From Chitinophagaceae bacterium IBVUCB1 (lineage in GTDB: Bacteria; Bacteroidota; Bacteroidia; Chitinophagales; Chitinophagaceae): DNA of 64,000 bases. The position numbers and the translations under genes are program-made. The DNA lies in assembly GCA_002127285.1 (NCBI GenBank), contig NFUW01000002.1, forward strand, positions 1,078,744 through 1,142,743, given 5' to 3'. The notes under the pieces were generated by a model. The model saw only the letters and a list, made by a program, of their open reading frames with translations. It was not told the DNA's origin and ran no database searches. Below, piece by piece: positions 1 to 64,000 of this stretch (position 1 is the stretch's first letter; every line of letters begins with the position of its first letter).

Positions 1-1
1 G

Positions 2-703
2 ATTGCCGAATGTATTGGCGGCAAGCTCTTCTCATTGGAAAGACTGTTGGGTATGGAGCCGCACCCCTTTTCGCTATTAGGGCAAGAGGGGCTTACCTAT
101 ACCCTGACCTGCGGTGTGCTGCTATGGCCTTTAGAGTTTGTAATGACAGACATTGTAAACGAATACTACGGCCCAAAAGCCGTGAGGCGAATATCGTATA
201 TAGCCGTAGCGCTTATCTGTTATGCATTTGTCATGTTCTATCTGGCTATACATGTACCACCCAATACAGAGTTTTGGGTAGGTAGCCGTGCGGCAGAGGG
301 TGTACCTGATATGCAGGCAGCCTTCAGTGGCATCTTCGGGCAGGGTATGTGGATTATAGTGGGTAGCCTTACCGCATTTCTTGTTAGCCAGGTATTAGAC
401 GTATGGGTATTTCATAAGATAAAGAAAGTAACGGGCGAAAAGAAAGTATGGCTGCGCGCAACGGGCTCTACTTTAGTATCTCAATTCATAGATAGCTTCA
501 TCGTACTATTCATCGCTTTCAAGATAGGTAATGGCTGGAGCTTTCAGCAGGTATTGGCCATCGGATTGGTTAACTACAGCTATAAAGCAGTAATGGCGTT
601 ATTGCTAACGCCATTAATATACCTTATAGAAAATCGTATAGAACACTACTTGGGAAAGGAAACCACCCTGCAAATGAAAGCAGCTGCCATGGGCAACGAT
701 TAG
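2..703 (+). CDS. yhhQ: Queuosine precursor transporter, 5' partial
   Basis: Inner-membrane carrier of the VUT/YhhQ family, which imports queuosine precursors (preQ0/preQ1 in E. coli). The reading frame is open from base 2, and the residues before the first internal Met (IAECIGGKLFS) fit the family, so the start lies outside the window. About 233 residues are visible with roughly six hydrophobic segments. The charged loop FVMTDIVNEYYGPKAVRR is characteristic of the family, as is the later VSQVLDVWVFHKIKK segment. The stop overlaps the stop of the convergent neighbour by a few bases, so the two transcripts collide here. Family assignment is confident; substrate is by family knowledge only. Confidence 0.88.
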   Translation: MAECIGGKLFSLERLLGMEPHPFSLLGQEGLTYTLTCGVLLWPLEFVMTDIVNEYYGPKAVRRISYIAVALICYAFVMFYLAIHVPPNTEFWVGSRAAEGVPDMQAAFSGIFGQGMWIIVGSLTAFLVSQVLDVWVFHKIKKVTGEKKVWLRATGSTLVSQFIDSFIVLFIAFKIGNGWSFQQVLAIGLVNYSYKAVMALLLTPLIYLIENRIEHYLGKETTLQMKAAAMGND

Positions 704-2544
704 TATTCCCTTGTGCGGGGTTTGTACTTATTGTTGCTGAACCTGTAGGTCATATTTACTTGCAGTGATGGTGTACGGAACAATTCTTTAGACACCATGT
801 ATGCACCTTTCGTCTTTACATTATCCCATATGGGTTGCGAAGCACGCAGGTCGAAGTTGACTGCAGGCGATAATTGATAACCTATACCCAGCATATAACC
901 CATTGTGAAGCGTGCACCAAAATCGTCGTACACTATCTTCTTATTCTCTCCCCACTGCGATGTCAGAGATGCAGCGCTACCACTGTTGCTGATGTATTTA
1001 CGGGCATGCGGGTTTTCTTTTTCATCCACTTTTACTGCAAAGTTGTATGCGGTATTTATACCCACAAACATATTAACACGTTTGAGTGAATAACGAACAG
1101 CTATTGGTAATTCTATAGACGATGATGATGTAATATTGAAAGAGTGCTCAATTGAGTCCCAACGATGTTCGTACATATTATTGCCCAGATAGCTGACGTC
1201 TGTTACATCGTTGTAATTATTAGATAATGATTTACCATTACCAAAACGATAGATATACTTCAACTCGGCAAACATACCCCAGCGTTCATTAATATCCATC
1301 ATGCCTACTACACCAAAGTTCATACCCATCATATTGTAAGAACCGAGCGTACTGCTCACACCCATCATCAAACCCGGATGGAAGCTAACACCGGACAGGT
1401 TCATCCTGGCGTTTTGCACCATTTCTTCAAAGCGGCGCGGATTGTAGTTTTTGTTCTTATAATTCTTACTACCTATTTTCTTATCTGCCAGCGATGCCAG
1501 TTCTACTTTTTCAGTCGTTTCGGTAGCAGGTGCGGTGGCAGCAGGTTCTATCTGTTTGTTTGCAGATGCAGCAGCCACGGCAGCCTCTCCTACTACGTAT
1601 TTTTCATTAGCCAGTTTGCCCATAGCAATGGTATCTACCTTACGGATGCCTTTGCGGCTGCTTTCTTTAGTGGCTATCATATTGATTGAGTCCACTTTTT
1701 TGTCTTGCTTCACATACCTTGGGTTGCTTATTTCCGGTGCTATTGCAGCCTTTGCAGGTTGTGTATTACTACCCGATGCAAAGTTGCGGTTAGCTATGGC
1801 ATCCATTTTACCACTGTTCGCAGGTTTAGATACCGCTACAGTAGTTACAGGTTCTTTAACTTGCTCAGCAGGCTTCGGAGTTTCGATAGCTTTTGGTGCA
1901 ACAGGCTCTGCTTTGGCAACAGCATTAATTGCAGGTTTAGCAGCTGGAATTGTTTCGTTTTGTTGCTGTTTTTCTTCTGCTTGCTGTTTTGTTGCAGTTA
2001 TTGCTGCTATCTTATTATTCTGAGGTTTTGAACTGCTATTGTTACTTGCTAGGAATGGAGTTTGTTGCGTTTTTGTTGCGTTTTGTTGCGTTTTTTCAAT
2101 TTTCTCATTTTTTTCAACAATACCACCAGTAGCGACTTCTGTATTCAACTGTTTATCAGCACCTTGTGGGTTGTTACCTAATTTTTCTGTTTGTTGCGTT
2201 GGTTGATTATTTGTTGCAGCAGGGGTAGCATCGTTAAGTGTAACGCCAGACAATAAACCTTTGTTTTCAGATTTGTAAGAAGCGAAAGTAGCATCGCTAC
2301 CCTGCTTGCTATCGTTGAAAGAATGATAGGTTTGGTAACCGCCTACAGTAGCTGCAGCCAGCAGCAACAGACCACCGGCATAGGTGAGCATACGCTTCCA
2401 GTTGTAGCCAGCCGCCACACGCACAGGTTGCTCTTTATCGAGCAATTCGCGCATACGCAACCAAGCCCCCGCACGCTCCTCTTCTTCACCGCCACTCAGG
2501 CGCTGCCTCACCAGGTCATCTATGTTAATCATGTTTTTATCCAT
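700..2544 (-). CDS. Predicted dual-membrane-spanning anti-sigma factor (Dma-like) with outer-membrane beta-barrel
   Basis: 614 residues with an unusual layout. Residues 1-50 are a charged cytoplasmic part, residues about 53-70 one transmembrane helix, and residues about 72-370 a low-complexity stretch rich in Gln, Asn, Thr, Lys, Ala and Pro. The last 240 or so residues form an outer-membrane beta-barrel domain with alternating strands (GVSFHPGLMMGVSS, GMFAELKYIYRF, LQVNMTYRFS). It starts 12 bases after the sigma factor gene on the same strand, so the two are almost certainly co-transcribed. A single chain anchored in the inner membrane and ending in a barrel matches the dual membrane-spanning anti-sigma (Dma) proteins described in Bacteroides. 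Anti-sigma activity is inferred from context and layout; no known anti-sigma domain was seen by eye. Confidence 0.72.
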   Translation of the reverse strand: MDKNMINIDDLVRQRLSGGEEEERAGAWLRMRELLDKEQPVRVAAGYNWKRMLTYAGGLLLLAAATVGGYQTYHSFNDSKQGSDATFASYKSENKGLLSGVTLNDATPAATNNQPTQQTEKLGNNPQGADKQLNTEVATGGIVEKNEKIEKTQQNATKTQQTPFLASNNSSSKPQNNKIAAITATKQQAEEKQQQNETIPAAKPAINAVAKAEPVAPKAIETPKPAEQVKEPVTTVAVSKPANSGKMDAIANRNFASGSNTQPAKAAIAPEISNPRYVKQDKKVDSINMIATKESSRKGIRKVDTIAMGKLANEKYVVGEAAVAAASANKQIEPAATAPATETTEKVELASLADKKIGSKNYKNKNYNPRRFEEMVQNARMNLSGVSFHPGLMMGVSSTLGSYNMMGMNFGVVGMMDINERWGMFAELKYIYRFGNGKSLSNNYNDVTDVSYLGNNMYEHRWDSIEHSFNITSSSSIELPIAVRYSLKRVNMFVGINTAYNFAVKVDEKENPHARKYISNSGSAASLTSQWGENKKIVYDDFGARFTMGYMLGIGYQLSPAVNFDLRASQPIWDNVKTKGAYMVSKELFRTPSLQVNMTYRFSNNKYKPRTREY

Positions 2545-2556
2545 ATGGATAAAATT

Positions 2557-3132
2557 TTATTTTTTTAAATGTAATTGCAGTTTTTCAATCTTGTCTTTCA
2601 GTATCCTTCTGCCTTCGGAAAGGTGCCATTTGGATGTACCCTCGCTGATGCCCAACATCTTGCCAATTTCTCGATGCGAGTAGCCCTCCATCACATACAT
2701 ATTAAAGACCGAACGGGTAGCCCCTGGCAGGGACTGAACCATCTCCAGCAGTTGGGCATAATACAACCTGTCTGCATGGTCTTTTTCTATGTACTGGTCT
2801 TTTTCCACCAGCATTATCTTCTCATTGTATCGCGCGTTTTGCTTTACATAGTCTGATACTGCATGGAAAACGATTTTCCTTAACCAACCTTCAAAAGAAC
2901 CCTGAAACGTGTACTGGTCTATCTTCTGAAACGCGCGAAGAAAGCCGTTATTCAACACTTCTTCCGCTTGTTCAGCATGGTCTATATACCGCTTTACAAC
3001 ACCCATCATACGCGGATAGAACAGATGATACAACTTCTCCTGAGCGCTGCGCTGGTTGCGCATACACCCATAAATGAGTTCTTGTAACTCGTTTGTCTGT
3101 CCGGGTACCGTATAAGCCAATGCGATAGACAA
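2557..3132 (-). CDS. ECF-type RNA polymerase sigma factor (sigma-70 family)
   Basis: 191 residues with sigma region 2 (around RMMGVVKRYIDHAEQAEEVLNNGFLRAF, ending in GWLRKIVFHAVSDYVKQ) and region 4 (LPGATRSVFNMYVMEGYSHR then EIGKMLGISEGTSKWHLSEG, a helix-turn-helix). It would direct RNA polymerase to a small regulon. The reading frame opens with TTG; no ATG or GTG lies between the upstream in-frame stop and this codon, and the first internal ATG would cut into region 2, so a TTG start is likely. The next gene in the operon is the predicted membrane-spanning anti-sigma factor, the usual sigma/anti-sigma order. Confidence 0.92.
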   Translation of the reverse strand: MSIALAYTVPGQTNELQELIYGCMRNQRSAQEKLYHLFYPRMMGVVKRYIDHAEQAEEVLNNGFLRAFQKIDQYTFQGSFEGWLRKIVFHAVSDYVKQNARYNEKIMLVEKDQYIEKDHADRLYYAQLLEMVQSLPGATRSVFNMYVMEGYSHREIGKMLGISEGTSKWHLSEGRRILKDKIEKLQLHLKK

Positions 3133-3278
3133 GTAACGGGAATTAAAGATTTCCTACGTAATAGACTGTAAATCCGCTATACACGTTGGGTTGGCCGTTA
3201 CATTTTTAAAAATAAATTAAAAAATATCAGAATAAAACAGGTTTAATGGATTTATCTGACAAATGACATGTAATAAAA

Positions 3279-3309
3279 AACCACTATTTGAAATGCTCAA
3301 ATAGTGGTT
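3279..3309 (-). terminator. Rho-independent terminator of the 3.3-kb lipoprotein gene
   Basis: Twelve-base arms AACCACTATTTG and CAAATAGTGGTT enclose a 7-base loop. On the minus strand the hairpin is followed by a run of T, about 20 bases past the stop of the lipoprotein gene. Confidence 0.85.
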
Positions 3310-3328
3310 AAAATGCAATTAAAATCTA

Positions 3329-3883
3329 TTAAAATGTTTTTGTGCCGGTTGGTGTCACTTCAATACCTATCATATTAAACTTCAGGCGTTCAATGAAATA
3401 CATCCAGTTTACATAATGGCTGTCATATGGCATTTTTATATACAATACCGGTGTATAACGTCCGGGATAATTTTGGAAATAAGGCATGAGGTCTATATTA
3501 TCCAATTTACCATCGAAGGAATATGTGTTACTGTCTAAGTTTGTCTTAACCAATGGAACTTCAAGGCTGTCTTTGTCTGTAATCTTAATATAGCCCTTCA
3601 CTTCCATAAACTTACCCCTTACACGTATATTTACACCATTTTTTTCGCTCGTACAAAGATCAATAAAAGCCTTATCAATAAACCTGAAGTATATCCATTT
3701 TTCGCTGCTGAAGTCAAGATATGTCCAGTATTTATCATTGTGGTGAGCTGAATACACACCAGTTTTTTGATTTGGAGCGAACTGGCAAGATGGCTGTACA
3801 TAAGATGCATCAGTCCTATCGCATGATGACGAGAAAATAACAGAAGCTATCGCTAATGGATAGAAAAGCATTTTAAGTTTCAT
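3329..3883 (-). CDS. Hypothetical lipoprotein
   Basis: 184 residues from the ATG at 3883; a GTG two codons upstream is less likely. The N-terminus MKLKMLFYPLAIASVIFSSSC is a lipoprotein signal with a lipobox ending in Cys, so the mature protein should be anchored to a membrane after cleavage. The rest looks like a beta-rich soluble domain (PSCQFAPNQKTGVYSAHH, later FDGKLDNIDLMPYFQNYP). I do not recognise a family. It stands alone, with a strong terminator behind it and the divergent glycosyltransferase gene in front. Confidence 0.75.
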   Translation of the reverse strand: MKLKMLFYPLAIASVIFSSSCDRTDASYVQPSCQFAPNQKTGVYSAHHNDKYWTYLDFSSEKWIYFRFIDKAFIDLCTSEKNGVNIRVRGKFMEVKGYIKITDKDSLEVPLVKTNLDSNTYSFDGKLDNIDLMPYFQNYPGRYTPVLYIKMPYDSHYVNWMYFIERLKFNMIGIEVTPTGTKTF

Positions 3884-4013
3884 AAACACATGTTGTTTCG
3901 GGTCGTGAAAATACTACTTTTTGCATATTTTAACACTATTTTGTTGATTAAATTATCTGAAAGTCATCTTTATCTGTATAATAAGCTACCCTTTTCTGCA
4001 TTAATAATATCAG

Positions 4014-5453
4014 ATGCAAATAAAAAATACATTAAACTTAATCTTACTATCCATAATACTGTTGCTACTCGTGTCAACAGGGTTTTGGTACAATATTAAC
4101 GAATGGGATGAAGCAAGACATGGTGCCAACGCATTCTTTATGGCGCAAAACGGTGATTATATCAACCTGTACTTTGACAACCTGCCAGATACATGGATTG
4201 CAAAGCCACCCCTGCTGACGTGGATGATAGTTGGCAGTTATAAACTATTCGGCTACAACGAATTTGCATTAAGGTTACCAACCTATATCTGTGTGCTGAT
4301 TTTCTTTTCCGTGATGTATCGCTTTGTATGCCAGTACACAAAACCGGTGCATGCATTTTTATGTTGCCTTATAACCGCATCGTGCAAACTGGTAATAGGC
4401 TGGCACATTGGCTTGACAGCCGACTATGATATGATACTGGTTTTGATGTTGCTACTGTCAGTATATTATTATGCCCGATACATAGATTTTGACAAGCAAA
4501 ATGCCATCTACCTGTCTGCGCTATTCATTGGGTTGGCATTTTATTGCAAGGGTACGGCTGCATTTGTATTGCTACCAGGCATGGCTTTGTATGCCATGAT
4601 AAGGGGAAAGATGAAAAACCTGCTAAGGTCTAAACAATTATGGATAGCCCTTGGTGTACTGATAGCCATTATTGGTAGTTGGTTGGGCTTGCTATCCGTT
4701 TACGGTCTGGCATATCAATCCTCTTACTACAATAGTAATAATGCCATCACTACCCTATTCTTACACGATACCATCCGCAGGCTGGCTGATAGCAGTTTTG
4801 AAGACAAAAGCACACCAGATAAGTTTTTCGCATTGACCGTACTGGATGTAAGGCTGAATGTATGGAACTACCTGCTGTACTTGTTGTTGGCAATCGGGCT
4901 TGTAAGATGGTGGCAACAACGAAAACATACCCTATCATTGATAAAAGATGAGCAGAACAGGATGGTATTATTATCACTGTGCCTGATAGTGCCTTTTACG
5001 TTGTTGATGTCTTTCTCTGAAACTAAACATGATTGGTATCTGATACCTGCCTACATTTTTATACCACCCATTATTATGGATGGTATTATACGCATAGGCA
5101 AGCGCACCAAAACGGCTTATTATGTTTTCGGCATCGTACTGACATTCACTTTTACAAGGCATACATTGTACTTGTACAACCAACCGAAGAGCCTGCATAC
5201 ACACCTGAACAGGCAAAACCCTTATCTGAAAGACTGCCCCAAATTAGTAACCATCAGCATACCACGCCACCACGTGTATCTATACCTGCAATGGATGGAC
5301 TTGCATACAGACAGGGTGCAACACGCAGAAGAACTGAACAAATACAAGGGGCGCACTTTATTGATAGACCAAGGACAAATGCAAGAAGTGAAACCCGAAC
5401 AGATAACCATACTACAACGCTTTGATGAATTTATACTGGCACGTATTAATTAA
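4014..5453 (+). CDS. GT39/ArnT-like membrane glycosyltransferase
   Basis: 479-residue polytopic inner-membrane protein of the GT-C fold (dolichyl-phosphate-mannose mannosyltransferase / ArnT superfamily). These enzymes transfer a sugar from a polyprenyl-phosphate donor to a lipid or protein on the periplasmic side. The first periplasmic loop carries EWDEARHGANA (Asp32-Glu33-x-Arg35), the conserved catalytic DExR motif, followed by KPPLLTWM (about residues 64-71). About ten to twelve hydrophobic segments follow, then a soluble C-terminal tail. The acceptor cannot be told from sequence. Its stop overlaps the stop of the convergent TonB-receptor gene by 8 bases. Confidence 0.85.
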   Translation: MQIKNTLNLILLSIILLLLVSTGFWYNINEWDEARHGANAFFMAQNGDYINLYFDNLPDTWIAKPPLLTWMIVGSYKLFGYNEFALRLPTYICVLIFFSVMYRFVCQYTKPVHAFLCCLITASCKLVIGWHIGLTADYDMILVLMLLLSVYYYARYIDFDKQNAIYLSALFIGLAFYCKGTAAFVLLPGMALYAMIRGKMKNLLRSKQLWIALGVLIAIIGSWLGLLSVYGLAYQSSYYNSNNAITTLFLHDTIRRLADSSFEDKSTPDKFFALTVLDVRLNVWNYLLYLLLAIGLVRWWQQRKHTLSLIKDEQNRMVLLSLCLIVPFTLLMSFSETKHDWYLIPAYIFIPPIIMDGIIRIGKRTKTAYYVFGIVLTFTFTRHTLYLYNQPKSLHTHLNRQNPYLKDCPKLVTISIPRHHVYLYLQWMDLHTDRVQHAEELNKYKGRTLLIDQGQMQEVKPEQITILQRFDEFILARIN

Positions 5454-7371
5454 TCAGTAACCGTGCCCCCAATAGCCAGTTGATGCCGGGCATAGGTCTT
5501 GCATTGACAACGGCGTAAGTCCTGTTCCACATATTATTGCATTGGGCAGATATTTGTAACGTATTACTTTGCAGGGGTAATGTGTATAACAACTGCATGT
5601 TGCCCGTGCTATAAGGCATTAACCATTGTGATTCGTCAACCGTTATAAAACGATAACCCGTATAGGTGTGGTTGTAATTGGCATAGAGCCTGCCGATGGC
5701 AAAACCAATATTGGCCTGCCCGTTGTAGCGGGGTGCATAGGGTATCTGCTTGCCTATGCTGCCATCGCCCGCTATGTGGCTGGCGGTAGTGGTAGATAAT
5801 ACATAGGCAGTAGTAGCACCGATATGCCATTGCCATTTACCGGTATGCAGGCTTAGTTTGTTATCCGTTTCTACTCCCCTGCTATGCACAGTAGCTATGT
5901 TGTGAGGTGTCCATATAGCACCGCCAAACCATAGTATCCAGTTATCTATCACCCGATTGAACATCGATAATTCGTGCTGAAAAGAGAGCTTGCTGCGCGG
6001 CATGGTGCGTATGGCATACCCACCATCCACACTCCACCCTTGTTCGGGTTTCAGATTGGGATTGCCACCGGGGTTGTAATACAATTCGTTGAGCGTAGGT
6101 ACACGGTAGGTGCGCTGTACATTGGCTTTTACAGATAGCCAGTTTGTAAGCGCATAAGCTGCATTGATGCCGGGGAGCAAAAAACTGTTATCATCTACCT
6201 GCTCGCCACGCATATTGGCTGCTATCTGCAAATGCCTGATGCCTGTAAACAAATAATTGACAGCCACCGCCATCCTGTTTTGGCTATTTGTATTGCTTAC
6301 AGTTGCACTATCTACCCACGCTATGGTAACGGGCAACAATAACATAAACTTGTGGCTATTGCCTGCCTGATAACTGAATGACGCATCGGCATACAACTGA
6401 TTGGCAACATTGCGGGTGTTGAGTAGGGCAAGCGTATCGTGGTAGTGCAACGCATCGCGGATGTACGACACCCTTACCAATGTATTGAGTTTTCCTTTAC
6501 GTTCCCAATTTGCTAATAGACGTAGTGATTCATCGCGTTGGTTTTTCAGCGATTGCGCCTCGAACAAGGCACGGGGTATCTCTCTGTAATATTGCTGATA
6601 CCATGCTGTTAAGCCAATGGTGTTTTGCCGGTTGGCTTTATAGCCTATCTGCAACATACCCGTACCGCTATTGAGCTGTGCGTTTGCCATGCGCTTAACC
6701 GTATCGGCATCGTTGTATGTAAAATTGTTGCGTGCAGATTGTCCCATCAGGTTGGCAGCCACATACCACTTATTGCTTGTAAAGACAGAGCGTAAGCCCA
6801 ACTGATATTGCCCGAAGCTACCCGTTACTGCATGGGCTGTGTGCGAGAAAGCAGCGATGCTATCGAAATGAGGTTTATCATTTTCTACCACCAATGCACC
6901 GCCCACATTGCCACTACCCCACATAGCAGCCGAGCTGCCATATACAATATGCACACGCTGCATCAAGGCTACGGGCAGCAACGATATGTCTGACATACCA
7001 AGAGCAGCATTTTGCAATGGCACACCGTTCCAATATACCTGCGACTGCGCAGTAGATGCACCACGAAAACTAAGTGTGGCAAGGCTATTGACACCATAGC
7101 TCTTGATAAATACGGGAGACTGCTGCGTCAACAAATTGGCTACGGATTGAAATTGGTATTGTTGCAACGTGATGCTGTCTATCGTTGTAATCTTTTGCCC
7201 CGGTGCGTAGGTGTTGATGCGCTCATCGGCAGATGTGGTAGTTTTCTTCCTGCCCTTTACACGCACTTCCTTCAGCGTATCTCTGCTTTGCCCCCATGCT
7301 TGCGAAAAAGAAAGTAGTACCGCAAAAAGCGATACTACTACTCTGCTCACCGTGAAAGGGGAATGAAACAT
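5446..7371 (-). CDS. btuB: TonB-dependent outer-membrane receptor, probable cobalamin (BtuB-like)
   Basis: 641 residues: a signal peptide ending near WGQ, a plug domain (about residues 55-165, with LSFRGASTAQSQVYWNGVPL and the later VYGSSAAMWGSGNVGG), and a 22-strand-type barrel ending ARPMPGINWLLGARLLIN. It would import a ligand across the outer membrane with energy from TonB. It is the third gene behind a cobalamin riboswitch, starting 9 bases after the beta-propeller lipoprotein gene, so vitamin B12 or a related corrinoid is the likely ligand. Barrel and family are clear. The substrate rests on the riboswitch and neighbours. Confidence 0.88.
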   Translation of the reverse strand: MFHSPFTVSRVVVSLFAVLLSFSQAWGQSRDTLKEVRVKGRKKTTTSADERINTYAPGQKITTIDSITLQQYQFQSVANLLTQQSPVFIKSYGVNSLATLSFRGASTAQSQVYWNGVPLQNAALGMSDISLLPVALMQRVHIVYGSSAAMWGSGNVGGALVVENDKPHFDSIAAFSHTAHAVTGSFGQYQLGLRSVFTSNKWYVAANLMGQSARNNFTYNDADTVKRMANAQLNSGTGMLQIGYKANRQNTIGLTAWYQQYYREIPRALFEAQSLKNQRDESLRLLANWERKGKLNTLVRVSYIRDALHYHDTLALLNTRNVANQLYADASFSYQAGNSHKFMLLLPVTIAWVDSATVSNTNSQNRMAVAVNYLFTGIRHLQIAANMRGEQVDDNSFLLPGINAAYALTNWLSVKANVQRTYRVPTLNELYYNPGGNPNLKPEQGWSVDGGYAIRTMPRSKLSFQHELSMFNRVIDNWILWFGGAIWTPHNIATVHSRGVETDNKLSLHTGKWQWHIGATTAYVLSTTTASHIAGDGSIGKQIPYAPRYNGQANIGFAIGRLYANYNHTYTGYRFITVDESQWLMPYSTGNMQLLYTLPLQSNTLQISAQCNNMWNRTYAVVNARPMPGINWLLGARLLIN

Positions 7372-7380
7372 ATTGCTGTA

Positions 7381-8463
7381 TTAATCGAAATAAAAATTGC
7401 CCGGCCCTACCCCTACGCTGAAGCTGCGTTGCTGTTTGCCATCGGTAGTATATACCTGTACGCTGCCTTTTTGTATAAAGCCTTTCGGGTCGCCTATATA
7501 TATATTACCTGTATTGGGTTCTATACCCAATGCCCAAAAATATTGAAAAGATTGTGCGGGTATCAGTGCTGTTTGTGGTAATGTATTGTCTGTCGTGTTG
7601 ATTTTATAAACGCCATTGTTAGCAGTACCACCGCTATAATCTACCTCAATAAAATAAACAGCGTCTTTGGCATTATTGCATACAGGCTTGATGGCATCTA
7701 CTTTATCAGCAAAGTACATTGTCTTTAGCACTTCATCATCGGGCTTTAATACGGTGAAAGCGGCGCGCTTGCCCTTGTGTACATTGCCCGATAATATCCA
7801 AAGGTTGTTGCCTTTATCAACCGCCATACCATGCGGCGCGCGACTGTTGATGGGGATGGTTTGTAAGAGCTTATCTGTACTTATATCTACCGTGTAAACA
7901 TTACCGCAAGCAGTATCCCATTGGCAGATGTATGCCTTACCATTGCGCAGCAGCATGGCTTCGGGGTTTTGGTATGGCATAGCGATGCTACCTGTTACCT
8001 GCATGGTTTGCGGGTTGATGATATATACTTTGTTGCTGAACAGGGTTGATACATAAGCCTTATCATCACTAATGCGCAATATATAACGTGGCTTGGTTAT
8101 GCTGATAGTACCAACTTGTTTGTGTGAAGCAGTATCCAATACTACTATCTTGTCTGAATTATTGATGCAAAGAAAAAGCCTGCTGCCTATGCGGGTAATG
8201 CTTTGCAGTACATCGCCCAGCTTGGCACCACCATTAGACGCTTCGTATATATTACCGTGCTCTGTTTGGCTGGCATAGTTGTATAGATACAAGCTGCTAT
8301 TACCATTACTCAGGCTACCCTCGCAGGCAATGTATAGCTTGTGCGTAGATACAGGCTGCGTAGCAGGCACATCAGGTACTGTCGGCTTGTCTTTTACACA
8401 AGCCGACAGCAGCGATATGCTAAATAGTACTACAATTATATTTTGGATATACGCTCTACCCAT
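7381..8463 (-). CDS. YncE/DUF5074-like beta-propeller surface lipoprotein, BtuG-like
   Basis: 360 residues with a lipoprotein signal (LLSAC, Cys22) and repeated propeller blades such as KLYIACEGSLSNGNSSLYLY, YVSTLFSNKVYIINPQTMQV and HGMAVDKGNNLWILSGNV. In Bacteroides, BtuG is a seven-bladed propeller lipoprotein on the cell surface that captures cobalamin and hands it to BtuB. The place of this gene, between a cobalamin riboswitch and a BtuB-like receptor, suggests the same job. Its start overlaps the end of the preceding DUF4465 gene by 28 bases, pointing to translational coupling. The propeller family is confident; B12 binding is inferred. Confidence 0.82.
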   Translation of the reverse strand: MGRAYIQNIIVVLFSISLLSACVKDKPTVPDVPATQPVSTHKLYIACEGSLSNGNSSLYLYNYASQTEHGNIYEASNGGAKLGDVLQSITRIGSRLFLCINNSDKIVVLDTASHKQVGTISITKPRYILRISDDKAYVSTLFSNKVYIINPQTMQVTGSIAMPYQNPEAMLLRNGKAYICQWDTACGNVYTVDISTDKLLQTIPINSRAPHGMAVDKGNNLWILSGNVHKGKRAAFTVLKPDDEVLKTMYFADKVDAIKPVCNNAKDAVYFIEVDYSGGTANNGVYKINTTDNTLPQTALIPAQSFQYFWALGIEPNTGNIYIGDPKGFIQKGSVQVYTTDGKQQRSFSVGVGPGNFYFD

Positions 8464-10106
8464 TTATTGCCGTTGGTATCTGTAATAACAAGATAGTAAA
8501 CACCCGCAGTAAGTGATGCTACCGACACCTGATTGTTGCTAATAGTACCATGCTTTACCACACTGCCCTTCATATCTGTAATGGTAGCAAACAATGCACC
8601 TTGCGGCTGTTGTTTGAATGATATGCTAAGCATATCTTTTGCAGGGTTGGGGAATGCTTGCAGGTTCATATCGCTTGCAATGGTTGGTACGGTTGTTGGC
8701 CATTTCAGGTACATAGCACCTACCGCATCCAAATCGAAACCGCCGCTTGGTATTTGTGTAGGGTACGGGTCGTTTATCTTTCTGCCGTTTTTATCCAGTT
8801 GTCCGTGTATGCCGATAGAGCCAACCACATCCACCAATCGGATGTGTGTGATATTGTTGACATCGAGCCCAGGCGTACCTGCCAGTTCATCCAAATCGAA
8901 TGGTGTACCGTAGTTGCCTACATATTTACCTGCCAGATTGTGAATAGCGCGTGTGTTGGCATACGTGCCTGCCATAGGTATCTGCACTGTATCTATCATA
9001 CTCACCGCAGGAAAGCGTGTATAGTTGATACCATCAGAGCTTACTTCTACAAAAGCATATTCCAGAAAAGCCTCTTCGGGGTTGGCACCATTCGCAAAGC
9101 CGTTTTCAAACACAACGAAGTCGGCACCTGCGCCATTGTACAGTACATTGTTAAACGTCAATACCGCTACACCGCTATCGCCGAGGCTTAAGAGGTTGTT
9201 ATCTGCCATGCCCAGTGCGCTGGTATCTGCACCCAGTGTTACTTTGCCCATTGCTTTGTCGGCTATATCCATCCATCCGCGCTCCAGTTTGCATTGTGCT
9301 GCCCAGCCTTTGATACTTGCATCTGTTTTGATAACGGCTGTAGTACCCGTGATGGTAGCTTGCGGTGCAAAAGGAAAGAGATTTTCCTGCGTAGTGAAAT
9401 TATCCATGCAGAAATAAGCGGGTGTATTCATACCAAAACCTCCCACATCGCTTGATGAGAGTTTGAAGTCGAGACTATCTACTTTGCCAAGCGGCATCAG
9501 GTTTACCCATTGCCATGTTTTTAGTATGTAGTCTTTTGTATTGTCTGTAAAACGGAAGTCTGCCAGATATACTTCAATGCTATCTTGCTTTGCAGTGCCG
9601 TTGTGATAACCACGGATTACTAATTTGAACCAATCAGCATCGTTGCCCGAAGTGCCGCCGAATTTTTTGGCAAACGCATCACCATCGCGCATACTGTTGT
9701 AAGCATAGGTACTGTTGGTAACGTAGAAACCACTTACAAAGCTACCCTTGCCTGCACCCGTTAGCTGTATGTAGTTGGACGCGCTATTAGCTACGAGGTA
9801 ATTATTAGAACCGTTGTAGCCTTTGGCTGTTTTGGCAGCATATTGATTGCTGAAGCCACTTTTTACGCTATCCGTCATATTGGAATAAGCAAAACCTTTA
9901 TCCCAAAAACCACCCCATGCCGAGTTGTACACACAAGGAAAATGAGCCAACCCGTTGTTGAAGCCCACATCGTTGCCCGAACTGGAGTAGTTGACATAAA
10001 ACGTGTCGGCCTTTGGAAGAGTAAGGCTTTCAAAATCGGCAACTGTCTGTGCCTGTGTTGCCAGCGACGATGCCAGCAATGCTGAGATTAATGTAAATCT
10101 GCGCAT
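8436..10106 (-). CDS. DUF4465 protein with T9SS type A sorting domain, B12-regulated
   Basis: 556 residues from the ATG at 10106, which begins a clear signal peptide (MRRFTLISALLASSLATQAQ). The open frame runs further upstream, but only through the riboswitch. Residues about 22-260 are a DUF4465 domain (LAHFPCVYNSAWGGFWDKGF and CMDNFTTQE). A second domain resembles bacterial surface proteins (DFVVFENGFAN, AFVEVSSDGINYTRFP). The last 80 residues are a T9SS type A tail (LQAFPNPAKDMLSISF ... AGVYYLVITD). It is the first gene of the cobalamin operon and is likely secreted to the cell surface. Proteins with DUF4465 are often found near B12 uptake genes; direct corrinoid binding is a hypothesis. 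Confidence 0.83.
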   Translation of the reverse strand: MRRFTLISALLASSLATQAQTVADFESLTLPKADTFYVNYSSSGNDVGFNNGLAHFPCVYNSAWGGFWDKGFAYSNMTDSVKSGFSNQYAAKTAKGYNGSNNYLVANSASNYIQLTGAGKGSFVSGFYVTNSTYAYNSMRDGDAFAKKFGGTSGNDADWFKLVIRGYHNGTAKQDSIEVYLADFRFTDNTKDYILKTWQWVNLMPLGKVDSLDFKLSSSDVGGFGMNTPAYFCMDNFTTQENLFPFAPQATITGTTAVIKTDASIKGWAAQCKLERGWMDIADKAMGKVTLGADTSALGMADNNLLSLGDSGVAVLTFNNVLYNGAGADFVVFENGFANGANPEEAFLEYAFVEVSSDGINYTRFPAVSMIDTVQIPMAGTYANTRAIHNLAGKYVGNYGTPFDLDELAGTPGLDVNNITHIRLVDVVGSIGIHGQLDKNGRKINDPYPTQIPSGGFDLDAVGAMYLKWPTTVPTIASDMNLQAFPNPAKDMLSISFKQQPQGALFATITDMKGSVVKHGTISNNQVSVASLTAGVYYLVITDTNGNKWVERISKI

Positions 10107-10159
10107 AAGAAATTGATTAAAACAATTTTTTAAATGCAGCTTGTGAGAAAAATTCAGAT

Positions 10160-10210
10160 AATAAAGAAAAGCGAGGCCACGGAGCCCACCCTTAACCTTA
10201 CCTGCGCTTT
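10160..10210 (-). terminator. Possible expression-platform hairpin of the cobalamin riboswitch
   Basis: On the minus strand AAAGCGCAGG and CCTCGCTTT can pair (one bulged base) and are followed by a T-rich stretch. It lies between the B12 box and the first gene, so it could act as a conditional terminator. The large loop makes this tentative. Confidence 0.4.
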
Positions 10211-10239
10211 TATTCCCGAAAGCAGCGATAAATAATAAA

Positions 10240-10412
10240 ATGTCCAAAGGCAGGTCTTCTGACTCGCTTCGCTTCTTGCGGCCTTCCCATCCCTTGCGGA
10301 ACAGTGGCGTTGGCTTGTGCAAGAAAGCTGTTGTGTGAAGCTTACAGCATCGGGTAATGTTCAGGATTTTCACCTGATTCCCTTTTAATTCCGTTGTTGA
10401 GCGGAAACCAAT
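10240..10412 (-). promoter_or_regulatory. Cobalamin (adenosylcobalamin) riboswitch
   Basis: Read on the minus strand, the RNA contains the conserved opening segment TCAGGTGAAAATCCTGAAC with the following GCTGTAAGC-like turn, and the B12 box GAGTCAGAAGACCTGCC at 10249-10265. Order and spacing match the cobalamin riboswitch class. It sits in front of the DUF4465, propeller and TonB-receptor genes and should shut them down when cobalamin is plentiful. Outer boundaries are approximate because the closing stem was placed by eye. Confidence 0.93.
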
Positions 10413-10474
10413 GTTGATGTAAAAGTAAAAAGTAAAAACTCAAAAGCAAAAAGTATTTATACACGCAGTTTATA

Positions 10475-11224
10475 TCAGTCTGTAATGCGCTGACGTATAG
10501 CCTCGTAAAGTATCATGCCGGCGGCTACAGATACGTTGAGCGAATCGAACTTGGCAGCCATGGGGATGCGTATCAGTTTATCGGCACGCTTTAGCACATC
10601 TTTACTGATGCCTGTATCTTCTGCACCCATTACAATGCAGGATGGTATAGTCAGGTCGGCCTCGGCAACAGGTACGCTGCCTCGTATTTCTGTACCTAAA
10701 ACCTGAATACCATTGAGGCGCAATACATCTATTGCCTGCGGCACGGATGGAGTACGGCATAGCATGATTTTATGCAATGCCCCTGCCGATGTTTTGATAG
10801 CTTCTTCGGTAAGTGATGCGGATGATGAAGTAGGCAGTATAATGCCCTGCGCACCACAGCACAATGCCGTGCGGGCTATGGCACCTACATTTCGCACATC
10901 GGTAACGCCATCCAACATTACAAATAATGGTACATCTCCTTTATCAACTACCAATGATATGGCATCCTGCAATTCTACATAGTGCAGCAAGCTTGCCCAT
11001 GCTACCACGCCCTGATGCTGCGCTTTGGTCAGGTTGTTCAGCTTTTCTACAGGTACTTGGCTGATGGGGATATTGGCTTCTTTCGCCAGTTTCTTGATGG
11101 CATTCACCTCATCGCCCGATGCAGAGCGTAGCAGGAATATCTTTTCGATAGCCTTGCCTTGCTGTATAGCCTCTAAAACAGGCTTGCGACCTATAAGCAG
11201 TGGTAAAGAACGTGCTGGTTTCAT
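10475..11224 (-). CDS. rlmB: 23S rRNA (guanosine-2'-O)-methyltransferase, SpoU/TrmH family
   Basis: 249 residues from the ATG at 11224. The N-terminal substrate-binding domain begins LLIGRKPVLEAIQQGKAIEK, and the SPOUT catalytic domain carries motif 1 (LDGVTDVRNVGAIARTA), motif 2 (CIVMGAEDTGIS) and motif 3 (IPMAAKFDSLNVSVAAGMIL), which form the trefoil knot. RlmB methylates G2251 in the 23S rRNA peptidyl-transferase region. The ATG overlaps the TGA of the upstream CWC gene (ATGA), which fixes this start and suggests coupled translation. The longer open frame upstream lies inside that gene and is rejected. Confidence 0.92.
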   Translation of the reverse strand: MKPARSLPLLIGRKPVLEAIQQGKAIEKIFLLRSASGDEVNAIKKLAKEANIPISQVPVEKLNNLTKAQHQGVVAWASLLHYVELQDAISLVVDKGDVPLFVMLDGVTDVRNVGAIARTALCCGAQGIILPTSSSASLTEEAIKTSAGALHKIMLCRTPSVPQAIDVLRLNGIQVLGTEIRGSVPVAEADLTIPSCIVMGAEDTGISKDVLKRADKLIRIPMAAKFDSLNVSVAAGMILYEAIRQRITD

Positions 11225-11430
11225 TGTTGAACCGGGATTTGAGAGATTATTGGATTTGCCTGGTTTGCGTAGCTTCTTAAACACTGCGAGCACAAACAAT
11301 CTTCATAATTAGCTTTCAGATAGCTTAATGCATCTGAGCTAAGCGTATATTGCTGGCACCAGCAATCTGTTGCATCGTTCTTACACTCAAACGTTGCATT
11401 GCATTTAGCACATTGTTTGTTGGCAGGCAT
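11221..11430 (-). CDS. Cysteine-rich CWC family protein
   Basis: 69 residues from the ATG at 11430. Start MPANKQCAKCNATFECK leads into the Cys-rich pattern CxxC ... C ... CWC, then a C-terminal CLCSQCL pair: a small metal-binding (probably zinc) protein of the CWC family with no known function. A longer reading upstream would run through the YebC terminator, so the internal ATG is preferred. It overlaps rlmB by ATGA, forming a two-gene operon. Confidence 0.8.
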   Translation of the reverse strand: MPANKQCAKCNATFECKNDATDCWCQQYTLSSDALSYLKANYEDCLCSQCLRSYANQANPIISQIPVQQ

Positions 11431-11444
11431 GTGCAATGATAAAT

Positions 11445-11470
11445 AAAAAAGCAGCAATAACATTGCTGCC
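11445..11470 (-). terminator. Rho-independent terminator of yebC
   Basis: Arms GCAGCAAT and ATTGCTGC with a 3-base loop, followed on the minus strand by six T. It lies 25 bases past the yebC stop and ahead of the CWC gene. Confidence 0.85.
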
Positions 11471-11494
11471 TTTTCACAAAAATAGTATAACAGA

Positions 11495-12205
11495 CTATCC
11501 CATATTATGAAACACCTGCTGCACATCGTCGTCTTCCTCTACCCTTGCTATCAGCTTAAACACGTCTTGCGCCTGCTCGTCTGTTACGGGTACGGTGTTC
11601 ATGGGTATCCACTCCAGTTCAGACGATATAGGGGTGATACCTTTTTCTTCCAGTGCCTTCTGCATATTTCCAAAATCTTCAAAAGCGCAGCGTACTATCA
11701 GGTTGCCCTCACTGTCTTCGCCCAGTTCTTCCAGCCCGTAGTCTATCAGTTCCAGTTCAAGGTCTTCGCCGCTCAAGCCTTCGGGGTTCAGCTTAAAAAC
11801 ACCTAAGTGCTTGAAGAGGAAACCCACCGAGCCGCTATTGCCCAATGCACCACCACCCTTGTTGAAGTGTGAACGCACATTGGCAACGGTACGTGTAGTA
11901 TTATCGGTAGCAGTTACCACCAATATAGCCACACCATGCGGGGCATATCCTTCGTACAGTACCTCGTCGTAGTTGCTGGTGTCTTTGCCAAGCGCGTTTT
12001 TGATGGCACTCTCAATACGGTCTTTCGGCATATTGAAAGACTTGGCATTCTGCATCACACGGCGCAGCATGGGGTTTGTATCGGGGTCGGGGCCGCCTTT
12101 CTTTACCGCTATGGCTATTTCCTTGCCCACGCGGGTGAACTGCTTTGCCATACGGTCGTAGCGGGCAAACATGGCCGACTTCCTTACTTCAAATATCCTA
12201 CCCAT
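11495..12205 (-). CDS. yebC: YebC/PmpR family protein
   Basis: 236 residues, the usual family length. The N-terminus MGRIFEVRKSAMFARYDRMA corresponds to the conserved helical domain, followed by GGPDPDTNPMLRRVMQNAKS and NMPKDRIESAIKNA; YEGYAPHGVAILVV and the glycine-rich NKGGGALGNSGSVGFLF mark domains 2 and 3. The family was first described as DNA-binding regulators; more recent work links members to relief of ribosome stalling. The gene is monocistronic, with its own terminator. Confidence 0.94.
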   Translation of the reverse strand: MGRIFEVRKSAMFARYDRMAKQFTRVGKEIAIAVKKGGPDPDTNPMLRRVMQNAKSFNMPKDRIESAIKNALGKDTSNYDEVLYEGYAPHGVAILVVTATDNTTRTVANVRSHFNKGGGALGNSGSVGFLFKHLGVFKLNPEGLSGEDLELELIDYGLEELGEDSEGNLIVRCAFEDFGNMQKALEEKGITPISSELEWIPMNTVPVTDEQAQDVFKLIARVEEDDDVQQVFHNMG

Positions 12206-12555
12206 ATATTATAGTATGTATTATTATCTGTTTTTTCAGGCTGCAAAAATAATAATCCTACCCGTGATGCGAAAAATATTTATGTATCAAGCTACTTATT
12301 TACATATTACATAGTGCGTGCAAGCATAGTGAAAGCCTTTACTGTATTGCGTTTCACGTTTGGTTAACAAAGCGTTTATAAACAGGTGGTTAAGCGGTTG
12401 CCATTTTTTTGGTTAACCAATTTTAAAGCCGTCGTTAAACGAGGATTATTATTTGGTTATGGCTTGTGCCTGCCCCCATATTTGTATCAACAAAGCGAAA
12501 AACACACACCGCGAAAGCGGCTTTTCAAAACAAAAAACACAAAAAAACACAAGTC
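12206..12555. other. Intergenic region upstream of yebC, no gene seen
   Basis: About 350 bases, A+T rich. It must hold the minus-strand yebC promoter, and perhaps a plus-strand promoter for the small peptide that follows. I see no conserved gene, riboswitch or tRNA here. Confidence 0.5.
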
Positions 12556-12654
12556 ATGCAACAAGCTATCCACATCCGCAAATCAGCGATTTCTCAAAAA
12601 ATCATGTTGTTTGTTTCTATCATCACTTGCGTGGTGCTGGCGGTTAATTTGTAA
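12556..12654 (+). CDS. Possible small single-pass membrane peptide
   Basis: 32 codons, too short for standard gene callers. The peptide starts MQQAIHIRKSAISQK, positively charged, then has a hydrophobic stretch (IMLFVSIITCVVLAVNL) long enough for one membrane helix. Two hairpins that look like plus-strand terminators follow within 110 bases, and no other plus-strand gene lies upstream for kilobases, which suggests that something here is transcribed. I cannot name a family, and no ribosome-binding site is evident. It may also be a non-coding transcript. Confidence 0.35.
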   Translation: MQQAIHIRKSAISQKIMLFVSIITCVVLAVNL

Positions 12655-12661
12655 GGCTTAG

Positions 12662-12712
12662 AACCGGGTGGCGGTTTTCTTTGCGATAGATGTTTTCCAC
12701 TACCCGGTTTTT
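12662..12712 (+). terminator. Possible terminator after the small peptide
   Basis: AACCGGGT and ACCCGGTT can pair around a loop of about 30 bases, followed by TTTTTC. The loop is long, so this is tentative. Confidence 0.4.
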
Positions 12713-12743
12713 CTACGTTCTCTCTTATCCTCTATATGTAATG

Positions 12744-12770
12744 AAGCCCCTTTTCTAAGGGGCTTATTTT
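12744..12770 (+). terminator. Rho-independent terminator, plus strand
   Basis: Perfect 9-base arms AAGCCCCTT and AAGGGGCTT with a 4-base loop, followed by ATTTTAT. Its only candidate gene is the small peptide at 12556. Confidence 0.75.
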
Positions 12771-12838
12771 ATGATGATACATGAACGTGTAAATACACAT
12801 ATCAAAAAAAACTTACCTTACTACAAACAACCCCATCT

Positions 12839-13180
12839 ATGGCATACAACGAAAAACTGGCGCAGCGTGTGCGAGAAGCATTAGCTACACAAAAGCAGGT
12901 AGAAGAAAAAGCCATGTTTGGCGGGCTATGCTTTATGGTAAACGATAAGATGTGCATAGGTATCAATGCAGAAGATATGATGTGCCGTATAAACCCCGAT
13001 GCAGAAGATGAAGCACTGCAACGCCCCGGCGCACGCCCTATGGACTTTACAGGCCGCCCCATGAAGGGTTACATCTTTGTTGACGAAAGTGCGTTGAAAA
13101 AGAAATCGGACTTTGATTATTGGGTGAACTTGTGCCTTGCCTTCAACCCCAAAGCCAAACAGAGCAAGAAGAAGAAATAA
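12839..13180 (+). CDS. TfoX N-terminal domain protein
   Basis: 113 residues matching the TfoX/Sxy N-terminal domain (KAMFGGLCFMVNDKMCIGI, then MCRINPDAE, RPMDFTGRPMKGYIFVDE, and a Lys-rich tail). Full-length TfoX is a competence regulator in gammaproteobacteria. Stand-alone N-domains are common in Bacteroidota and have no established role. The DUF2007 gene follows 64 bases later on the same strand. Confidence 0.85.
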   Translation: MAYNEKLAQRVREALATQKQVEEKAMFGGLCFMVNDKMCIGINAEDMMCRINPDAEDEALQRPGARPMDFTGRPMKGYIFVDESALKKKSDFDYWVNLCLAFNPKAKQSKKKK

Positions 13181-13244
13181 CCTATACACACATTGCCTAT
13201 ACCAATACTGCCGCACCCTGTATATTGCGTAACTTGCTGATAAT

Positions 13245-13595
13245 ATGAATGGCAGATTGGTAACGATAGCCGTGTTTGCAGTGGCGTTTCAGGCGCAGCT
13301 ACTAAAGGGCAGGCTGGAAGCGGATGGCATACCTTGTTTTATAAAAGACGAGCATACCGTACAGGTAAACCCCATGCTGAATAATGCGCTCGGCGGCATC
13401 AAGCTACAGGTGATGGAAGAAGACGTACCTACCGCCGTGGGGTTGCTGCGCTATTCGGGCTACCGCACCGTGTTTGATGTACCAACAGAACCCGTAAAGA
13501 AAGAAGCACATATCCTCATCCGCTTTGGCAAGTTTGTATTAGCAGCCGCCGTAGTACTGGGCTGGTTGTATTTTGTAGAGTTTGTAGGTAAGTGA
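13245..13595 (+). CDS. DUF2007 domain protein with C-terminal membrane helix
   Basis: 116 residues. The first 75 match DUF2007 (putative signal-transducing protein): FQAQLLKGRLEADGIPCFIK then NNALGGIKLQVMEEDVPTAV, a small ferredoxin-like fold. A hydrophobic helix (about residues 95-112, KFVLAAAVVLGWLYFVEF) would anchor it in the inner membrane. The function is unknown. It precedes the DUF72 gene by 19 bases and is probably co-transcribed with it. Confidence 0.8.
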   Translation: MNGRLVTIAVFAVAFQAQLLKGRLEADGIPCFIKDEHTVQVNPMLNNALGGIKLQVMEEDVPTAVGLLRYSGYRTVFDVPTEPVKKEAHILIRFGKFVLAAAVVLGWLYFVEFVGK

Positions 13596-13614
13596 TATTG
13601 CCTAACTTCATCGT

Positions 13615-14511
13615 ATGGAATTTGGCAGAGTAAGCCCGCAAGAACTTGACAGCATCCCCTTTGCACTACCACCCGATGCACGGGAAACAACCCATGTGCT
13701 GCAAACAGGTAAGGGCAATACACAGTTTTGGATAGGATGTGCCAAATGGGGGCGAAAAGATTGGGTAGGCAAGCTATACCCACCCGGCACAAAAGACAAA
13801 GACTTTCTGGAGCATTACGCACGCCTGTTTAATTGTATAGAGATGAATGCCACGTTCTACAAATCGCCCTCGGTAGCAGATGTGCTGCGGTGGAAGAGCA
13901 AAGTACCCGATGGTTTTAAATTCTTTCCCAAGTTTCCGCAAACCATTACCCACCTGAAGCGGCTGAAGAATACGGATGCAGAAACAGGTGCTTTTCTCGA
14001 GGCGATTACGGAGTTTGGCGACAGCCTCGGCCCCATCTTCCTGATGCCGCACCCGCAGATGGGCGTTAAGCATTTTGATACCATCAAAGCGTTTATAGAC
14101 GGCTTTCCCAAAGATGTACCATTGTTCTTAGAACTGCGGCACGATGATGTATATACCGATGGTTACAACAAAGACATCTTCTCTTATCTGCGTACCAATC
14201 AGCGAGGCACTATTATAACCGATGCAGCAGGTAAGCGCAATTATGTACACATGCACCTGAGCACACCCGAATGTTTTATTCGCTTTGTGGGCAACTCGCT
14301 ACACACTACAGACTACACCCGCATAGACGACTGGGTGCAACGCATAAAGCTATGGATGGAACAGGGGCTTGAAAAATGCTACTTCTTTATGCACCAACAC
14401 GAAGAACTGCATAGCCCCGAACTGATAAAATACCTGATAGAGCAACTGAACAAACATTGCGGCACATCGCTACAGCCACCAAGATTGTATAGCGAGGGGG
14501 TGTTGTTTTGA
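13615..14511 (+). CDS. DUF72 family protein (YecE-like)
   Basis: 298 residues with the DUF72 TIM-barrel signature: WIGCAKWGRKDWVGKLYPPG, FNCIEMNATFYKSPS, KFFPKFPQTITHLKRL, VPLFLELRHDDVY, and a C-terminal YFFMHQHEELHSPELIKYL. The family is widespread, with a proposed link to iron-sulfur or nucleic-acid metabolism but no settled activity. The length is near-normal for the family (about 240-300). Downstream lies the repeat-rich intergenic patch. Confidence 0.87.
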   Translation: MEFGRVSPQELDSIPFALPPDARETTHVLQTGKGNTQFWIGCAKWGRKDWVGKLYPPGTKDKDFLEHYARLFNCIEMNATFYKSPSVADVLRWKSKVPDGFKFFPKFPQTITHLKRLKNTDAETGAFLEAITEFGDSLGPIFLMPHPQMGVKHFDTIKAFIDGFPKDVPLFLELRHDDVYTDGYNKDIFSYLRTNQRGTIITDAAGKRNYVHMHLSTPECFIRFVGNSLHTTDYTRIDDWVQRIKLWMEQGLEKCYFFMHQHEELHSPELIKYLIEQLNKHCGTSLQPPRLYSEGVLF

Positions 14512-14549
14512 TATGTGTTGGCATCATTGCCCTCACACTTCCGTCTTTG

Positions 14550-14567
14550 CCTGCCTGCGGCTGGCAG
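14550..14567. repeat. REP-like palindrome
   Basis: Arms CCTGCC and GGCAGG around TGCGGCT. A near-identical copy lies at about 56833-56850, so it is a dispersed repeat within this window. Confidence 0.55.
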
Positions 14568-14604
14568 GGAGGGGTGTCCGAATAGCCTTGTGCAGTGGGC
14601 GGAC

Positions 14605-14640
14605 GGGGTGGTTACATACTCTACGCGAGTACACCACCCC
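14605..14640. repeat. Long intergenic hairpin
   Basis: Outer arms GGGGTGGT and ACCACCCC with an inner stem TACTC and GAGTA. No T-run follows, so it is more like a dispersed repeat than a terminator. Confidence 0.55.
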
Positions 14641-14690
14641 GATTGGCTTACGACAAGCTTCGCATGTCTGCGCCAATATCCCCGTTGCTG

Positions 14691-14858
14691 TTCAAGATGT
14701 TCTGCAAGGCATCTTGAACTACTAATATAAAGCCGTTCTCTGAACGGGATTTGGAATACTATTGTTGAGAGTACCTTGATAAAGCTATAGCACTAACAAT
14801 GCCGTTCACAGAACGGAGTATTATTATTTATTCCAAATGCCCTGCGGAACATTTGGAA
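14691..14858. repeat. Cluster of four short palindromes
   Basis: Contains an inverted repeat at 14691-14718 (arms TTCAAGATG and CATCTTGAA), CCGTTCTCTGAACGG at 14733-14747, CCGTTCACAGAACGG at 14802-14816, and another inverted repeat at 14831-14858 (arms TTCCAAATG and CATTTGGAA). The outer two share the same middle (read on opposite strands) but have different, still complementary arms. Looks like a composite REP or miniature mobile element. Confidence 0.6.
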
Positions 14859-14868
14859 CAGCAGGCTT

Positions 14869-14976
14869 TCAAATATCATCGGGAAAGGGGGCAAAATCCT
14901 GCGTGGTAGATAGTGGCGGCGGCGGGTTATTCATGTCATAACCATCGGGGATGTGTACGTGTCTTTTCTCTGTCAT
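14869..14976 (-). CDS. Possible 35-residue proline-rich peptide
   Basis: Reading frame MTEKRHVHIPDGYDMNNPPP continuing to a DFAPFPDDI end, starting at the ATG at 14976. No family recognised. The support is its promoter: a textbook Bacteroidota promoter lies about 70 bases upstream, with a perfect palindrome between promoter and start codon. A longer open frame starting at 15105 would begin upstream of that promoter, so the short form is preferred. Confidence 0.4.
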   Translation of the reverse strand: MTEKRHVHIPDGYDMNNPPPPLSTTQDFAPFPDDI

Positions 14977-15015
14977 GATGTGTGTGTGTGGTTTTTGCGT
15001 TTTAAAAGTGTTCAG

Positions 15016-15039
15016 GCGTTCATGAACGTTCATGAACGC
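15016..15039. promoter_or_regulatory. Perfect 24-bp palindrome, candidate operator or 5' hairpin
   Basis: Two tandem copies of the palindrome GTTCATGAAC, flanked by GC on both sides, make a perfect 24-base palindrome. It starts 6 bases past the -7 box of the minus-strand promoter at 15046-15078, so it would cover the transcription start or form a hairpin at the 5' end of the RNA. Confidence 0.6.
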
Positions 15040-15045
15040 TTTGCA

Positions 15046-15078
15046 CAAATGTACAAATAAACTGCACAAATAACCAAA
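15046..15078 (-). promoter_or_regulatory. Bacteroidota-type promoter
   Basis: On the minus strand: TTTG, 21 bases, TACATTTG. This is an exact match to the TTTG-N19-21-TAnnTTTG consensus of Bacteroidota promoters. It would drive the small peptide gene at 14869-14976. Confidence 0.65.
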
Positions 15079-15180
15079 TACTTTTTTGCCCGATGGCATA
15101 AACAATACCCACGAAAGCAGCGCTGCTTATGTAGCAGCCACGATGGATAATTACATACCCTCAATCCAGCCATCCAGCCA

Positions 15181-15210
15181 TTGAGGAATTGAGTAATTCA
15201 CCTATCTTCG
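15181..15210 (+). promoter_or_regulatory. Promoter of sucC
   Basis: TTG, 19 bases, TATCTTCG, ending about 33 bases before the sucC start codon. The spacing fits the Bacteroidota consensus. Confidence 0.6.
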
Positions 15211-15242
15211 CCCCCGTATCTAAAAAAAATCATTTCGCAGTC

Positions 15243-16463
15243 ATGAATTTGCATGAATACCAAGCCAAAGAATTATTGAAGCGTTACAACGTGCCTACGC
15301 AACATGGTATAGCCGTAGAAAACGTAGATGATGCCGTAAAAGCATACAAACAAATAGCCGCCGAATCGGGTACAAAATTTGCCGTAGTAAAGGCGCAGAT
15401 ACATGCTGGCGGCCGTGGCAAGGGTACTATGAAAGAAGTGCCCGAGCAAAACGGTGTAAAAGTAATAAAGAGTGCCGAAGATGTAGAAACCGTTGCTAAA
15501 AACATACTGGGCAATACACTGGTAACTATACAAACAGGCGCTGCTGGCAAAAAAGTGAGCAAGATACTGATAGCGCAGGATATGTATTACGATGGCCCCA
15601 GCGAGCGCAAGGAGTTTTACCTGTCTATACTGCTGGACCGTGCCAAGAAGCAAAACGTTATCATGTACAGCACCGAGGGTGGTATGGATATAGAAGAAGT
15701 AGCACACCACACACCCGAAAAAATATTTAAAGAATGGGTAGCCCCCAATATGGCATTGCAGGGTTTTCAGGCTCGTAAAATAGCCTTTAATCTGGGGCTT
15801 AGCGGAGAGGCGCAAAAGAATATGGTGAAGTTTGTAACCAACCTCTACAACGCTTATGTAGGCTTGGATTGTGCCATGCTGGAAATCAACCCGCTGTTCA
15901 AGTCGGCAGACGATAAGATATTTGCGGTAGATTGTAAAATGAGCCTTGACGACAACGCCCTGATGCGCCATGCCGATATAGCCGACATGCGCGATAAGAG
16001 CGAAGAAGACCCTACCGAAGTAGAGGCTGGCGAGCACAACCTGAACTATGTGAAGCTGGATGGCAACGTAGGCTGTATGGTAAACGGTGCAGGCCTTGCT
16101 ATGGCTACTATGGATATGATAAAGCTGGCTGGCGGCGAACCTGCCAACTTTCTGGACGTAGGCGGTAGTGCCAATGCACAAACCGTAGAGGCTGGCTTCC
16201 GCATCATCATGAAAGACCCGAATGTAAAAGCCATACTCATCAATATCTTCGGCGGCATTGTTCGTTGCGACAGGGTGGCTGCGGGTGTTATAGAAGCATA
16301 CAAAAACCTGGGCAATATCAATATACCCATCATCGTGCGCCTGCAAGGTACCAATGCCGAGGTGGCAAAAGAATTGATAGAAAACAGCGGGCTGAAGGTA
16401 CAATCTGCCATCTTGCTGAGCGAGGCGGCTGCACTGGTACAAAATGCAGTTAGTGCCAACTAA
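15243..16463 (+). CDS. sucC: Succinate-CoA ligase (ADP-forming), beta subunit
   Basis: 406 residues. The enzyme interconverts succinyl-CoA and succinate with ATP formation in the TCA cycle; the beta subunit carries the ATP-grasp domain. The start at MNLHEYQAKELLKRYNVPTQ is the conserved family N-terminus; the 18 codons upstream contain the promoter and are not coding. GGRGKGT (ATP-grasp), MLEINPLF, and GGIVRCDRVAAGVIEAY (the phosphohistidine-loop contact) are all present. The alpha subunit sucD is not in this window, so the two genes are unlinked here. A terminator follows. Confidence 0.96.
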   Translation: MNLHEYQAKELLKRYNVPTQHGIAVENVDDAVKAYKQIAAESGTKFAVVKAQIHAGGRGKGTMKEVPEQNGVKVIKSAEDVETVAKNILGNTLVTIQTGAAGKKVSKILIAQDMYYDGPSERKEFYLSILLDRAKKQNVIMYSTEGGMDIEEVAHHTPEKIFKEWVAPNMALQGFQARKIAFNLGLSGEAQKNMVKFVTNLYNAYVGLDCAMLEINPLFKSADDKIFAVDCKMSLDDNALMRHADIADMRDKSEEDPTEVEAGEHNLNYVKLDGNVGCMVNGAGLAMATMDMIKLAGGEPANFLDVGGSANAQTVEAGFRIIMKDPNVKAILINIFGGIVRCDRVAAGVIEAYKNLGNINIPIIVRLQGTNAEVAKELIENSGLKVQSAILLSEAAALVQNAVSAN

Positions 16464-16493
16464 TAATAGATTTTAATTGATACCAAATACAGA

Positions 16494-16527
16494 TAGCCAC
16501 TTTGTAAAAAAAGTGGCTATTTCTTTT
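16494..16527 (+). terminator. Rho-independent terminator of sucC
   Basis: Arms TAGCCACTTT and AAAGTGGCTA, followed by TTTCTTTT. Confidence 0.85.
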
Positions 16528-16712
16528 CCATCAATATCTACAGCCGCTACTGTCTTATTAATGTCATATTACACAGGGCATATAGCAGTGGGCAACTAAA
16601 CATTTTACAATTACGTTATACAAATGTGTGTAAGGCATAAACAATAATCAGTATCTTGCCGCGCCCCTTTTGCATACGTATATCAATACCATTAAAGGAA
16701 TTAAGGTTATCA

Positions 16713-18224
16713 ATGCTTAGAAGAATAACAACCGCCTGTGTACTGTCTTTGCTGTGCCACCAAGCCATAGCCCAACAGTTTATAGGTATGACACCGCTGA
16801 ACTATAGTGCGGCACATATGCTGCCCGTCAACCCCGCATGGGTAAACAATGCACGTACAGCCCCCGAGGTCAACCTGTTTGCAGGCAATGCACTGGCAGG
16901 TAATAATGCTTATTTTGTCAATGCTTCTATTTTATCTACACTGAATGGCGGAGAGGCGAAAGAAGATAAAGACTATGGCAGATTAGATGGCAAACGCAAT
17001 GTAAAAGCATGGGCAAATGCCGATGTAATGGGGCCAGCCGCATCATTTACCTACAAAGGGCAGTATCAGTTTGGGGTGTACACACGCTTCAGGGCTGTTG
17101 TGAGTGGGGGTAATGTGAGTAAGCCAAACTTTGATATTGTATCTAACGACAAGCACCCGCAGTTTTTCAACCATACTTTATCATACGACAATGTAGGTGC
17201 CGTAGCACATGCCTTTGGCGAGGTGGGTATATCTGTTGGTAAAATGCTTCGAGATGATGACTATATAAAAGTAGGTGTAGGTGCAAACATAAAATACCTG
17301 ATAGGCTATGCAGCCATCAACGCATATACCAACTCCGTTTCTTACCAACGCCTTAGCGATTCACTGATATTTGCCAACGGCGATGCTACATTGCTATACA
17401 CCTACAATACATCACCAGGTAGTATAGACCCTGCTACCAGAGCAGGACGCGGTGGCTTGGGTTTAGACATCGGTTTTTTCTATGAATATTATGGCAATGT
17501 AGACCCCAACGTGAAAATACCCTATAAATTCAGCATAGCAGCTTCTATTACAGATATAGGCAGCGTAGGCTATGTGGGCGATGCAGGTAGCGGCACGTAT
17601 AATGTTACAGGCTACAAAGCCCCCATCAATACGGTAGAATTGCAGGATAACGACAACAATGAATTTTACAATTACCTGGGCAGGCTTAGCAATATCGGTT
17701 ACATACGCCAAACAGAAGCAGCTGAAAAATTCAGGATTGGTTTGCCTACCGCTTTCAGGTTAAATACTGATTGGAATTTGGGTTCTAAAATTTATGTATC
17801 TGTCAACACACTGGTGAACCTGCGTGGCCATAACGGCGAAGTTTTCAACCCCGGCTATGCCAGCTACCTGAACATAACACCGCGTATAGACCTGAAAGCT
17901 TTTAAAATAGGCTTACCAATAACAATGGTAAAATACCGCACCATGAATTTGGGAGCTGTATTGTACATGGGGCCACTGTTTGTAGGGTCTTCCAGTATAT
18001 TAACAGCTGCATCGGGGCAAAATGTGCAGAACTTTGACGTGTATGCTGGCTTGGGTTGGAAGTTTTTTAAATCGAACAAAATACGCGAACGTGCCTATGA
18101 TAATGGTACCAACCCCGAAGGTATCAGACGCTTCATTCCTCGCTTTTTGCGTGGCAGTGGTAAGGGTGTAGATTGCCCTCCGCAAAGATTCAGAAATAAC
18201 GAGTATAAAAGTTATTATAAATAA
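16713..18224 (+). CDS. DUF5723 family outer-membrane protein
   Basis: 503 residues from the ATG at 16713, which begins a signal peptide (MLRRITTACVLSLLCHQAIA, cut before QQF). The mature N-terminus (MTPLNYSAAHMLPVNPAWVN) and the strand-rich body with glycine and aromatic alternation fit DUF5723, a Bacteroidota outer-membrane beta-barrel family related in style to FadL/PorV-like proteins. It probably resides in the outer membrane; the cargo or role is unknown. The frame is open 19 codons upstream but lacks a signal peptide there, so the internal start was chosen. A terminator follows directly. Confidence 0.8.
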   Translation: MLRRITTACVLSLLCHQAIAQQFIGMTPLNYSAAHMLPVNPAWVNNARTAPEVNLFAGNALAGNNAYFVNASILSTLNGGEAKEDKDYGRLDGKRNVKAWANADVMGPAASFTYKGQYQFGVYTRFRAVVSGGNVSKPNFDIVSNDKHPQFFNHTLSYDNVGAVAHAFGEVGISVGKMLRDDDYIKVGVGANIKYLIGYAAINAYTNSVSYQRLSDSLIFANGDATLLYTYNTSPGSIDPATRAGRGGLGLDIGFFYEYYGNVDPNVKIPYKFSIAASITDIGSVGYVGDAGSGTYNVTGYKAPINTVELQDNDNNEFYNYLGRLSNIGYIRQTEAAEKFRIGLPTAFRLNTDWNLGSKIYVSVNTLVNLRGHNGEVFNPGYASYLNITPRIDLKAFKIGLPITMVKYRTMNLGAVLYMGPLFVGSSSILTAASGQNVQNFDVYAGLGWKFFKSNKIRERAYDNGTNPEGIRRFIPRFLRGSGKGVDCPPQRFRNNEYKSYYK

Positions 18225-18225
18225 C

Positions 18226-18255
18226 AAACGCCCCATTCAGGGGCGTTTATATTTA
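18226..18255 (+). terminator. Rho-independent terminator of the DUF5723 gene
   Basis: Arms AAACGCCCC and GGGGCGTTT with a 5-base loop, followed by ATATTT. Confidence 0.85.
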
Positions 18256-18268
18256 AGATGTAATTGTA

Positions 18269-18859
18269 TTATTTCTTAAATGGTTTAGATTCCAGATAGA
18301 ATACTAAATCTTTGAACGTAACAACGTCATTGGGGTTTGGTGGTGGCAATATCGGTGCAGTATTTTTGATACTGCCGAAAAACTTACCACGCATCGTGTT
18401 GTTTTCCTGCGATGCGATGTACACCGTAAAGTCGTTTGGCTGTATGGGGCTGTTAGTATATTTTTTATGTACTTTCCTAACCGTATCGAAAACAGAATAT
18501 GTGAAAGTGTAAGCTAATGGCAGGTTTGCATCTTTTTTGCCCTTAACAACACTGTCCAGTACAAACATCTCGATGCTTCTCCAGTACACAGTATCATTCA
18601 TTACCCAAGCGTAAATCCTTCTTACACCATTGGTATCAACTGTATAATATGCAGGTGAGAAAATAAGTTCGCCGCCATTAACAAGCCCTTTCATAGTGCC
18701 TATGTACACTATCGGGCCTTTACCTGTAGTATCGCCTAATGGGTTTAGTACGCCTTGCAGGTCTGTATTAGGGTTGGCATCGTATGCACCATTGTTGCAA
18801 GATGCCAGTGTAGCAGCCAAGCCAAGCGTTAACAGAGAACCTATAAAAAGTCTTTTCAT
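18269..18859 (-). CDS. Hypothetical lipoprotein
   Basis: 196 residues with a lipoprotein signal (MKRLFIGSLLTLGLAATLASC, lipobox LASC). The mature part is beta-rich (IGTMKGLVNGGELIFSPAYY, YAWVMNDTVYWRSIEMFVLD, YTVFDTVRKVHKKY-like strands) with no family I recognise. It lies between aspS and the DUF5723 gene, with 74 bases to the aspS stop, and may be read through from aspS. Confidence 0.72.
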   Translation of the reverse strand: MKRLFIGSLLTLGLAATLASCNNGAYDANPNTDLQGVLNPLGDTTGKGPIVYIGTMKGLVNGGELIFSPAYYTVDTNGVRRIYAWVMNDTVYWRSIEMFVLDSVVKGKKDANLPLAYTFTYSVFDTVRKVHKKYTNSPIQPNDFTVYIASQENNTMRGKFFGSIKNTAPILPPPNPNDVVTFKDLVFYLESKPFKK

Positions 18860-18933
18860 ACTGTATTATTACAAGGTATAAAGATAACAATCTGATTATA
18901 ATTTCAAAATAGCTGTTTTTCACAGCTTGTGGA

Positions 18934-20703
18934 CTATGCTTTGCGAGCCAGCCCCAGTTCGTCCAGTTGAGCCTTATCCACCCCGCTCGGTGCATCCAGC
19001 ATTACATCTCTGCCCGCGTTGTTTTTGGGGAAGGCTATGAAATCTCTGATGCTTTCCTGCCCGCCCAGCAGGGCACACAACCTATCGAACCCGAAAGCGA
19101 TACCCCCGTGTGGCGGTGCGCCATATTCAAATGCCCCCAACAAAAAGCCGAATTTTTCATGCGCTTCTTCCTTATCCATACCCAATGCGGCAAACATCTT
19201 TTCCTGCAAGTCTTTTTGGTATATGCGTATAGAACCGCCACCTATCTCAGTACCATTCAGCACTATATCGTAGGCATTGGCTTTTATCTCTCCAAAGCGC
19301 GCAGGGTTGTTCATCAGCTCTATTTGCTCGGGCTTGGGCGATGTGAAGGGGTGATGCCTTGCTACCCAGCGGTTGTCTTCCTCTGCATATTCAAACAGGG
19401 GGAAGTCTATAACCCACAATGGCTTATAATCATCCGGATTGCGCAGCCCCAGCCTGTTGCCCATTTCAAGGCGCAGTTCGCTCATGGCTTTGCGGGTGCG
19501 GCTTTCGTTACCTGCCAGTATCAGTATCAGGTCGCCTGCATTGGCACCACAATATGCAGCCAGTTCTTTCAGTTTGTCTTCTGTGAAGAATTTATCTACA
19601 CTGCTCTTGTATGTTCCATCCGCATTGCATTTCACATTCACCACACCGCTCATGCCTATCTGCGGGCGTTTCACCCATTCTGTCAGTTCATCAAGCTGCT
19701 TGCGGGTATATTCGCTTGCGTTGGGTACTGCAATAGCCAATATGGTTTCGGCATCGTTGAATACTTTGAAATCAACAGCCCCAAGTACCTCTGCATATAT
19801 TTTGCTTTCCGCTTTCAGGTTTTGGATTTTCATGCCGAAGCGTATATCAGGCTTATCGTTGCCGTAGTGCCACATGGCATCGTCCCACGTCATGCGCGGA
19901 AAGCTGTAATCTATATCTACGCCCTTTACATCTCTGAATACATGCTTGAACAAACCCTCAAACGTGTTCAGTATATCTTCCTGTTCTACAAAGCTCATTT
20001 CGCAGTCCACCTGCGTAAACTCGGGCTGCCTGTCTGCACGTAAGTCCTCATCGCGAAAACATTTTACGATTTGGTAATATCTGTCGTACCCACTTACCAT
20101 CAGCAGTTGCTTAAAGGTTTGAGGGCTTTGTGGCAGTGCGTAAAACTGTCCCTCGTTCATACGGCTGGGCACTATAAAATCGCGCGCACCTTCAGGGGTA
20201 CTCTTTATCAGGAAGGGTGTTTCAATATCCCAAAAGCCCATGCTATCAAGGTAGTTGCGCACACTGCGGTTTACTTTGTAGCGTAGTTCCAGATTACGCC
20301 TCAGCGTTGGGCGGCGCAAGTCCAGATAACGGTATTTCATGCGTAGCTCATCACCGCCATCCGTTTCTTCTTCTATGGTAAAGGGTGGTGTATTGGCACC
20401 ATTCATGATGGCAAAATCATTCACTAATAATTCTATATCGCCCGTTGGCAGCTTAGGGTTTTTATTACTCCTCTCTGCTACCGTACCCTTTACCTGCAAC
20501 ACGAATTCCCGCCCTATGGGTGTTTCGTCCAAACGGGGGTTGAGTGCTTCGTTAAAGAGCAACTGGGTAATGCCATAACGATCGCGCAGGTCAACAAACG
20601 TAATACTGCCAAATTTCCGTACAGTTTGCACCCAACCCGCAAGGGTTACTTCATTGCCTGCCTGTTCCAACCTTAGCTCTCCGCAAGTATGACTACGATA
20701 CAT
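18934..20703 (-). CDS. aspS: Aspartyl-tRNA synthetase
   Basis: 589 residues, bacterial type. It charges tRNA-Asp with aspartate. The N-terminal OB-fold anticodon domain is evident ([33 protein letters not shown]). The class II core has motif 2 ([20 protein letters not shown]), the bacterial GAD insertion in the middle, and motif 3 ([16 protein letters not shown]). The AspRS-specific [11 protein letters not shown] is present. The ATG at 20703 gives the conserved [10 protein letters not shown] start. Whether it is discriminating or non-discriminating cannot be read by eye. Confidence 0.97.
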
Positions 20704-20792
20704 ATATTAATAGTAAGTGTAAAGCATTAGATAATTAAGTGCTGCAAGATACGCTATATAGCGCAGTTTAGAAGACAATAGTATCAACTACA

Positions 20793-21965
20793 CTATCGCC
20801 TGCCCCTGAAGAGCAATAGACAAAGATAGGTAAGCACATAGGCAACAATACCTGCCGCTATACTTAGTACCGTGCCGCCCAAGAAGAAAGCCAAGCCCTC
20901 TTGCATAAAGCGTTGCAGGGTGAAATCTCTCCACGCTACTATCCATTCTTTATTGCCCATTATCCACTTGCCTGTTATCAGACTTGCCATCCATACAAAT
21001 GGTGTGAGGGGAAAAATGCTGATATTGGCTGCGATGATGAACAGGGCTTTATTGAGCCGCAGCAATATAGCAGCAGGTATGCCAATAGCCAACTGAAAAC
21101 CCCATACGGGTACTATACCCATAAACACACCAAATGCTACCGATGCTGCTTTGGTATGGTTGCTCTCTTGCGGGTGTACGAATATGGTTTTCCAGATGGT
21201 TTTGATGCCTTCTTTTTTGAGTAATAGCCTGAAGAAATCTCTCGGCTTAATCCATAGCAGGGCTATCAGTACCAATACTGTATTCAGTATGCTGATGCGT
21301 GTGAAATCTTTGAACGGGCGAAAATGCGATACCCGTTCCTCGGGCTTGGGGTAATACACCGATATGGGTATGTAGGTAGCAGGCACCCCACCCCAAGAGG
21401 CACGAACTATCACTTCTATTTCAAACTCGTATTTGCGGGTAAAATATGTTTTGTGTGCCAGTTGCCGTACAGGGTACAAACGATAACCGCTTTGCGTATC
21501 GGGCAGCTTAGTGCCCGTATTTACCCAAAACCAGAAATTGCTGAACTTATTGCCAAAGCTGCTTTTCAGTTGTACGTTCTCCTGATTCAGGTTGCGTGCG
21601 CCGATGATGAGGGCATCGGGCTGCGTGGTGATGGCATCTAAGAACAGAGGCAGGTCGCTGGCGTAGTGCTGCCCGTCGCTATCCATGGTTATGGCATAAC
21701 GATAGCCAAGCTCTGCAGCTTTTTTTATACCTGTACGCAGTGCTATACCCTTGCCCCTATTGGGCGTGTAATTAACGGCATGTATCTGCGGAAACTGTTG
21801 CAGTATATCGGCAGTGTTATCTGTACTGCCATCGTTTACTACTATCAGGTCGTCTGTATATTCCAATACCTTGTGCAATACATCGGCAAGCGTACCCGCA
21901 TTATTGTATGTGGGTATCAGTACGCAGGCATTCAGTTCTTTAAACCTTGTTCGGGTATCAGACAT
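20793..21965 (-). CDS. GT2 glycosyltransferase fused to DUF2062
   Basis: 390 residues. Residues 1-230 are a family 2 glycosyltransferase of the dolichyl-phosphate-mannose-synthase type: CVLIPTYNNAGTLADVL, IVVNDGSTDNT, GKGIALRTGIKKA and the metal-binding MDSDGQH. Residues about 265-385 are a DUF2062 membrane domain (ASVAFGVFMGIVPVWGFQLA, IAANISIFPLTPFVWMA), with hydrophobic helices. The fusion suggests an enzyme that uses a polyprenyl-phosphate acceptor at the inner membrane and may feed GT-C enzymes such as the one at 4014. The substrate is not known. Confidence 0.85.
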   Translation of the reverse strand: MSDTRTRFKELNACVLIPTYNNAGTLADVLHKVLEYTDDLIVVNDGSTDNTADILQQFPQIHAVNYTPNRGKGIALRTGIKKAAELGYRYAITMDSDGQHYASDLPLFLDAITTQPDALIIGARNLNQENVQLKSSFGNKFSNFWFWVNTGTKLPDTQSGYRLYPVRQLAHKTYFTRKYEFEIEVIVRASWGGVPATYIPISVYYPKPEERVSHFRPFKDFTRISILNTVLVLIALLWIKPRDFFRLLLKKEGIKTIWKTIFVHPQESNHTKAASVAFGVFMGIVPVWGFQLAIGIPAAILLRLNKALFIIAANISIFPLTPFVWMASLITGKWIMGNKEWIVAWRDFTLQRFMQEGLAFFLGGTVLSIAAGIVAYVLTYLCLLLFRGRR

Positions 21966-22023
21966 TTACTGGGAGAGTAGTGGGCAAAGATAATATTGTA
22001 TAGCGATGTTGATTAGCCAAATG

Positions 22024-23703
22024 TTATTGTTGCAATTTAACATTCAACTCCACTGCTTCTTTTATCTTTTCCAATATGGCTTTGCGCTCACCTTTCGTAG
22101 CTATTTCAAGGGTTAGGGCTTTGTTGTAATAATTAATAGCAGCCGCATACCATTCGCGCTGCATACAGTAATCGCCGGCTATGCGGTAAGCATCATAATA
22201 CAATGGGTTGCTACGCACTGTTGCGGCTGTATCTACGAGCTTGCCTTGCAGTAGTGCCATCTTATTAGCCCTGAAAACAAGGAAATCTTTGTACTGCCTT
22301 GTGTATATAAAACTATCGGCAGGTATATTCAGTATGTTTTGGGCTATCGGGCTATCTTTTACCGGTCTTGTGGCAAATACTTTGCGCATATCGTAGCACA
22401 CATATACGCCCAACTGCCAAGGCGCAGTGCTTACCCACATACGCAGGCTATCGGGCTGAAAGATAACGGAGTGGTGTGCTATCAGTTGGTTTACTGCTTT
22501 TTCATTGCCCTCGCCAATATCTGTATTGCCAATCCCCTTTCTGTCTCGCAATATGTTTGCCATTTTTTGTGGTGTCAGCGGATAGTTGCTTGCCATCAGT
22601 TCTTGCAGGCGTTGGTAGCGATATACCGATGCACTGTTTGCCATTTGCTCCCGGTTCAGTTTTTGGGTAGCAAATGTTTGGCTCTGGTAGTGGTTGGTGC
22701 ATTGTATATTATCGGTTGCAGGGTCGTACACGGCCAGTTCCTTAGGTGTTTTTTCTATAATGATGGTTTTATGGTCAGCTGCACTGCCTACCATAAAGCT
22801 CTCACTCACAAACATCTTGCGGCGTTTGGCTATCGCTATGGCTTCGTTGATGTTGGCGGCGTATTGCAATACTTCCCTTGCTACCAATGATACGGGCGTA
22901 GCGGTGTTTGCAGGAATATCAGACGCGGCAGCATTGATGGTAACCGTCAATCCTTTTTCGTTCATACCACTTACAACTCCCGTAAAACCGCCCCATGTAA
23001 CGAACATGAAACGATGCCCTTTTTCGGGTGCATAGAATGCCACCATTTTTTCTTCGGCAAACTTATCGCCCACCCAAAAGTCGAAGTTGCGGCCTATGAG
23101 CATAGAGCCATCTTGGGTTTTGCCGCCCCATGCACCAAAAGATGTACAGCCCACCAGCATCATGTTTTGCAGGGCGTGACCTACATCGTGTGCAGAATGA
23201 TAGTTGAGAATGCGCGCGTAATTAGTACCTATCCAATCAAAACTATCTGCCGCGGCGTGTGATATACCATATATCTCTTGCTGATATTCATTAATGATAT
23301 TGGCAGGCAAATCGCGGTTGATGACACCTACCATATACTTCAAAAACCTAAGGTAGCCATCGCTAGGTATCATTTGCTTTATCTGCTGTGTAAAAGCTAT
23401 TTCCTGATTAACGATTAGCTGCTGCGATAGCTTGCCATTCTTTACCCCCAATTCAAATGGCTTGCCCGATACATACATTTCGTAGAGTCCGTATTCGTTT
23501 TTGCGTATCCAGTTGTTGCCAATGGTTTGCAGGCTGCCGTCAGTATTATTTACTTGCAACGATAAAGCACTGCTATCTGCAATTTTGGGTGGCACTATAT
23601 TGTCTGACACACTATATACCCACACCCCGAATATGATGAGTACCAGTAATAATATACCAATAAATATAGCAAGGCACTTGAGCAGCCAGCGAAGTAAACG
23701 CAT
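22024..23703 (-). CDS. C45-type autoproteolytic acyltransferase/hydrolase, membrane-anchored
   Basis: 559 residues. One N-terminal membrane helix (about residues 9-31) places the rest in the periplasm. The core matches the Ntn-hydrolase C45 family (acyl-CoA:6-aminopenicillanate acyltransferase-like): VGCTSFGAWGGKTQDGSMLI then GRNFDFW, with Cys186 the expected N-terminal nucleophile after self-cleavage at Gly185-Cys186. VTWGGFTGVVSGMNEKGLTV follows. The C-terminal 80 residues look like a TPR-type helical pair. It starts 7 bases after the frameshifted toxin gene. The substrate is unknown; probably amide or peptide hydrolysis rather than penicillin synthesis. Confidence 0.8.
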   Translation of the reverse strand: MRLLRWLLKCLAIFIGILLLVLIIFGVWVYSVSDNIVPPKIADSSALSLQVNNTDGSLQTIGNNWIRKNEYGLYEMYVSGKPFELGVKNGKLSQQLIVNQEIAFTQQIKQMIPSDGYLRFLKYMVGVINRDLPANIINEYQQEIYGISHAAADSFDWIGTNYARILNYHSAHDVGHALQNMMLVGCTSFGAWGGKTQDGSMLIGRNFDFWVGDKFAEEKMVAFYAPEKGHRFMFVTWGGFTGVVSGMNEKGLTVTINAAASDIPANTATPVSLVAREVLQYAANINEAIAIAKRRKMFVSESFMVGSAADHKTIIIEKTPKELAVYDPATDNIQCTNHYQSQTFATQKLNREQMANSASVYRYQRLQELMASNYPLTPQKMANILRDRKGIGNTDIGEGNEKAVNQLIAHHSVIFQPDSLRMWVSTAPWQLGVYVCYDMRKVFATRPVKDSPIAQNILNIPADSFIYTRQYKDFLVFRANKMALLQGKLVDTAATVRSNPLYYDAYRIAGDYCMQREWYAAAINYYNKALTLEIATKGERKAILEKIKEAVELNVKLQQ

Positions 23704-23710
23704 GAATTAT

Positions 23711-24014
23711 TTACCTGTATTTTTTGTTAGGTTTCTTTTTTTGATGGTGAATGGATGAAACGAATATTCTTTTCTGTTCGGGTAATACTTTATATACAAT
23801 ATTATAAGGAAATCCATCAACAACTACTTCTCTATACTCTTTCCTTAACTTACGGCTATACAATTCGGGGTTAGCAATAATGTTATCCATTTTTTTTTCG
23901 GACAGCAGTTAGAAACTTAAACCCTAACCCTTCTTGTTTTTCTTCATACCACAAATAAGCATCCCTATATTCAGCCTTAGCTTCTTCATGAAGTATTACG
24001 GTGTAATCAATCAT
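23711..24014 (-). pseudogene. RelE/ParE-family toxin, frameshifted at A9
   Basis: The first 41 residues (MIDYTVILHEEAKAEYRDAY, then LWYEEKQEGLGFKFL) are a typical RelE/ParE toxin N-terminus. In a run of nine A (minus strand; 23890-23898) the frame shifts and a stop follows at 23883. With eight A the frame would continue as MDNIIANPELYSRKLRKEYR, then VVVDGFPYNIVYKVL and a stop at 23711, giving about 100 residues, normal for the family. The start codon overlaps the antitoxin stop as ATGA. Either a real mutation, a slippage site, or a sequencing error. Confidence 0.8.
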
Positions 24015-24259
24015 TTCCTATTCTTCAGCTTTTCCTTTGCATAAGCCATAGCTTCTTCTTCCACCTCATTAAGAGTATAACCTCTTACCTCTCCACGCTC
24101 ATACTCTTTTGTACGTCTGTCTATTTCTGCAAAGTATGCATCATCCTCTTCTTCAGCAGCTTCAAGCATAGCAATCACCATCCTCACCGTCCTTTCATCG
24201 GCATTGTCTATATGCGATTTTGCTTCTTCCCTTATGGCTTGTAATGCCGCGGCAGTCAT
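24011..24259 (-). CDS. Antitoxin of a RelE/ParE-type toxin-antitoxin pair
   Basis: 82 residues, almost all helical and strongly charged (DERTVRMVIAMLEAAEEEDD, EIDRRTKEYERGEVRGYTLN, EEEAMAYAKEKLKNRK). The tail EYERGEVRGYTLNEVEEEA resembles the addiction-module antitoxins that pair with RelE-like toxins. It is first in the operon and overlaps the toxin by ATGA. It would bind the toxin and probably repress its own promoter. If the toxin is dead, this is an orphan antitoxin. Confidence 0.75.
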   Translation of the reverse strand: MTAAALQAIREEAKSHIDNADERTVRMVIAMLEAAEEEDDAYFAEIDRRTKEYERGEVRGYTLNEVEEEAMAYAKEKLKNRK

Positions 24260-24406
24260 TGTTGTATTCTTTTTACCAAAGTTAGCACAAATCCATCATC
24301 CCCCTATTCCCTGACTTCCGTCATTTCTTTAGTCAGTAAATCGGACTATTTTTGGCAATAGTTGTAGTTTACTTACAACTTATTACTCACTACTTACGAC
24401 TATATT

Positions 24407-25654
24407 ATGCAGCACTTACTCCTCATCAATATAAAAGAACTGGCAGGTGTAGAAACAGGCGAAAGCCGAATAAAACGCTTAGCAGGCTCAGATATGAAAA
24501 ATCTGCCATCCATCCGTAACGCTTGGCTGTATATGGAAAACGGGCGCATACATAGCTTCGGCAGTATGGACGAAGAACATTACATACAATGCAATGATAT
24601 TATAGACCTGAAGGGAAAGAAAACAGTCCTTCCCGCTTTTGTTGACTCGCATACCCATTTGGTATTTGCAGGTAGCAGAGAGGGCGAATTCGTTGACCGT
24701 ATCAATGGGCTTAGTTATGAAGAAATAGCCAGAAGAGGTGGTGGCATCCTGAACAGTGCTGCCAAACTGAATACCACCAGCGAAGACGAACTATACCATG
24801 CTGCCCATGAACGCCTGCACCGTGTAATGGCACAAGGTACGGGGGCAATAGAGATAAAAAGTGGTTATGGGTTGAGTGTAGAGGGTGAATTGAAAATGCT
24901 GCGTGTCATCCGCAGATTGAAAGAAAATGCCCCAATACCCATTAAGGCATCATTCTTGGGTGCGCACGCATATCCTGTTGATTATAAACAGAATAAAGAA
25001 GGTTATCTTAATTTAATTATCAATAATATGCTGCCTCAGATAGCTGATGAGGGTTTGGCAGATTATATAGATGTTTTTTGCGAAGAGGGCTTTTTTAGTG
25101 TAGATGATACCAGCAGATTATTGGATGCAGGTGCTAAGTACGGGTTGAAACCAAAGATACATGCCAACCAGCTACACTATTCGGGCGGGGTGCAAGTCGG
25201 GGTTAAACATAACGCTGTTAGCGTTGACCATCTGGAATGTGTGGGTGATGCCGAAATTGCCTCTTTGCAGGGAAGCAACACCATGCCTACCCTACTACCG
25301 GGGGCAGCCTTTTTCCTCGGCATACAATACCAACCTGCCCGTAAGATAATAGATGCAGGCCTGCCAGTATGCCTTGCTACAGACTACAATCCGGGCTCTT
25401 GCCCGTCAGGCAATATGCCTCTGCTACTTACAATAGCATGTACACAACTGAAAATGACACCGGAAGAAGCCATCAATGCTGTAACCATTAACGGAGCGGC
25501 AGCATTGGAATTGGAGCAGGAAGCAGGTACAATAGCCGTTGGCAAACGTGCCAACCTGATAGTTACCAAAGAAATACCAAGCATACAATATATACCATAC
25601 GACTATGGCAATAACCCTGTAGATAAACTCATCATAAACGGGGTGGTTGCATAA
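24407..25654 (+). CDS. hutI: Imidazolonepropionase
   Basis: 415 residues of the amidohydrolase superfamily. It opens the ring of 4-imidazolone-5-propionate to give N-formimino-L-glutamate in histidine degradation. Seen: VDSHTHLVFAGSREGEFVDR (first zinc/iron ligands), GTGAIEIKSGYGLSVEGELK, KIHANQLHYSGGVQVGV, and LATDYNPGSCPSGNMPLL with the catalytic Asp. No other hut gene (hutH, hutU, hutG) is in this window, so the pathway is split. The ATG at 24407 gives a normal length for the family. Confidence 0.95.
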   Translation: MQHLLLINIKELAGVETGESRIKRLAGSDMKNLPSIRNAWLYMENGRIHSFGSMDEEHYIQCNDIIDLKGKKTVLPAFVDSHTHLVFAGSREGEFVDRINGLSYEEIARRGGGILNSAAKLNTTSEDELYHAAHERLHRVMAQGTGAIEIKSGYGLSVEGELKMLRVIRRLKENAPIPIKASFLGAHAYPVDYKQNKEGYLNLIINNMLPQIADEGLADYIDVFCEEGFFSVDDTSRLLDAGAKYGLKPKIHANQLHYSGGVQVGVKHNAVSVDHLECVGDAEIASLQGSNTMPTLLPGAAFFLGIQYQPARKIIDAGLPVCLATDYNPGSCPSGNMPLLLTIACTQLKMTPEEAINAVTINGAAALELEQEAGTIAVGKRANLIVTKEIPSIQYIPYDYGNNPVDKLIINGVVA

Positions 25655-25715
25655 ATTCTAAAAAACTAAAATTCAGGATGTTTTTGTGCAAAAAGCAGTG
25701 ATTTTATGCACAAAA

Positions 25716-25745
25716 CGGCTCATTTCATGCCGATTTTCTTTTATT
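25716..25745 (+). terminator. Probable terminator of hutI
   Basis: CGGC and GCCG around a 9-base loop, followed by a long T-rich tract. Directly upstream is another inverted repeat (TTTTGTGCA at 25682 and TGCACAAAA at 25707). Confidence 0.5.
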
Positions 25746-25789
25746 TTTTGTTTTTTCAACTACTTTTGCTGTCCGCACAAAAATCAATT

Positions 25790-26356
25790 ATGGCTACAAC
25801 AGCAGACATCAGAACAGGGCTTATCATAAAACTTGACGGCAGCCTTTATTCAGTAGTAGAATTCGGACAAAACAAGACAGCACGCGCAGCCGCTAAAGTA
25901 TGGGCAAAGCTGAAAGGCGTTGACAATACCCGCACCATAGAGCATACATGGAACTCGGGCGATAATATCTACCCCGTACGTGTAGAGCGCCGCAATTATC
26001 AGTTCCTCTATAAAGACGATAGCGGTTTCAACCTGATGGACGTGGAAACATTTGAGCAAATGGCCATACCCGAAAATCAGATAGAACGCCCCGAATTGTA
26101 TAAAGACGGACAAGAGTGCTTTATATTGATGAATACCGAAACAGAGCAACCCATGAGCGTTGAATTGCCTGCAAACGTAAACCTGAGGGTAACGTATTCT
26201 GAACCCGGCGTAAAAGGTGATACAGCTACCCGTACCCTGAAACCCGCTACAGTAGAAACAGGTGCAACAGTTATGGTTCCTCTGTTTGTAAACGAAAACG
26301 ACCTGATAAAAATAGATACAAAAACAGGTGCTTACGTAGAGCGTGTAAAAGAATAA
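25790..26356 (+). CDS. efp: Elongation factor P
   Basis: 188 residues, the standard length, from the ATG at 25790 (MATTADIRTGLIIKLDG). Upstream codons in the same frame are T-rich non-coding sequence. EF-P enters the ribosomal E site and rescues stalling at proline runs. The three beta-barrel domains are recognisable by RVERRNYQFLYKDDSGFNLM in domain II and LFVNENDLIKIDTKTGAYVE at the C-terminus. Oddity: the domain I tip, normally PGKGxAF, reads FGQNKTARAAAKVWAKLK, about two residues longer and lacking the usual motif. It leads the efp-accB-accC cluster. Confidence 0.95.
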   Translation: MATTADIRTGLIIKLDGSLYSVVEFGQNKTARAAAKVWAKLKGVDNTRTIEHTWNSGDNIYPVRVERRNYQFLYKDDSGFNLMDVETFEQMAIPENQIERPELYKDGQECFILMNTETEQPMSVELPANVNLRVTYSEPGVKGDTATRTLKPATVETGATVMVPLFVNENDLIKIDTKTGAYVERVKE

Positions 26357-26404
26357 TATCAATCAAATTATCCATTCAGTTTTTAACTTTTAAAAATATC
26401 CGTC

Positions 26405-26899
26405 ATGGAATTTAAGCAAATACAAGAGTTGATAAAGGCTATCAATAAGTCGAACATCAGCGAACTGAGCGTGGAAGAAGGTGATTTCAAGATCACCATC
26501 AAACAAGCACAAACTATCAGCGAAACACAATTTGTAGCCGTACAAGCACCTATGCCGCAGATGCTGCCACAAGCCACACCTGCACCTGTAGCGTTGCCGC
26601 AAGCTGCTCAACCACAAGTAGCTGCTCCTGCTGCAACACCAGCAGCCGGCAACGACAAACTGATTACTATCAAATCGCCTATGATTGGTACATTCTACCG
26701 CAGCTCTGCGCCTGATAAGCCAGCGTTTGCAAATGTAGGCGACGACATCAAACAAGGTGATGTGCTTTGTATTGTAGAGGCGATGAAGCTATTCAACGAG
26801 ATAGAAAGCGAAGTAAGCGGCAAAATCGTAAAAGTACTGGTTGATGACGCATCTCCTGTAGAATACGACCAGCCTTTGTTCTTAGTTGAGCCGGCTTAA
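26405..26899 (+). CDS. accB: Biotin carboxyl carrier protein of acetyl-CoA carboxylase
   Basis: 164 residues. An N-terminal helical part (MEFKQIQELIKAINKSNISE), a Pro/Ala/Gln-rich hinge, and a biotinyl domain with the lysine to be biotinylated in VEAMKLFNEIESE. It carries carboxybiotin between the carboxylase and transferase subunits in fatty-acid synthesis. It follows efp by 48 bases and precedes accC by 91. Confidence 0.96.
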   Translation: MEFKQIQELIKAINKSNISELSVEEGDFKITIKQAQTISETQFVAVQAPMPQMLPQATPAPVALPQAAQPQVAAPAATPAAGNDKLITIKSPMIGTFYRSSAPDKPAFANVGDDIKQGDVLCIVEAMKLFNEIESEVSGKIVKVLVDDASPVEYDQPLFLVEPA

Positions 26900-26990
26900 T
26901 TAATATTTGATAAATAGCTGACAGGCTTATTATCGGGCTTAGCCTATGATAATGCAGTCAGCTAATTTGTTTAATACCAAAACAGACTTC

Positions 26991-28328
26991 ATGTTTAAGA
27001 AAATATTGATAGCAAACAGGGGCGAGATAGCATTGCGTGTAATACGTACATGTCGCGAGATGGGTATCAAAACCGTAGCGGTGTACTCTACTGCCGATAA
27101 AGAAAGCCTGCACGTTCGCTTTGCAGACGAGGCTGTATGTATTGGCAAACCACAAAGCAGCGAATCGTACCTGAATATACCGCACATCATGGCGGCAGCA
27201 GAGATAACCAATGCAGATGCCATACATCCGGGGTATGGCTTTCTGGCAGAAAATGCCAACTTCTCTGAAATATGCGCCAAGCATAATATCAAATTCATCG
27301 GCCCTACTCCGGAAATGATACGCTCAATGGGCGATAAGATGACGGCTAAAGAAACGATGATAAAAGCGGGCGTACCTGTTATACCGGGTTCTGAAGGCTT
27401 GCTGGAAAGCGTGGATGAGGCTAAGAAACTGGCAAAAGAAATGGGCTATCCTGTAATACTGAAAGCAACTGCAGGTGGCGGCGGTAAAGGAATGCGCGTA
27501 GTATGGGAAGAGGCAGAACTGGAAAAAAACTATAATAACGCTAAAGCCGAGGCAGCCGCATCTTTCAAAAATGATGGCATCTATATGGAGAAGTTTGTAG
27601 AAGAACCTCGCCATATTGAAATACAGATAGCAGGAGACCAGTTTGGCACCGTTTGCCACCTGAGCGAGCGCGACTGCTCTATACAACGCCGCCACCAAAA
27701 GCTGGTAGAGGAATCACCCTCTCCTTTTATGACACCTGAACTGCGTAAGAAAATGGGCGAAGCAGCAAAGAAAGCGGCTAAAGCCATTAATTATGAAAGT
27801 GTGGGCACCATAGAGTTTCTGGTAGATAAGCATCGCAACTTCTACTTTATGGAAATGAATACCCGCATACAAGTAGAGCATTGCGTAACGGAAGAAGTTA
27901 TTAACTACGACCTCATCAAAGAGCAGATAAAAATTGCTGCAGGTATTGCCATCAGTGGTAAGGATTATGAACCTGAGATGCACGCTATTGAATGCCGCAT
28001 CAATGCAGAAGACCCGTATAATGACTTCCGCCCCAGTCCGGGAAAGATTACCGTACTGCATACTCCGGGCGGCCATGGCGTAAGGGTTGACTCGCACATT
28101 TATGCAGGCTATACTATACCGCCATACTACGACTCGATGGTAGCCAAGCTGATTGCAGTAGCACAGACACGCGAAGAAGCGCTTGATACAATGGAGCGTG
28201 CACTGAGCGAGTATGTGATAGAGGGTGTAAATACTACCATCCCATTCCACCAGCAGCTGATGAAAAATGAGGACTTCAGGAAAGGTAATTTTACTACGAA
28301 GTTTATCGAGAGTTTTGAGTTGAAATAA
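26991..28328 (+). CDS. accC: Biotin carboxylase of acetyl-CoA carboxylase
   Basis: 445 residues from the ATG at 26991, giving the conserved N-terminus [20 protein letters not shown]; the 15 codons upstream are rejected. It carboxylates biotin on AccB using ATP and bicarbonate. ATP-grasp features: [34 protein letters not shown], and [19 protein letters not shown], followed by the C-terminal biotin carboxylase domain ([20 protein letters not shown]). Third gene of the efp-accB-accC operon, closed by a strong terminator. Confidence 0.97.
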
Positions 28329-28345
28329 GGTTATTTCTTAATACT

Positions 28346-28404
28346 GTAAAGAGCTTTGCTAAGGATTTGCTAAGAGCAATGAATTGTAAAGCTCTTTACT
28401 TTTT
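28346..28404 (+). terminator. Terminator of efp-accB-accC
   Basis: Perfect 12-base arms GTAAAGAGCTTT and AAAGCTCTTTAC around a 30-base loop, followed by TTTTTAATT. Confidence 0.7.
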
Positions 28405-28443
28405 AATTAGTTAATTTCGCACCCATATTTACAAAGCAGCAAT

Positions 28444-29502
28444 ATGGCTAAAACATTACTGATAACAGGCGGGGCGGGTTTTATTGGTTCGCATGTAGTA
28501 CGGTTGTTTGTAAACAAATATCCTGATTACAAAATCGTGAATCTGGATGCGCTGACCTATGCAGGCAATCTTGAAAACCTGAAGGATATTGAAAACGCCC
28601 CCAACTATACATTTGTAAAAGCAGACATTACGGATGCTGATAAAATGTACGCCTTGTTTGACGAATACAAATTTGACGGTGTTATACACCTTGCTGCAGA
28701 AAGCCATGTTGACCGTTCCATTACAAACCCCAATGCATTTATACAAACAAACGTAATGGGCACTGCCAACCTGCTGAATGCTGCTCGAAAAGCATGGGAT
28801 GGCAACTACGATGGTAAGCGTTTTTATCATGTATCTACAGACGAAGTGTACGGTTCGTTGGGCGAAACAGGCTTCTTTCTGGAAACAACGCCTTACGATC
28901 CGCAATCGCCCTACTCTGCTTCTAAAGCCGCGTCAGACCATTTGGTGCGCGCTTATGGCAATACTTACCACCTGCCTTTTGTACTTACCAATTGCAGCAA
29001 CAATTACGGGCCTAACCATTTCCCTGAAAAGCTGATACCACTCTTTATCAACAATATCCGTAACAACAAACCACTGCCCGTATATGGCGATGGTAAATAT
29101 ACCCGCGACTGGTTGTACGTAGTTGACCATGCACGTGCTATTGACATAGTATTTCATACGGGTAAGGATGGCGAAACTTATAACATAGGCGGCTTTAATG
29201 AATGGCAGAATATAGAATTGGTGAAACTGCTTTGCGAGAAAATGGATGAAAAGCTGGGACGCGAACAAGGAACATCGGCACAACTAATAAGCTACATCAA
29301 AGACCGTCCGGGTCACGACAGGCGCTACGCTATAGATGCTACCAAAATAAAAAATGAACTGGGTTGGGAGCCGTCCGTAACATTTGAGCAAGGGCTCGCC
29401 ATTACAATAGACTGGTACTTAGCAAATGAAGAATGGTTAAACCATGTTACATCAGGTGATTATCAAAAATATTATAACAATCAGTATAGTAGTAAGTCTT
29501 AA
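28444..29502 (+). CDS. rfbB: dTDP-glucose 4,6-dehydratase
   Basis: 352 residues of the extended short-chain dehydrogenase family. It makes dTDP-4-keto-6-deoxyglucose for surface polysaccharide sugars such as rhamnose. NAD-binding GGAGFIGSHVVRLF at the N-terminus; active-site STDEVYGSLGETGFF (Asp-Glu pair) and PYSASKAASDHLVRAYGNTY (Tyr-x-x-x-Lys); NCSNNYGPNHFPEKLIPLF and VYGDGKYTRDWLYVVDHARA complete the signature. Pairs with rfbA downstream; rfbC and rfbD are not in the window. Confidence 0.96.
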   Translation: MAKTLLITGGAGFIGSHVVRLFVNKYPDYKIVNLDALTYAGNLENLKDIENAPNYTFVKADITDADKMYALFDEYKFDGVIHLAAESHVDRSITNPNAFIQTNVMGTANLLNAARKAWDGNYDGKRFYHVSTDEVYGSLGETGFFLETTPYDPQSPYSASKAASDHLVRAYGNTYHLPFVLTNCSNNYGPNHFPEKLIPLFINNIRNNKPLPVYGDGKYTRDWLYVVDHARAIDIVFHTGKDGETYNIGGFNEWQNIELVKLLCEKMDEKLGREQGTSAQLISYIKDRPGHDRRYAIDATKIKNELGWEPSVTFEQGLAITIDWYLANEEWLNHVTSGDYQKYYNNQYSSKS

Positions 29503-29594
29503 GTAAAAAGTATAAAGTTGACGAGCAACATAGATATATATGTATATCTGGTTTGCTTAACTTTATTACATAAGGAAAAGTGAACTTACTACTA
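29487..29594. repeat. Imperfect inverted repeat between rfbB and rfbA
   Basis: TAGTAGTAAGT (29487-29497) pairs with ACTTACTACTA (29584-29594), and inside it ATAAAGTT pairs with AACTTTAT. There is no T-run of terminator quality. It may be a structured spacer in the rfbB-rfbA transcript. Confidence 0.45.
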
Positions 29595-29623
29595 ACTACT
29601 TTCTACTCTTAACTAAATAAAAA

Positions 29624-30490
29624 ATGAAAGGAATTGTTCTTGCAGGTGGTTCGGGTACACGTTTATATCCATTGACGATTGCTGTTAGCAAGCAGCTGAT
29701 GCCGGTGTACGATAAGCCGATGGTGTATTATCCGCTATCTACGCTGATGCTTGCAGGCATACGCGAGATATTAATTATTACAACACCTGAAGATCAGGCT
29801 GGTTTTAAAAAGCTATTAGGTGATGGCAGCCAGATAGGTTGTCGGTTTGAGTATGTAATACAACCAAGCCCTGATGGCCTTGCGCAAGCTTTTATATTAG
29901 GCGAAGAGTTTATTGGCAACGATAGTGTAGCATTGGTGCTTGGCGATAATATATTTTATGGTTCTGGTATGGGCACTTTATTGAAGAATAAAGTAAACCC
30001 AGATGGGGCTGTTGTATTTGCCTATCAGGTACACGACCCTGAAAGGTATGGCGTGGTTGAGTTTGATAAAAACAACAAAGTAATTAGCATAGAAGAAAAA
30101 CCCACTGCACCAAAATCGAACTACGCTGTACCGGGTCTTTATTTTTATGATAATGAAGTAGTGAATATTGCCAAGAACATGAAACCATCGCCACGCGGCG
30201 AGTTGGAAATAACCGACGTAAACAAAACCTACCTTGAAAGGGGCAAACTGGAAGTTGGGGTACTTGATAGGGGCACTGCTTGGCTGGATACAGGTACGTT
30301 TGAAAGCCTGCAAGAAGCAGGACAGTTTATAGAAGTGATAGAAAAAAGACAAGGCTTGAAGATTGGCTGTATAGAAGAGATAGCCTACCGTATGGGCTTT
30401 ATAAGCAAAGAGCAACTGATGGTGCTGGCAAATAAATACATGAAAAGCGGCTATGGCAAATATCTGGAACTGATAGCAAAAGAAAAGTAA
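29624..30490 (+). CDS. rfbA: Glucose-1-phosphate thymidylyltransferase
   Basis: 288 residues. It makes dTDP-glucose, the substrate of RfbB, from glucose-1-phosphate and dTTP. The N-terminal nucleotide-binding motif [20 protein letters not shown], then [27 protein letters not shown], and [20 protein letters not shown] are the family landmarks. The length is typical. The RfbB and RfbA order is reversed relative to the reaction order, which is common. Confidence 0.97.
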
Positions 30491-30503
30491 GCACTGGCAG
30501 TCA

Positions 30504-31094
30504 ATGTTATACCTCATACCTTTTATATCGGCATTTATTGGTTGGTTTACCAACTGGATAGCTATTAAAATGTTGTTTCATCCCAAAGAGCCTGTACGGT
30601 TTTTGGGCATTACCATACAAGGTATCTTCCCCAAAAGGCAGCAACAGTTTGCACAGAAATTGGGTGTGCTGGTAGCTACAGAGCTATTGCATTTCAACGA
30701 TATTGCAGCTAAATTGAAAGACCCTCAGCAACTTGAAAGTGTTACACCCGTTATAGAAGCACATATAGATACTTTTTTGCGGGTAAAGTTGCAAGAGAAG
30801 CTACCCGTTGTGTCTATGTTCATTGGCGATAATACCATAGGCAAGTTGAAAGATGGCATGATGGAAGAAATAAACAGCCTGCTGCCAGAAGTAATAGGCC
30901 GCTATGCCGATAACCTGAGCCAAAAAGTAGATGTTGAAAAAATGGTAACCGAAAAAGTAGCCAACTTCTCCAGTGACAAACTGGAAGAAATACTAACAGC
31001 CATTATGAGCAAAGAATTTCGCTTTGTAGAGATAATAGGCGGGGTATTGGGCTTCGTTATTGGCTTAGTGCAGATATTACTCACTTTATTATAG
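30504..31094 (+). CDS. DUF445 family membrane protein
   Basis: 196 residues. Starts with a membrane helix (MLYLIPFISAFIGWFTNWIA) and the conserved IKMLFHPKEP, then a long helical soluble part, and ends with a second hydrophobic segment (GGVLGFVIGLVQILLTLL). This arrangement is the short form of DUF445 (YheB/YjiN-like), of unknown function. It starts 13 bases after rfbA and is probably in the same operon, closed by the terminator that follows. Confidence 0.82.
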   Translation: MLYLIPFISAFIGWFTNWIAIKMLFHPKEPVRFLGITIQGIFPKRQQQFAQKLGVLVATELLHFNDIAAKLKDPQQLESVTPVIEAHIDTFLRVKLQEKLPVVSMFIGDNTIGKLKDGMMEEINSLLPEVIGRYADNLSQKVDVEKMVTEKVANFSSDKLEEILTAIMSKEFRFVEIIGGVLGFVIGLVQILLTLL

Positions 31095-31098
31095 TAAG

Positions 31099-31125
31099 AA
31101 AAGCCACTTTGCAGTGGCTTTTACA
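31099..31125 (+). terminator. Terminator of rfbB-rfbA-DUF445
   Basis: Perfect 10-base arms AAAAGCCACT and AGTGGCTTTT with a TTGC loop; the T-run is inside the second arm. Confidence 0.8.
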
Positions 31126-31278
31126 CATTAACACCTGATATTCGCAGGTTGCATACCCCTATGCATAATGTAAATTTGTTGTTTGTTTTGCTAATAACAA
31201 TACGAATATAGCATGCTGCTATACCCTGTAAAAAATAAAGGGGTGAATTGGCTAAATCTGTTGATGTATATACAACAA

Positions 31279-31968
31279 TCAGGCAAAAAGAGCTGTAACT
31301 GTCTCTGTATAGTTGGTACCTACGGGCAGTTCTGCATCACCTATACAGATGTGTTTATTGCGCAGCGAGTTTACTTTTGAAAAAGCTACGATATATGAAC
31401 GGTGTATCCTGATGAAGTCCTTGGCAGGTAGTTTGTCCATTACTGCTTTCATACTCATGCGGGCTATCAATGGTCTGGTATTTGCAAGATGTATTTTCAG
31501 GTAATTGTCCAACCCCTCTATATACAATATGTCTGCAAGTACTACTTTTACCAAGCTATAGTCTGCACGAATGAATAGGTATTGATTTTCAACCGCATCC
31601 TGTTTGTTCAGGTATTTATAATATTCATGCGCTTTGTTTACAGCCTTCAAAAAGCGTTCCTCTTCAAAAGGTTTCAGCAAATAGTCTATGGCACTTAAAT
31701 TAAAACCCTCAACAGCATATTCAGAGTACGCAGTTGTGAAAATCACCATCGCTTTGTGCGGTATGGCTTTATAAAAATCAATGCCACTCATAGCAGGCAT
31801 CCTGATATCGAGAAACAATAAATCAACAGGGTATTTGCGTAGGTATTTCAATGCCTCACCTGTTTCAGTAAAACATTCTTTCAGTTCTACGAAATCGAGC
31901 TGGTTGCAAAAAGCCTTTACAACTTCAAGTGCCAGTGGTTCATCATCTATTGCAATAGCCTGTATCAT
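31279..31968 (-). CDS. LytTR-type response regulator
   Basis: 229 residues from the ATG at 31968, which overlaps the kinase stop as TAATG. Receiver domain: MIQAIAIDDEPLALEVVKAF, with phosphoacceptor Asp54 in LLFLDIRMPAMSG, Lys at FLLKPF-type position (LLKPFEEERFLKAV). A C-terminal LytTR DNA-binding domain (LYIEGLDNYLKIHLANTRPL, then IRIHRSYIVAFSKVNSL) follows. It should bind DNA once phosphorylated by its partner kinase. Targets are unknown; no envelope gene is linked in the operon. Confidence 0.92.
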   Translation of the reverse strand: MIQAIAIDDEPLALEVVKAFCNQLDFVELKECFTETGEALKYLRKYPVDLLFLDIRMPAMSGIDFYKAIPHKAMVIFTTAYSEYAVEGFNLSAIDYLLKPFEEERFLKAVNKAHEYYKYLNKQDAVENQYLFIRADYSLVKVVLADILYIEGLDNYLKIHLANTRPLIARMSMKAVMDKLPAKDFIRIHRSYIVAFSKVNSLRNKHICIGDAELPVGTNYTETVTALFA

Positions 31969-33017
31969 TACCAATATATTTCAAGCTGTACTTTAAAACA
32001 ATCGTCGCCGTTGTCAATTACAAGCTTGTGTTTATCTCTATACAGCAATTTAAGACGTTGTTTGGTATTATTGATACCCAAGCCGGTGCGTGCTTCTTCA
32101 TCTTGTTGCACATATACTTTATTGTTGGTTGTTTGCATCAACAGCTTATCGTCTGCTATGCTGATGGCAATATCTATCACCGAATCTTCCTCTGCATTTA
32201 CTCCATGCTTGAAGGCGTTCTCCACAAAAGGTATCAGTAAAAAAGGGGCTATCTCTTTCAGCACTCCTCCACCCGACACGTTGTATTGCAGCCTTACTTT
32301 TGACGACAGGCGCAGCTTTTGCAGCTCTATATAGTTAGTGATATAAGCCAGTTCTTTTGATAAGGGTACTTTTACCTTATCACTATCGCTGATAGAATAA
32401 CGCATGAGCGATGACAGTTTTACCACGGCAGGTGCAGCTTTATCAGATTTTGTGAGAGCCAGCGAGTAGATGCTATTGAGTGTATTGAACAGAAAATGCG
32501 GGTTTATTTGCGCTTTCAAAAATGCTATTTCAGTATTAAGTTTTTCTTCTTTGGCTTTTCGCAGTTCATTATACAAGCTCATCACCAACGAGAAGATGAA
32601 AGTGATAATAAACATCAGCAGGTTGTGGCTTGGGCCAAGGTACACAAATAACGAATCGGGCGGCATCTTGGCATAGCCATATTGTATAATGCTGAAATTA
32701 ATGATAATCAACCCTGCTACAATACCTAAGATGTAAAGACCATAAGCCATATACCGCCTGCCCTCGTATAGTTTGGGAATGGCTATGTAATAATTGGTGT
32801 AGAATACGAATACCAGATACAACCCATTGATGATACGGTGCGGAATGAATATATCGTCTATAATATCTGTACCATGACTACCCTCTGGCCCCGCAGGCCT
32901 GAAGAAGCCAGGTATGGAAAGAAAGACCAACCATATAATGATGTGCGATACTAAGACTAAACGGTTGCGTTTCATATCACCATGTATTGTGGCTGCTTTG
33001 GTGTTTGCATTTGTCAT
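31968..33017 (-). CDS. LytS-like sensor histidine kinase (His_kinase family)
   Basis: 349 residues. Four membrane helices occupy about residues 19-150. The cytoplasmic part carries the His_kinase family box FLKAQINPHFLFNTLNSIYS (His174 is the phosphorylation site) and an ATPase domain with LIPFVENAFKHGVNAEEDSV and GLGINNTKQRLKLLY. No extra sensor domain is visible, so the signal is probably sensed in or at the membrane. Its stop overlaps the response regulator start (TAATG), so the pair is translationally coupled. Confidence 0.92.
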   Translation of the reverse strand: MTNANTKAATIHGDMKRNRLVLVSHIIIWLVFLSIPGFFRPAGPEGSHGTDIIDDIFIPHRIINGLYLVFVFYTNYYIAIPKLYEGRRYMAYGLYILGIVAGLIIINFSIIQYGYAKMPPDSLFVYLGPSHNLLMFIITFIFSLVMSLYNELRKAKEEKLNTEIAFLKAQINPHFLFNTLNSIYSLALTKSDKAAPAVVKLSSLMRYSISDSDKVKVPLSKELAYITNYIELQKLRLSSKVRLQYNVSGGGVLKEIAPFLLIPFVENAFKHGVNAEEDSVIDIAISIADDKLLMQTTNNKVYVQQDEEARTGLGINNTKQRLKLLYRDKHKLVIDNGDDCFKVQLEIYW

Positions 33018-33044
33018 AAATCTACTGAAAATATCTGCCCTGCG

Positions 33045-33085
33045 AAAAACAAGTAAGCCACTTGGTATTAAAGCAAGTGGCTTAC
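33045..33085 (-). terminator. Terminator of the intradiol dioxygenase gene
   Basis: Perfect 12-base arms GTAAGCCACTTG and CAAGTGGCTTAC, followed on the minus strand by TTGTTTTTC. Confidence 0.82.
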
Positions 33086-33123
33086 TTATTACTACACCCC
33101 ATTTATGAAAAAACTATTGCTGA

Positions 33124-34110
33124 TTATTGTACAGCAGTCATGATTTTACATTGATGATATATGCCGATATCATTTTTCACCGTTATTTCGTAAGCATACG
33201 TACCAACAGGCAAATTCAAATTATTAAGGTTTAGTTCTACTTTATGCTCACCAACCTCCAGGCTGACTGCTTTTACTTCCGCAACTTTTTGTCCTTGCAA
33301 ATTGAATATACCGAATGATACTTCAGATTTATTTTTCAGCGTAAAGGGTATGGTTGTAACACCATTATGAGGGTTAGGAAAATTTTGCCCTAATTCAAAC
33401 TGCCCACCGGTAATGTGGTCAACATTCTTTACACCTACAGAGCCCGTGCCTGGTACGGTAACTTCCAGATAGCTATCCCAAGAAGCAGATGTAGAATTAT
33501 AAACCAATGTCGCTACCTGCCCTGTCGTACCATCACTAAATACGTTATCGGTCGTTGTATTAGCAGGGTCTACTCCGTATGTGCTGTAAGGTGCTATGGT
33601 AGTATATATCTGATTCTTTTCAGTAACAGGATATGTAAACTGAGATATTTTTACGGACGTGCCACCTATCTTTACTTCAAAATGCACGTGGCAAACCCTG
33701 CCACTATACCATCCAGGGAAAATAGTAGTAAACTCAACCTCACCGTTAGCGTCTGTCATTGCACGTCCCCTCAACCATGTAGCTCCTGAATAATTGATAG
33801 AGCCCGTTTGTCCACTGGTTGTATATCCACTATAATAACCCAATGCATTACAATGCCATATATCTACTTCGCAGTTGGCTATTGGCTGACAATTGGTATT
33901 ACCTATTATTTTTAGTTTTATCTTATGAAGTTGCCCTGTTTGGCTTTCGCGAATATCGGTTCTTAACGTAGCAGCTAATTGCCCTGCCAATATTGGGTAA
34001 GGCCCGGAAGTTTCTGTAGGAATGACGGTGCATGCCAATGCATCCTTGAACGGCAATACAATACCCGCACCTGCCAGCCCAATGCCTTTGAGAAAATCGC
34101 TTCTTTTCAT
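33124..34110 (-). CDS. Secreted intradiol ring-cleavage dioxygenase with T9SS type A tail
   Basis: 328 residues. The N-terminus (MKRSDFLKGIGLAGAGIVLP) is a signal sequence. The catalytic domain has the four expected Fe(III) ligands: Tyr93 in LGYYSGY, Tyr135, His141 and His143 in FPGWYSGRVCHVHFEV. Intradiol enzymes cleave catechol-type rings. The last 80 residues are a T9SS sorting domain (FELGQNFPNPHNGVTTIPFT ... GTYAYEITVK), so it is likely exported to the surface or medium. It lies next to the homogentisate genes but on the other strand; the true substrate is unknown, and many secreted members are uncharacterised. Confidence 0.85.
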   Translation of the reverse strand: MKRSDFLKGIGLAGAGIVLPFKDALACTVIPTETSGPYPILAGQLAATLRTDIRESQTGQLHKIKLKIIGNTNCQPIANCEVDIWHCNALGYYSGYTTSGQTGSINYSGATWLRGRAMTDANGEVEFTTIFPGWYSGRVCHVHFEVKIGGTSVKISQFTYPVTEKNQIYTTIAPYSTYGVDPANTTTDNVFSDGTTGQVATLVYNSTSASWDSYLEVTVPGTGSVGVKNVDHITGGQFELGQNFPNPHNGVTTIPFTLKNKSEVSFGIFNLQGQKVAEVKAVSLEVGEHKVELNLNNLNLPVGTYAYEITVKNDIGIYHQCKIMTAVQ

Positions 34111-34306
34111 AACCAGTAGTTTTTAGCATTAATAATATAATACAAATATGGTTGATGCCACTATATACAGCAAATGATAGGGGTAAAGCAAGTATTTGTT
34201 GTGGTAAATAATATTTCAGACTACCTGCATAGACCATTGCATGACAAGTATGGGATATGATGATATACCCATAAGATGATTTATATCATGTTTGGCAGCC
34301 AATGCA

Positions 34307-34336
34307 TTGCCTAAACGTACGATTATTGTAATTTTA
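34307..34336 (+). promoter_or_regulatory. Promoter of hmgA-hppD
   Basis: TTG, 19 bases, TAATTTTA, ending 18 bases before the hmgA start codon. Confidence 0.5.
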
Positions 34337-34354
34337 CCCCATAATCAGGTATTA

Positions 34355-35512
34355 ATGGCACATTATCATACGCTTGGCAATATTCCGCATAAACGCCATA
34401 CACAATTCAGGCAGCCCGATGGCAAGCTCTATTCAGAGCAGCTATTCAGTACAGAGGGTTTTTCTTCTAACTATTCTTTATTGTATCACATACACCCGCC
34501 TACACAAATCATAAGGGCAGAAGAACCTACCGATGTATCGCCCAAAGCATCTACTGACAATATTTTAAAGCACCGCAGCTTTCAGGGCTTTAGTGTAAAA
34601 CCTGAAGCAGACTACCTGAAAAGTCGCAAGATTGTACTCTTCAATAACGACGTACAGATTTCATTGGCTGCACCTACCAAAAGCCTGACTGATTATTTCT
34701 TCAAAAACGCAGATGCTGATGAAGTAATATTTATACATGAAGGTACCGGTACACTCAAAACACAATACGGGCAGTTGCCATTCAGCTACGGCGATTATCT
34801 GGTTGTACCACGCGGCACTATATATCAGATAACATTCAACGACGAAAACAATCGCTTATTTATTGTTGAGTCTTTCAGCCCCATTACATTCCCCAAACGT
34901 TATTTGAGCCGCTACGGGCAGTTACTGGAACATTCACCGTTTTGTGAGCGCGATATACGCAAACCAGAAAATCTGGAAACAATAGACCAGAAAGGTGAGT
35001 TTCTTATTAATACCAAAAAGAAAGGGTTGATGTACCCGATTACATATGCCAATCATCCTTTTGATGTAGTTGGCTGGGATGGTTGCGAATACCCTTACGC
35101 ACTTAGCATTCACGATTTTGAACCCATCACGGGGCGTGTACACCAACCCCCACCCGTACACCAAACATTTGATGCACACAATTTTGTGATATGCTCGTTC
35201 TGCCCGCGTCTGTACGATTATCATCCGCAGGCTATACCTGCACCATACAACCATAGCAATATAGATAGCGACGAGGTGCTGTATTATGTAGATGGCGACT
35301 TTATGAGCCGCAAACACGTTACCCGTGGTATGATAACCCTGCACCCAGCAGGTATACCACACGGGCCACACCCTGGTGCTGTTGAAAAAAGCATTGGCAA
35401 AAAGGAAACGGGCGAACTGGCTGTGATGGTTGACACCTTCCACCCGTTGAAAATGACGGTGGATGCGCAAAGCATAGAAGACGAAGGCTATATTATGAGC
35501 TGGGCTGAATAA
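34355..35512 (+). CDS. hmgA: Homogentisate 1,2-dioxygenase
   Basis: 385 residues from the ATG at 34355 (MAHYHTLGNIPHKRHTQFRQ), the family N-terminus. It opens the ring of homogentisate to maleylacetoacetate in tyrosine breakdown, using Fe(II). The cupin core carries HQTFDAHNFVICSFCPRLYD, NIDSDEVLYYVDGDFMSRK and HPAGIPHGPHPGAVEKSIGK, which hold the metal ligands. hppD, the preceding step of the pathway, follows 37 bases downstream; the operon order is hmgA-hppD. fahA and maiA are not in the window. Confidence 0.95.
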   Translation: MAHYHTLGNIPHKRHTQFRQPDGKLYSEQLFSTEGFSSNYSLLYHIHPPTQIIRAEEPTDVSPKASTDNILKHRSFQGFSVKPEADYLKSRKIVLFNNDVQISLAAPTKSLTDYFFKNADADEVIFIHEGTGTLKTQYGQLPFSYGDYLVVPRGTIYQITFNDENNRLFIVESFSPITFPKRYLSRYGQLLEHSPFCERDIRKPENLETIDQKGEFLINTKKKGLMYPITYANHPFDVVGWDGCEYPYALSIHDFEPITGRVHQPPPVHQTFDAHNFVICSFCPRLYDYHPQAIPAPYNHSNIDSDEVLYYVDGDFMSRKHVTRGMITLHPAGIPHGPHPGAVEKSIGKKETGELAVMVDTFHPLKMTVDAQSIEDEGYIMSWAE

Positions 35513-35549
35513 TAATTATCATTTACAAAAAACTGAAAAAAGGCACTAT

Positions 35550-36677
35550 ATGGATACAATGACAGTGAGCCAGAAAATGGCAGCAGCACAAGATTTCTTA
35601 CCCATTAACGGTACAGACTATCTGGAGCTGTATGTGGGCAACGCTAAACAGTCTGCACACTTTTACAAAACAGCATTCGGGTTTCAAAGTGTTGCCTATG
35701 CAGGCCCTGAAACAGGTGTGCGAGACAGGGCATCGTATGTATTGCAACAAGGTAAGATACGCTTGGTGCTTACAACGGCTTTGAAGTCAGACCATCCTGT
35801 ATCTGAACATGTGAAGAAACATGGCGATGGTGTAAAGATACTGGCACTATGGGTAGATGATGCAAGAAGCGCGTTTGAAGAAACAACCAAGCGAGGAGCT
35901 AAGCCATATCAGGAACCAGTTGTTATGACAGATGAACATGGCGAGGTAGTAACCTCGGGTATATATACCTACGGCGAAACGATACACATGTTTGTAGAGC
36001 GCAAAAACTACAAAGGCATTTTTATGCCCGGCTATCAGCCATACACATCTGCCTACAATCCTACTGAAACAGGGCTTCTATATGTAGACCATTGCGTAGG
36101 CAACGTAGGCTGGAATCGCATGAATGAAACCGTAAAATGGTATGAAGATGTGATGGGCTTTGCCAACATCCTGACGTTTGACGATAAGCAAATCAATACC
36201 GAATACTCTGCGTTGATGAGCAAGGTAATGAGTAACGGCAATGGTTATGTGAAATTCCCAATCAACGAACCGGCAGAAGGTAAAAAGAAATCGCAGATAG
36301 AAGAATACCTTGATTTTTATGAGGGCGAGGGTGTGCAACACATAGCCGTTGCTACCAACGATATCATAGCTACCGTGCGCGAATTGCGTAAGCGTGGTGT
36401 AGAATTTCTGGAAACACCCGATGCGTATTACGAAGAACTATTTGACCGTGTGGGCAAGATAGACGAAGATGTAGCACCGTTGCAGGAATTGAAGATACTG
36501 GTTGACAGGGACGAAGAGGGCTACTTGCTGCAAATCTTCACCAAACCCGTAGAAGACCGCCCAACAATGTTCTTTGAAATCATACAACGCAAAGGAGCAA
36601 AGAGCTTTGGTGCGGGCAATTTCAAAGCATTGTTCGAGTCTATAGAAAGGGAGCAAGCCAAGCGTGGCAACCTGTAA
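35550..36677 (+). CDS. hppD: 4-hydroxyphenylpyruvate dioxygenase
   Basis: 375 residues of the vicinal-oxygen-chelate family. It converts 4-hydroxyphenylpyruvate to homogentisate, the substrate of the upstream HmgA. Iron ligands are seen in YVDHCVGNVGWNRMNETVKW (first His), EGVQHIAVATNDII (second His) and PTMFFEIIQRKGAKSFGAGN (Glu). The N-terminal half is the non-catalytic repeat (DYLELYVGNAKQSAHFYKTA). Second gene of the tyrosine-catabolic pair, with a strong terminator behind it. Confidence 0.96.
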   Translation: MDTMTVSQKMAAAQDFLPINGTDYLELYVGNAKQSAHFYKTAFGFQSVAYAGPETGVRDRASYVLQQGKIRLVLTTALKSDHPVSEHVKKHGDGVKILALWVDDARSAFEETTKRGAKPYQEPVVMTDEHGEVVTSGIYTYGETIHMFVERKNYKGIFMPGYQPYTSAYNPTETGLLYVDHCVGNVGWNRMNETVKWYEDVMGFANILTFDDKQINTEYSALMSKVMSNGNGYVKFPINEPAEGKKKSQIEEYLDFYEGEGVQHIAVATNDIIATVRELRKRGVEFLETPDAYYEELFDRVGKIDEDVAPLQELKILVDRDEEGYLLQIFTKPVEDRPTMFFEIIQRKGAKSFGAGNFKALFESIEREQAKRGNL

Positions 36678-36705
36678 TTAGTTGACATAAGTTAAATACT
36701 GACTG

Positions 36706-36730
36706 AAAAGGGGCTGATAGCCCCTTTTTT
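36706..36730 (+). terminator. Terminator of hmgA-hppD
   Basis: Perfect 10-base arms AAAAGGGGCT and AGCCCCTTTT with a 3-base loop and trailing T. Confidence 0.88.
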
Positions 36731-36811
36731 AGTGCATTTTATGAAATCCTTTTAGCTTATAAGCCTTATCTTTACATGGCTTTTTTCTAACTACAAAAGC
36801 AAGTGTACATA

Positions 36812-37576
36812 ATGATTAAAAAACTGACATTCAGTTTATTATTTGCAATGGGTTGCTATGCGGTTGCTGCACAAGATGATGCGATGGCATTCCGCAATTT
36901 CCAGTTGTCGTTCAACAGGGTATCGCAGGCATGGGTAAAATATAACGACAGCTTGCAAAAGATGTTTGAAACAAAGGGATTGAAATACCCGCCATCCGAT
37001 ATTTACATACGCACATTTAAGGCGCAAAACGAAATGGAGCTATGGGCAAGGGATAACCCTGACGACCGCTACAAGTTGGTGAAGCAATATCGCATCTGCG
37101 CATTATCCGGCATATTGGGGCCTAAACGTGTAGAGGGCGACAGACAAGTACCCGAAGGCTATTATTTCATTGAGGACTTTAATCCCAAGAGCGATTTTCA
37201 CTTATCACTATTATTGAATTACCCCAACTATTCGGACATGATGCTGGGCGATAAGAAAAAACCCGGCGGCGATATATACATACATGGCGGCTGCGTAACG
37301 GTAGGCTGTATGCCAATGACTGACCCCGTGATACAAGAAGTATATACCCTATGCCTGAATGCCAAGCTGAACGGGCAAACATATATACCCGTACACATCT
37401 TCCCTACCCGCTTCAACGAAGTAGGCCTTAACTTCCTGGGCAGAAGCTATGCAACAGATACTGCGAAGCAACAGTTTTGGGTGAACCTGAAATGGGGCTA
37501 CGACTATTTTGAACGCTATAGAAAACTACAACCCGTTATGTATAATACCGATGGCAAATATATCTATGCCAACTAA
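36812..37576 (+). CDS. YafK-like L,D-transpeptidase family protein
   Basis: 254 residues from the ATG at 36812, which starts a signal peptide (MIKKLTFSLLFAMGCYAVAA). The catalytic domain shows the YkuD-type motif HGGCVTVGCMPM, with the nucleophilic Cys in TVGC, and the preceding RQVPEGYYFIEDFNPKS typical of YafK/DpaA. E. coli DpaA in this subfamily is now known to remove Braun lipoprotein from peptidoglycan, so members may be hydrolases as well as transpeptidases. Periplasmic. It stands 45 bases before the DUF4249 gene. Confidence 0.85.
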   Translation: MIKKLTFSLLFAMGCYAVAAQDDAMAFRNFQLSFNRVSQAWVKYNDSLQKMFETKGLKYPPSDIYIRTFKAQNEMELWARDNPDDRYKLVKQYRICALSGILGPKRVEGDRQVPEGYYFIEDFNPKSDFHLSLLLNYPNYSDMMLGDKKKPGGDIYIHGGCVTVGCMPMTDPVIQEVYTLCLNAKLNGQTYIPVHIFPTRFNEVGLNFLGRSYATDTAKQQFWVNLKWGYDYFERYRKLQPVMYNTDGKYIYAN

Positions 37577-37621
37577 ACCTATCATAGCTTAAAACGTTAT
37601 CTATCATCACACTATTAGTAT

Positions 37622-38527
37622 ATGCGCGGATTTATTAAGCAGATTGTATTAAGCACCATTATCATTGCAGGTACATTACTTGTTTCTTGCGAGAAAGAAG
37701 TAAATATTAAGCTCAACACGGGCGAGCCGTCATTGGTAGTAGAGGGTGTGATTGAAAACGGATTGCCGCCTTATGTATTCCTTACCAGGTCTATAGGTTA
37801 TTTTTCTACTATTGACCTGAATACGTTGCAAAACAGCTTTGTACGTAATGCCAAAGTAACCGTATCTGACGGCGTACGTACCGTGCAGTTAAGAGAGTAT
37901 AGTTTAGATACAGGTGCTAATGGCAACAAACTGTATTTCTACAGTATAGACACTGCGGGCAGTTTTTTTGTCGGACAAATAGAAAAAGTATATAAACTGA
38001 CGATAGAAGTAGATGGCAAAATATATGAGTCTTTTACAAAAATACCCAACCCCACAACTATAGACTCTATGAAGACAGTGCAGCCCGACCCACCTTTTAA
38101 TAAAGAGAAAAACCCATTGGCAAGGCAGGTACGCATCTATTTTAAAGAACCCGACACAGCAGGTAATTTTGTTCGATACTTTACCCAACGTAATAGTGAA
38201 CCTTACTACCCCGGCTCCAATTCGGTGTACCCCGACGATATTATTAACGGCATCTATTTTGAAACCACATTGTCGCTTGGCGAACCGACAGGAAGAGAAT
38301 TTAACAGAGACTCTTCAACAGTAGGGTATCCCGGCGATACCGTTACGCTAAAATGGTGTTCAATAGACCGTGCTAACTATACTTTTTGGAGTACTTACGA
38401 ATATTCGCTTGGTACATTGGGCAATCCATTCTCTACCCCCATACAGGTAAAAAGCAACATCAGCAACGGGGCTTTAGGCGTATGGACGGGTTATGGGGCT
38501 GTGTATAAAACAATCGTATTAGAGTAA
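37622..38527 (+). CDS. DUF4249 family lipoprotein
   Basis: 301 residues. Lipoprotein signal ends in LVSC (Cys23), followed by EKEVNIKLNTGEPSLVVEGV then ENGLPPYVFLTRSIGYF, the hallmark start of DUF4249. The body is beta-rich. DUF4249 proteins are Bacteroidota lipoproteins often located beside TonB-dependent receptors, but no receptor is next to this one, so its partner is not evident. Function unknown. Confidence 0.85.
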   Translation: MRGFIKQIVLSTIIIAGTLLVSCEKEVNIKLNTGEPSLVVEGVIENGLPPYVFLTRSIGYFSTIDLNTLQNSFVRNAKVTVSDGVRTVQLREYSLDTGANGNKLYFYSIDTAGSFFVGQIEKVYKLTIEVDGKIYESFTKIPNPTTIDSMKTVQPDPPFNKEKNPLARQVRIYFKEPDTAGNFVRYFTQRNSEPYYPGSNSVYPDDIINGIYFETTLSLGEPTGREFNRDSSTVGYPGDTVTLKWCSIDRANYTFWSTYEYSLGTLGNPFSTPIQVKSNISNGALGVWTGYGAVYKTIVLE

Positions 38528-38590
38528 CATTTATTACATAAAGGCTTGCATTTTTTTCACATCTTTGCAGGCATTACAACGTATAGAATA

Positions 38591-39529
38591 ATGGCTGAAA
38601 CAGAAAAAGTACATTGCCTGATTGTTGGTTCAGGCCCTGCGGGTTATACCGCCGCTATTTATGCTTCTCGTGCAGGTTTAAATCCTGTATTATATCAGGG
38701 CTTGCAACCGGGTGGACAACTTACCATCACTACCGAAGTAGAAAACTACCCAGGTTACCCCGATGGCATTATGGGGCCGCAAATGATGATAGACTTTGAA
38801 AAACAGGCACAGCGCATGGGTGCTGATATTCGTTGGGGATTGGCTACCAAAGTTGACCTTTCTCAACGCCCCTTCAAAGTAGAGATAGACGAAGAAAAAT
38901 GGATAGAAACAGACGCGCTGATAATAGCAACAGGCGCATCTGCCAAATGGCTCGGCCTTCCATCTGAACAAAGGCTGAACGGGCATGGTGTATCTGCGTG
39001 TGCAGTATGCGATGGATTCTTTTTTAAAGGGCAGGACGTGGCAATAGTTGGCGCAGGCGATACGGCTTGTGAAGAAGCACTATACCTATCTAAAATATGC
39101 AGTAATGTACACATGCTGATACGCCGCGATGAGATGCGCGCCAGCAAAGTGATGCAAGACAGGGTACTGAAAACTGCCAACATCAACGTGCATTGGAATA
39201 CCGACACCGTAGAAGTGTTGGGAGAAAATAAAGTGGACGGCATTAAAGTATTGAATAACAAAACCAATGAAGAAAGCATTATACCTGTTAAGGCTTTTTT
39301 TGTAGCGATAGGGCACGAGCCAAACTCGGTGTTATTTAAAGGTATACTTGATATGGATGAAGCAGGCTACCTGATAACTAAAGCAGGCTCTTCTAAAACG
39401 AATATAGAAGGTGTATTTGCTTGCGGCGATGTGCAGGATAAGATATACCGTCAGGCTGTAACGGCTGCAGGCAGCGGCTGTATGGCTGCCTTAGATGCCG
39501 AAAGGTACTTGGGGGCTTTAGGGCATTAA
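38591..39529 (+). CDS. trxB: Thioredoxin reductase
   Basis: 312 residues from the ATG at 38591 (MAETEKVHCLIVGSGPAGYT), family-normal. An FAD/NADPH flavoprotein that reduces thioredoxin. FAD motif GSGPAGYTAAIYASRAG, redox-active disulfide CAVCDG, NADPH motif VGAGDTACEEALYLSKI, and C-terminal GVFACGDVQDKIYRQAVTAA are all present. Monocistronic, with its own terminator; the 15 codons upstream in frame are rejected. Confidence 0.97.
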   Translation: MAETEKVHCLIVGSGPAGYTAAIYASRAGLNPVLYQGLQPGGQLTITTEVENYPGYPDGIMGPQMMIDFEKQAQRMGADIRWGLATKVDLSQRPFKVEIDEEKWIETDALIIATGASAKWLGLPSEQRLNGHGVSACAVCDGFFFKGQDVAIVGAGDTACEEALYLSKICSNVHMLIRRDEMRASKVMQDRVLKTANINVHWNTDTVEVLGENKVDGIKVLNNKTNEESIIPVKAFFVAIGHEPNSVLFKGILDMDEAGYLITKAGSSKTNIEGVFACGDVQDKIYRQAVTAAGSGCMAALDAERYLGALGH

Positions 39530-39551
39530 ACTGATTATAATTGAATTGATA

Positions 39552-39577
39552 AGGGCTGCTATGCAGCCCTATATTTT
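39552..39577 (+). terminator. Terminator of trxB
   Basis: Arms AGGGCTGC and GCAGCCCT with a 3-base loop, followed by ATATTTTT. Confidence 0.85.
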
Positions 39578-39589
39578 TACACATATAGC

Positions 39590-39623
39590 AAATAAAAAAG
39601 GGTAACCATTAGTTACCCTTTTT
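39590..39623. terminator. Bidirectional terminator
   Basis: Perfect 12-base arms AAAAAGGGTAAC and GTTACCCTTTTT. It serves the minus-strand PKD protein gene and could back up the trxB terminator. Confidence 0.85.
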
Positions 39624-39645
39624 ATTTTTTACCAATATCAACTGT

Positions 39646-41979
39646 TTACCTCAACAAGGTGACATTACCCTGATAGTTTTCAGAATATCCATTGCTGAAG
39701 CTTACTTTGATGGTATATACATACACACCACCAGGTTGTTCTTTATCATTTACTTTACCATCCCATCCGCGTCCGTTCAGGCTATTAGTTTCAAACACTA
39801 CATCTCCCCAACGGTTGTATATAGCCATGGTGAACTTAGTAATACCTTTGCCCAACAACTGGCGTGGCAGGAAGTAATCGTTATACCCATCGCCATTAGG
39901 TGTAAACACGTTTGGTATGTCTATATAACAGTTCTTTTTAACCTCTATGGTATCAGATACCTGACAACCTTCAAAGTCTAATGTTACGGCGTATTTGCCG
40001 GGATGATGAACCAATACAGATGAGGTTGAATCTTTAGTGTCTGTATTCCAACGCCATTTCAGTCCGGGAGAGCCTGCGGCATTTACCAAATCTTTTATCA
40101 TAATGGGCTGTCCGTCAAAACAAATGCTGGTATCCCTACCCAAGTCAATAAACGGACTCTGCTTCACATAAATATTTTGCTCGTACGTAGTATCAGGGCA
40201 TACACGATAATTGGCTATCAACTTCACAAGGTATGTACCGGGCTGTGTATATGCGTGTTCAATGGTAAACTTATCTCTGATATAGTGACCATCAGCAAAA
40301 TCCCACTCTGCATACGTACCGCCAATCAGCGAGTAGTCTCCGAGGAATTGTATGCTTTCGCCTGCACAGATAACCGTGTCTGAGAAGAAACTGGCACTAC
40401 CAAGCGAGTCAACAACCAAACGCCTTGTAGCTGTTTTTTTACAACCAAGGAAGTCAGTAATAGTCATTGTTATATCATACACACCATACCTGCTATACAG
40501 GTGAGTAGGCTCAAATTGGTCTGATGTATCGCCATCTTTAAAATCCCAAAAATACTTTGGTAATGTAGCAGGTGTGGCTATAGAAAGGTTATCAAATGTT
40601 ACTACTTGCCCTTGGCATATGCTATCATCGCTAACGGTAAAGTCGGCTTCAAGCGGGTGGCTTAGTACTACTAATTTCTCCATGCTATCTGCACAACCAC
40701 TGTTTTTAGCAACAAGTTTTACAGTATATGTACCTTGACTTGTATAAACATTTATGGGGTCTTGATCGGCACTGTTATTACCATCTCCAAAGGTCCATGT
40801 CCAAGAGTTATTACCCAAAGAGGCATCTGTAAACTTAACGGTGTCTGCATCGCAACCAAGCACAGGCGTAAAAGAGAAGTCTGCCTTTACAACAGGGTTC
40901 AGTGTTAGTAATATATCTAGTGTATCTGTACTGCAACCTTCGGTTGTGATGGCATAACCTTTATAGGTACCTGCATCAGAAAGCTGTATGTTAGGTAGTT
41001 CTATCAAATCTTGCGTGGGAAGCAAAGTACATAATACAGTTGTACCATTAGGCTTTACAATATAAGTACTACCACCAACGATACCTACACCAGACGGGAA
41101 CTGTACCGTGTCTTTGTCTCCCACACATTTGGGACCGTAAAATTTCATTGGACCAGCCGGAGGGGTATTACCAACTAATATAGTTTTAGAAGCATTGTAC
41201 ACACATGCTCCGCGAGTAGCTGTGCAGCTAAAAGTAATACCTGTTGCAGAAAACGGTGTATTTAAATAAGTAGGGTTATAAACCGAATTTGAAGGAGACC
41301 AAGACCCTACTGTTGCGCTAGTACTCCATGCAAATGTAGTATTCGGAAAGTTTGTAGCCGTCATATCAAGCGGACGGTCTTTACACCTTGGAGAGTCAAT
41401 TACTATTTCAAATGGCTGCAAGCAGCTATCCAATGCAAATTCAAGACCATACACAACACCATTAGCACCTGTGTTCAGCCTGTCGTGCAATACCTCTACA
41501 CTGTTGATGAAGTTGGGTGCAGATACAAATGTTACCTGCACATCGCGTCTTGCGCCACCACCCAATGTATTTACGATTTTGCCGTTAGATACATCCATGT
41601 TATTTGCAATGCCTCCCGGGTCTGTACAGCCACCAAAATCAGACATCATAGCCTGTGTTATCGGGAAGTTCGTACCATTTACTCTTACATATACGGTATC
41701 TTCAAACTGAAAATCAGTAATGCTTAATCGGATGTGTGTAACACCAGGTGAAAAGCTGTGCAAATAACCACCTGCCTGTGTAGCACCTATGAAATAAGGG
41801 CTGGCATTACAGAAAGTCTGCGGGGCAGGATTGGTTCTGCCTGCTGTTGTAGATACTGTAACAGATACACCGGCAACTACTGAGAGACCGGTAGTGTGTG
41901 AAACAGGATAATACGTTTGGGCTATTGCATTGATTGTGAATGATGCTAACAGAGCCGTAAATAATACAAGTTTTCGCAT
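39646..41979 (-). CDS. PKD-domain surface protein with gliding-motility-type T9SS C-terminal domain
   Basis: 777 residues. A signal peptide (MRKLVLFTALLASFTINAIA), an N-terminal region of unknown type with an Ig-like part, then at least three PKD domains recognised by WTWTFGDGNNSADQDPINVY, YFWDFKDGDTSDQFEPTHLY and AEWDFADGHYIRDKFTIEHA. It ends in the gliding-motility-associated C-terminal domain (IPNVFTPNGDGYNDYFLP, IYNRWGDVVFE, GWDGKVNDKEQPGGVYVYTI), a T9SS type B sorting signal. Likely a cell-surface adhesin or matrix protein. Monocistronic. Confidence 0.9.
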   Translation of the reverse strand: MRKLVLFTALLASFTINAIAQTYYPVSHTTGLSVVAGVSVTVSTTAGRTNPAPQTFCNASPYFIGATQAGGYLHSFSPGVTHIRLSITDFQFEDTVYVRVNGTNFPITQAMMSDFGGCTDPGGIANNMDVSNGKIVNTLGGGARRDVQVTFVSAPNFINSVEVLHDRLNTGANGVVYGLEFALDSCLQPFEIVIDSPRCKDRPLDMTATNFPNTTFAWSTSATVGSWSPSNSVYNPTYLNTPFSATGITFSCTATRGACVYNASKTILVGNTPPAGPMKFYGPKCVGDKDTVQFPSGVGIVGGSTYIVKPNGTTVLCTLLPTQDLIELPNIQLSDAGTYKGYAITTEGCSTDTLDILLTLNPVVKADFSFTPVLGCDADTVKFTDASLGNNSWTWTFGDGNNSADQDPINVYTSQGTYTVKLVAKNSGCADSMEKLVVLSHPLEADFTVSDDSICQGQVVTFDNLSIATPATLPKYFWDFKDGDTSDQFEPTHLYSRYGVYDITMTITDFLGCKKTATRRLVVDSLGSASFFSDTVICAGESIQFLGDYSLIGGTYAEWDFADGHYIRDKFTIEHAYTQPGTYLVKLIANYRVCPDTTYEQNIYVKQSPFIDLGRDTSICFDGQPIMIKDLVNAAGSPGLKWRWNTDTKDSTSSVLVHHPGKYAVTLDFEGCQVSDTIEVKKNCYIDIPNVFTPNGDGYNDYFLPRQLLGKGITKFTMAIYNRWGDVVFETNSLNGRGWDGKVNDKEQPGGVYVYTIKVSFSNGYSENYQGNVTLLR

Positions 41980-42135
41980 TTAAACAGGCATTTTTATTTT
42001 ATAAGAATATAACAGGGTATACCCTCAATTCTATACATTTCTTCTAAGCTACTAATATACAGACAAAAAGTTAATTTTTTTAGTTGGGTAGGTTAAAATA
42101 AATTTTCGGTTTTTAATCCATTAACTTTTAGGTTA

Positions 42136-42143
42136 TATCTTCG
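42136..42143 (+). promoter_or_regulatory. Possible -7 box of pth
   Basis: TATCTTCG ends 5 bases before the pth ATG. If it is the promoter, the transcript would be leaderless or nearly so. A -33 box is not clear. Confidence 0.4.
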
Positions 42144-42148
42144 CAAAT

Positions 42149-42709
42149 ATGAAGTTTTTGATAGTAGGATTGGGCAATATAGGCGCAGAATATGATATGA
42201 CGAGGCATAATATAGGGTTTGACGTGGCAGATGCCTTTGTCATAAAACATGATGGAAATTTTTCATTAGACAGGCATGCTTTCGTGGCAGAGTGTAAATG
42301 GAAGGGGAAAACCTTTGTAGTCATCAAGCCTACTACCTATATGAACCTAAGTGGGAAAGCAGTAAAATACTGGATGGATAAAGAGAAAATAGCCCTTGAA
42401 AATATACTGGTAATAGTGGACGAACTGGCACTCCCAATCGAAACCTTAAGATTACGCCCCGCAGGCAGTGCCGCAGGGCACAACGGGCTGAAGAATATAG
42501 AACTGCTGCTACAAACACAGCAATATGCCCGCCTTCGCTTTGGCATAGGCAACAACTACCCCAAAGGCAAACAGGCAGATTTTGTACTAAGCAAATGGAA
42601 ACCAAGCGAGCTACCTGTTGTAAAGGATAAAATATTGAAATCGGTAGAAATAATTGAAAGCTTTGCAACCATAGGTATTGAAAAGACCATGAACATCTAC
42701 AATAAATAA
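42149..42709 (+). CDS. pth: Peptidyl-tRNA hydrolase
   Basis: 186 residues. It frees tRNAs from peptidyl-tRNAs dropped by ribosomes. The start MKFLIVGLGNIGAEYDMTRH (catalytic His20) is the canonical family N-terminus, so the ATG is secure. KPTTYMNLSGKAVKYWM, LVIVDELALPIETLRLRPAG and AGHNGLKNIELLL follow in the expected order. The gene is probably monocistronic. Confidence 0.97.
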   Translation: MKFLIVGLGNIGAEYDMTRHNIGFDVADAFVIKHDGNFSLDRHAFVAECKWKGKTFVVIKPTTYMNLSGKAVKYWMDKEKIALENILVIVDELALPIETLRLRPAGSAAGHNGLKNIELLLQTQQYARLRFGIGNNYPKGKQADFVLSKWKPSELPVVKDKILKSVEIIESFATIGIEKTMNIYNK

Positions 42710-43037
42710 CATTGCAGCAAACTACGATTCTTTGTCGTGTCTACACCGCATAGTTAGCATGCTTATTTTTCTTTATCAGGAAAATATTTTTTCACGAAAA
42801 GGCTAAAGTAAAATTGATGCAATGAAATTTTCTATAATTTTGCATCACATTATTCAGTCCATGGATATTTAATTATTCCGCCCACGGCGCAGGGCGATGG
42901 TTTTCAAAATAACGGATGCAATAGTTACTGCTTCGCTACTGCTATAAGTAACATGGGACTATACTGCATTTAGTGCTACTGCAAGCTGCAACAGCAGTGT
43001 TTTTCACTTTTATATTTTTTAAAACACAGCAACAATT
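42710..43037 (+). other. Intergenic region with a promoter and a long MATE leader
   Basis: TTG at 42814, 18 bases, TAATTTTG at 42835-42842 makes a good promoter. That leaves about 190 bases of leader before the MATE gene. The leader has repeats and pairing potential (GTTACT and AGTAAC; ACTGC and GCAGT before a T-run near 43010), but no riboswitch class I can name. Confidence 0.45.
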
Positions 43038-44450
43038 ATGCAACAAGAACGTGTACCATCGCGTACCATATATATACTACGTTTATTTAAAGAAGCCGTC
43101 AAAGGCGCAGAACAAGACTATACTACAGGCAGCATCAACAAAGCCATCTTTATGTTATCTGTACCCATGATACTGGAAATGGTCATGGAATCGCTATTTG
43201 CAGTAGTGGATGTATTTTTTGTAAGCAAGCTGGGCACCGATGCCGTAGCTACAGTAGGACTTACCGAAAGTATGCTCACCATTCTCTACTCCGTAGCATG
43301 GGGTGTAGCCATGGGTGCTACCGCATTGGTAGCCCGCCGTATAGGCGAAAAGAATACGGATGGTGCAGCACATGCAGGTATGCAGGCTATATATGTTGGT
43401 GTCAGCATCAGCATATTGGTAAGCATTGCGGGCATTTTCTTTGCCAAAGAACTGCTATTGCTGATGGGGGCTGAGCAGCGTGTGGCAAATAATAATTACC
43501 ACTATACCCAACTGCTGATGGGCAGCAATATCGTCATCATGCTGCTATTCCTTATCAATGGTATATTTCGTGGTGCGGGCGATGCTACAATAGCTATGCG
43601 CTCGTTATGGTTAGCCAATATACTCAATATCATCCTCTGCCCTACCCTTATCAATGGCTTTGGCCCCATACCAGCTATGGGGCTTACGGGTGCAGCATTA
43701 GCAACAACCATCGGGCGTGGCGTGGGTGTATGTTATCAGCTATACCACCTCTTTAACGGCAAAGGGGCTATCCGCATACTACGCAGGCATATGAGTATAG
43801 ATGCACCTATCATTGGCAATATCATAAAAATATCTTCGGGAGGTACAGCACAGTTTCTCATAGCATCTGCCAGTTGGATATTTTTGGTTAAGATACTATC
43901 AGACTTTGGCAGCAATGCGCTTGCAGGTTATACCATCGGCATACGTGTTATCATCTTTACCATATTGCCTGCATGGGGTATGGCTAATGCGGCTGCTACA
44001 TTAGTAGGGCAAAATTTAGGTGCTGCACAACCCGACAGGGCTGAAAAATCTGTATGGCTGACGGCTCGGTACAATATGTTTTTTCTGGTATCAGTGGCAG
44101 TTATATTCTTTACCTGTGCTAAGTGGATTATCAGCATATTTACTACCGATGCGGCAGTGATAGCAAGCGGTGTAGAGTGTCTGCGTTACGTAAGCCTCGG
44201 TTATGCATTCTATGGCTATGGTATGGTAGTGGCACAATCATTCAATGGTGCGGGCGATACGAAAACGCCCACTATAATCAATCTATTTGGTTTTTGGGCA
44301 TTTCAGATACCACTGGCTTATGTATTGGCAAAGACATTGCAGTTTGGACCTATGGGCGTATTCCTTGCCATATCTATTGCAGAGAGTGCCATTGCTATTG
44401 CGGCCATCGTGGTATTTAAACGTGGCAAATGGAAGACCGTGAAAGTGTAG
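43038..44450 (+). CDS. MATE family efflux transporter
   Basis: 470 residues with about twelve membrane helices in two similar halves. It is a multidrug/toxin exporter driven by a cation gradient. Family features: SVPMILEMVMESLFAVVDVF and VSKLGTDAVATVGLTESMLT in the first half, PAWGMANAAATLVGQNLGAA and QSFNGAGDTKTPTIINLFGF in the second. Substrate and coupling ion cannot be told from sequence. It has a long leader with its own promoter. Confidence 0.93.
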   Translation: MQQERVPSRTIYILRLFKEAVKGAEQDYTTGSINKAIFMLSVPMILEMVMESLFAVVDVFFVSKLGTDAVATVGLTESMLTILYSVAWGVAMGATALVARRIGEKNTDGAAHAGMQAIYVGVSISILVSIAGIFFAKELLLLMGAEQRVANNNYHYTQLLMGSNIVIMLLFLINGIFRGAGDATIAMRSLWLANILNIILCPTLINGFGPIPAMGLTGAALATTIGRGVGVCYQLYHLFNGKGAIRILRRHMSIDAPIIGNIIKISSGGTAQFLIASASWIFLVKILSDFGSNALAGYTIGIRVIIFTILPAWGMANAAATLVGQNLGAAQPDRAEKSVWLTARYNMFFLVSVAVIFFTCAKWIISIFTTDAAVIASGVECLRYVSLGYAFYGYGMVVAQSFNGAGDTKTPTIINLFGFWAFQIPLAYVLAKTLQFGPMGVFLAISIAESAIAIAAIVVFKRGKWKTVKV

Positions 44451-44466
44451 GCAGTTTGTTGAATTG

Positions 44467-44560
44467 TTGATTGGTTGACTTGTTTACATAATTTGTAATA
44501 GTTGGGCTTGATAAGTTGCCTGATTAACTAATGAACAATTCAACTAATCAACCAATCAAC
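44467..44560. repeat. Inverted repeat between MATE and the small lipoprotein
   Basis: TTGATTGGTTGA near 44467 pairs with TCAACCAATCAA near 44549, with further partial copies of the same words between them. It sits between convergent genes and may end both transcripts, although no T-run follows. Confidence 0.45.
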
Positions 44561-44895
44561 TAATTGGTTATCCTAACCAAAAATAAGGTGTCGCCTATTG
44601 TCGGCTCCCAAAAATAATTAGTGTAATAGCCCTGTTTGCTGATTGTGAGTTTGAAGACAGGGCATTTAGCTACGCCACCTTTATTGTAGCCTGTTTCAAA
44701 AACGCCCATACTATCGGTATAAACATACCTTGTATCATCTTGCCTACCATTCATGGCAGCTACGCTTTTTACCAGTGCATCGGGCAGTGCTTTGCGGGTT
44801 TCGCGGTCGGCTACTACGTTGCGCGTTACCTGCATACAGTCTTTGCAAGACGATGCAGCAATCAACAAAATACCTATTGCCAAATACCTGAGCAT
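44560..44895 (-). CDS. Hypothetical small lipoprotein
   Basis: 111 residues from the ATG at 44895, which starts a lipoprotein signal (MLRYLAIGILLIAASSC). The mature part (VADRETRKALPDALVKSVAA, then FETGYNKGGVAKCPVFKLTI and a C-terminal GDTLFLVRI) resembles the carboxypeptidase-regulatory type beta-sandwich: an ornament-like domain common in Bacteroidota envelope proteins. Function unknown. The longer open frame upstream is rejected because it would bury the signal peptide. Confidence 0.7.
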   Translation of the reverse strand: MLRYLAIGILLIAASSCKDCMQVTRNVVADRETRKALPDALVKSVAAMNGRQDDTRYVYTDSMGVFETGYNKGGVAKCPVFKLTISKQGYYTNYFWEPTIGDTLFLVRITN

Positions 44896-44934
44896 GGTGT
44901 AAAGATAACTTTGGAAAAATGAAATAATAAAAAA

Positions 44935-45045
44935 ACTAAACCCTAAAGCCGCACATCGCAACTTTAGGATTTAGATATTAGAACTTATGGTTTAGATATT
45001 AGTATTTAGGATTTAGATATTAGAACTTAGAGCTTTAGTATTTAT
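44935..45045. repeat. Degenerate short tandem repeats downstream of pruA
   Basis: Three imperfect copies of a 20-odd base unit built on GGATTTAGATATTAGAACTTA. A+T rich, no coding potential. Confidence 0.55.
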
Positions 45046-46673
45046 TCCTGATGAAACGGATACCTGTAGTCTGTAACAGGCACGTAGGTTTCCTTAATCG
45101 TCCTTGCGCTAAGCCAGCGATACAAGTTCAGAGCTGAGCCTGCCTTATCATTAGTACCCGATGCACGCGCACCGCCAAATGGCTGCTGCCCTACTACCGC
45201 TCCCGTAGGCTTATCGTTGATGTAGAAATTACCGGCTGCATTTACCAGCTTGCGTGTCATATACTCTGCAGCATAGCGGTCTTGAGAGAAGATAGCGCCC
45301 GTCAATGCATAGCCGCTTGTATGGTCTACGGTATCCAGTATATCTTCCCATTTGTCTGCATCGTAGGTATAGATGGTAAGCACAGGGCCAAAGAGTTCTT
45401 CGCACATGGTTACATAGTCTGGTGTTGATGCTTCTATCACTGTTGGCTCTATGTACCAACCCTTTGTTTTGTCATAACCGCCACCACATAGTATGCTTGC
45501 CTGCCCGTTGCTGTTCTTCACGCCATCTATATATTTAGCCAAGCTATCAAAAGACTTCTCGTCTATCACCGCGTTGATGAAATTGGTGAAATCATCTACC
45601 ACACCCATCTTCATGGTCTTTATCTCTGCTACCAGTTTGGTTTTTATTTCGGCTGCCAAGTTGCTTGGCAAGTAGGCACGGCTGGCGGCACTACACTTCT
45701 GCCCCTGATATTCAAAAGCACCACGCGCAAGGCCTGCTACCACCGCATCGGCATTGGCACTGGGGTGAACCATCACAAAGTCTTTACCACCTGTTTCGCC
45801 CACTATACGCGGGTACGATTTGTATTTGGCAATATTCTCGCCTATGCTCTTCCACATACTTTGGAATACGCCTGTAGAGCCTGTAAAGTGTACGCCTGCA
45901 AAGTCTGGGTGTGCATAGCATATTTCGCCAACAACAGGGCCGGGGGGATATACCAGATTAATAACACCTGCAGGCAGCCCCGCTTCTATCAATATTTCCA
46001 TAAACACCGATGCGCTGTATATCTGCGTATTGGCAGGTTTCCATACCACTACGTTACCGCACATGGCGGGTGCAGTTGGCAGGTTGCCACCGATAGCCGT
46101 AAAGTTGAATGGCGTTACAGCCAGTACAAAACCTTCCAGCGGACGGTACTCCATACGGTTGTGGAACGCAGGTGTAGATATGGGTTGTTCGTTATAAATC
46201 TTAGCAAGGAAATGAACGTTGAAGCGCAGGAAGTCTATCAATTCGCAAGCACTGTCTATCTCTGCCTGATAAGCGTTTTTGCTCTGTCCCAGCATGGTAG
46301 CCGCATTCATTTTGTAGCGGTATTTGGTAGCCAGCAACTCTGCCGCTTTCAGAAAGATGGCAGCACGATGCTCCCATGGCATTTCTGCCCAATTTTTACG
46401 AGCTTCCAGCGCGGCATCTATCGCTTGTTTTACATGCTCTGCACCACCTGCATGAAAATGCCCCAGCAAATGCCCTGTTTCGTGCGGCGGGCGTATTTCT
46501 TTAGTATTGCCCGTGCGCACCTCTTGCCCGTTGATGTACATAGGTATATCGCGTACTTGCGCCTTCAGTTCTGCTATGGCTTTTTGCAAAGCAGCACGTT
46601 CTGGGCTATTAGGGCCGTAGTTTAGTACCGTTTCGTTCTTTGGCAGTTCGTAATGAAAATAAGCGTTATGCAT
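45042..46673 (-). CDS. pruA: L-glutamate gamma-semialdehyde dehydrogenase (P5C dehydrogenase)
   Basis: 543 residues, typical of the single-domain P5CDH. It oxidises glutamate semialdehyde to glutamate in proline degradation. Aldehyde dehydrogenase features: FNFTAIGGNLPTAPAMCGNV, VHFTGSTGVFQSMWKSIGEN, the general base Glu in VGETGGKDFVMVH, and the nucleophilic Cys in YQGQKCSAASRAYLP. The C-terminus QQPFGGARASGTNDKAGSAL is also conserved. The proline dehydrogenase (putA/prodh) is not in the window. Monocistronic. Confidence 0.96.
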   Translation of the reverse strand: MHNAYFHYELPKNETVLNYGPNSPERAALQKAIAELKAQVRDIPMYINGQEVRTGNTKEIRPPHETGHLLGHFHAGGAEHVKQAIDAALEARKNWAEMPWEHRAAIFLKAAELLATKYRYKMNAATMLGQSKNAYQAEIDSACELIDFLRFNVHFLAKIYNEQPISTPAFHNRMEYRPLEGFVLAVTPFNFTAIGGNLPTAPAMCGNVVVWKPANTQIYSASVFMEILIEAGLPAGVINLVYPPGPVVGEICYAHPDFAGVHFTGSTGVFQSMWKSIGENIAKYKSYPRIVGETGGKDFVMVHPSANADAVVAGLARGAFEYQGQKCSAASRAYLPSNLAAEIKTKLVAEIKTMKMGVVDDFTNFINAVIDEKSFDSLAKYIDGVKNSNGQASILCGGGYDKTKGWYIEPTVIEASTPDYVTMCEELFGPVLTIYTYDADKWEDILDTVDHTSGYALTGAIFSQDRYAAEYMTRKLVNAAGNFYINDKPTGAVVGQQPFGGARASGTNDKAGSALNLYRWLSARTIKETYVPVTDYRYPFHQE

Positions 46674-46825
46674 TTTTGTAGTCTTAAGTCTTTAGTAGAA
46701 AGTAGATAGTACCCTTTGTAAGGCAGATAGCTACTTGAGGGTGCAAAGGTACATAATAAAGGATTGTATTCATATGGCATTGCGGCTTTGTATTAGTAGC
46801 ATATACCAACTTATGCAATTCATAA

Positions 46826-46862
46826 TAAAATAAAAACACCGACAACTGATTGCCGGTGTTTT
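46826..46862 (-). terminator. Terminator of the 1061-residue surface protein gene
   Basis: Arms AAAACACCG and CGGTGTTTT, followed on the minus strand by a T-rich run. Confidence 0.82.
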
Positions 46863-46902
46863 GTTTACTTGTAACTCTCGCTACAAGAGTAAGTGCTATT
46901 TT

Positions 46903-49900
46903 TTATCTCACCAATGTTACATCACCTTTGTAGGTTTCAACTTCACCATCGGGGTATGCTACACGTATCAGATATGTGTATGTGCCTGATTCCTGTGCCA
47001 CACCACGCCATGTTCCATCCCAGCCTTTATTGCCGTTGTATACTTCTTGACCCCAACGGTTGAATACCCTGAACTCTGCATAACGTTGGAATGTCATATT
47101 CGTTACTTTGAACAAGTCATTCTTACCATCGCCATTCGGGCTGAATGCTGTTGGTATGAACAGATTATCGCGATAGTCTATGCCTACACGTACTGTATCA
47201 AACGATACGCAACCATTAGTAGCAATACCACCTACTACATATTGTGTAGATTCCGTAGGCCTTGCTATAGGATAAGAAATATTCGGATTGTTCAGTGATG
47301 ATACCGGTGTCCAGTTGTAGATGCGTGCACCGTTTACCATCAATTGTACACTCTGTCCGTACTTGATAACGGTATCTTTAGTCAGAATGTTTACAACTGG
47401 CAACGGCTTCACTTCTATGTAAGCGTCAATGGTATCATAACAGAAGAGTTCGTCACCTACCTTTATTTTATAGAAAGTGCTCTTCTTAGGCTTAAGAACG
47501 GGACTTGCACAGCGGTCGCAGCTTGCAGACTCGTGAGCAGATTTGAACTGTCCATTCTCAAACTCAAACCATTCAAAGTAAGTACCGTTTTTAACAGACA
47601 ACGGTGCTGTTTCGCCAAAGCATATTGAAGTGTCTTTCGGTAACACATAGAAATCGTGTACGGGTACTACGATGTCTATCGTATCGCGTATCAAACAGCC
47701 GCTGTTACCAAAAGTATTAACCGTATAGCGTGTTGACTTAGAAACATAAGACAATGGCTGCTTGCTGGTGCTATCTGACAAATATTGGCCAGGATTCCAT
47801 ATAATATTAAATGGCAGATAAGGTGCATCATTAAAGCCAAAGGTGAATACCGGGCGTGCAAGGAATTCTTTAATATTTGTATTAGTAGTAACGCCACAAA
47901 CTGACGTTGAAGCAGCATCTGCCTTAAGCTGCAATGCAGAGGTATAAACAGTAGGCATATACTTAAGTACCGGTGCCTGAGGTGCTGTAGCAGCACATGG
48001 TACAATATTGGGATTGCTGTTGTAGCAAATCTCAACAATCAGGTTTTTAGTTGTGTCCCAATCATAAGGTGTATCCAAACTAAATTTATGAACACCGTTG
48101 GGGAATGAAATAGGATTGGGTGAAATATATACAGGTATCATACCGGTTTCAAAACCAGTAGTCCTATTTAAAGCAGTTTTATTAGTACACTTTAACGAAA
48201 TAGAAAAATTGTAATACTGGAAAGTAGGGTCAGTAGCTTTTGTTGTTTCAAAAGCAATCGTTCTTAGCGTAGAAGATCGCATACCATACTCTCTGATTTC
48301 GTTCTTAGATATGAGGTACTGGTATTTGGTACTACGAATATCATTATAGAAAATCGGTGTACCCGCTCCTAAACTATCATAAGAAAAACCAATACCATAA
48401 ACAGGAGAACCATATATATTAGCGCTATCCAAAACACCTATAGCTTGCTGCGAAGGTCCGCATGGAAGATTGTTTAACGGACCTTTACCTGTCAAACTAA
48501 CATCGAGCTGTAGATAATCAGGACGGCACATTACAAACGGAGATGCCTGCGGGAATATATCAATGGTGTTGGATGTATCAACAAATACACTTACCGTATC
48601 TCTTGATTTACAATTACCTACCAAATCAGGAGTACTTACTACATAGGTAGTAGTTACTGTAGGGTCTGCTAAAGGGTTGATAATATCATCTTTAGACAAA
48701 TTTTTAGCAGGTCCGCCACTTATATCTGTCCATTTAACCGAATTAATGAATTCAGTACCCTTTACAAATAATTGCCTTGGCGTAGGGTTCAAATCACATA
48801 TTGGCAAATCTTTACCCGCATCCAAACCTCTCACTACCCTTATTAAAATAATAATATAGTTTTTCAACACGATGCTATAACCACCACCGCTACAAGTAGA
48901 GTCTTTAGATACTATCGTAAGCGTTTTTTCGCCTAAATCTGCCTGTGTAGGAGTCCATGAAAAAACACCCGTTACTTTAGTAGTACCTTCACCAGTAACA
49001 GCAAAAGTAGCACCAGGAAAATCTGCTTCATTAGCATCCATGTACAATTCGCTGGTTGAAACGTCCGAATTACTGTTAGCAGTATATGTCAGGTTGCTAC
49101 CAGGGCATACAATCAAAGAATTCTTTATAAACGTACCATTTGTAATAGATCCGCCAGTAGTATAGCTTGTATCAACAATTGGTGGAGGCGCATTACAGTT
49201 CAGTATAGATATTTGCGCATCTCTACGTGTATAGCCTGTAGATATACCCGTAGCACGGTCGTATTCATCGCAGCGGAAGGCTAACACAAAGAAGCCTGCG
49301 TTAAGTGGCGTAAACGTAGCTGCACCCGTAAACGGATCAACCCTGAATGGATTACTTGCAGCACACTCAATGGGGTCCGCAAGTGAATAATTGAAAGGCG
49401 TAGTATTATACCCGCAGAATGTAGTTGCATTACCATCTAAAGGTACTACAGCGGTTGTACGAAGGCTATCGTTGTTAGGGTCTTCAGGCCTGTTCAGATA
49501 CTTAGCAGGTTGATTAGTACACAAATATGGTAAAGGAATTTCCCTGAAGCGAGGTGTGCTATTATTGTACTTGATTACATTGTTAAGGCCTGCTTCAACA
49601 TAAATACTTGCGCAATTAATATTACTGATAGCACCATTGCGACAGCAACTGCTCCAGCTAAAAACCCAATCGGGTGCCGGACCTGCCAGTATTACATTAC
49701 CAACAAACCTGTGTCTTACATAACCCCTCAACTGCTGATTGGCAGGTACACGACAAGAGTTGAACGGCTTGATGGAATCGCACAATTCATCCAATGTGTC
49801 TATGATAGGGTTGGGTATCAAGAGGTTTGTGTTAACTGATAAACTGGCACTACGTATGCTGATGTTGGCACTACCGTCAAGACCTGCATTACCGGTTTCG

Positions 49901-50088
49901 CATGCTTTGTATTGGTCAAAAGTAACCTCGTACAGGTATTCTGTAGTACCAGTACAACCATCAATACCTGCACCTATATAGGTGACAAAAAGGTCTACTG
50001 CTGCATAGTGCGATGCGCGAGCCTGTTGGTAGGATACAAGCGATAATATCAACAATAGTATCGCTTGTATTTTTTTATTTATTCTCAT
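46903..50088 (-). CDS. Large surface protein with gliding-motility-type T9SS C-terminal domain
   Basis: 1061 residues. Signal peptide (MRINKKIQAILLLILSLVSY, cut near ARA), then SHYAAVDLFVTYIGAGIDGC, a start typical of a Bacteroidota surface family with many Cys pairs. The middle has repeated Ig-like parts. The end is a T9SS type B sorting domain (IPTAFSPNGDGKNDLFKV, FNRWGQEVYNGNKGWDGTWR, VETYKGDVTLVR). Likely exported and anchored on the surface, as an adhesin or matrix part. It shares its overall plan with the next gene (50149), so the two are paralogues, 60 bases apart and on the same strand. Confidence 0.88.
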   Translation of the reverse strand: MRINKKIQAILLLILSLVSYQQARASHYAAVDLFVTYIGAGIDGCTGTTEYLYEVTFDQYKACETGNAGLDGSANISIRSASLSVNTNLLIPNPIIDTLDELCDSIKPFNSCRVPANQQLRGYVRHRFVGNVILAGPAPDWVFSWSSCCRNGAISNINCASIYVEAGLNNVIKYNNSTPRFREIPLPYLCTNQPAKYLNRPEDPNNDSLRTTAVVPLDGNATTFCGYNTTPFNYSLADPIECAASNPFRVDPFTGAATFTPLNAGFFVLAFRCDEYDRATGISTGYTRRDAQISILNCNAPPPIVDTSYTTGGSITNGTFIKNSLIVCPGSNLTYTANSNSDVSTSELYMDANEADFPGATFAVTGEGTTKVTGVFSWTPTQADLGEKTLTIVSKDSTCSGGGYSIVLKNYIIILIRVVRGLDAGKDLPICDLNPTPRQLFVKGTEFINSVKWTDISGGPAKNLSKDDIINPLADPTVTTTYVVSTPDLVGNCKSRDTVSVFVDTSNTIDIFPQASPFVMCRPDYLQLDVSLTGKGPLNNLPCGPSQQAIGVLDSANIYGSPVYGIGFSYDSLGAGTPIFYNDIRSTKYQYLISKNEIREYGMRSSTLRTIAFETTKATDPTFQYYNFSISLKCTNKTALNRTTGFETGMIPVYISPNPISFPNGVHKFSLDTPYDWDTTKNLIVEICYNSNPNIVPCAATAPQAPVLKYMPTVYTSALQLKADAASTSVCGVTTNTNIKEFLARPVFTFGFNDAPYLPFNIIWNPGQYLSDSTSKQPLSYVSKSTRYTVNTFGNSGCLIRDTIDIVVPVHDFYVLPKDTSICFGETAPLSVKNGTYFEWFEFENGQFKSAHESASCDRCASPVLKPKKSTFYKIKVGDELFCYDTIDAYIEVKPLPVVNILTKDTVIKYGQSVQLMVNGARIYNWTPVSSLNNPNISYPIARPTESTQYVVGGIATNGCVSFDTVRVGIDYRDNLFIPTAFSPNGDGKNDLFKVTNMTFQRYAEFRVFNRWGQEVYNGNKGWDGTWRGVAQESGTYTYLIRVAYPDGEVETYKGDVTLVR

Positions 50089-50148
50089 ATAATAAGATTA
50101 AACTTTCTTTCTATTAATATCTTAAATTATATCCTGTCAATTATTTGT

Positions 50149-53115
50149 TTAACGAACCAATGTAACGTTCCCTTGCTTGGTGAAGCGCCTTCCGGCAGAT
50201 GTTACTGCATCTACAGTGTAGATATAAACACCCAAAGGTTGCGGTTCTCCGTTGAAAGTACCATCCCATCCTTTATTGATATCTGATGTTTCAAACACCT
50301 TCATACCCCAACGGTTGTAGATAGTAAAGCTCTTCAATGTTGCATCGCCGCGGCGCAGTATTTTAAATGTACCGTTTGCTGAACCAGGGCTGAATGCATT
50401 TGGCACTTCAAGCATGCTTTCTGCAGATACCAGTACGCTGATAGAATCTGTCGTGCTGCAACCTGATTCTGTTACGCCTGTTACAATATACCTTGTATTC
50501 ACGTCTGGTTTTACTATCGGGTTAGATATATCAGCTTTGTTGAGCCCCAATGGAGGGAACCAAGCAAAGTAGCTACAGTTGCCGGTAGGATCCATCTGAT
50601 AAGTTTCGCCGGGGTATATCCTTACAGAATCTGGCAGGAATATACGTGCACCCGGATGAACTACTACCTTCACTTCTGCAGTATCGAAACATTCGTTTAC
50701 ATCAGTAGCAAATACTTTATATAACTGTGTTGACATTGGGCTAACAGTTGGATTAGCAGATTGCGTACTGCTTATCCTCACCTCAGGATGCCACTTAAAT
50801 GTTCTTAAACCTGTACCTGTAACAGATAGCTTGGCTTCGTTGCCAGGGCATATTGCCGTATCGCCATCTACAACAAGGAAGTCTGCTGGGAATACTGTAA
50901 GTAATACCGTGTCAAATGCAGAACAACCAGCTTTGGGGCTCTTTGCAGTCAACGTCAGCTTGGTAGTTTGCTGTGCCTTGAATATCGGGCTTGCAGATTT
51001 GTTATTATCAAGCGAAGCACCGGGAGTCCATTCAAGATCAAAGTTGAAGTTAGAAGGCGTTATAATACCCTGCAACTTCATCGTATCGTTTTCGCACATT
51101 GATGCATCATCGTTCACAACCACAAACGGATTGGGTTCTACATCAACATCAAACTCTGCAAGGCTGTCATAAGAACATCCGGGGAATGATGCTTTTATTA
51201 TATATTTATTTGGCCCTAAAGGAGCTGGAGTAATTACAGGATTGATGATATTCGGATCGCTGAACTGTCCGTTACCATTTGCAGCAGACCACAAGTATGT
51301 ATAGCGGCTGTCACCTGTAATATTCGGTGTAATAGTGGCACCCTCGCATACTGCGGTATCCTGATTATTCAAAACAAAGCCTGTCAATACATCTACTCTT
51401 ACAGTATCAAATGCCTTACATACGTTGATGTTTGAAGATATTACAACACGATATGTAACAGTTGACCCCGGCGTTGAAGTAGGTGTATTTAATGTATCAT
51501 TATTCAGGAAAGTAGCAGGAGACCATTTCGTTTTATAGATAACACCAGGAGAAGGTATCAGGTTCAGATTCAGATTTACTGCATTTCTGGGGCATGTAAG
51601 TATATCTGCCATTGGTGTGAATGTAACACCCTGCAATACCGTTACAGTTACAGTATCCTTATTGATATTAGGACAGAATGGATTAATAGTTGATGTAACT
51701 AAATACCTTGTTAGCATACCAGGAGAAGCTACCGGGCTTGGACAGTTAGTGCAGCTAAGGCTGGTTATCGGAGAACCACCGGGCAATACAGACCAAACAT
51801 AGTTGCCACCACCACTTGCATTAAGATAAGCTGTTTCGTTAGGGCATATACTTGTATCAGGCACTGTAACAGTTGGCCCCCATATATATATAGGTATTGT
51901 GATAGGATAGTACAACATGATACCAGGAGGGCGGCATGTAGAGTCTTTGATTGTTACAATCAGGTTTTTCAATTTACCTCCATCTACTACAGCAGGTGTC
52001 CATGAGAAGGTACCAACCACGCTATCAGTCTTCAGGTTAGAATAATTGATAGTAGCCGTAGGAATAGAGAAGAAGCTGTTATCTTCTGCTGTAAGTATAG
52101 CACCAGTGTCGGTAGATGTCATAGCAAAATTGAAAGCCAGGTTTTGACCTACGCAGCCCTCTATCCTGCCACCAAGACCTTGTGCTCCACCTACTATAGA
52201 TGCAGGGTTAACAGTAAGCACTGACGGAGTAGTAGAGCAGCTAAGCACCTGTACTTGTACGTCGCGCATGATGTAACCAATCAATCCGCCAGCACGGTAT
52301 TCGCGTACCCTTGTAGATAATGTATGCGCACCAACTGTAGCTGCTGTAAAAGTCATTTGACCTGTAGCAGAGTTGACCGCGAATGTATTGTTTGTTTGGA
52401 AAGGATTGCCCGGAATACTTAATGCAGGGGTAGCAGCATTAAAAGGTATTATAGTACCTGGTCCGCAAGAACCGGCCTGCAATGGGTTAACAACATCTGT
52501 AACCAATGAGTCGCCATTGGGGTCTATCGCACCATTATTGTATGAATATGGCGTGTTAACGCATACATACGGTATCGGTTTGATAGAGAAATAAGGAGAA
52601 GAGTTACCTTGGAAATCTCTGTTATTGAAAGTGGTTTCTATATACAAATTACCGCCACCGATGTTTAAACTGGTGTTGCGCGCACTGATGCCAATAGAAA
52701 AACGCCATTTGACACACCTGCTGGGCAACTGTATGATGGCTGAATACCACCATTCACGATAGCCGGGAAGCGGAGATGAAAGATTCTGGCACTTGTTGGG
52801 AAATGCAGAACAACCGGCAGACACAGGGTCTCCGTTTGTGCCCCCACCAGGTAATGTACCTGTCCATTTGTTCATGGTAACGGTACTCTGAAAAGAATTA
52901 CAAGAGTCTGTAATACACAGTATTTCCGAAGTTGGTTCGGCAATACCGGTACAGTCTCTGTAAAACTTGAAGAATACACGATACGTGGAGTCTGCAATCC
53001 ACTCATAGATAATTTCACCACCTGCCGCGTGCGATGCCTTAGCCTGCTTTGTCGGCAACATTGCTACGCTGAGTACAGCGAAAAAAACAAGGAGAAAAGA
53101 GTATAACCTTCTCAT
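50149..53115 (-). CDS. Large surface protein with gliding-motility-type T9SS C-terminal domain
   Basis: 988 residues. Signal peptide (MRRLYSFLLVFFAVLSVAML), mature start SHAAGGEIIYEWIADSTYRV then FFKFYRDCTGIAEP, which marks the same family as its neighbour. Repeated beta-sandwich units follow, each carrying phrases like DTAVCEGATITPNITG, DTAICPGNEAKLSVTG and NPTVSPMSTQLYKV. It closes with VPNAFSPGSANGTFKIL, IYNRWGMKVFET and GWDGTFNGEPQPLGVYIYTV, a T9SS type B sorting domain. Secreted, possibly an adhesin. The NGDG calcium-site motif seen in the other two sorting domains here is replaced by GSANG. Confidence 0.88.
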   Translation of the reverse strand: MRRLYSFLLVFFAVLSVAMLPTKQAKASHAAGGEIIYEWIADSTYRVFFKFYRDCTGIAEPTSEILCITDSCNSFQSTVTMNKWTGTLPGGGTNGDPVSAGCSAFPNKCQNLSSPLPGYREWWYSAIIQLPSRCVKWRFSIGISARNTSLNIGGGNLYIETTFNNRDFQGNSSPYFSIKPIPYVCVNTPYSYNNGAIDPNGDSLVTDVVNPLQAGSCGPGTIIPFNAATPALSIPGNPFQTNNTFAVNSATGQMTFTAATVGAHTLSTRVREYRAGGLIGYIMRDVQVQVLSCSTTPSVLTVNPASIVGGAQGLGGRIEGCVGQNLAFNFAMTSTDTGAILTAEDNSFFSIPTATINYSNLKTDSVVGTFSWTPAVVDGGKLKNLIVTIKDSTCRPPGIMLYYPITIPIYIWGPTVTVPDTSICPNETAYLNASGGGNYVWSVLPGGSPITSLSCTNCPSPVASPGMLTRYLVTSTINPFCPNINKDTVTVTVLQGVTFTPMADILTCPRNAVNLNLNLIPSPGVIYKTKWSPATFLNNDTLNTPTSTPGSTVTYRVVISSNINVCKAFDTVRVDVLTGFVLNNQDTAVCEGATITPNITGDSRYTYLWSAANGNGQFSDPNIINPVITPAPLGPNKYIIKASFPGCSYDSLAEFDVDVEPNPFVVVNDDASMCENDTMKLQGIITPSNFNFDLEWTPGASLDNNKSASPIFKAQQTTKLTLTAKSPKAGCSAFDTVLLTVFPADFLVVDGDTAICPGNEAKLSVTGTGLRTFKWHPEVRISSTQSANPTVSPMSTQLYKVFATDVNECFDTAEVKVVVHPGARIFLPDSVRIYPGETYQMDPTGNCSYFAWFPPLGLNKADISNPIVKPDVNTRYIVTGVTESGCSTTDSISVLVSAESMLEVPNAFSPGSANGTFKILRRGDATLKSFTIYNRWGMKVFETSDINKGWDGTFNGEPQPLGVYIYTVDAVTSAGRRFTKQGNVTLVR

Positions 53116-53283
53116 ATTTCGGCGTTGTTTAAACGATTAGATTACTTTATTAATATTTAATTGCGTTAAAATACAACTATATCAGTTTTTATCCAAATAA
53201 CAATGACTAAAAAAAGAATAAATTAAGTTTATTAATCAACTGTTAAATTATTACCAATTAGATGTACTCTCAACATAAAGACA

Positions 53284-54312
53284 TTAATCAGATTTTAATG
53301 GTTGGCTATTATTCCAAAAATTTAGAATTTTTAGGGATATTTCATTCATATTCAAATTATTCATACAGCGAAAATGGCCTTTCGGGCATTTGTTATACCC
53401 TATTTTGCTGCATGGGTGGCAACTTATTTCTTTATTTTCAAATATAACCGATAGCGGCTCAAAGCTGGCTTTCAGTTTATTATTGCCGTAGTAGGGAAAC
53501 ATACCCATATCGGGGCTGGTATTGCCCCATAGCGATATGATGGGCTTTTTGTATGCGGCAGCTATATGCATCAGCCCTGTATCGTTGCTCACCACTACCC
53601 TTGCGTTCTTTACCAACCATGCCGACTCGTTGAGGTTGAATTTGCCGCAAGCGTTATAAATCTTCACTTTGTCTTGCGCGGCTATGGCATCACCATCTGC
53701 CCTGTCTTCGGGGCCGCCAACCAGTACCATGGGGTATGGCATGATAGTAGCCAGTTCTTTCCACTTATCTACGGGTAGTTTTTTAGTGTTCATACTGCCG
53801 CCTATTACGCATGCTACATAACCCGCCCAGTGACTCATGGGTATATCTGTATTTTTCAGGTTGGCAGCTTCGGGTATAAAATAATCCAGCCCGCGCCCGT
53901 CGTTCTTTACGCCGAGGTGCTGCACTGTTTCCATATACCGCTCTACAATGCTGGCATCGGGCATCAGGTTTATCTTCAGGTTGGTGAGCAACCACTTCTG
54001 TACATTCAGCTTGCGAAACGAGTATGACTGCACCTGTAAAGCGCGCTTTACACGCAAGGTACGCAGGTTGTGATGCAGGTCTATGATATAATCAAAATGT
54101 TCTTTTTTCAGTGTATTAATGACATGGTTTATATCATCTTCCAGATAGTGTATTTTATCTATAAACGGATTGTGTGCAACAATGCTGCGAAAAGAAGCTT
54201 TGGTAAGATAATGCACCTCTGCACCGGGCAATTGCTGCTTCAGGCAGCGTACCACGGGTGTTGTCAGCACTATATCGCCGATGGATGAAAAACGGATAAC
54301 GAGCAGCTTCAT
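53284..54312 (-). CDS. Glycosyltransferase family 9 (heptosyltransferase-like)
   Basis: 342 residues. The N-terminal MKLLVIRFSSIGDIVLTTPV is the GT9 signature, and the C-terminal half has the nucleotide-sugar site (VVSNDTGLMHIAAAYKKPII, LWGNTSPDMGMFPY). GT9 enzymes add heptose or similar sugars to the lipopolysaccharide core. Two Cys pairs near the end (KEISCHPCSKIGYNKCPKG) are typical of Bacteroidota members. The exact sugar is unknown. Confidence 0.9.
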   Translation of the reverse strand: MKLLVIRFSSIGDIVLTTPVVRCLKQQLPGAEVHYLTKASFRSIVAHNPFIDKIHYLEDDINHVINTLKKEHFDYIIDLHHNLRTLRVKRALQVQSYSFRKLNVQKWLLTNLKINLMPDASIVERYMETVQHLGVKNDGRGLDYFIPEAANLKNTDIPMSHWAGYVACVIGGSMNTKKLPVDKWKELATIMPYPMVLVGGPEDRADGDAIAAQDKVKIYNACGKFNLNESAWLVKNARVVVSNDTGLMHIAAAYKKPIISLWGNTSPDMGMFPYYGNNKLKASFEPLSVIFENKEISCHPCSKIGYNKCPKGHFRCMNNLNMNEISLKILNFWNNSQPLKSD

Positions 54313-54377
54313 AAAACGGCAACCTACAAAATAGCTGATAAACAGCCGCTAAGAAATTATCAAACCCGTGTGAATAA

Positions 54378-55382
54378 CTATCGCGAATTGTATTTGAGTT
54401 CTACCCATGCCTTGCCTTCCAGTACGCCGAGTATATCTTTGGCATCGTCGCCAATACCTATCAGGCTATTATGATAGAGTTTGCTATCGGGCAAGGGTCC
54501 CATCACTTTCACAAACACGTATTTATCTGTACCGGGATTATATACCCTGATGATGGTGCCACGCCTTGCCGTATTGTGAAAAGCATAGATAACGCTGCTC
54601 TTGGCATCTGCACCATAGCGGCTGCGCAGCTTGCCCGGTGTTTCGTAAAACACGGCTGTACCTTTTTCTTCGATTATATATTTTTCGTTGGCGGTTTGCT
54701 GCATATAGGTTTTACCAAATGCGCCCAGCGTATCTGTCCACACGGTATCTTTAGTAATGATGGTGGCTATGCTGCCGTCGCTTTGCGTTTCCTTACGCTC
54801 CTTCATCTGCAAAGTATATTTCTGCCCCTTTGCATTTTGCAATACATCTGTTGGTTTAGGAGCTGCTGCTACACTTGGGGTAGCAGGCTTCGACTGGTCT
54901 GTAAACAGTTTCTCTTCATTTGCATCAAAGAGTATCCATGTTACTATCAGCACCTGCCCTACGGCTACGCTATTATCGGGCATCTGATTCCACTCCTGTA
55001 TCAGGCGTTGGGGTTCGTTTATGTTTTTGCTGATGCGGTATAGATTATCATTCTCGCGGATGCGGTAATAGACAGGTCTGCGTGCGGTAGTGGGTGTAGT
55101 GGCAGTTGCTTTGTTGAATGCACCTAATGGTACATATACAATAGTATTGGGTGCTATGCCTTTCTGAAAATCGGTACTATTTTCGTCTGCCAGTATAGCG
55201 GGTGGTACATGGTATTGCTTGGCTATGCTGAAAATGGTTTCGCCTCTTTTAGCCGTATGCGCTGCCATCCATTTATCGTTTTTGGATGTGGCAAACAGGC
55301 TATCGCCAACAGAAGCATAACTTGTATATACGCAGAGCGCGAGTAATGTGGTAAACAACCTGAGCAGCATACTTGCTTTCAT
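54378..55382 (-). CDS. LysM-domain protein with RlpA-like C-terminal domain
   Basis: 334 residues from the ATG at 55382, which starts a signal peptide (MKASMLLRLFTTLLALCVYT). Two LysM peptidoglycan-binding repeats follow: AKRGETIFSIAKQYHVPPAI and YRIRENDNLYRISKNINEPQ. After a Pro/Ala/Thr linker, the last 95 residues (NTARRGTIIRVYNPGTDKYV, GDDAKDILGVLEG) look like a double-psi beta-barrel of RlpA type. It would bind the cell wall in the periplasm. LysM parts are confident; the barrel is an inference. The rRNA methyltransferase gene ends 24 bases upstream. Confidence 0.82.
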   Translation of the reverse strand: MKASMLLRLFTTLLALCVYTSYASVGDSLFATSKNDKWMAAHTAKRGETIFSIAKQYHVPPAILADENSTDFQKGIAPNTIVYVPLGAFNKATATTPTTARRPVYYRIRENDNLYRISKNINEPQRLIQEWNQMPDNSVAVGQVLIVTWILFDANEEKLFTDQSKPATPSVAAAPKPTDVLQNAKGQKYTLQMKERKETQSDGSIATIITKDTVWTDTLGAFGKTYMQQTANEKYIIEEKGTAVFYETPGKLRSRYGADAKSSVIYAFHNTARRGTIIRVYNPGTDKYVFVKVMGPLPDSKLYHNSLIGIGDDAKDILGVLEGKAWVELKYNSR

Positions 55383-55406
55383 TAATTGCCAATCAATATA
55401 CAATTT

Positions 55407-56774
55407 TTATGCCCAATCCATATCCGATATTTCCATGCGTATGCGCCAGTGTTTGGGCAGATAATTATTGAAACGATTGCCCAATGCCTTTATCCACCCA
55501 AGCGACAGTCCGTTATACGTTAGCAAAATCCATCCTTTGTGTGTACCATCCGGCAGGGCGAAGTCTTCTTTTTTAAGAAACTTTAACGCTTGCTCTTTAT
55601 TCAGTTCCAGTTTTGGCAGGGTGGCAGCTATATGTATGCTCATGGCAGCATCGTGAGAGGGCAACCATTCTTTGGGTGTTGGTGTGCCCAGTTGTGTACC
55701 CGTTTTGCGCAGATACACATATTGTTTCAGGGTATGATAATCTGCTTCGTGTGCGGGATGTATGGCAGCATAGTTATCTTTATCTAATTGCAGGCAGGTA
55801 TAGTCTGTATCTGATAAATGCTTGGTTTGCTCTTGTGCTTTTTTGTCTTGCAGGGTTTTGTAGCGTATGGGTTTTAGCTCATCCGTTTCTTCTTTCTTTT
55901 GAATGGCAGCTATAAAAAAGCCTTCGCCCTGCACCTTGTCGGGGCTGAAACGATAACCATACATACCTTTGGCAGATTGCGTTTCTACCACCCCCCACTC
56001 GCTTCGGGTTGTAACGCTCAACCCCTTTACTTCAAAATTATCTGCCAGCCAGTCCAGTATTTCTTCATCTTCCTGCGGGCTGTAGCTGCATGTGGCGTAT
56101 ATCAGTATGCCATCTTCTTTTAGTGCAGGCCATACATCTGCCAGTATGCGCTGCTGTCGCTGGCTGCATAGCAATACATTGGCTTCGCTCCATTCGTCAA
56201 GCGCACGGGCATCTTTGCGAAACAAGCCCGAACCACTGCATGGCGCATCTACTACTATCACATCGAAATAACCCGATAGCCTGCCGAGGTCTTTAGGGTC
56301 GTTACTGGTAACCCATGTATTCATACATCCCCAGCGTGTCATATTTTCTTCCAGTACAGATGCGCGGGTGCGGATAACCTCGTTACTCACCAGCAAATCG
56401 TCTGCACCAAGAAAAGAAGCTATCAATGTACTTTTGCCCCCCGGAGCGGCACACAAATCAAGTACTCGCAACGATGTATTGTTCAGCACATGGCTGCTGA
56501 GTACATGATGCAGAAACATAGACGAAGCCTCTTGTACATAATACGCACCTGCATGGTACAAGGGGTCAACAGTAAATACGGGGCGAGCCTGCAAGTACCT
56601 GCCCGATGCACACCATGGCACGGCTGCATTATCGGCAAATGCCATACTATGCTTATGCGGATTGAGCCTGACAGACGTAACCGCAGGCAAGCCATGCGCA
56701 GCTATCAGGGCTTCTTTATCAAAACCATGAACGCCTTGTAAGTGTTGCAGTAATATGTCTGGTAATTGCAGCAA
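55407..56774 (-). CDS. RsmF-like rRNA (cytosine-C5-)methyltransferase
   Basis: 455 residues of the NOL1/NOP2/Sun family. SAM-binding CAAPGGKSTLIASFLGA, catalytic motif VDAPCSGSGLFRKD, and the second catalytic Cys in IYATCSYSPQEDEE. A C-terminal RNA-binding extension of RsmF type follows (EWLPSHDAAMSIHIAATLPK, TYNGLSLGWIKALGNRFNN). It probably methylates 16S rRNA. The frame opens with TTG, and no ATG is available upstream before an in-frame stop; an internal ATG would cut the N-terminal domain. Confidence 0.88.
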   Translation of the reverse strand: MLQLPDILLQHLQGVHGFDKEALIAAHGLPAVTSVRLNPHKHSMAFADNAAVPWCASGRYLQARPVFTVDPLYHAGAYYVQEASSMFLHHVLSSHVLNNTSLRVLDLCAAPGGKSTLIASFLGADDLLVSNEVIRTRASVLEENMTRWGCMNTWVTSNDPKDLGRLSGYFDVIVVDAPCSGSGLFRKDARALDEWSEANVLLCSQRQQRILADVWPALKEDGILIYATCSYSPQEDEEILDWLADNFEVKGLSVTTRSEWGVVETQSAKGMYGYRFSPDKVQGEGFFIAAIQKKEETDELKPIRYKTLQDKKAQEQTKHLSDTDYTCLQLDKDNYAAIHPAHEADYHTLKQYVYLRKTGTQLGTPTPKEWLPSHDAAMSIHIAATLPKLELNKEQALKFLKKEDFALPDGTHKGWILLTYNGLSLGWIKALGNRFNNYLPKHWRIRMEISDMDWA

Positions 56775-56832
56775 GTATAATTTTTAACGGCCAAGTCGCA
56801 AAGACGCAAAACCCTTAGCGACTTAACATTTT

Positions 56833-56850
56833 GCGCCTGCCTGCGGTAGG
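56833..56850. repeat. REP-like palindrome, second copy
   Basis: CCTGCC, TGCGGTA, GGCAGG, nearly identical to the copy at 14550-14567. Confidence 0.55.
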
Positions 56851-56877
56851 CAGGATTAAATACTTCTTAAAAAAACA

Positions 56878-56942
56878 TTGAGCCATTCAGCAATTCAGCC
56901 ATTGAGCCATTCAACAATTGAGCCATTCAGCCATTGAGCAAT
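56878..56942. repeat. Short tandem repeats downstream of purB
   Basis: Several imperfect copies of CATTGAGCCATTCAGC and close variants. A similar phrase lies near 15165-15195, just before sucC. Confidence 0.6.
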
Positions 56943-58282
56943 TAATAAACCCCTACATAACTATGCGGCGTTATCGCTTTCAGTTCTTTCTTCAATGCCG
57001 CGCTAATCTTCAGCCCGTCTATAAACTTATGCAGTGTTTTTTGCGTGATGCCCTCTTTGCCCCTTGTCAGTGCTTTGAGTGCCTCGTATGGCTGCGGATA
57101 GTTTTCTCTGCGCAAGATGGTTTGAATAGCCTCTGCACACACCGCCCAATTATCGTCAAGGTCTTGTTTTATTTTATCACGGTTCAGCAATAATTTGCCG
57201 AGTCCTTTATCTAATGAACGCAGGGCAAGGAAGCTATGCGCCAACGGCACACCCACATTGCGCAGTACGGTGCTGTCTGTCAAATCTCTTTGCAGGCGGC
57301 TGATGGGCAGCTTGGCACTCAGGTGTTCGTATATGGCATTGGCTATGCCGAGGTTGCCCTCTGCATTTTCAAAATCTATGGGGTTTACCTTATGCGGCAT
57401 GGCAGACGAACCCACCTCTCCCTCTTTGGTTTTTTGTTTAAAGTATTCGGTGCTGATGTAGCTCCACACATCGCGGGCAAAATCTATCAGTATCGTATTG
57501 ATACGCTTCAACGCATCGAACTGGGCAGCTATGTTGTCGTAATGCTCTATCTGCGTAGTGTATTGCATACGCTCCAGCCCCAGCTTATTGTTTACAAAAT
57601 CGTTGCCAAACTTTACCCAATCCGTTTTGGGGAAGGTAACTTTGTGTGCGTTAAAATTGCCCGTAGCCCCGCCAAACTTGGCAGCAAAAGGCACATGGCT
57701 CAGTTGCAGCAACTGTCCTTCCAGCCGCTCTACAAACACCATCCATTCTTTGCCCAGCGTGGTGGGCGATGCGGGCTGCCCGTGTGTACGTGCCAGCATG
57801 GCTATGCCTTTCCAGTCTTTGGCCTGCTTGCGCAGGGCGATGATGATATTTTGCAAGGCAGGCAGGTATTGCTCTTCCAACGCTTCCTTCCATAGCAGGG
57901 GTATGGCGGTGTTATTTACATCTTGGCTCGTAAGCCCGAAGTGTACCCACTCTACCGCATCGCCCGCGCCCAGCGCTTTCAGCTTTTCTTTCAGAAAATA
58001 CTCTACCGCTTTCACATCATGATTGGTAGTGCGCTCTGTCAGCTTTATTTGTTGTGCATCGTCTTCTGTAAAGTTCTCGTATATAGCACGCAGCTTGGCA
58101 GGCTTAACGCTTGCAGGCAGCTTAAAAATCTTTTTCTCGGCCAGGAAGAGGAAATACTCTACCTCTACACGTACACGATAACGAATAAGTCCGAACTCGC
58201 TGAAATAAGGCGCCAGCGATGCCACTTGGCTACGGTAGCGGCCGTCTATGGGACTGATTGCCGTTAATGCTGTTAACTCCAT
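56942..58282 (-). CDS. purB: Adenylosuccinate lyase
   Basis: 446 residues from the ATG at 58282 (MELTALTAISPIDGRYRSQV), the conserved start. It cleaves SAICAR and adenylosuccinate in purine synthesis. The fumarase-superfamily signature GSSAMPHKVNPIDFENAEGN is intact, with TSQDVNNTAIPLLWKEAL and ARTHGQPASPTTLGKEWMVF upstream of it. The 42 upstream codons in frame are non-coding. It is divergent from the HAM1/SIR2 island, with only 160 bases between them. Confidence 0.97.
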   Translation of the reverse strand: MELTALTAISPIDGRYRSQVASLAPYFSEFGLIRYRVRVEVEYFLFLAEKKIFKLPASVKPAKLRAIYENFTEDDAQQIKLTERTTNHDVKAVEYFLKEKLKALGAGDAVEWVHFGLTSQDVNNTAIPLLWKEALEEQYLPALQNIIIALRKQAKDWKGIAMLARTHGQPASPTTLGKEWMVFVERLEGQLLQLSHVPFAAKFGGATGNFNAHKVTFPKTDWVKFGNDFVNNKLGLERMQYTTQIEHYDNIAAQFDALKRINTILIDFARDVWSYISTEYFKQKTKEGEVGSSAMPHKVNPIDFENAEGNLGIANAIYEHLSAKLPISRLQRDLTDSTVLRNVGVPLAHSFLALRSLDKGLGKLLLNRDKIKQDLDDNWAVCAEAIQTILRRENYPQPYEALKALTRGKEGITQKTLHKFIDGLKISAALKKELKAITPHSYVGVY

Positions 58283-58420
58283 GAAAAAATTATGAATAGG
58301 ATGCAAAAGTACTGCAAGATGGCGAGAGTTGCCAGTGTAGATGTAAATAGGATTTGGAATAATTCCGCTGCCCAAAGTAAACCTAAACGAAATGTGGGGT
58401 GTATACAATTACTATATTTA

Positions 58421-58428
58421 TTAGTTTT
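58421..58428 (+). promoter_or_regulatory. Possible -7 box of the HAM1-SIR2 operon
   Basis: TAGTTTTG, matching TAnnTTTG, 17 bases before the HAM1 ATG. The -33 box is not convincing. Confidence 0.4.
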
Positions 58429-58445
58429 GAGTATCAAAATCACAC

Positions 58446-58994
58446 ATGGACATACGATTTCTCTCTAGCAACAAATTTAAAATTGAAGAGACTAAGAAGA
58501 TTCTTTCCAAATCGGGTATAAATATCATACCATTAAGTATCAAAATTGAGGAGATACAAAGTATTGATACAAATAGTTTATTGAGAGACAAGCTAATAAA
58601 AGCCTTCAAAATAGTCGGCAAACCAATATTCGTAGAGCACTCTGGTTTGTATATAGAAGATATTAATGGTTTCCCTGGTGGCCTTACACAAATATTTTGG
58701 GATACAATAGAAGCTGATAAATTTTGTGAACTATTTAAAAATGCTTCAAATAAAAAAGTAAGGGCTGAAACCAACATCGCATATTGTGATGGAAGAACTT
58801 TTCATTTTTTCAAAGGCCAGATTAATGGGACAATTCCTCTAAAACCCAAAGGTTCAAGAGATTTTCAATGGGACTGTGTTTTCATACCTGATGGCTATAA
58901 ACAAACCTTTGCAGAAATGGGAGATAAAAAGAATGATATTTCAATGAGAAAAATGGCTCTTGACAATTTTTTAGAATTTTTAAAGAAAATGTAA
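58446..58994 (+). CDS. komB: HAM1/RdgB-like protein, probable dITP sensor (KomB-like)
   Basis: 182 residues of the HAM1 (non-canonical purine NTP pyrophosphatase) family. [20 protein letters not shown] is the family start; [18 protein letters not shown] and [20 protein letters not shown] are the nucleotide-site motifs. Key differences: the catalytic Asp of DDSGL is replaced by His65 (EHSGL), FGYD reads FQWD, and SHR reads SMR166-168. These fit a protein that binds but does not hydrolyse dITP. Its TAA overlaps the SIR2 ATG. Together with the SIR2 and deaminase genes it resembles KomB of the Kongming anti-phage system. It could also be a diverged but active enzyme. Confidence 0.82.
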
Positions 58995-59785
58995 TGGTTT
59001 CTGATTTAAAGCATGCTATAAAATCTCGTAATACCATCCTATTTGTTGGAGCTGGATTATCGGCAACATTGGGGCTCCCAAATTGGCAACAATTGATTGA
59101 TAAAATGGCAAAAGATTTAAATTTTGAACCTTCAGTGTTCAGCACCTTAGGTGGATATTTAGAGCTGGCCGAATATTACATTTCGATAAAGGGAATTGGT
59201 CCGCTGAGAAGTTGGATGGATAGAGAGTGGCACTCCTCATCAATAAACATTAAAGACTCTAATATTCATAAATGTATAGTTGACTTAAACTTCCCTATAA
59301 TATATACTACAAACTATGACAGATGGATCGAAAATGCCTATGATTACTACTGTAAACCTTACATAAAAATTAGTGACGTACATAACCTAACTGAGATAAG
59401 AGACAGTACCAATACACAAATAATTAAGTTCCATGGAGATTTTGATAATGACCCATCAATAGTACTTTCAGAAAGCAGCTACTTTGAAAGACTAGACTTT
59501 GAAACACCTCTTGACATTAAATTGAGAGCTGATGTATTAGGCAAATCAATATTATTTATTGGTTATAGTCTATCAGATATTAACTTAAGGTATCTATTGT
59601 ATAAACTTAACAAGCTTTGGAAAACATCAACAAATGTTTCTCACAAGCCCACATCCTATATATATTTAACCAGACCAAATCCAGTACAAGAAAAAATACT
59701 ATCAGATAGAGGCATTACCCCTATTATATCTGAGGTTGACGATGCGAAAGAGGGGCTCTTAAAGTTTCTTGAAAAACTACGTTAA
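58994..59785 (+). CDS. komC: SIR2-family NADase, probable anti-phage effector (KomC-like)
   Basis: 263 residues made of one SIR2 domain. [20 protein letters not shown] (NAD site), [15 protein letters not shown] (Asn107), [20 protein letters not shown] (His147) and [20 protein letters not shown] are intact, so the active-site Asn and His are present. Stand-alone SIR2 domains of this type in defence systems degrade NAD+ and stop growth of infected cells. It is coupled to the HAM1 gene (TAATG), which supports a stable sensor-effector complex, as in KomBC. It ends overlapping the convergent deaminase gene by 4 bases. Base use is A+T rich, unlike the neighbours. Confidence 0.85.
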
Positions 59786-60746
59786 TTAGAGAAGCTATAC
59801 TTTTTTTGAATTGAATTCATAGTATCTAAGACATCAATTCTTTGGGTAAGACGATTGAATAACTCATATTCTTGTGACAACGAAAAAGCATGAATTGAAG
59901 GGTTATCACTACATATTACAAAAGGGACTCCTTTCGATAAAAATTTATTGACAGGATGTTGTTCAATTTTTTTCACACCTCCTGTCAAATAATTACTTTG
60001 AATACAAAGCTCAACGCAGATATCTCTTGATATTAATAAATCTAAGACACCATCATTATCAACAACACTTATACAATGGCCAATTCTATCTGCATCAAAA
60101 TAATTTATAGCCTGTAATACATTTTCAACACTATTAATCTCACCAGCATGAATTGTAACTCCTAATCCAAACTCATATTTTGCTCTCTTAAAAAAAAATC
60201 GAGATCGTTTGGTACAATAAAAGTCTCATTCCCAGCTAAGTCAACGCCTACAATAGCCTTACGATATTCAACATTAACTAATGCATCAAGTATTTTGTTC
60301 AAAAACAATACATCTAAATTTTCTCTCGATACTGTCAAAATAAACCTACAATCAATAGGCATAATATTATTATCAACAACTGATATAAACCAATTAAGAC
60401 ACTCTTCAACCGAAATATTATTATTATTCATTATTGTTAACGGTGAATATCTAAATTCCACATATTCTACACCATCCTTTACCAGCTCCAATAAAGAGTT
60501 TTTTACCATTCCTTCAAATTGCGAATATCCAATTGGTAGTAGTTTCAATAACTGCCAAGGCTTAAAATAATCTACAATATTTTCAACGGGTCTATTTATA
60601 AATAAATCGGAAGGAAATGAGAATTCTTTTGGAACAACTATTTTGTTCTCTTTAATCAAGTTTTCAATAAATTTCATTGAAAATGCACCACTCAAATGAC
60701 AATGGAGCTCTCTTTTCCTTAAACTCCTAAAATATTCAATTTCCAT
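59782..60746 (-). pseudogene. komA: Adenosine deaminase-family protein (KomA-like), frameshifted at T9
   Basis: Two frames together make a full-length adenosine deaminase of about 320 residues. The first 183 residues carry RKRELHCHLSGA (His15, His17), YVEFRYSP and GVDLAGNE. A run of nine T (minus strand; 60190-60198) shifts the frame to a stop at 60162. The other frame then continues FGLGVTIHAGE, DRIGHCISV, VELCIQSNYL and FVICSDNPSIHAFSLSQEYE, with the metal Asp of SDN (the second Asp of the usual DD is Asn). Ten or seven T would join them. KomA makes deoxyinosine nucleotides for the KomBC sensor. Whether the break is real needs checking. Confidence 0.8.
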
Positions 60747-61140
60747 ATAATCCCAACAGTCTCGTTTATTATTTGTATATAGAATGTCTTAGCACTCCGT
60801 TCATGACAAATATAATAAAAATTGAACGTTTTATTATCCGAAAAAACGAAGTAGTTCTATGCTAAGATTTATAGCTTTTAGCTTCTAAATATGAGCTTTT
60901 CTCAATAGTATATTCCCTTACAAAACTACATACCATCAACACCAACACAGCATCCTATACTGTTGCTGTACTGTTATTTTATGTTCTATTCTCTTCTATC
61001 CTCTCCTTGGTTAAGCAGTGGTTGAGCTTTGGTTAACCCACGGTTGATAACACAATGATTACCAACACCTCCCAATGCAACAGGAAAATTGTTATTTATC
61101 TTTTGTTTTTGTAAGTGTCTGTTAAGTGTTCTAAAAATAA
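60747..61140. other. A+T-rich spacer beside the KomA-like gene
   Basis: About 390 bases without a credible gene. It must hold the minus-strand promoter of the deaminase gene; no match to the TAnnTTTG box is clear near 60770. Contains scattered GGTTAA words. Confidence 0.4.
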
Positions 61141-61460
61141 AACCGTTCACTGTTCCGAACACTGAACACTTGAACACCCTGAACACCCATGTTATCGTGA
61201 GATTGCTTCGTGCCTCGCAATGACGCGAGTAGAAAAACAAAACCGTTCACTGTTCCGAACACTGAACACTTGAACACCTTGAACACCCATGTTATCGTGA
61301 GATTGCTTCGTGCCTCGCAATGACGCGGGCAGGTTTGCAATGACGCGAGTAGAAAAACAAAACCGTTCACTGTTCCGAACACTGAACACTTGAACACCTT
61401 GAACACCCCCATGTTATCGTGAGATTGCTTCGTGCCTCACAATGACGCGAGTAGAAAACT
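61141..61460. repeat. Three direct repeats of about 100 bp
   Basis: Copies start at 61141, 61241 and 61361 with AACCGTTCACTGTTCCGAAC. Each has the phrase GAACACTGAACACTTGAACA and ends with GAGATTGCTTCGTGCC and GCAATGACGCGAGTAGAAAA. Copies 2 and 3 are separated by a 20-base partial duplication of the GCAATGACGCG part. The GAGATTGCTTCGTGCCTCGC phrase is a dispersed repeat seen in many Bacteroidota genomes. No coding potential. Confidence 0.85.
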
Positions 61461-61530
61461 GTCCCGCTGTACGAGTTCGTACACCTGTACACCCGTACAC
61501 TTTCGTACACCTGTACACCCCATCAGCATT
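61461..61530. repeat. Short GTACACC-based repeats
   Basis: GTACACCTGTACACCC occurs twice with a degenerate copy between them (61481-61524). It continues the tandem array but has a different unit. Confidence 0.65.
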
Positions 61531-61655
61531 AAGGAATTATTACCGCTACATTACCTTATGGTTATATATCGCATTGCATGGGGTTTATCAGTTTTTACAA
61601 ACATTGGTTGTGAGTACTATTGTGGTAGAATTGTTATTATCAATCTCCCCCCGCA

Positions 61656-62096
61656 ATGATGAAGCATATATATACATTGGCAACCGTACTGGCTGCTTGC
61701 TTTTGTGCCTGCAACAAGGCAGATAATACACCCCGCCATAGCCTGCAATTGCATACAGACAGCTACCCGCAAGACGTAGCAATAGAAAACATAGAGGCTG
61801 TATGGAACAACCAAACAGGCAATCTGAACCTGTATGCAGATGGAACAGAACATCAGATACTGAAAATGAACATCAACACCTTGCAAACAACCCGCAATAC
61901 CGTGCCAAGCATTGCAGATGTGTATTACGCCGAAGATGATGGCTTTGCAGCAGACAGCGTTACAAGCGGAGAGATAAGCATAACAGCTGCAGATGATGCC
62001 CATGCCGAGGGCACACTACATGCAACATTTGCCAACCAAGCCCGTACCGATACTAAAACCATCAGTGCGCACTTTATAATATACAGGCAGCTATAA
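61656..62096 (+). CDS. Hypothetical small lipoprotein
   Basis: 146 residues with two consecutive ATG codons at the start (either may be used). Lipoprotein signal MKHIYTLATVLAACFCAC, then a short acidic, beta-rich domain (NIEAVWNNQTGNLNLYADGT, ISITAADDAHAEGTLHATFA). No family recognised. Convergent with the next gene. Confidence 0.72.
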   Translation: MMKHIYTLATVLAACFCACNKADNTPRHSLQLHTDSYPQDVAIENIEAVWNNQTGNLNLYADGTEHQILKMNINTLQTTRNTVPSIADVYYAEDDGFAADSVTSGEISITAADDAHAEGTLHATFANQARTDTKTISAHFIIYRQL

Positions 62097-62116
62097 CAAG
62101 TATTGGCAAGCACCCC

Positions 62117-62944
62117 CTACTCTTTCAAAAAAAACTGTATTGTACCACTCTTGCGTCCGTCGCTGGATAGGTCTATATCGTAGTGGCGGGTTTTGGTATA
62201 TACCGTCAGCCTTGCCGTGCAGGGTGGTATGCTGCCCTCACTTTCAGATACCATCGTCAGCCTGCTAAGGGGGTTAGCTTTGCTCATGCTTATGTACATG
62301 GTGTGAGATTTGGCTGTTAGCTGCTTGCTGCTAAGCAGCAGGCTATCGTTCAGATACACCGATACGATGTCGCCATCTATCTGCCCGTTATCCAGTATGG
62401 TTATTTTGACACTGTCTTTTTCTGCCTCGTCAATTTCTATCAGGCGTTGCACGGCTATTATCTTATCGGGCAATGTATATTGTCTGCTTGTATCAATGTC
62501 CGTAGGTTTTGGTTTGGGTGGCAATGGTTTCTCCAGCCATACTTTGCTGCTCATGGGTATAAACATGGTATTCTCTTTCCATCTGCCTTCAAAGCGCATA
62601 GAGGTATCTGTATAGCGCAGCTTCATGGTATAAGTGCCCAATACGTTTTCTACAAACATACCCAGCTTCACGCCAATGGTGCTGTCTTCGCTTACTACCA
62701 ATGTACTATCGGCAGGATTGTAATAACCGTTGAGGTAATAATGTTCGTACTTATCATTTCGGTAGTACAGATGAGACATACCATACACCGTTGTATCATC
62801 GCGCATCATCAAATCGAGCACCAGCTTTTGCGGCTTTGGGGTAAAGAAACTGAAACCGTAATTGCCCACCCATTTACCTGCAATATCCTGCGCATATACA
62901 CCAACAGATGCTATGCAAAACAACAGCGTACAGATGTGCTTCAT
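62117..62944 (-). CDS. Hypothetical secreted protein
   Basis: 275 residues from the ATG at 62944, which starts a signal peptide (MKHICTLLFCIASVGVYAQ). The mature protein begins DIAGKWVGNYGFSFFTPKP, a beta-sandwich start seen in many Bacteroidota secreted proteins, and its C-terminal half (VSVYLNDSLLLSSKQLTAKS, SRLTMVSESEGSIPPCTARL) resembles domains for carbohydrate or surface binding. No family named with confidence. The short codons before 62944 are not used. Confidence 0.72.
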   Translation of the reverse strand: MKHICTLLFCIASVGVYAQDIAGKWVGNYGFSFFTPKPQKLVLDLMMRDDTTVYGMSHLYYRNDKYEHYYLNGYYNPADSTLVVSEDSTIGVKLGMFVENVLGTYTMKLRYTDTSMRFEGRWKENTMFIPMSSKVWLEKPLPPKPKPTDIDTSRQYTLPDKIIAVQRLIEIDEAEKDSVKITILDNGQIDGDIVSVYLNDSLLLSSKQLTAKSHTMYISMSKANPLSRLTMVSESEGSIPPCTARLTVYTKTRHYDIDLSSDGRKSGTIQFFLKE

Positions 62945-63096
62945 ACAATGCGGATTGGGATGCAACGAAATAAATAAACAAAACGCTAAAGAATTGTTAT
63001 ATAACTTACGCTATTGGTTTAACAGAATACTAACAGGCTGGGCACTAACGCTTTGAGGTGATTGTATTGTCTTTGTATCACAAATCTCCCCGCAAA

Positions 63097-63927
63097 ATGA
63101 TTATTCGCTTTCTATGTTCGTTTGCATTATACATTAGCTGCATAGCCGCCTATGCGCAGCCACACTACACCCCTGCCGATAGTATGCGTGCCAAAGCCTA
63201 TTGGGATAGCAGCTGGAACTATGGGCTGCATAGCAGAGAACATCAGCAATATCTGGACAGTGCATTGATGGTAATACCCACACATGCCTACTACTGGCAG
63301 CAAAAATCTATGCCGCTATACAAGATGTATAAATACCAACTGGCCATACCCTACCTTGATAGTGCCGTGAAGTACGACCCCCATAGATGGATGCCATACA
63401 GGGCGTATATGCGTTGCATATTTGAGAAAAACTATCGGGGTGCGCTGGCAGATTTTTATACCACCAAAGCGCAATACAACAGCCTGTATGTGATGGACCA
63501 TCCCTACGATTTCTTCATAGCCCTATGCCACCTGCAACTGAATAATTTTGACAGCAGCAGTCATTATCTGCACCTGTGTATAGATGAACGTGCCAAAAAG
63601 CATGGCAAAGACTGGGTGCATCACAATCATCTGTTCTACCTCGGCATTACGCAGTACGAAAAGCACAACTATACCGATGCCATTGCTACGTTTGATGATG
63701 TGATACGCATAGCCCCGCAGTTTGCAGATGTGTATTACTACAAAGCCATTTGCCAATACATGCTGCGCCGCTATGCAGATGCCAAAGCAAGCATCGCCAA
63801 AGCATCGGCTTACTATACGCAGGGATATACTATACGAGAAGATGGCGCACTGTACGAGCCCTACCCCTATCAGGTACGCAAATACTTTATACAAGGCATG
63901 GAAAAGGCATTGAAAGATGTGAAGTAA
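63097..63927 (+). CDS. Tetratricopeptide-repeat periplasmic protein
   Basis: 276 residues from the ATG at 63097 (signal peptide MIIRFLCSFALYISCIAAYA). The mature part consists of helical pairs of TPR type: YWQQKSMPLYKMYKYQLAIP, NHLFYLGITQYEKHNYTDAI, DVYYYKAICQYMLRRYADAK. TPR proteins scaffold protein complexes. The partner is unknown. The reading frame continues upstream of the chosen start but without a signal peptide. Confidence 0.82.
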   Translation: MIIRFLCSFALYISCIAAYAQPHYTPADSMRAKAYWDSSWNYGLHSREHQQYLDSALMVIPTHAYYWQQKSMPLYKMYKYQLAIPYLDSAVKYDPHRWMPYRAYMRCIFEKNYRGALADFYTTKAQYNSLYVMDHPYDFFIALCHLQLNNFDSSSHYLHLCIDERAKKHGKDWVHHNHLFYLGITQYEKHNYTDAIATFDDVIRIAPQFADVYYYKAICQYMLRRYADAKASIAKASAYYTQGYTIREDGALYEPYPYQVRKYFIQGMEKALKDVK

Positions 63928-63938
63928 GCCCCTCCCAA

Positions 63939-63955
63939 CCTCCCCCAAGGGGAGG
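63939..63955. repeat. GC-rich hairpin after the TPR gene
   Basis: CCTCCCC and GGGGAGG with a 3-base loop, but no T-run, so probably a dispersed repeat rather than a terminator. Confidence 0.45.
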
Positions 63956-64000
63956 AGGTATTATTAAAAATGTTTTAGTTAAAGAGTTGCTGTCAGAATA

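What the first reader, a model, noticed from the sequence alone, without database searches (positions are those of the whole stretch)
58446..60746. Kongming-like anti-phage locus: HAM1 sensor, SIR2 NADase and adenosine deaminase
Three gene families sit in a 2.3-kb A+T-rich island between purB and repeats. Kongming uses a deaminase (KomA) plus a phage nucleotide kinase to make dITP, which a HAM1-like protein (KomB) senses to free a SIR2 NADase (KomC). All three are here. KomB and KomC overlap by TAATG and KomA is convergent, an arrangement that may differ from known loci. Family calls come from motifs seen in the sequence; the system name is established knowledge applied by inference.
Basis: partly seen in the sequence, partly recalled or inferred. 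Interest (0 to 1): 0.92.

Follow-up and report, generated by a model that had tools for sequence, protein, structure and literature searches.

The report
Kongming defence locus with broken deaminase
This is a bacterial anti-virus alarm of the known Kongming type, in which an inosine nucleotide is thought to trigger a protein that destroys the cell's NAD+; its sensor and killer genes are intact, its signal-making gene lies in an unusual place and is interrupted, and relatives suggest that such alarms can be wired to different signal makers.

Summary
The three gene families are present and are Kongming genes, not metabolic look-alikes. KomB (58446-58994) and KomC (58994-59785) are 56% and 62% identical to those of an E. 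coli KomABC operon whose KomB matches the solved KomB chain. KomB has His where the genome's housekeeping HAM1 has Asp. The deaminase is KomA-like: 59 of 72 KomA-invariant residues, against 32-39 in eight generic deaminases.

The layout is odd too: komA is convergent with komBC, while 16 of 16 intact relatives are komA-komB-komC on one strand. The ground beside purB carries other, partly defence-like genes in same-genus genomes.

Of 80 KomC-related loci, 14 have intact komA, 2 remnants, 59 no komA but komB, 5 komC only. Two komBC pairs follow RADAR rdrAB, a dITP maker. KomBC thus looks like a dITP receiver with exchangeable generators, a hypothesis. Whether the window's locus works is unproven.

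The parts
58446..58994 (+). komB: HAM1-like dITP sensor, 182 aa, with VEHSGL in place of the housekeeping DDSG motif (His65)
   Evidence: Pfam Ham1p_like E 7.1e-36; PDB 8zsg KomB 236.7 bits; signature compared
58994..59785 (+). komC: SIR2 NADase-type effector, 263 aa, N107 and H147 kept; start overlaps the komB stop in TAATG
   Evidence: Pfam SIR2_2 E 3.5e-26; PDB 8zsf KomC 329.4 bits; residues
60162..60746 (-). komA, first part: deaminase N-terminal part, ends at a stop soon after the change of frame
   Evidence: Pfam A_deaminase 2-172, E 3.8e-11; KomA profile 152 bits
59782..60225 (-). komA, second part: open stretch in another frame with the HAGE, RIGH and CSDNPSIH motifs; no usual start codon before 59988
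   Evidence: Pfam A_deaminase 181-293, E 7.7e-28; KomA profile 175 bits; ORF list; open stretch
60190..60198 (-). run of nine T (A9 on the + strand) at which the komA frame changes; with the next base it reads TTTTTTA, like a slippery heptamer
   Evidence: the only one of 21 A/T runs of 8 or more in 241.6 kb that splits a frame
59782..59785 (.). TTAA shared by the stop codons of komC and komA (tail to tail, 4-base overlap)
58421..60760 (.). A+T-rich island, G+C 0.315
56942..58282 (-). purB (adenylosuccinate lyase by its sequence), left flank of the island, conserved in 13 of 14 other genomes of the genus

Best explanation
The locus descends from a Kongming anti-phage system. By analogy with E. 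coli KomABC, KomA would deaminate dAMP, a phage nucleotide kinase and host NDK would bring the product to dITP, dITP would bind the HAM1-like protein KomB, and KomB would switch on the SIR2 protein KomC, which destroys NAD+ and stops the phage by abortive infection. Shown here by sequence: komB and komC are intact members of these families; the deaminase is of the KomA family; komA is convergent with komBC and changes frame at a T9 run. Inferred: as read, the locus holds an intact receiver and effector whose own signal maker is off, through mutation, through phase variation at the T9 run, or only through an error of the assembly. It would then fire if dITP came from elsewhere or if some full-length KomA were still made.
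For: PDB: KomB 236.7 bits, KomC 329.4 bits; the next HAM1-SIR2 pair (9v0g) scores 100.1 and 136.2. E. coli operon L132: KomB 101/179, KomC 156/250, KomA parts 60/179 and 63/134 identical, and the L132 KomB matches the solved chain at 412.5 bits over its full length. His in place of the HAM1 Asp in 77 of 78 Kom-like rows that have a residue there. KomA-invariant columns 59 of 72, generic deaminases 32-39. KomA-profile scores 152 and 175 bits for the parts, 87-152 for 14 whole generic deaminases. Best plasmid hit of the second komA part is the KomA of a Vibrio KomABC plasmid, E 3e-32, next best 1e-18. Insertion site beside purB with partly defence-like cargo in the genus.
Against: komA is interrupted as read. 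The layout differs from all 16 intact relatives. The three genes are together in only 14 of 80 KomC-related loci. No komA was seen with the three other KomC relatives from the order and phylum samples (L004, L005, L088; about 1.5 kb of flank each). No activity was or could be measured.
Confidence: 0.85

Rival explanations
1. komA is intact in the living cell; the change of frame is an error of the assembly at a 9-base homopolymer. The locus is then an ordinary complete Kongming system with a convergent komA.
For: Nine-base homopolymers are a usual place of indel errors (general knowledge). All active-site motifs are kept in both parts and the second part keeps 37 of 41 KomA-invariant residues. 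The 16 intact relatives are open in one frame.
Against: Homopolymer errors are not general in this assembly: of 21 A/T runs of 8 or more in 241.6 kb only this one splits a frame. The control is small: ten of the other 20 runs lie 30 or more codons inside an open stretch of 200 or more codons, and only three of the 20 are nine long.
Confidence: 0.35
2. komA is really lost: a recent interruption, with komBC living on as a pair, as in many relatives.
For: 59 of 80 KomC-related loci have komB but no komA, and two more keep only a C-terminal remnant of komA upstream of komB. komA presence changes at least 9 times on a KomC tree. 18 genomes without intact komA gave at most 158 bits to a KomA profile, 540 for the control.
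Against: The rest of komA shows no other stop or frame change, so any loss would be recent. The counts lean on two well-sampled groups (Pantoea and Stutzerimonas), and one of the 61 loci is cut off by its contig end.
Confidence: 0.4
3. komA is expressed through slippage of RNA polymerase or ribosome at the T9/TTTTTTA site, or is switched on and off by changes of tract length (phase variation).
For: The site is T9 followed by A, like a slippery heptamer; the second part lies in the frame that a backward slip of one base would reach.
Against: 16 of 16 relatives are open in one frame; two of the 15 whose DNA I looked at have T7 at the same codons and read straight through. No RNA structure follows the site (z = +0.59).
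Confidence: 0.2
4. The genes are ordinary nucleotide-salvage genes that happen to lie together.
For: Pfam and NCBIfam name the HAM1 protein and the deaminase by their metabolic families.
Against: All NCBIfam scores lie below the curated cut-offs. The genome has a separate housekeeping HAM1, 55/168 identical. PDB, signature and profile results above.
Confidence: 0.02

Closest known systems
Kongming (KomABC) of E. coli: operon L132 (strain SA31-1); PDB 8zsf, 8zsg, 8zsh, 8zsi, 9xvc; Zeng et al. 2025, Science 388:eads6055 (seen only as a reference, and through passages of PMC12948488 and PMC12774641)
   Same: KomB 56%, KomC 62%, KomA parts 34% and 47% identical; komB-komC junction overlapping in the same way
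   Different: komA is convergent instead of upstream on the same strand, and is interrupted by a change of frame
HAM1-SIR2 pair of PDB 9v0g and related entries (names of molecules only; no paper seen)
   Same: HAM1-like protein with VEH motif and a SIR2 protein in the same entries
   Different: Much more distant: 100.1 and 136.2 bits, against 236.7 and 329.4 for the Kongming chains
komBC behind RADAR rdrAB (L021 Rahnella, L012 Enterovibrio)
   Same: KomB and KomC of the same families, same order and strand as in the window
   Different: A RADAR ATPase and deaminase stand upstream instead of KomA; the window's genome has no RdrB match, though that search rang in none of its 14 control genomes
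Thoeris ThsA (best PADLOC hit of KomC)
   Same: SIR2 NADase-type domain, E 1.2e-33
   Different: KomC is 263 aa and matches only positions 10-216 of the 478-position ThsA profile; its neighbours are HAM1 and deaminase genes

Membership tests
Kongming | KomC: SIR2 protein of the KomC family with the NADase residues | tested here: met
   329.4 bits to 8zsf; H147 aligns with H146, which is mutated in 9xvc
Kongming | KomB: HAM1-like protein with the changed active-site motif | tested here: met
   236.7 bits to 8zsg; EHSG instead of DDSG. That the lost Asp is catalytic in HAM1 enzymes is recalled
Kongming | KomA: deaminase of the KomA clade next to komBC | tested here: met
   59 of 72 invariant residues; profile scores; CSDNPSIH and short C-terminus, by descent only
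Kongming | A komA that can give full-length protein as read | tested here: not met
   Two frames, change at T9. I therefore call it a Kongming locus by descent, not a complete Kongming system
Kongming | Gene order komA-komB-komC on one strand (usual, perhaps not defining) | tested here: not met
   Convergent komA here; 16 of 16 intact relatives are co-directional
Kongming | dITP-triggered NAD+ loss and phage protection | not testable with these tools
   Needs biochemistry and phage assays
RADAR | RdrA ATPase and RdrB deaminase | tested here: inconclusive
   No RdrB match in the genome, but the profile rang in none of the 14 control genomes; it does ring in four genomes. No rdrAB in the island itself
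Thoeris | SIR2-SLOG ThsA with a TIR gene | tested here: not met
   SIR2 part only; Pfam finds HAM1 and deaminase next to it, no TIR

The most novel reading that the evidence does not exclude
KomB-KomC is a self-standing alarm for inosine nucleotides that evolution plugs into different dITP makers: KomA, RADAR's RdrB, or none of its own. RADAR would then, in some strains, be the first half of a signalling pathway that ends in NAD+ loss, not only a poisoner of the nucleotide pool. The window would show an intermediate: komA moved to a separate convergent unit and silenced, perhaps reversibly, at a T9 tract, while komBC stays intact.
Probability: 0.3. Interest if true: 0.78.

Novelty: new variant of a known kind. 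Interest (0 to 1): 0.55.

Why it matters
Kongming is a recent system whose signal, dITP, can come from more than one enzyme. If the sensor-effector pair works with several dITP makers, or with none of its own, then komBC-only loci (59 of the 80 loci seen, against 14 complete ones) are a large, little-noticed set of anti-phage alarms. The open question of how (d)ITP made by RADAR stops a phage would get a direct test in strains that carry rdrAB-komBC. For the window itself, a convergent and interrupted komA lets one ask whether komBC alone protects.

Tried and rejected
Rejected: a metabolic cluster (NCBIfam scores under cut-offs; separate housekeeping HAM1). Rejected: Thoeris (SIR2 part only). 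Weakened: a conserved programmed frameshift (16 of 16 relatives open in one frame; no RNA structure).

Led nowhere: KomC kin in viral contigs (0 confirmed); one weak phage record (26.5% identity). KomC in a sample of 396 genomes of the order gave the window's own, L004 and L005; a sample of 395 of the phylum gave the window's own and L088 (the samples overlap). No komA was seen in these three loci, but only about 1.5 kb of flank was held. The second komA part in 395 genomes of the class gave 14 places, the window's own and 13 others of at most 75.9 bits, none with komB or komC in the short loci. None of the 13 same-genus stretches beside purB holds komB or komC; one (L131) holds a distant deaminase-like gene, 29% identical over 136 aa. 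RdrB of five other loci (L133, L157, L158, L159, L160) had no komBC in the stretch held, so the RADAR link rests on two loci that were found from the KomC side. No structure prediction was run, since solved chains of KomB and KomC exist at close range.

Literature: searches. Four papers hold 'Kongming' with 'defense' and 'phage'; of these I read passages of two, PMC12948488 and PMC12774641. I also read passages of PMC9994260 and PMC13174449. In PMC12948488 the RADAR and Kongming passages are separate and are not linked. I saw no paper in these listings that links RADAR with Kongming, but the library holds only open-licence papers and I did not see the original Kongming paper.

Full report
What is there. 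Three genes occupy an A+T-rich stretch (G+C 0.315 against 0.43) beside purB. komB (58446-58994, +) and komC (58994-59785, +) overlap by one base in TAATG. On the other strand a deaminase gene runs towards them; its stop codon and that of komC overlap in TTAA at 59782-59785. The deaminase is in two frames: 60746-60162, and a stretch open from 60225 to 59782. Pfam sees profile positions 2-172 in the first and 181-293 in the second. The frame changes at a run of nine T, 60190-60198. The second part has no ATG, GTG or TTG before 59988, so as read neither part gives the whole active site.

Family. The best solved relatives by sequence are KomB of 8zsg (236.7 bits) and KomC of 8zsf (329.4 bits); the next HAM1-SIR2 pair, 9v0g, scores 100.1 and 136.2. 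An E. coli operon, L132, holds komA-komB-komC, and its KomB matches the solved chain over its full length at 412.5 bits. Against that operon the window's proteins are identical at 101/179 (KomB), 156/250 (KomC), 60/179 (KomA, first part) and 63/134 (KomA, second part) positions. KomB carries VEHSGL where the genome's own HAM1 has ADDSGI. Of 80 aligned rows, one is that housekeeping protein and one is gapped there; of the other 78, 77 have His (76 EH, 1 DH) and one has Tyr. That the replaced Asp is catalytic in HAM1 enzymes is recalled, not tested. KomC keeps N107 and H147; H147 aligns with H146, mutated by the depositors of 9xvc.

The deaminase is of the KomA kind. Over the 72 columns invariant in ten intact KomA proteins the window keeps 59 (22 of 31 in the first part, 37 of 41 in the second); eight generic deaminases keep 32-39. 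It has CSDNPSIH and a short C-terminus like the KomA rows. With a profile of 15 KomA proteins, the window not among them, its parts score 152 and 175 bits; 14 whole generic deaminases score 87-152. In the plasmid collection its second part hits the KomA of a Vibrio KomABC plasmid at E 3e-32, the next best at 1e-18.

Layout. In the 16 loci with intact komA (14 of the 80 loci, plus L103 and L132) the order is komA-komB-komC on one strand, with komA in one frame. The window is the only convergent case seen. Samples of 396 genomes of its order and 395 of its phylum gave three other KomC relatives (L004, L005, L088), none with komA in the short stretch held. L004, from the same order, has a weakly kinase-like gene, then komC, then komB.

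Site. Of 14 other genomes of the genus, 13 have the purB gene. Beside it they hold other genes; none has komB or komC. Where the far flank also aligns (L119-L123) the gap is 1.25-3.0 kb, G+C 0.30-0.39. Of eight proteins scanned from the 4.5 kb beside purB, four hit Pfam: DUF4062 (L122), putAbiC (L127), KAP NTPase (L128) and HNH (L124, several genes away from purB); the last three also have PADLOC hits, weak for L127 and L128. DUF4062 proteins are reported as NADases of the Swarozyc defence system (PMC13174449, passages). The other four had no hit. So the place is a turnover site with partly defence-like cargo.

The break in komA. Among 21 A/T runs of 8 or more in 241.6 kb (nine stretches of the genome plus the window) only this one splits a frame. 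The control is modest: ten of the other 20 runs lie well inside long open stretches, and three are nine long. Two homologues have T7 at the same codons and read straight through. No RNA structure follows (z = +0.59). Error, recent loss and a switch all remain open; no reads or sister strains could be examined. The genome shows no PF00962 match other than the two parts of komA at E <= 0.001, so no second deaminase of that family stands in.

komBC without komA. Of 80 KomC-related loci, 14 have intact komA; 2 have remnants that match only the last part of KomA (L022 profile 291-321, L046 300-342 of 347), directly upstream of komB; 59 have komB and komC without komA; 5 have komC without komB. tblastn with ten KomA proteins over 69 loci without intact komA found only those two remnants. 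One of these loci (L055) is cut off upstream, and in three (L019, L053, L055) komB itself is split or partial, as it is in L017, which has komA. The 80 are the best of 112 and are rich in Pantoea and Stutzerimonas, so the counts are not independent. Eighteen genomes of such loci gave at most 158 bits to a KomA profile, against 540 for the positive control L018; four gave no match; L071 was not held. On a KomC tree of 54 rows komA presence needs at least 9 changes (quick tree, 35 near-copies left out). komA is thus lost or gained often while komBC persists.

A second dITP maker. In Rahnella (L021) and Enterovibrio (L012) komB-komC follow rdrA-rdrB on the same strand (PADLOC RdrA 768 and 1144 bits, RdrB 1060 and 1480 bits); the stretches L162 and L161 show the same. 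The two lie apart on the KomC tree. RdrB turns dATP into dITP, which builds up during infection (PMC9994260, passages), and dITP is the signal reported for KomB (PMC12948488 and PMC12774641, passages). The simplest reading is that RADAR feeds KomBC there. Against it: only two cases, both found from the KomC side; five other RADAR loci show no komBC; defence genes cluster anyway.

Verdict. The window holds a Kongming locus by descent, with intact sensor and effector, a convergent komA, and an interruption that leaves its function open. The wider point, an exchangeable signal maker, is a hypothesis with modest support and a clear test.

Noticed in passing
L021 2-6795 (Rahnella) and L012 3-6789 (Enterovibrio); stretches L162 and L161: RADAR rdrA-rdrB directly followed by komB-komC on the same strand, with no komA: a possible dITP maker wired to a dITP sensor.
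   Followed up: partly
L019 4415-5383, L046 6943-7890, L014 3276-4247: A 5'-nucleotidase gene stands next to komBC or komABC in three different genera; the L019 protein is Pfam PF06189 and PADLOC candidate PDC-S08, the other two are related to it by phmmer.
   Followed up: partly
L004 947-2846: From the same order as the window: a weakly kinase-like gene, then a KomC relative (44% identical), then a KomB relative, i.e. the reverse order of komB and komC.
   Followed up: no
L006 4925-6858, L007 2712-4563, L008 1775-3551: The nearest relatives of the window's KomC (64-67% identical, Bacteroidetes MAGs) have no HAM1 gene beside them but a shared phosphotransferase-like (APH) gene just upstream; the best HAM1 match elsewhere in these genomes is 31-32% identical.
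   Followed up: partly
Ground beside purB in same-genus genomes, L119-L131: A turnover site: unrelated, often A+T-rich genes, among them DUF4062 (L122 1956-3275), putAbiC (L127 2528-3625), a KAP NTPase (L128 1703-3763) and, several genes away, an HNH nuclease (L124 4853-5809).
   Followed up: partly
L022 about 5281-5385 and L046 about 5300-5437: Remnants of the C-terminal end of komA directly upstream of komB: komA decays while komBC stays.
   Followed up: partly
L017, L019, L053, L055: komB is split or partial beside an open komC; left as found.
   Followed up: no
61120-61460: About three direct copies of a roughly 120-base intergenic repeat beside the island, seen by eye in the sequence; parts recur beside purB in related genomes.
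   Followed up: no
L132 4925-7250: This E. coli KomABC operon lies among prophage-type genes; 80 of 5426 E. coli genomes match a related komBC DNA query, of which only this one was opened.
   Followed up: no
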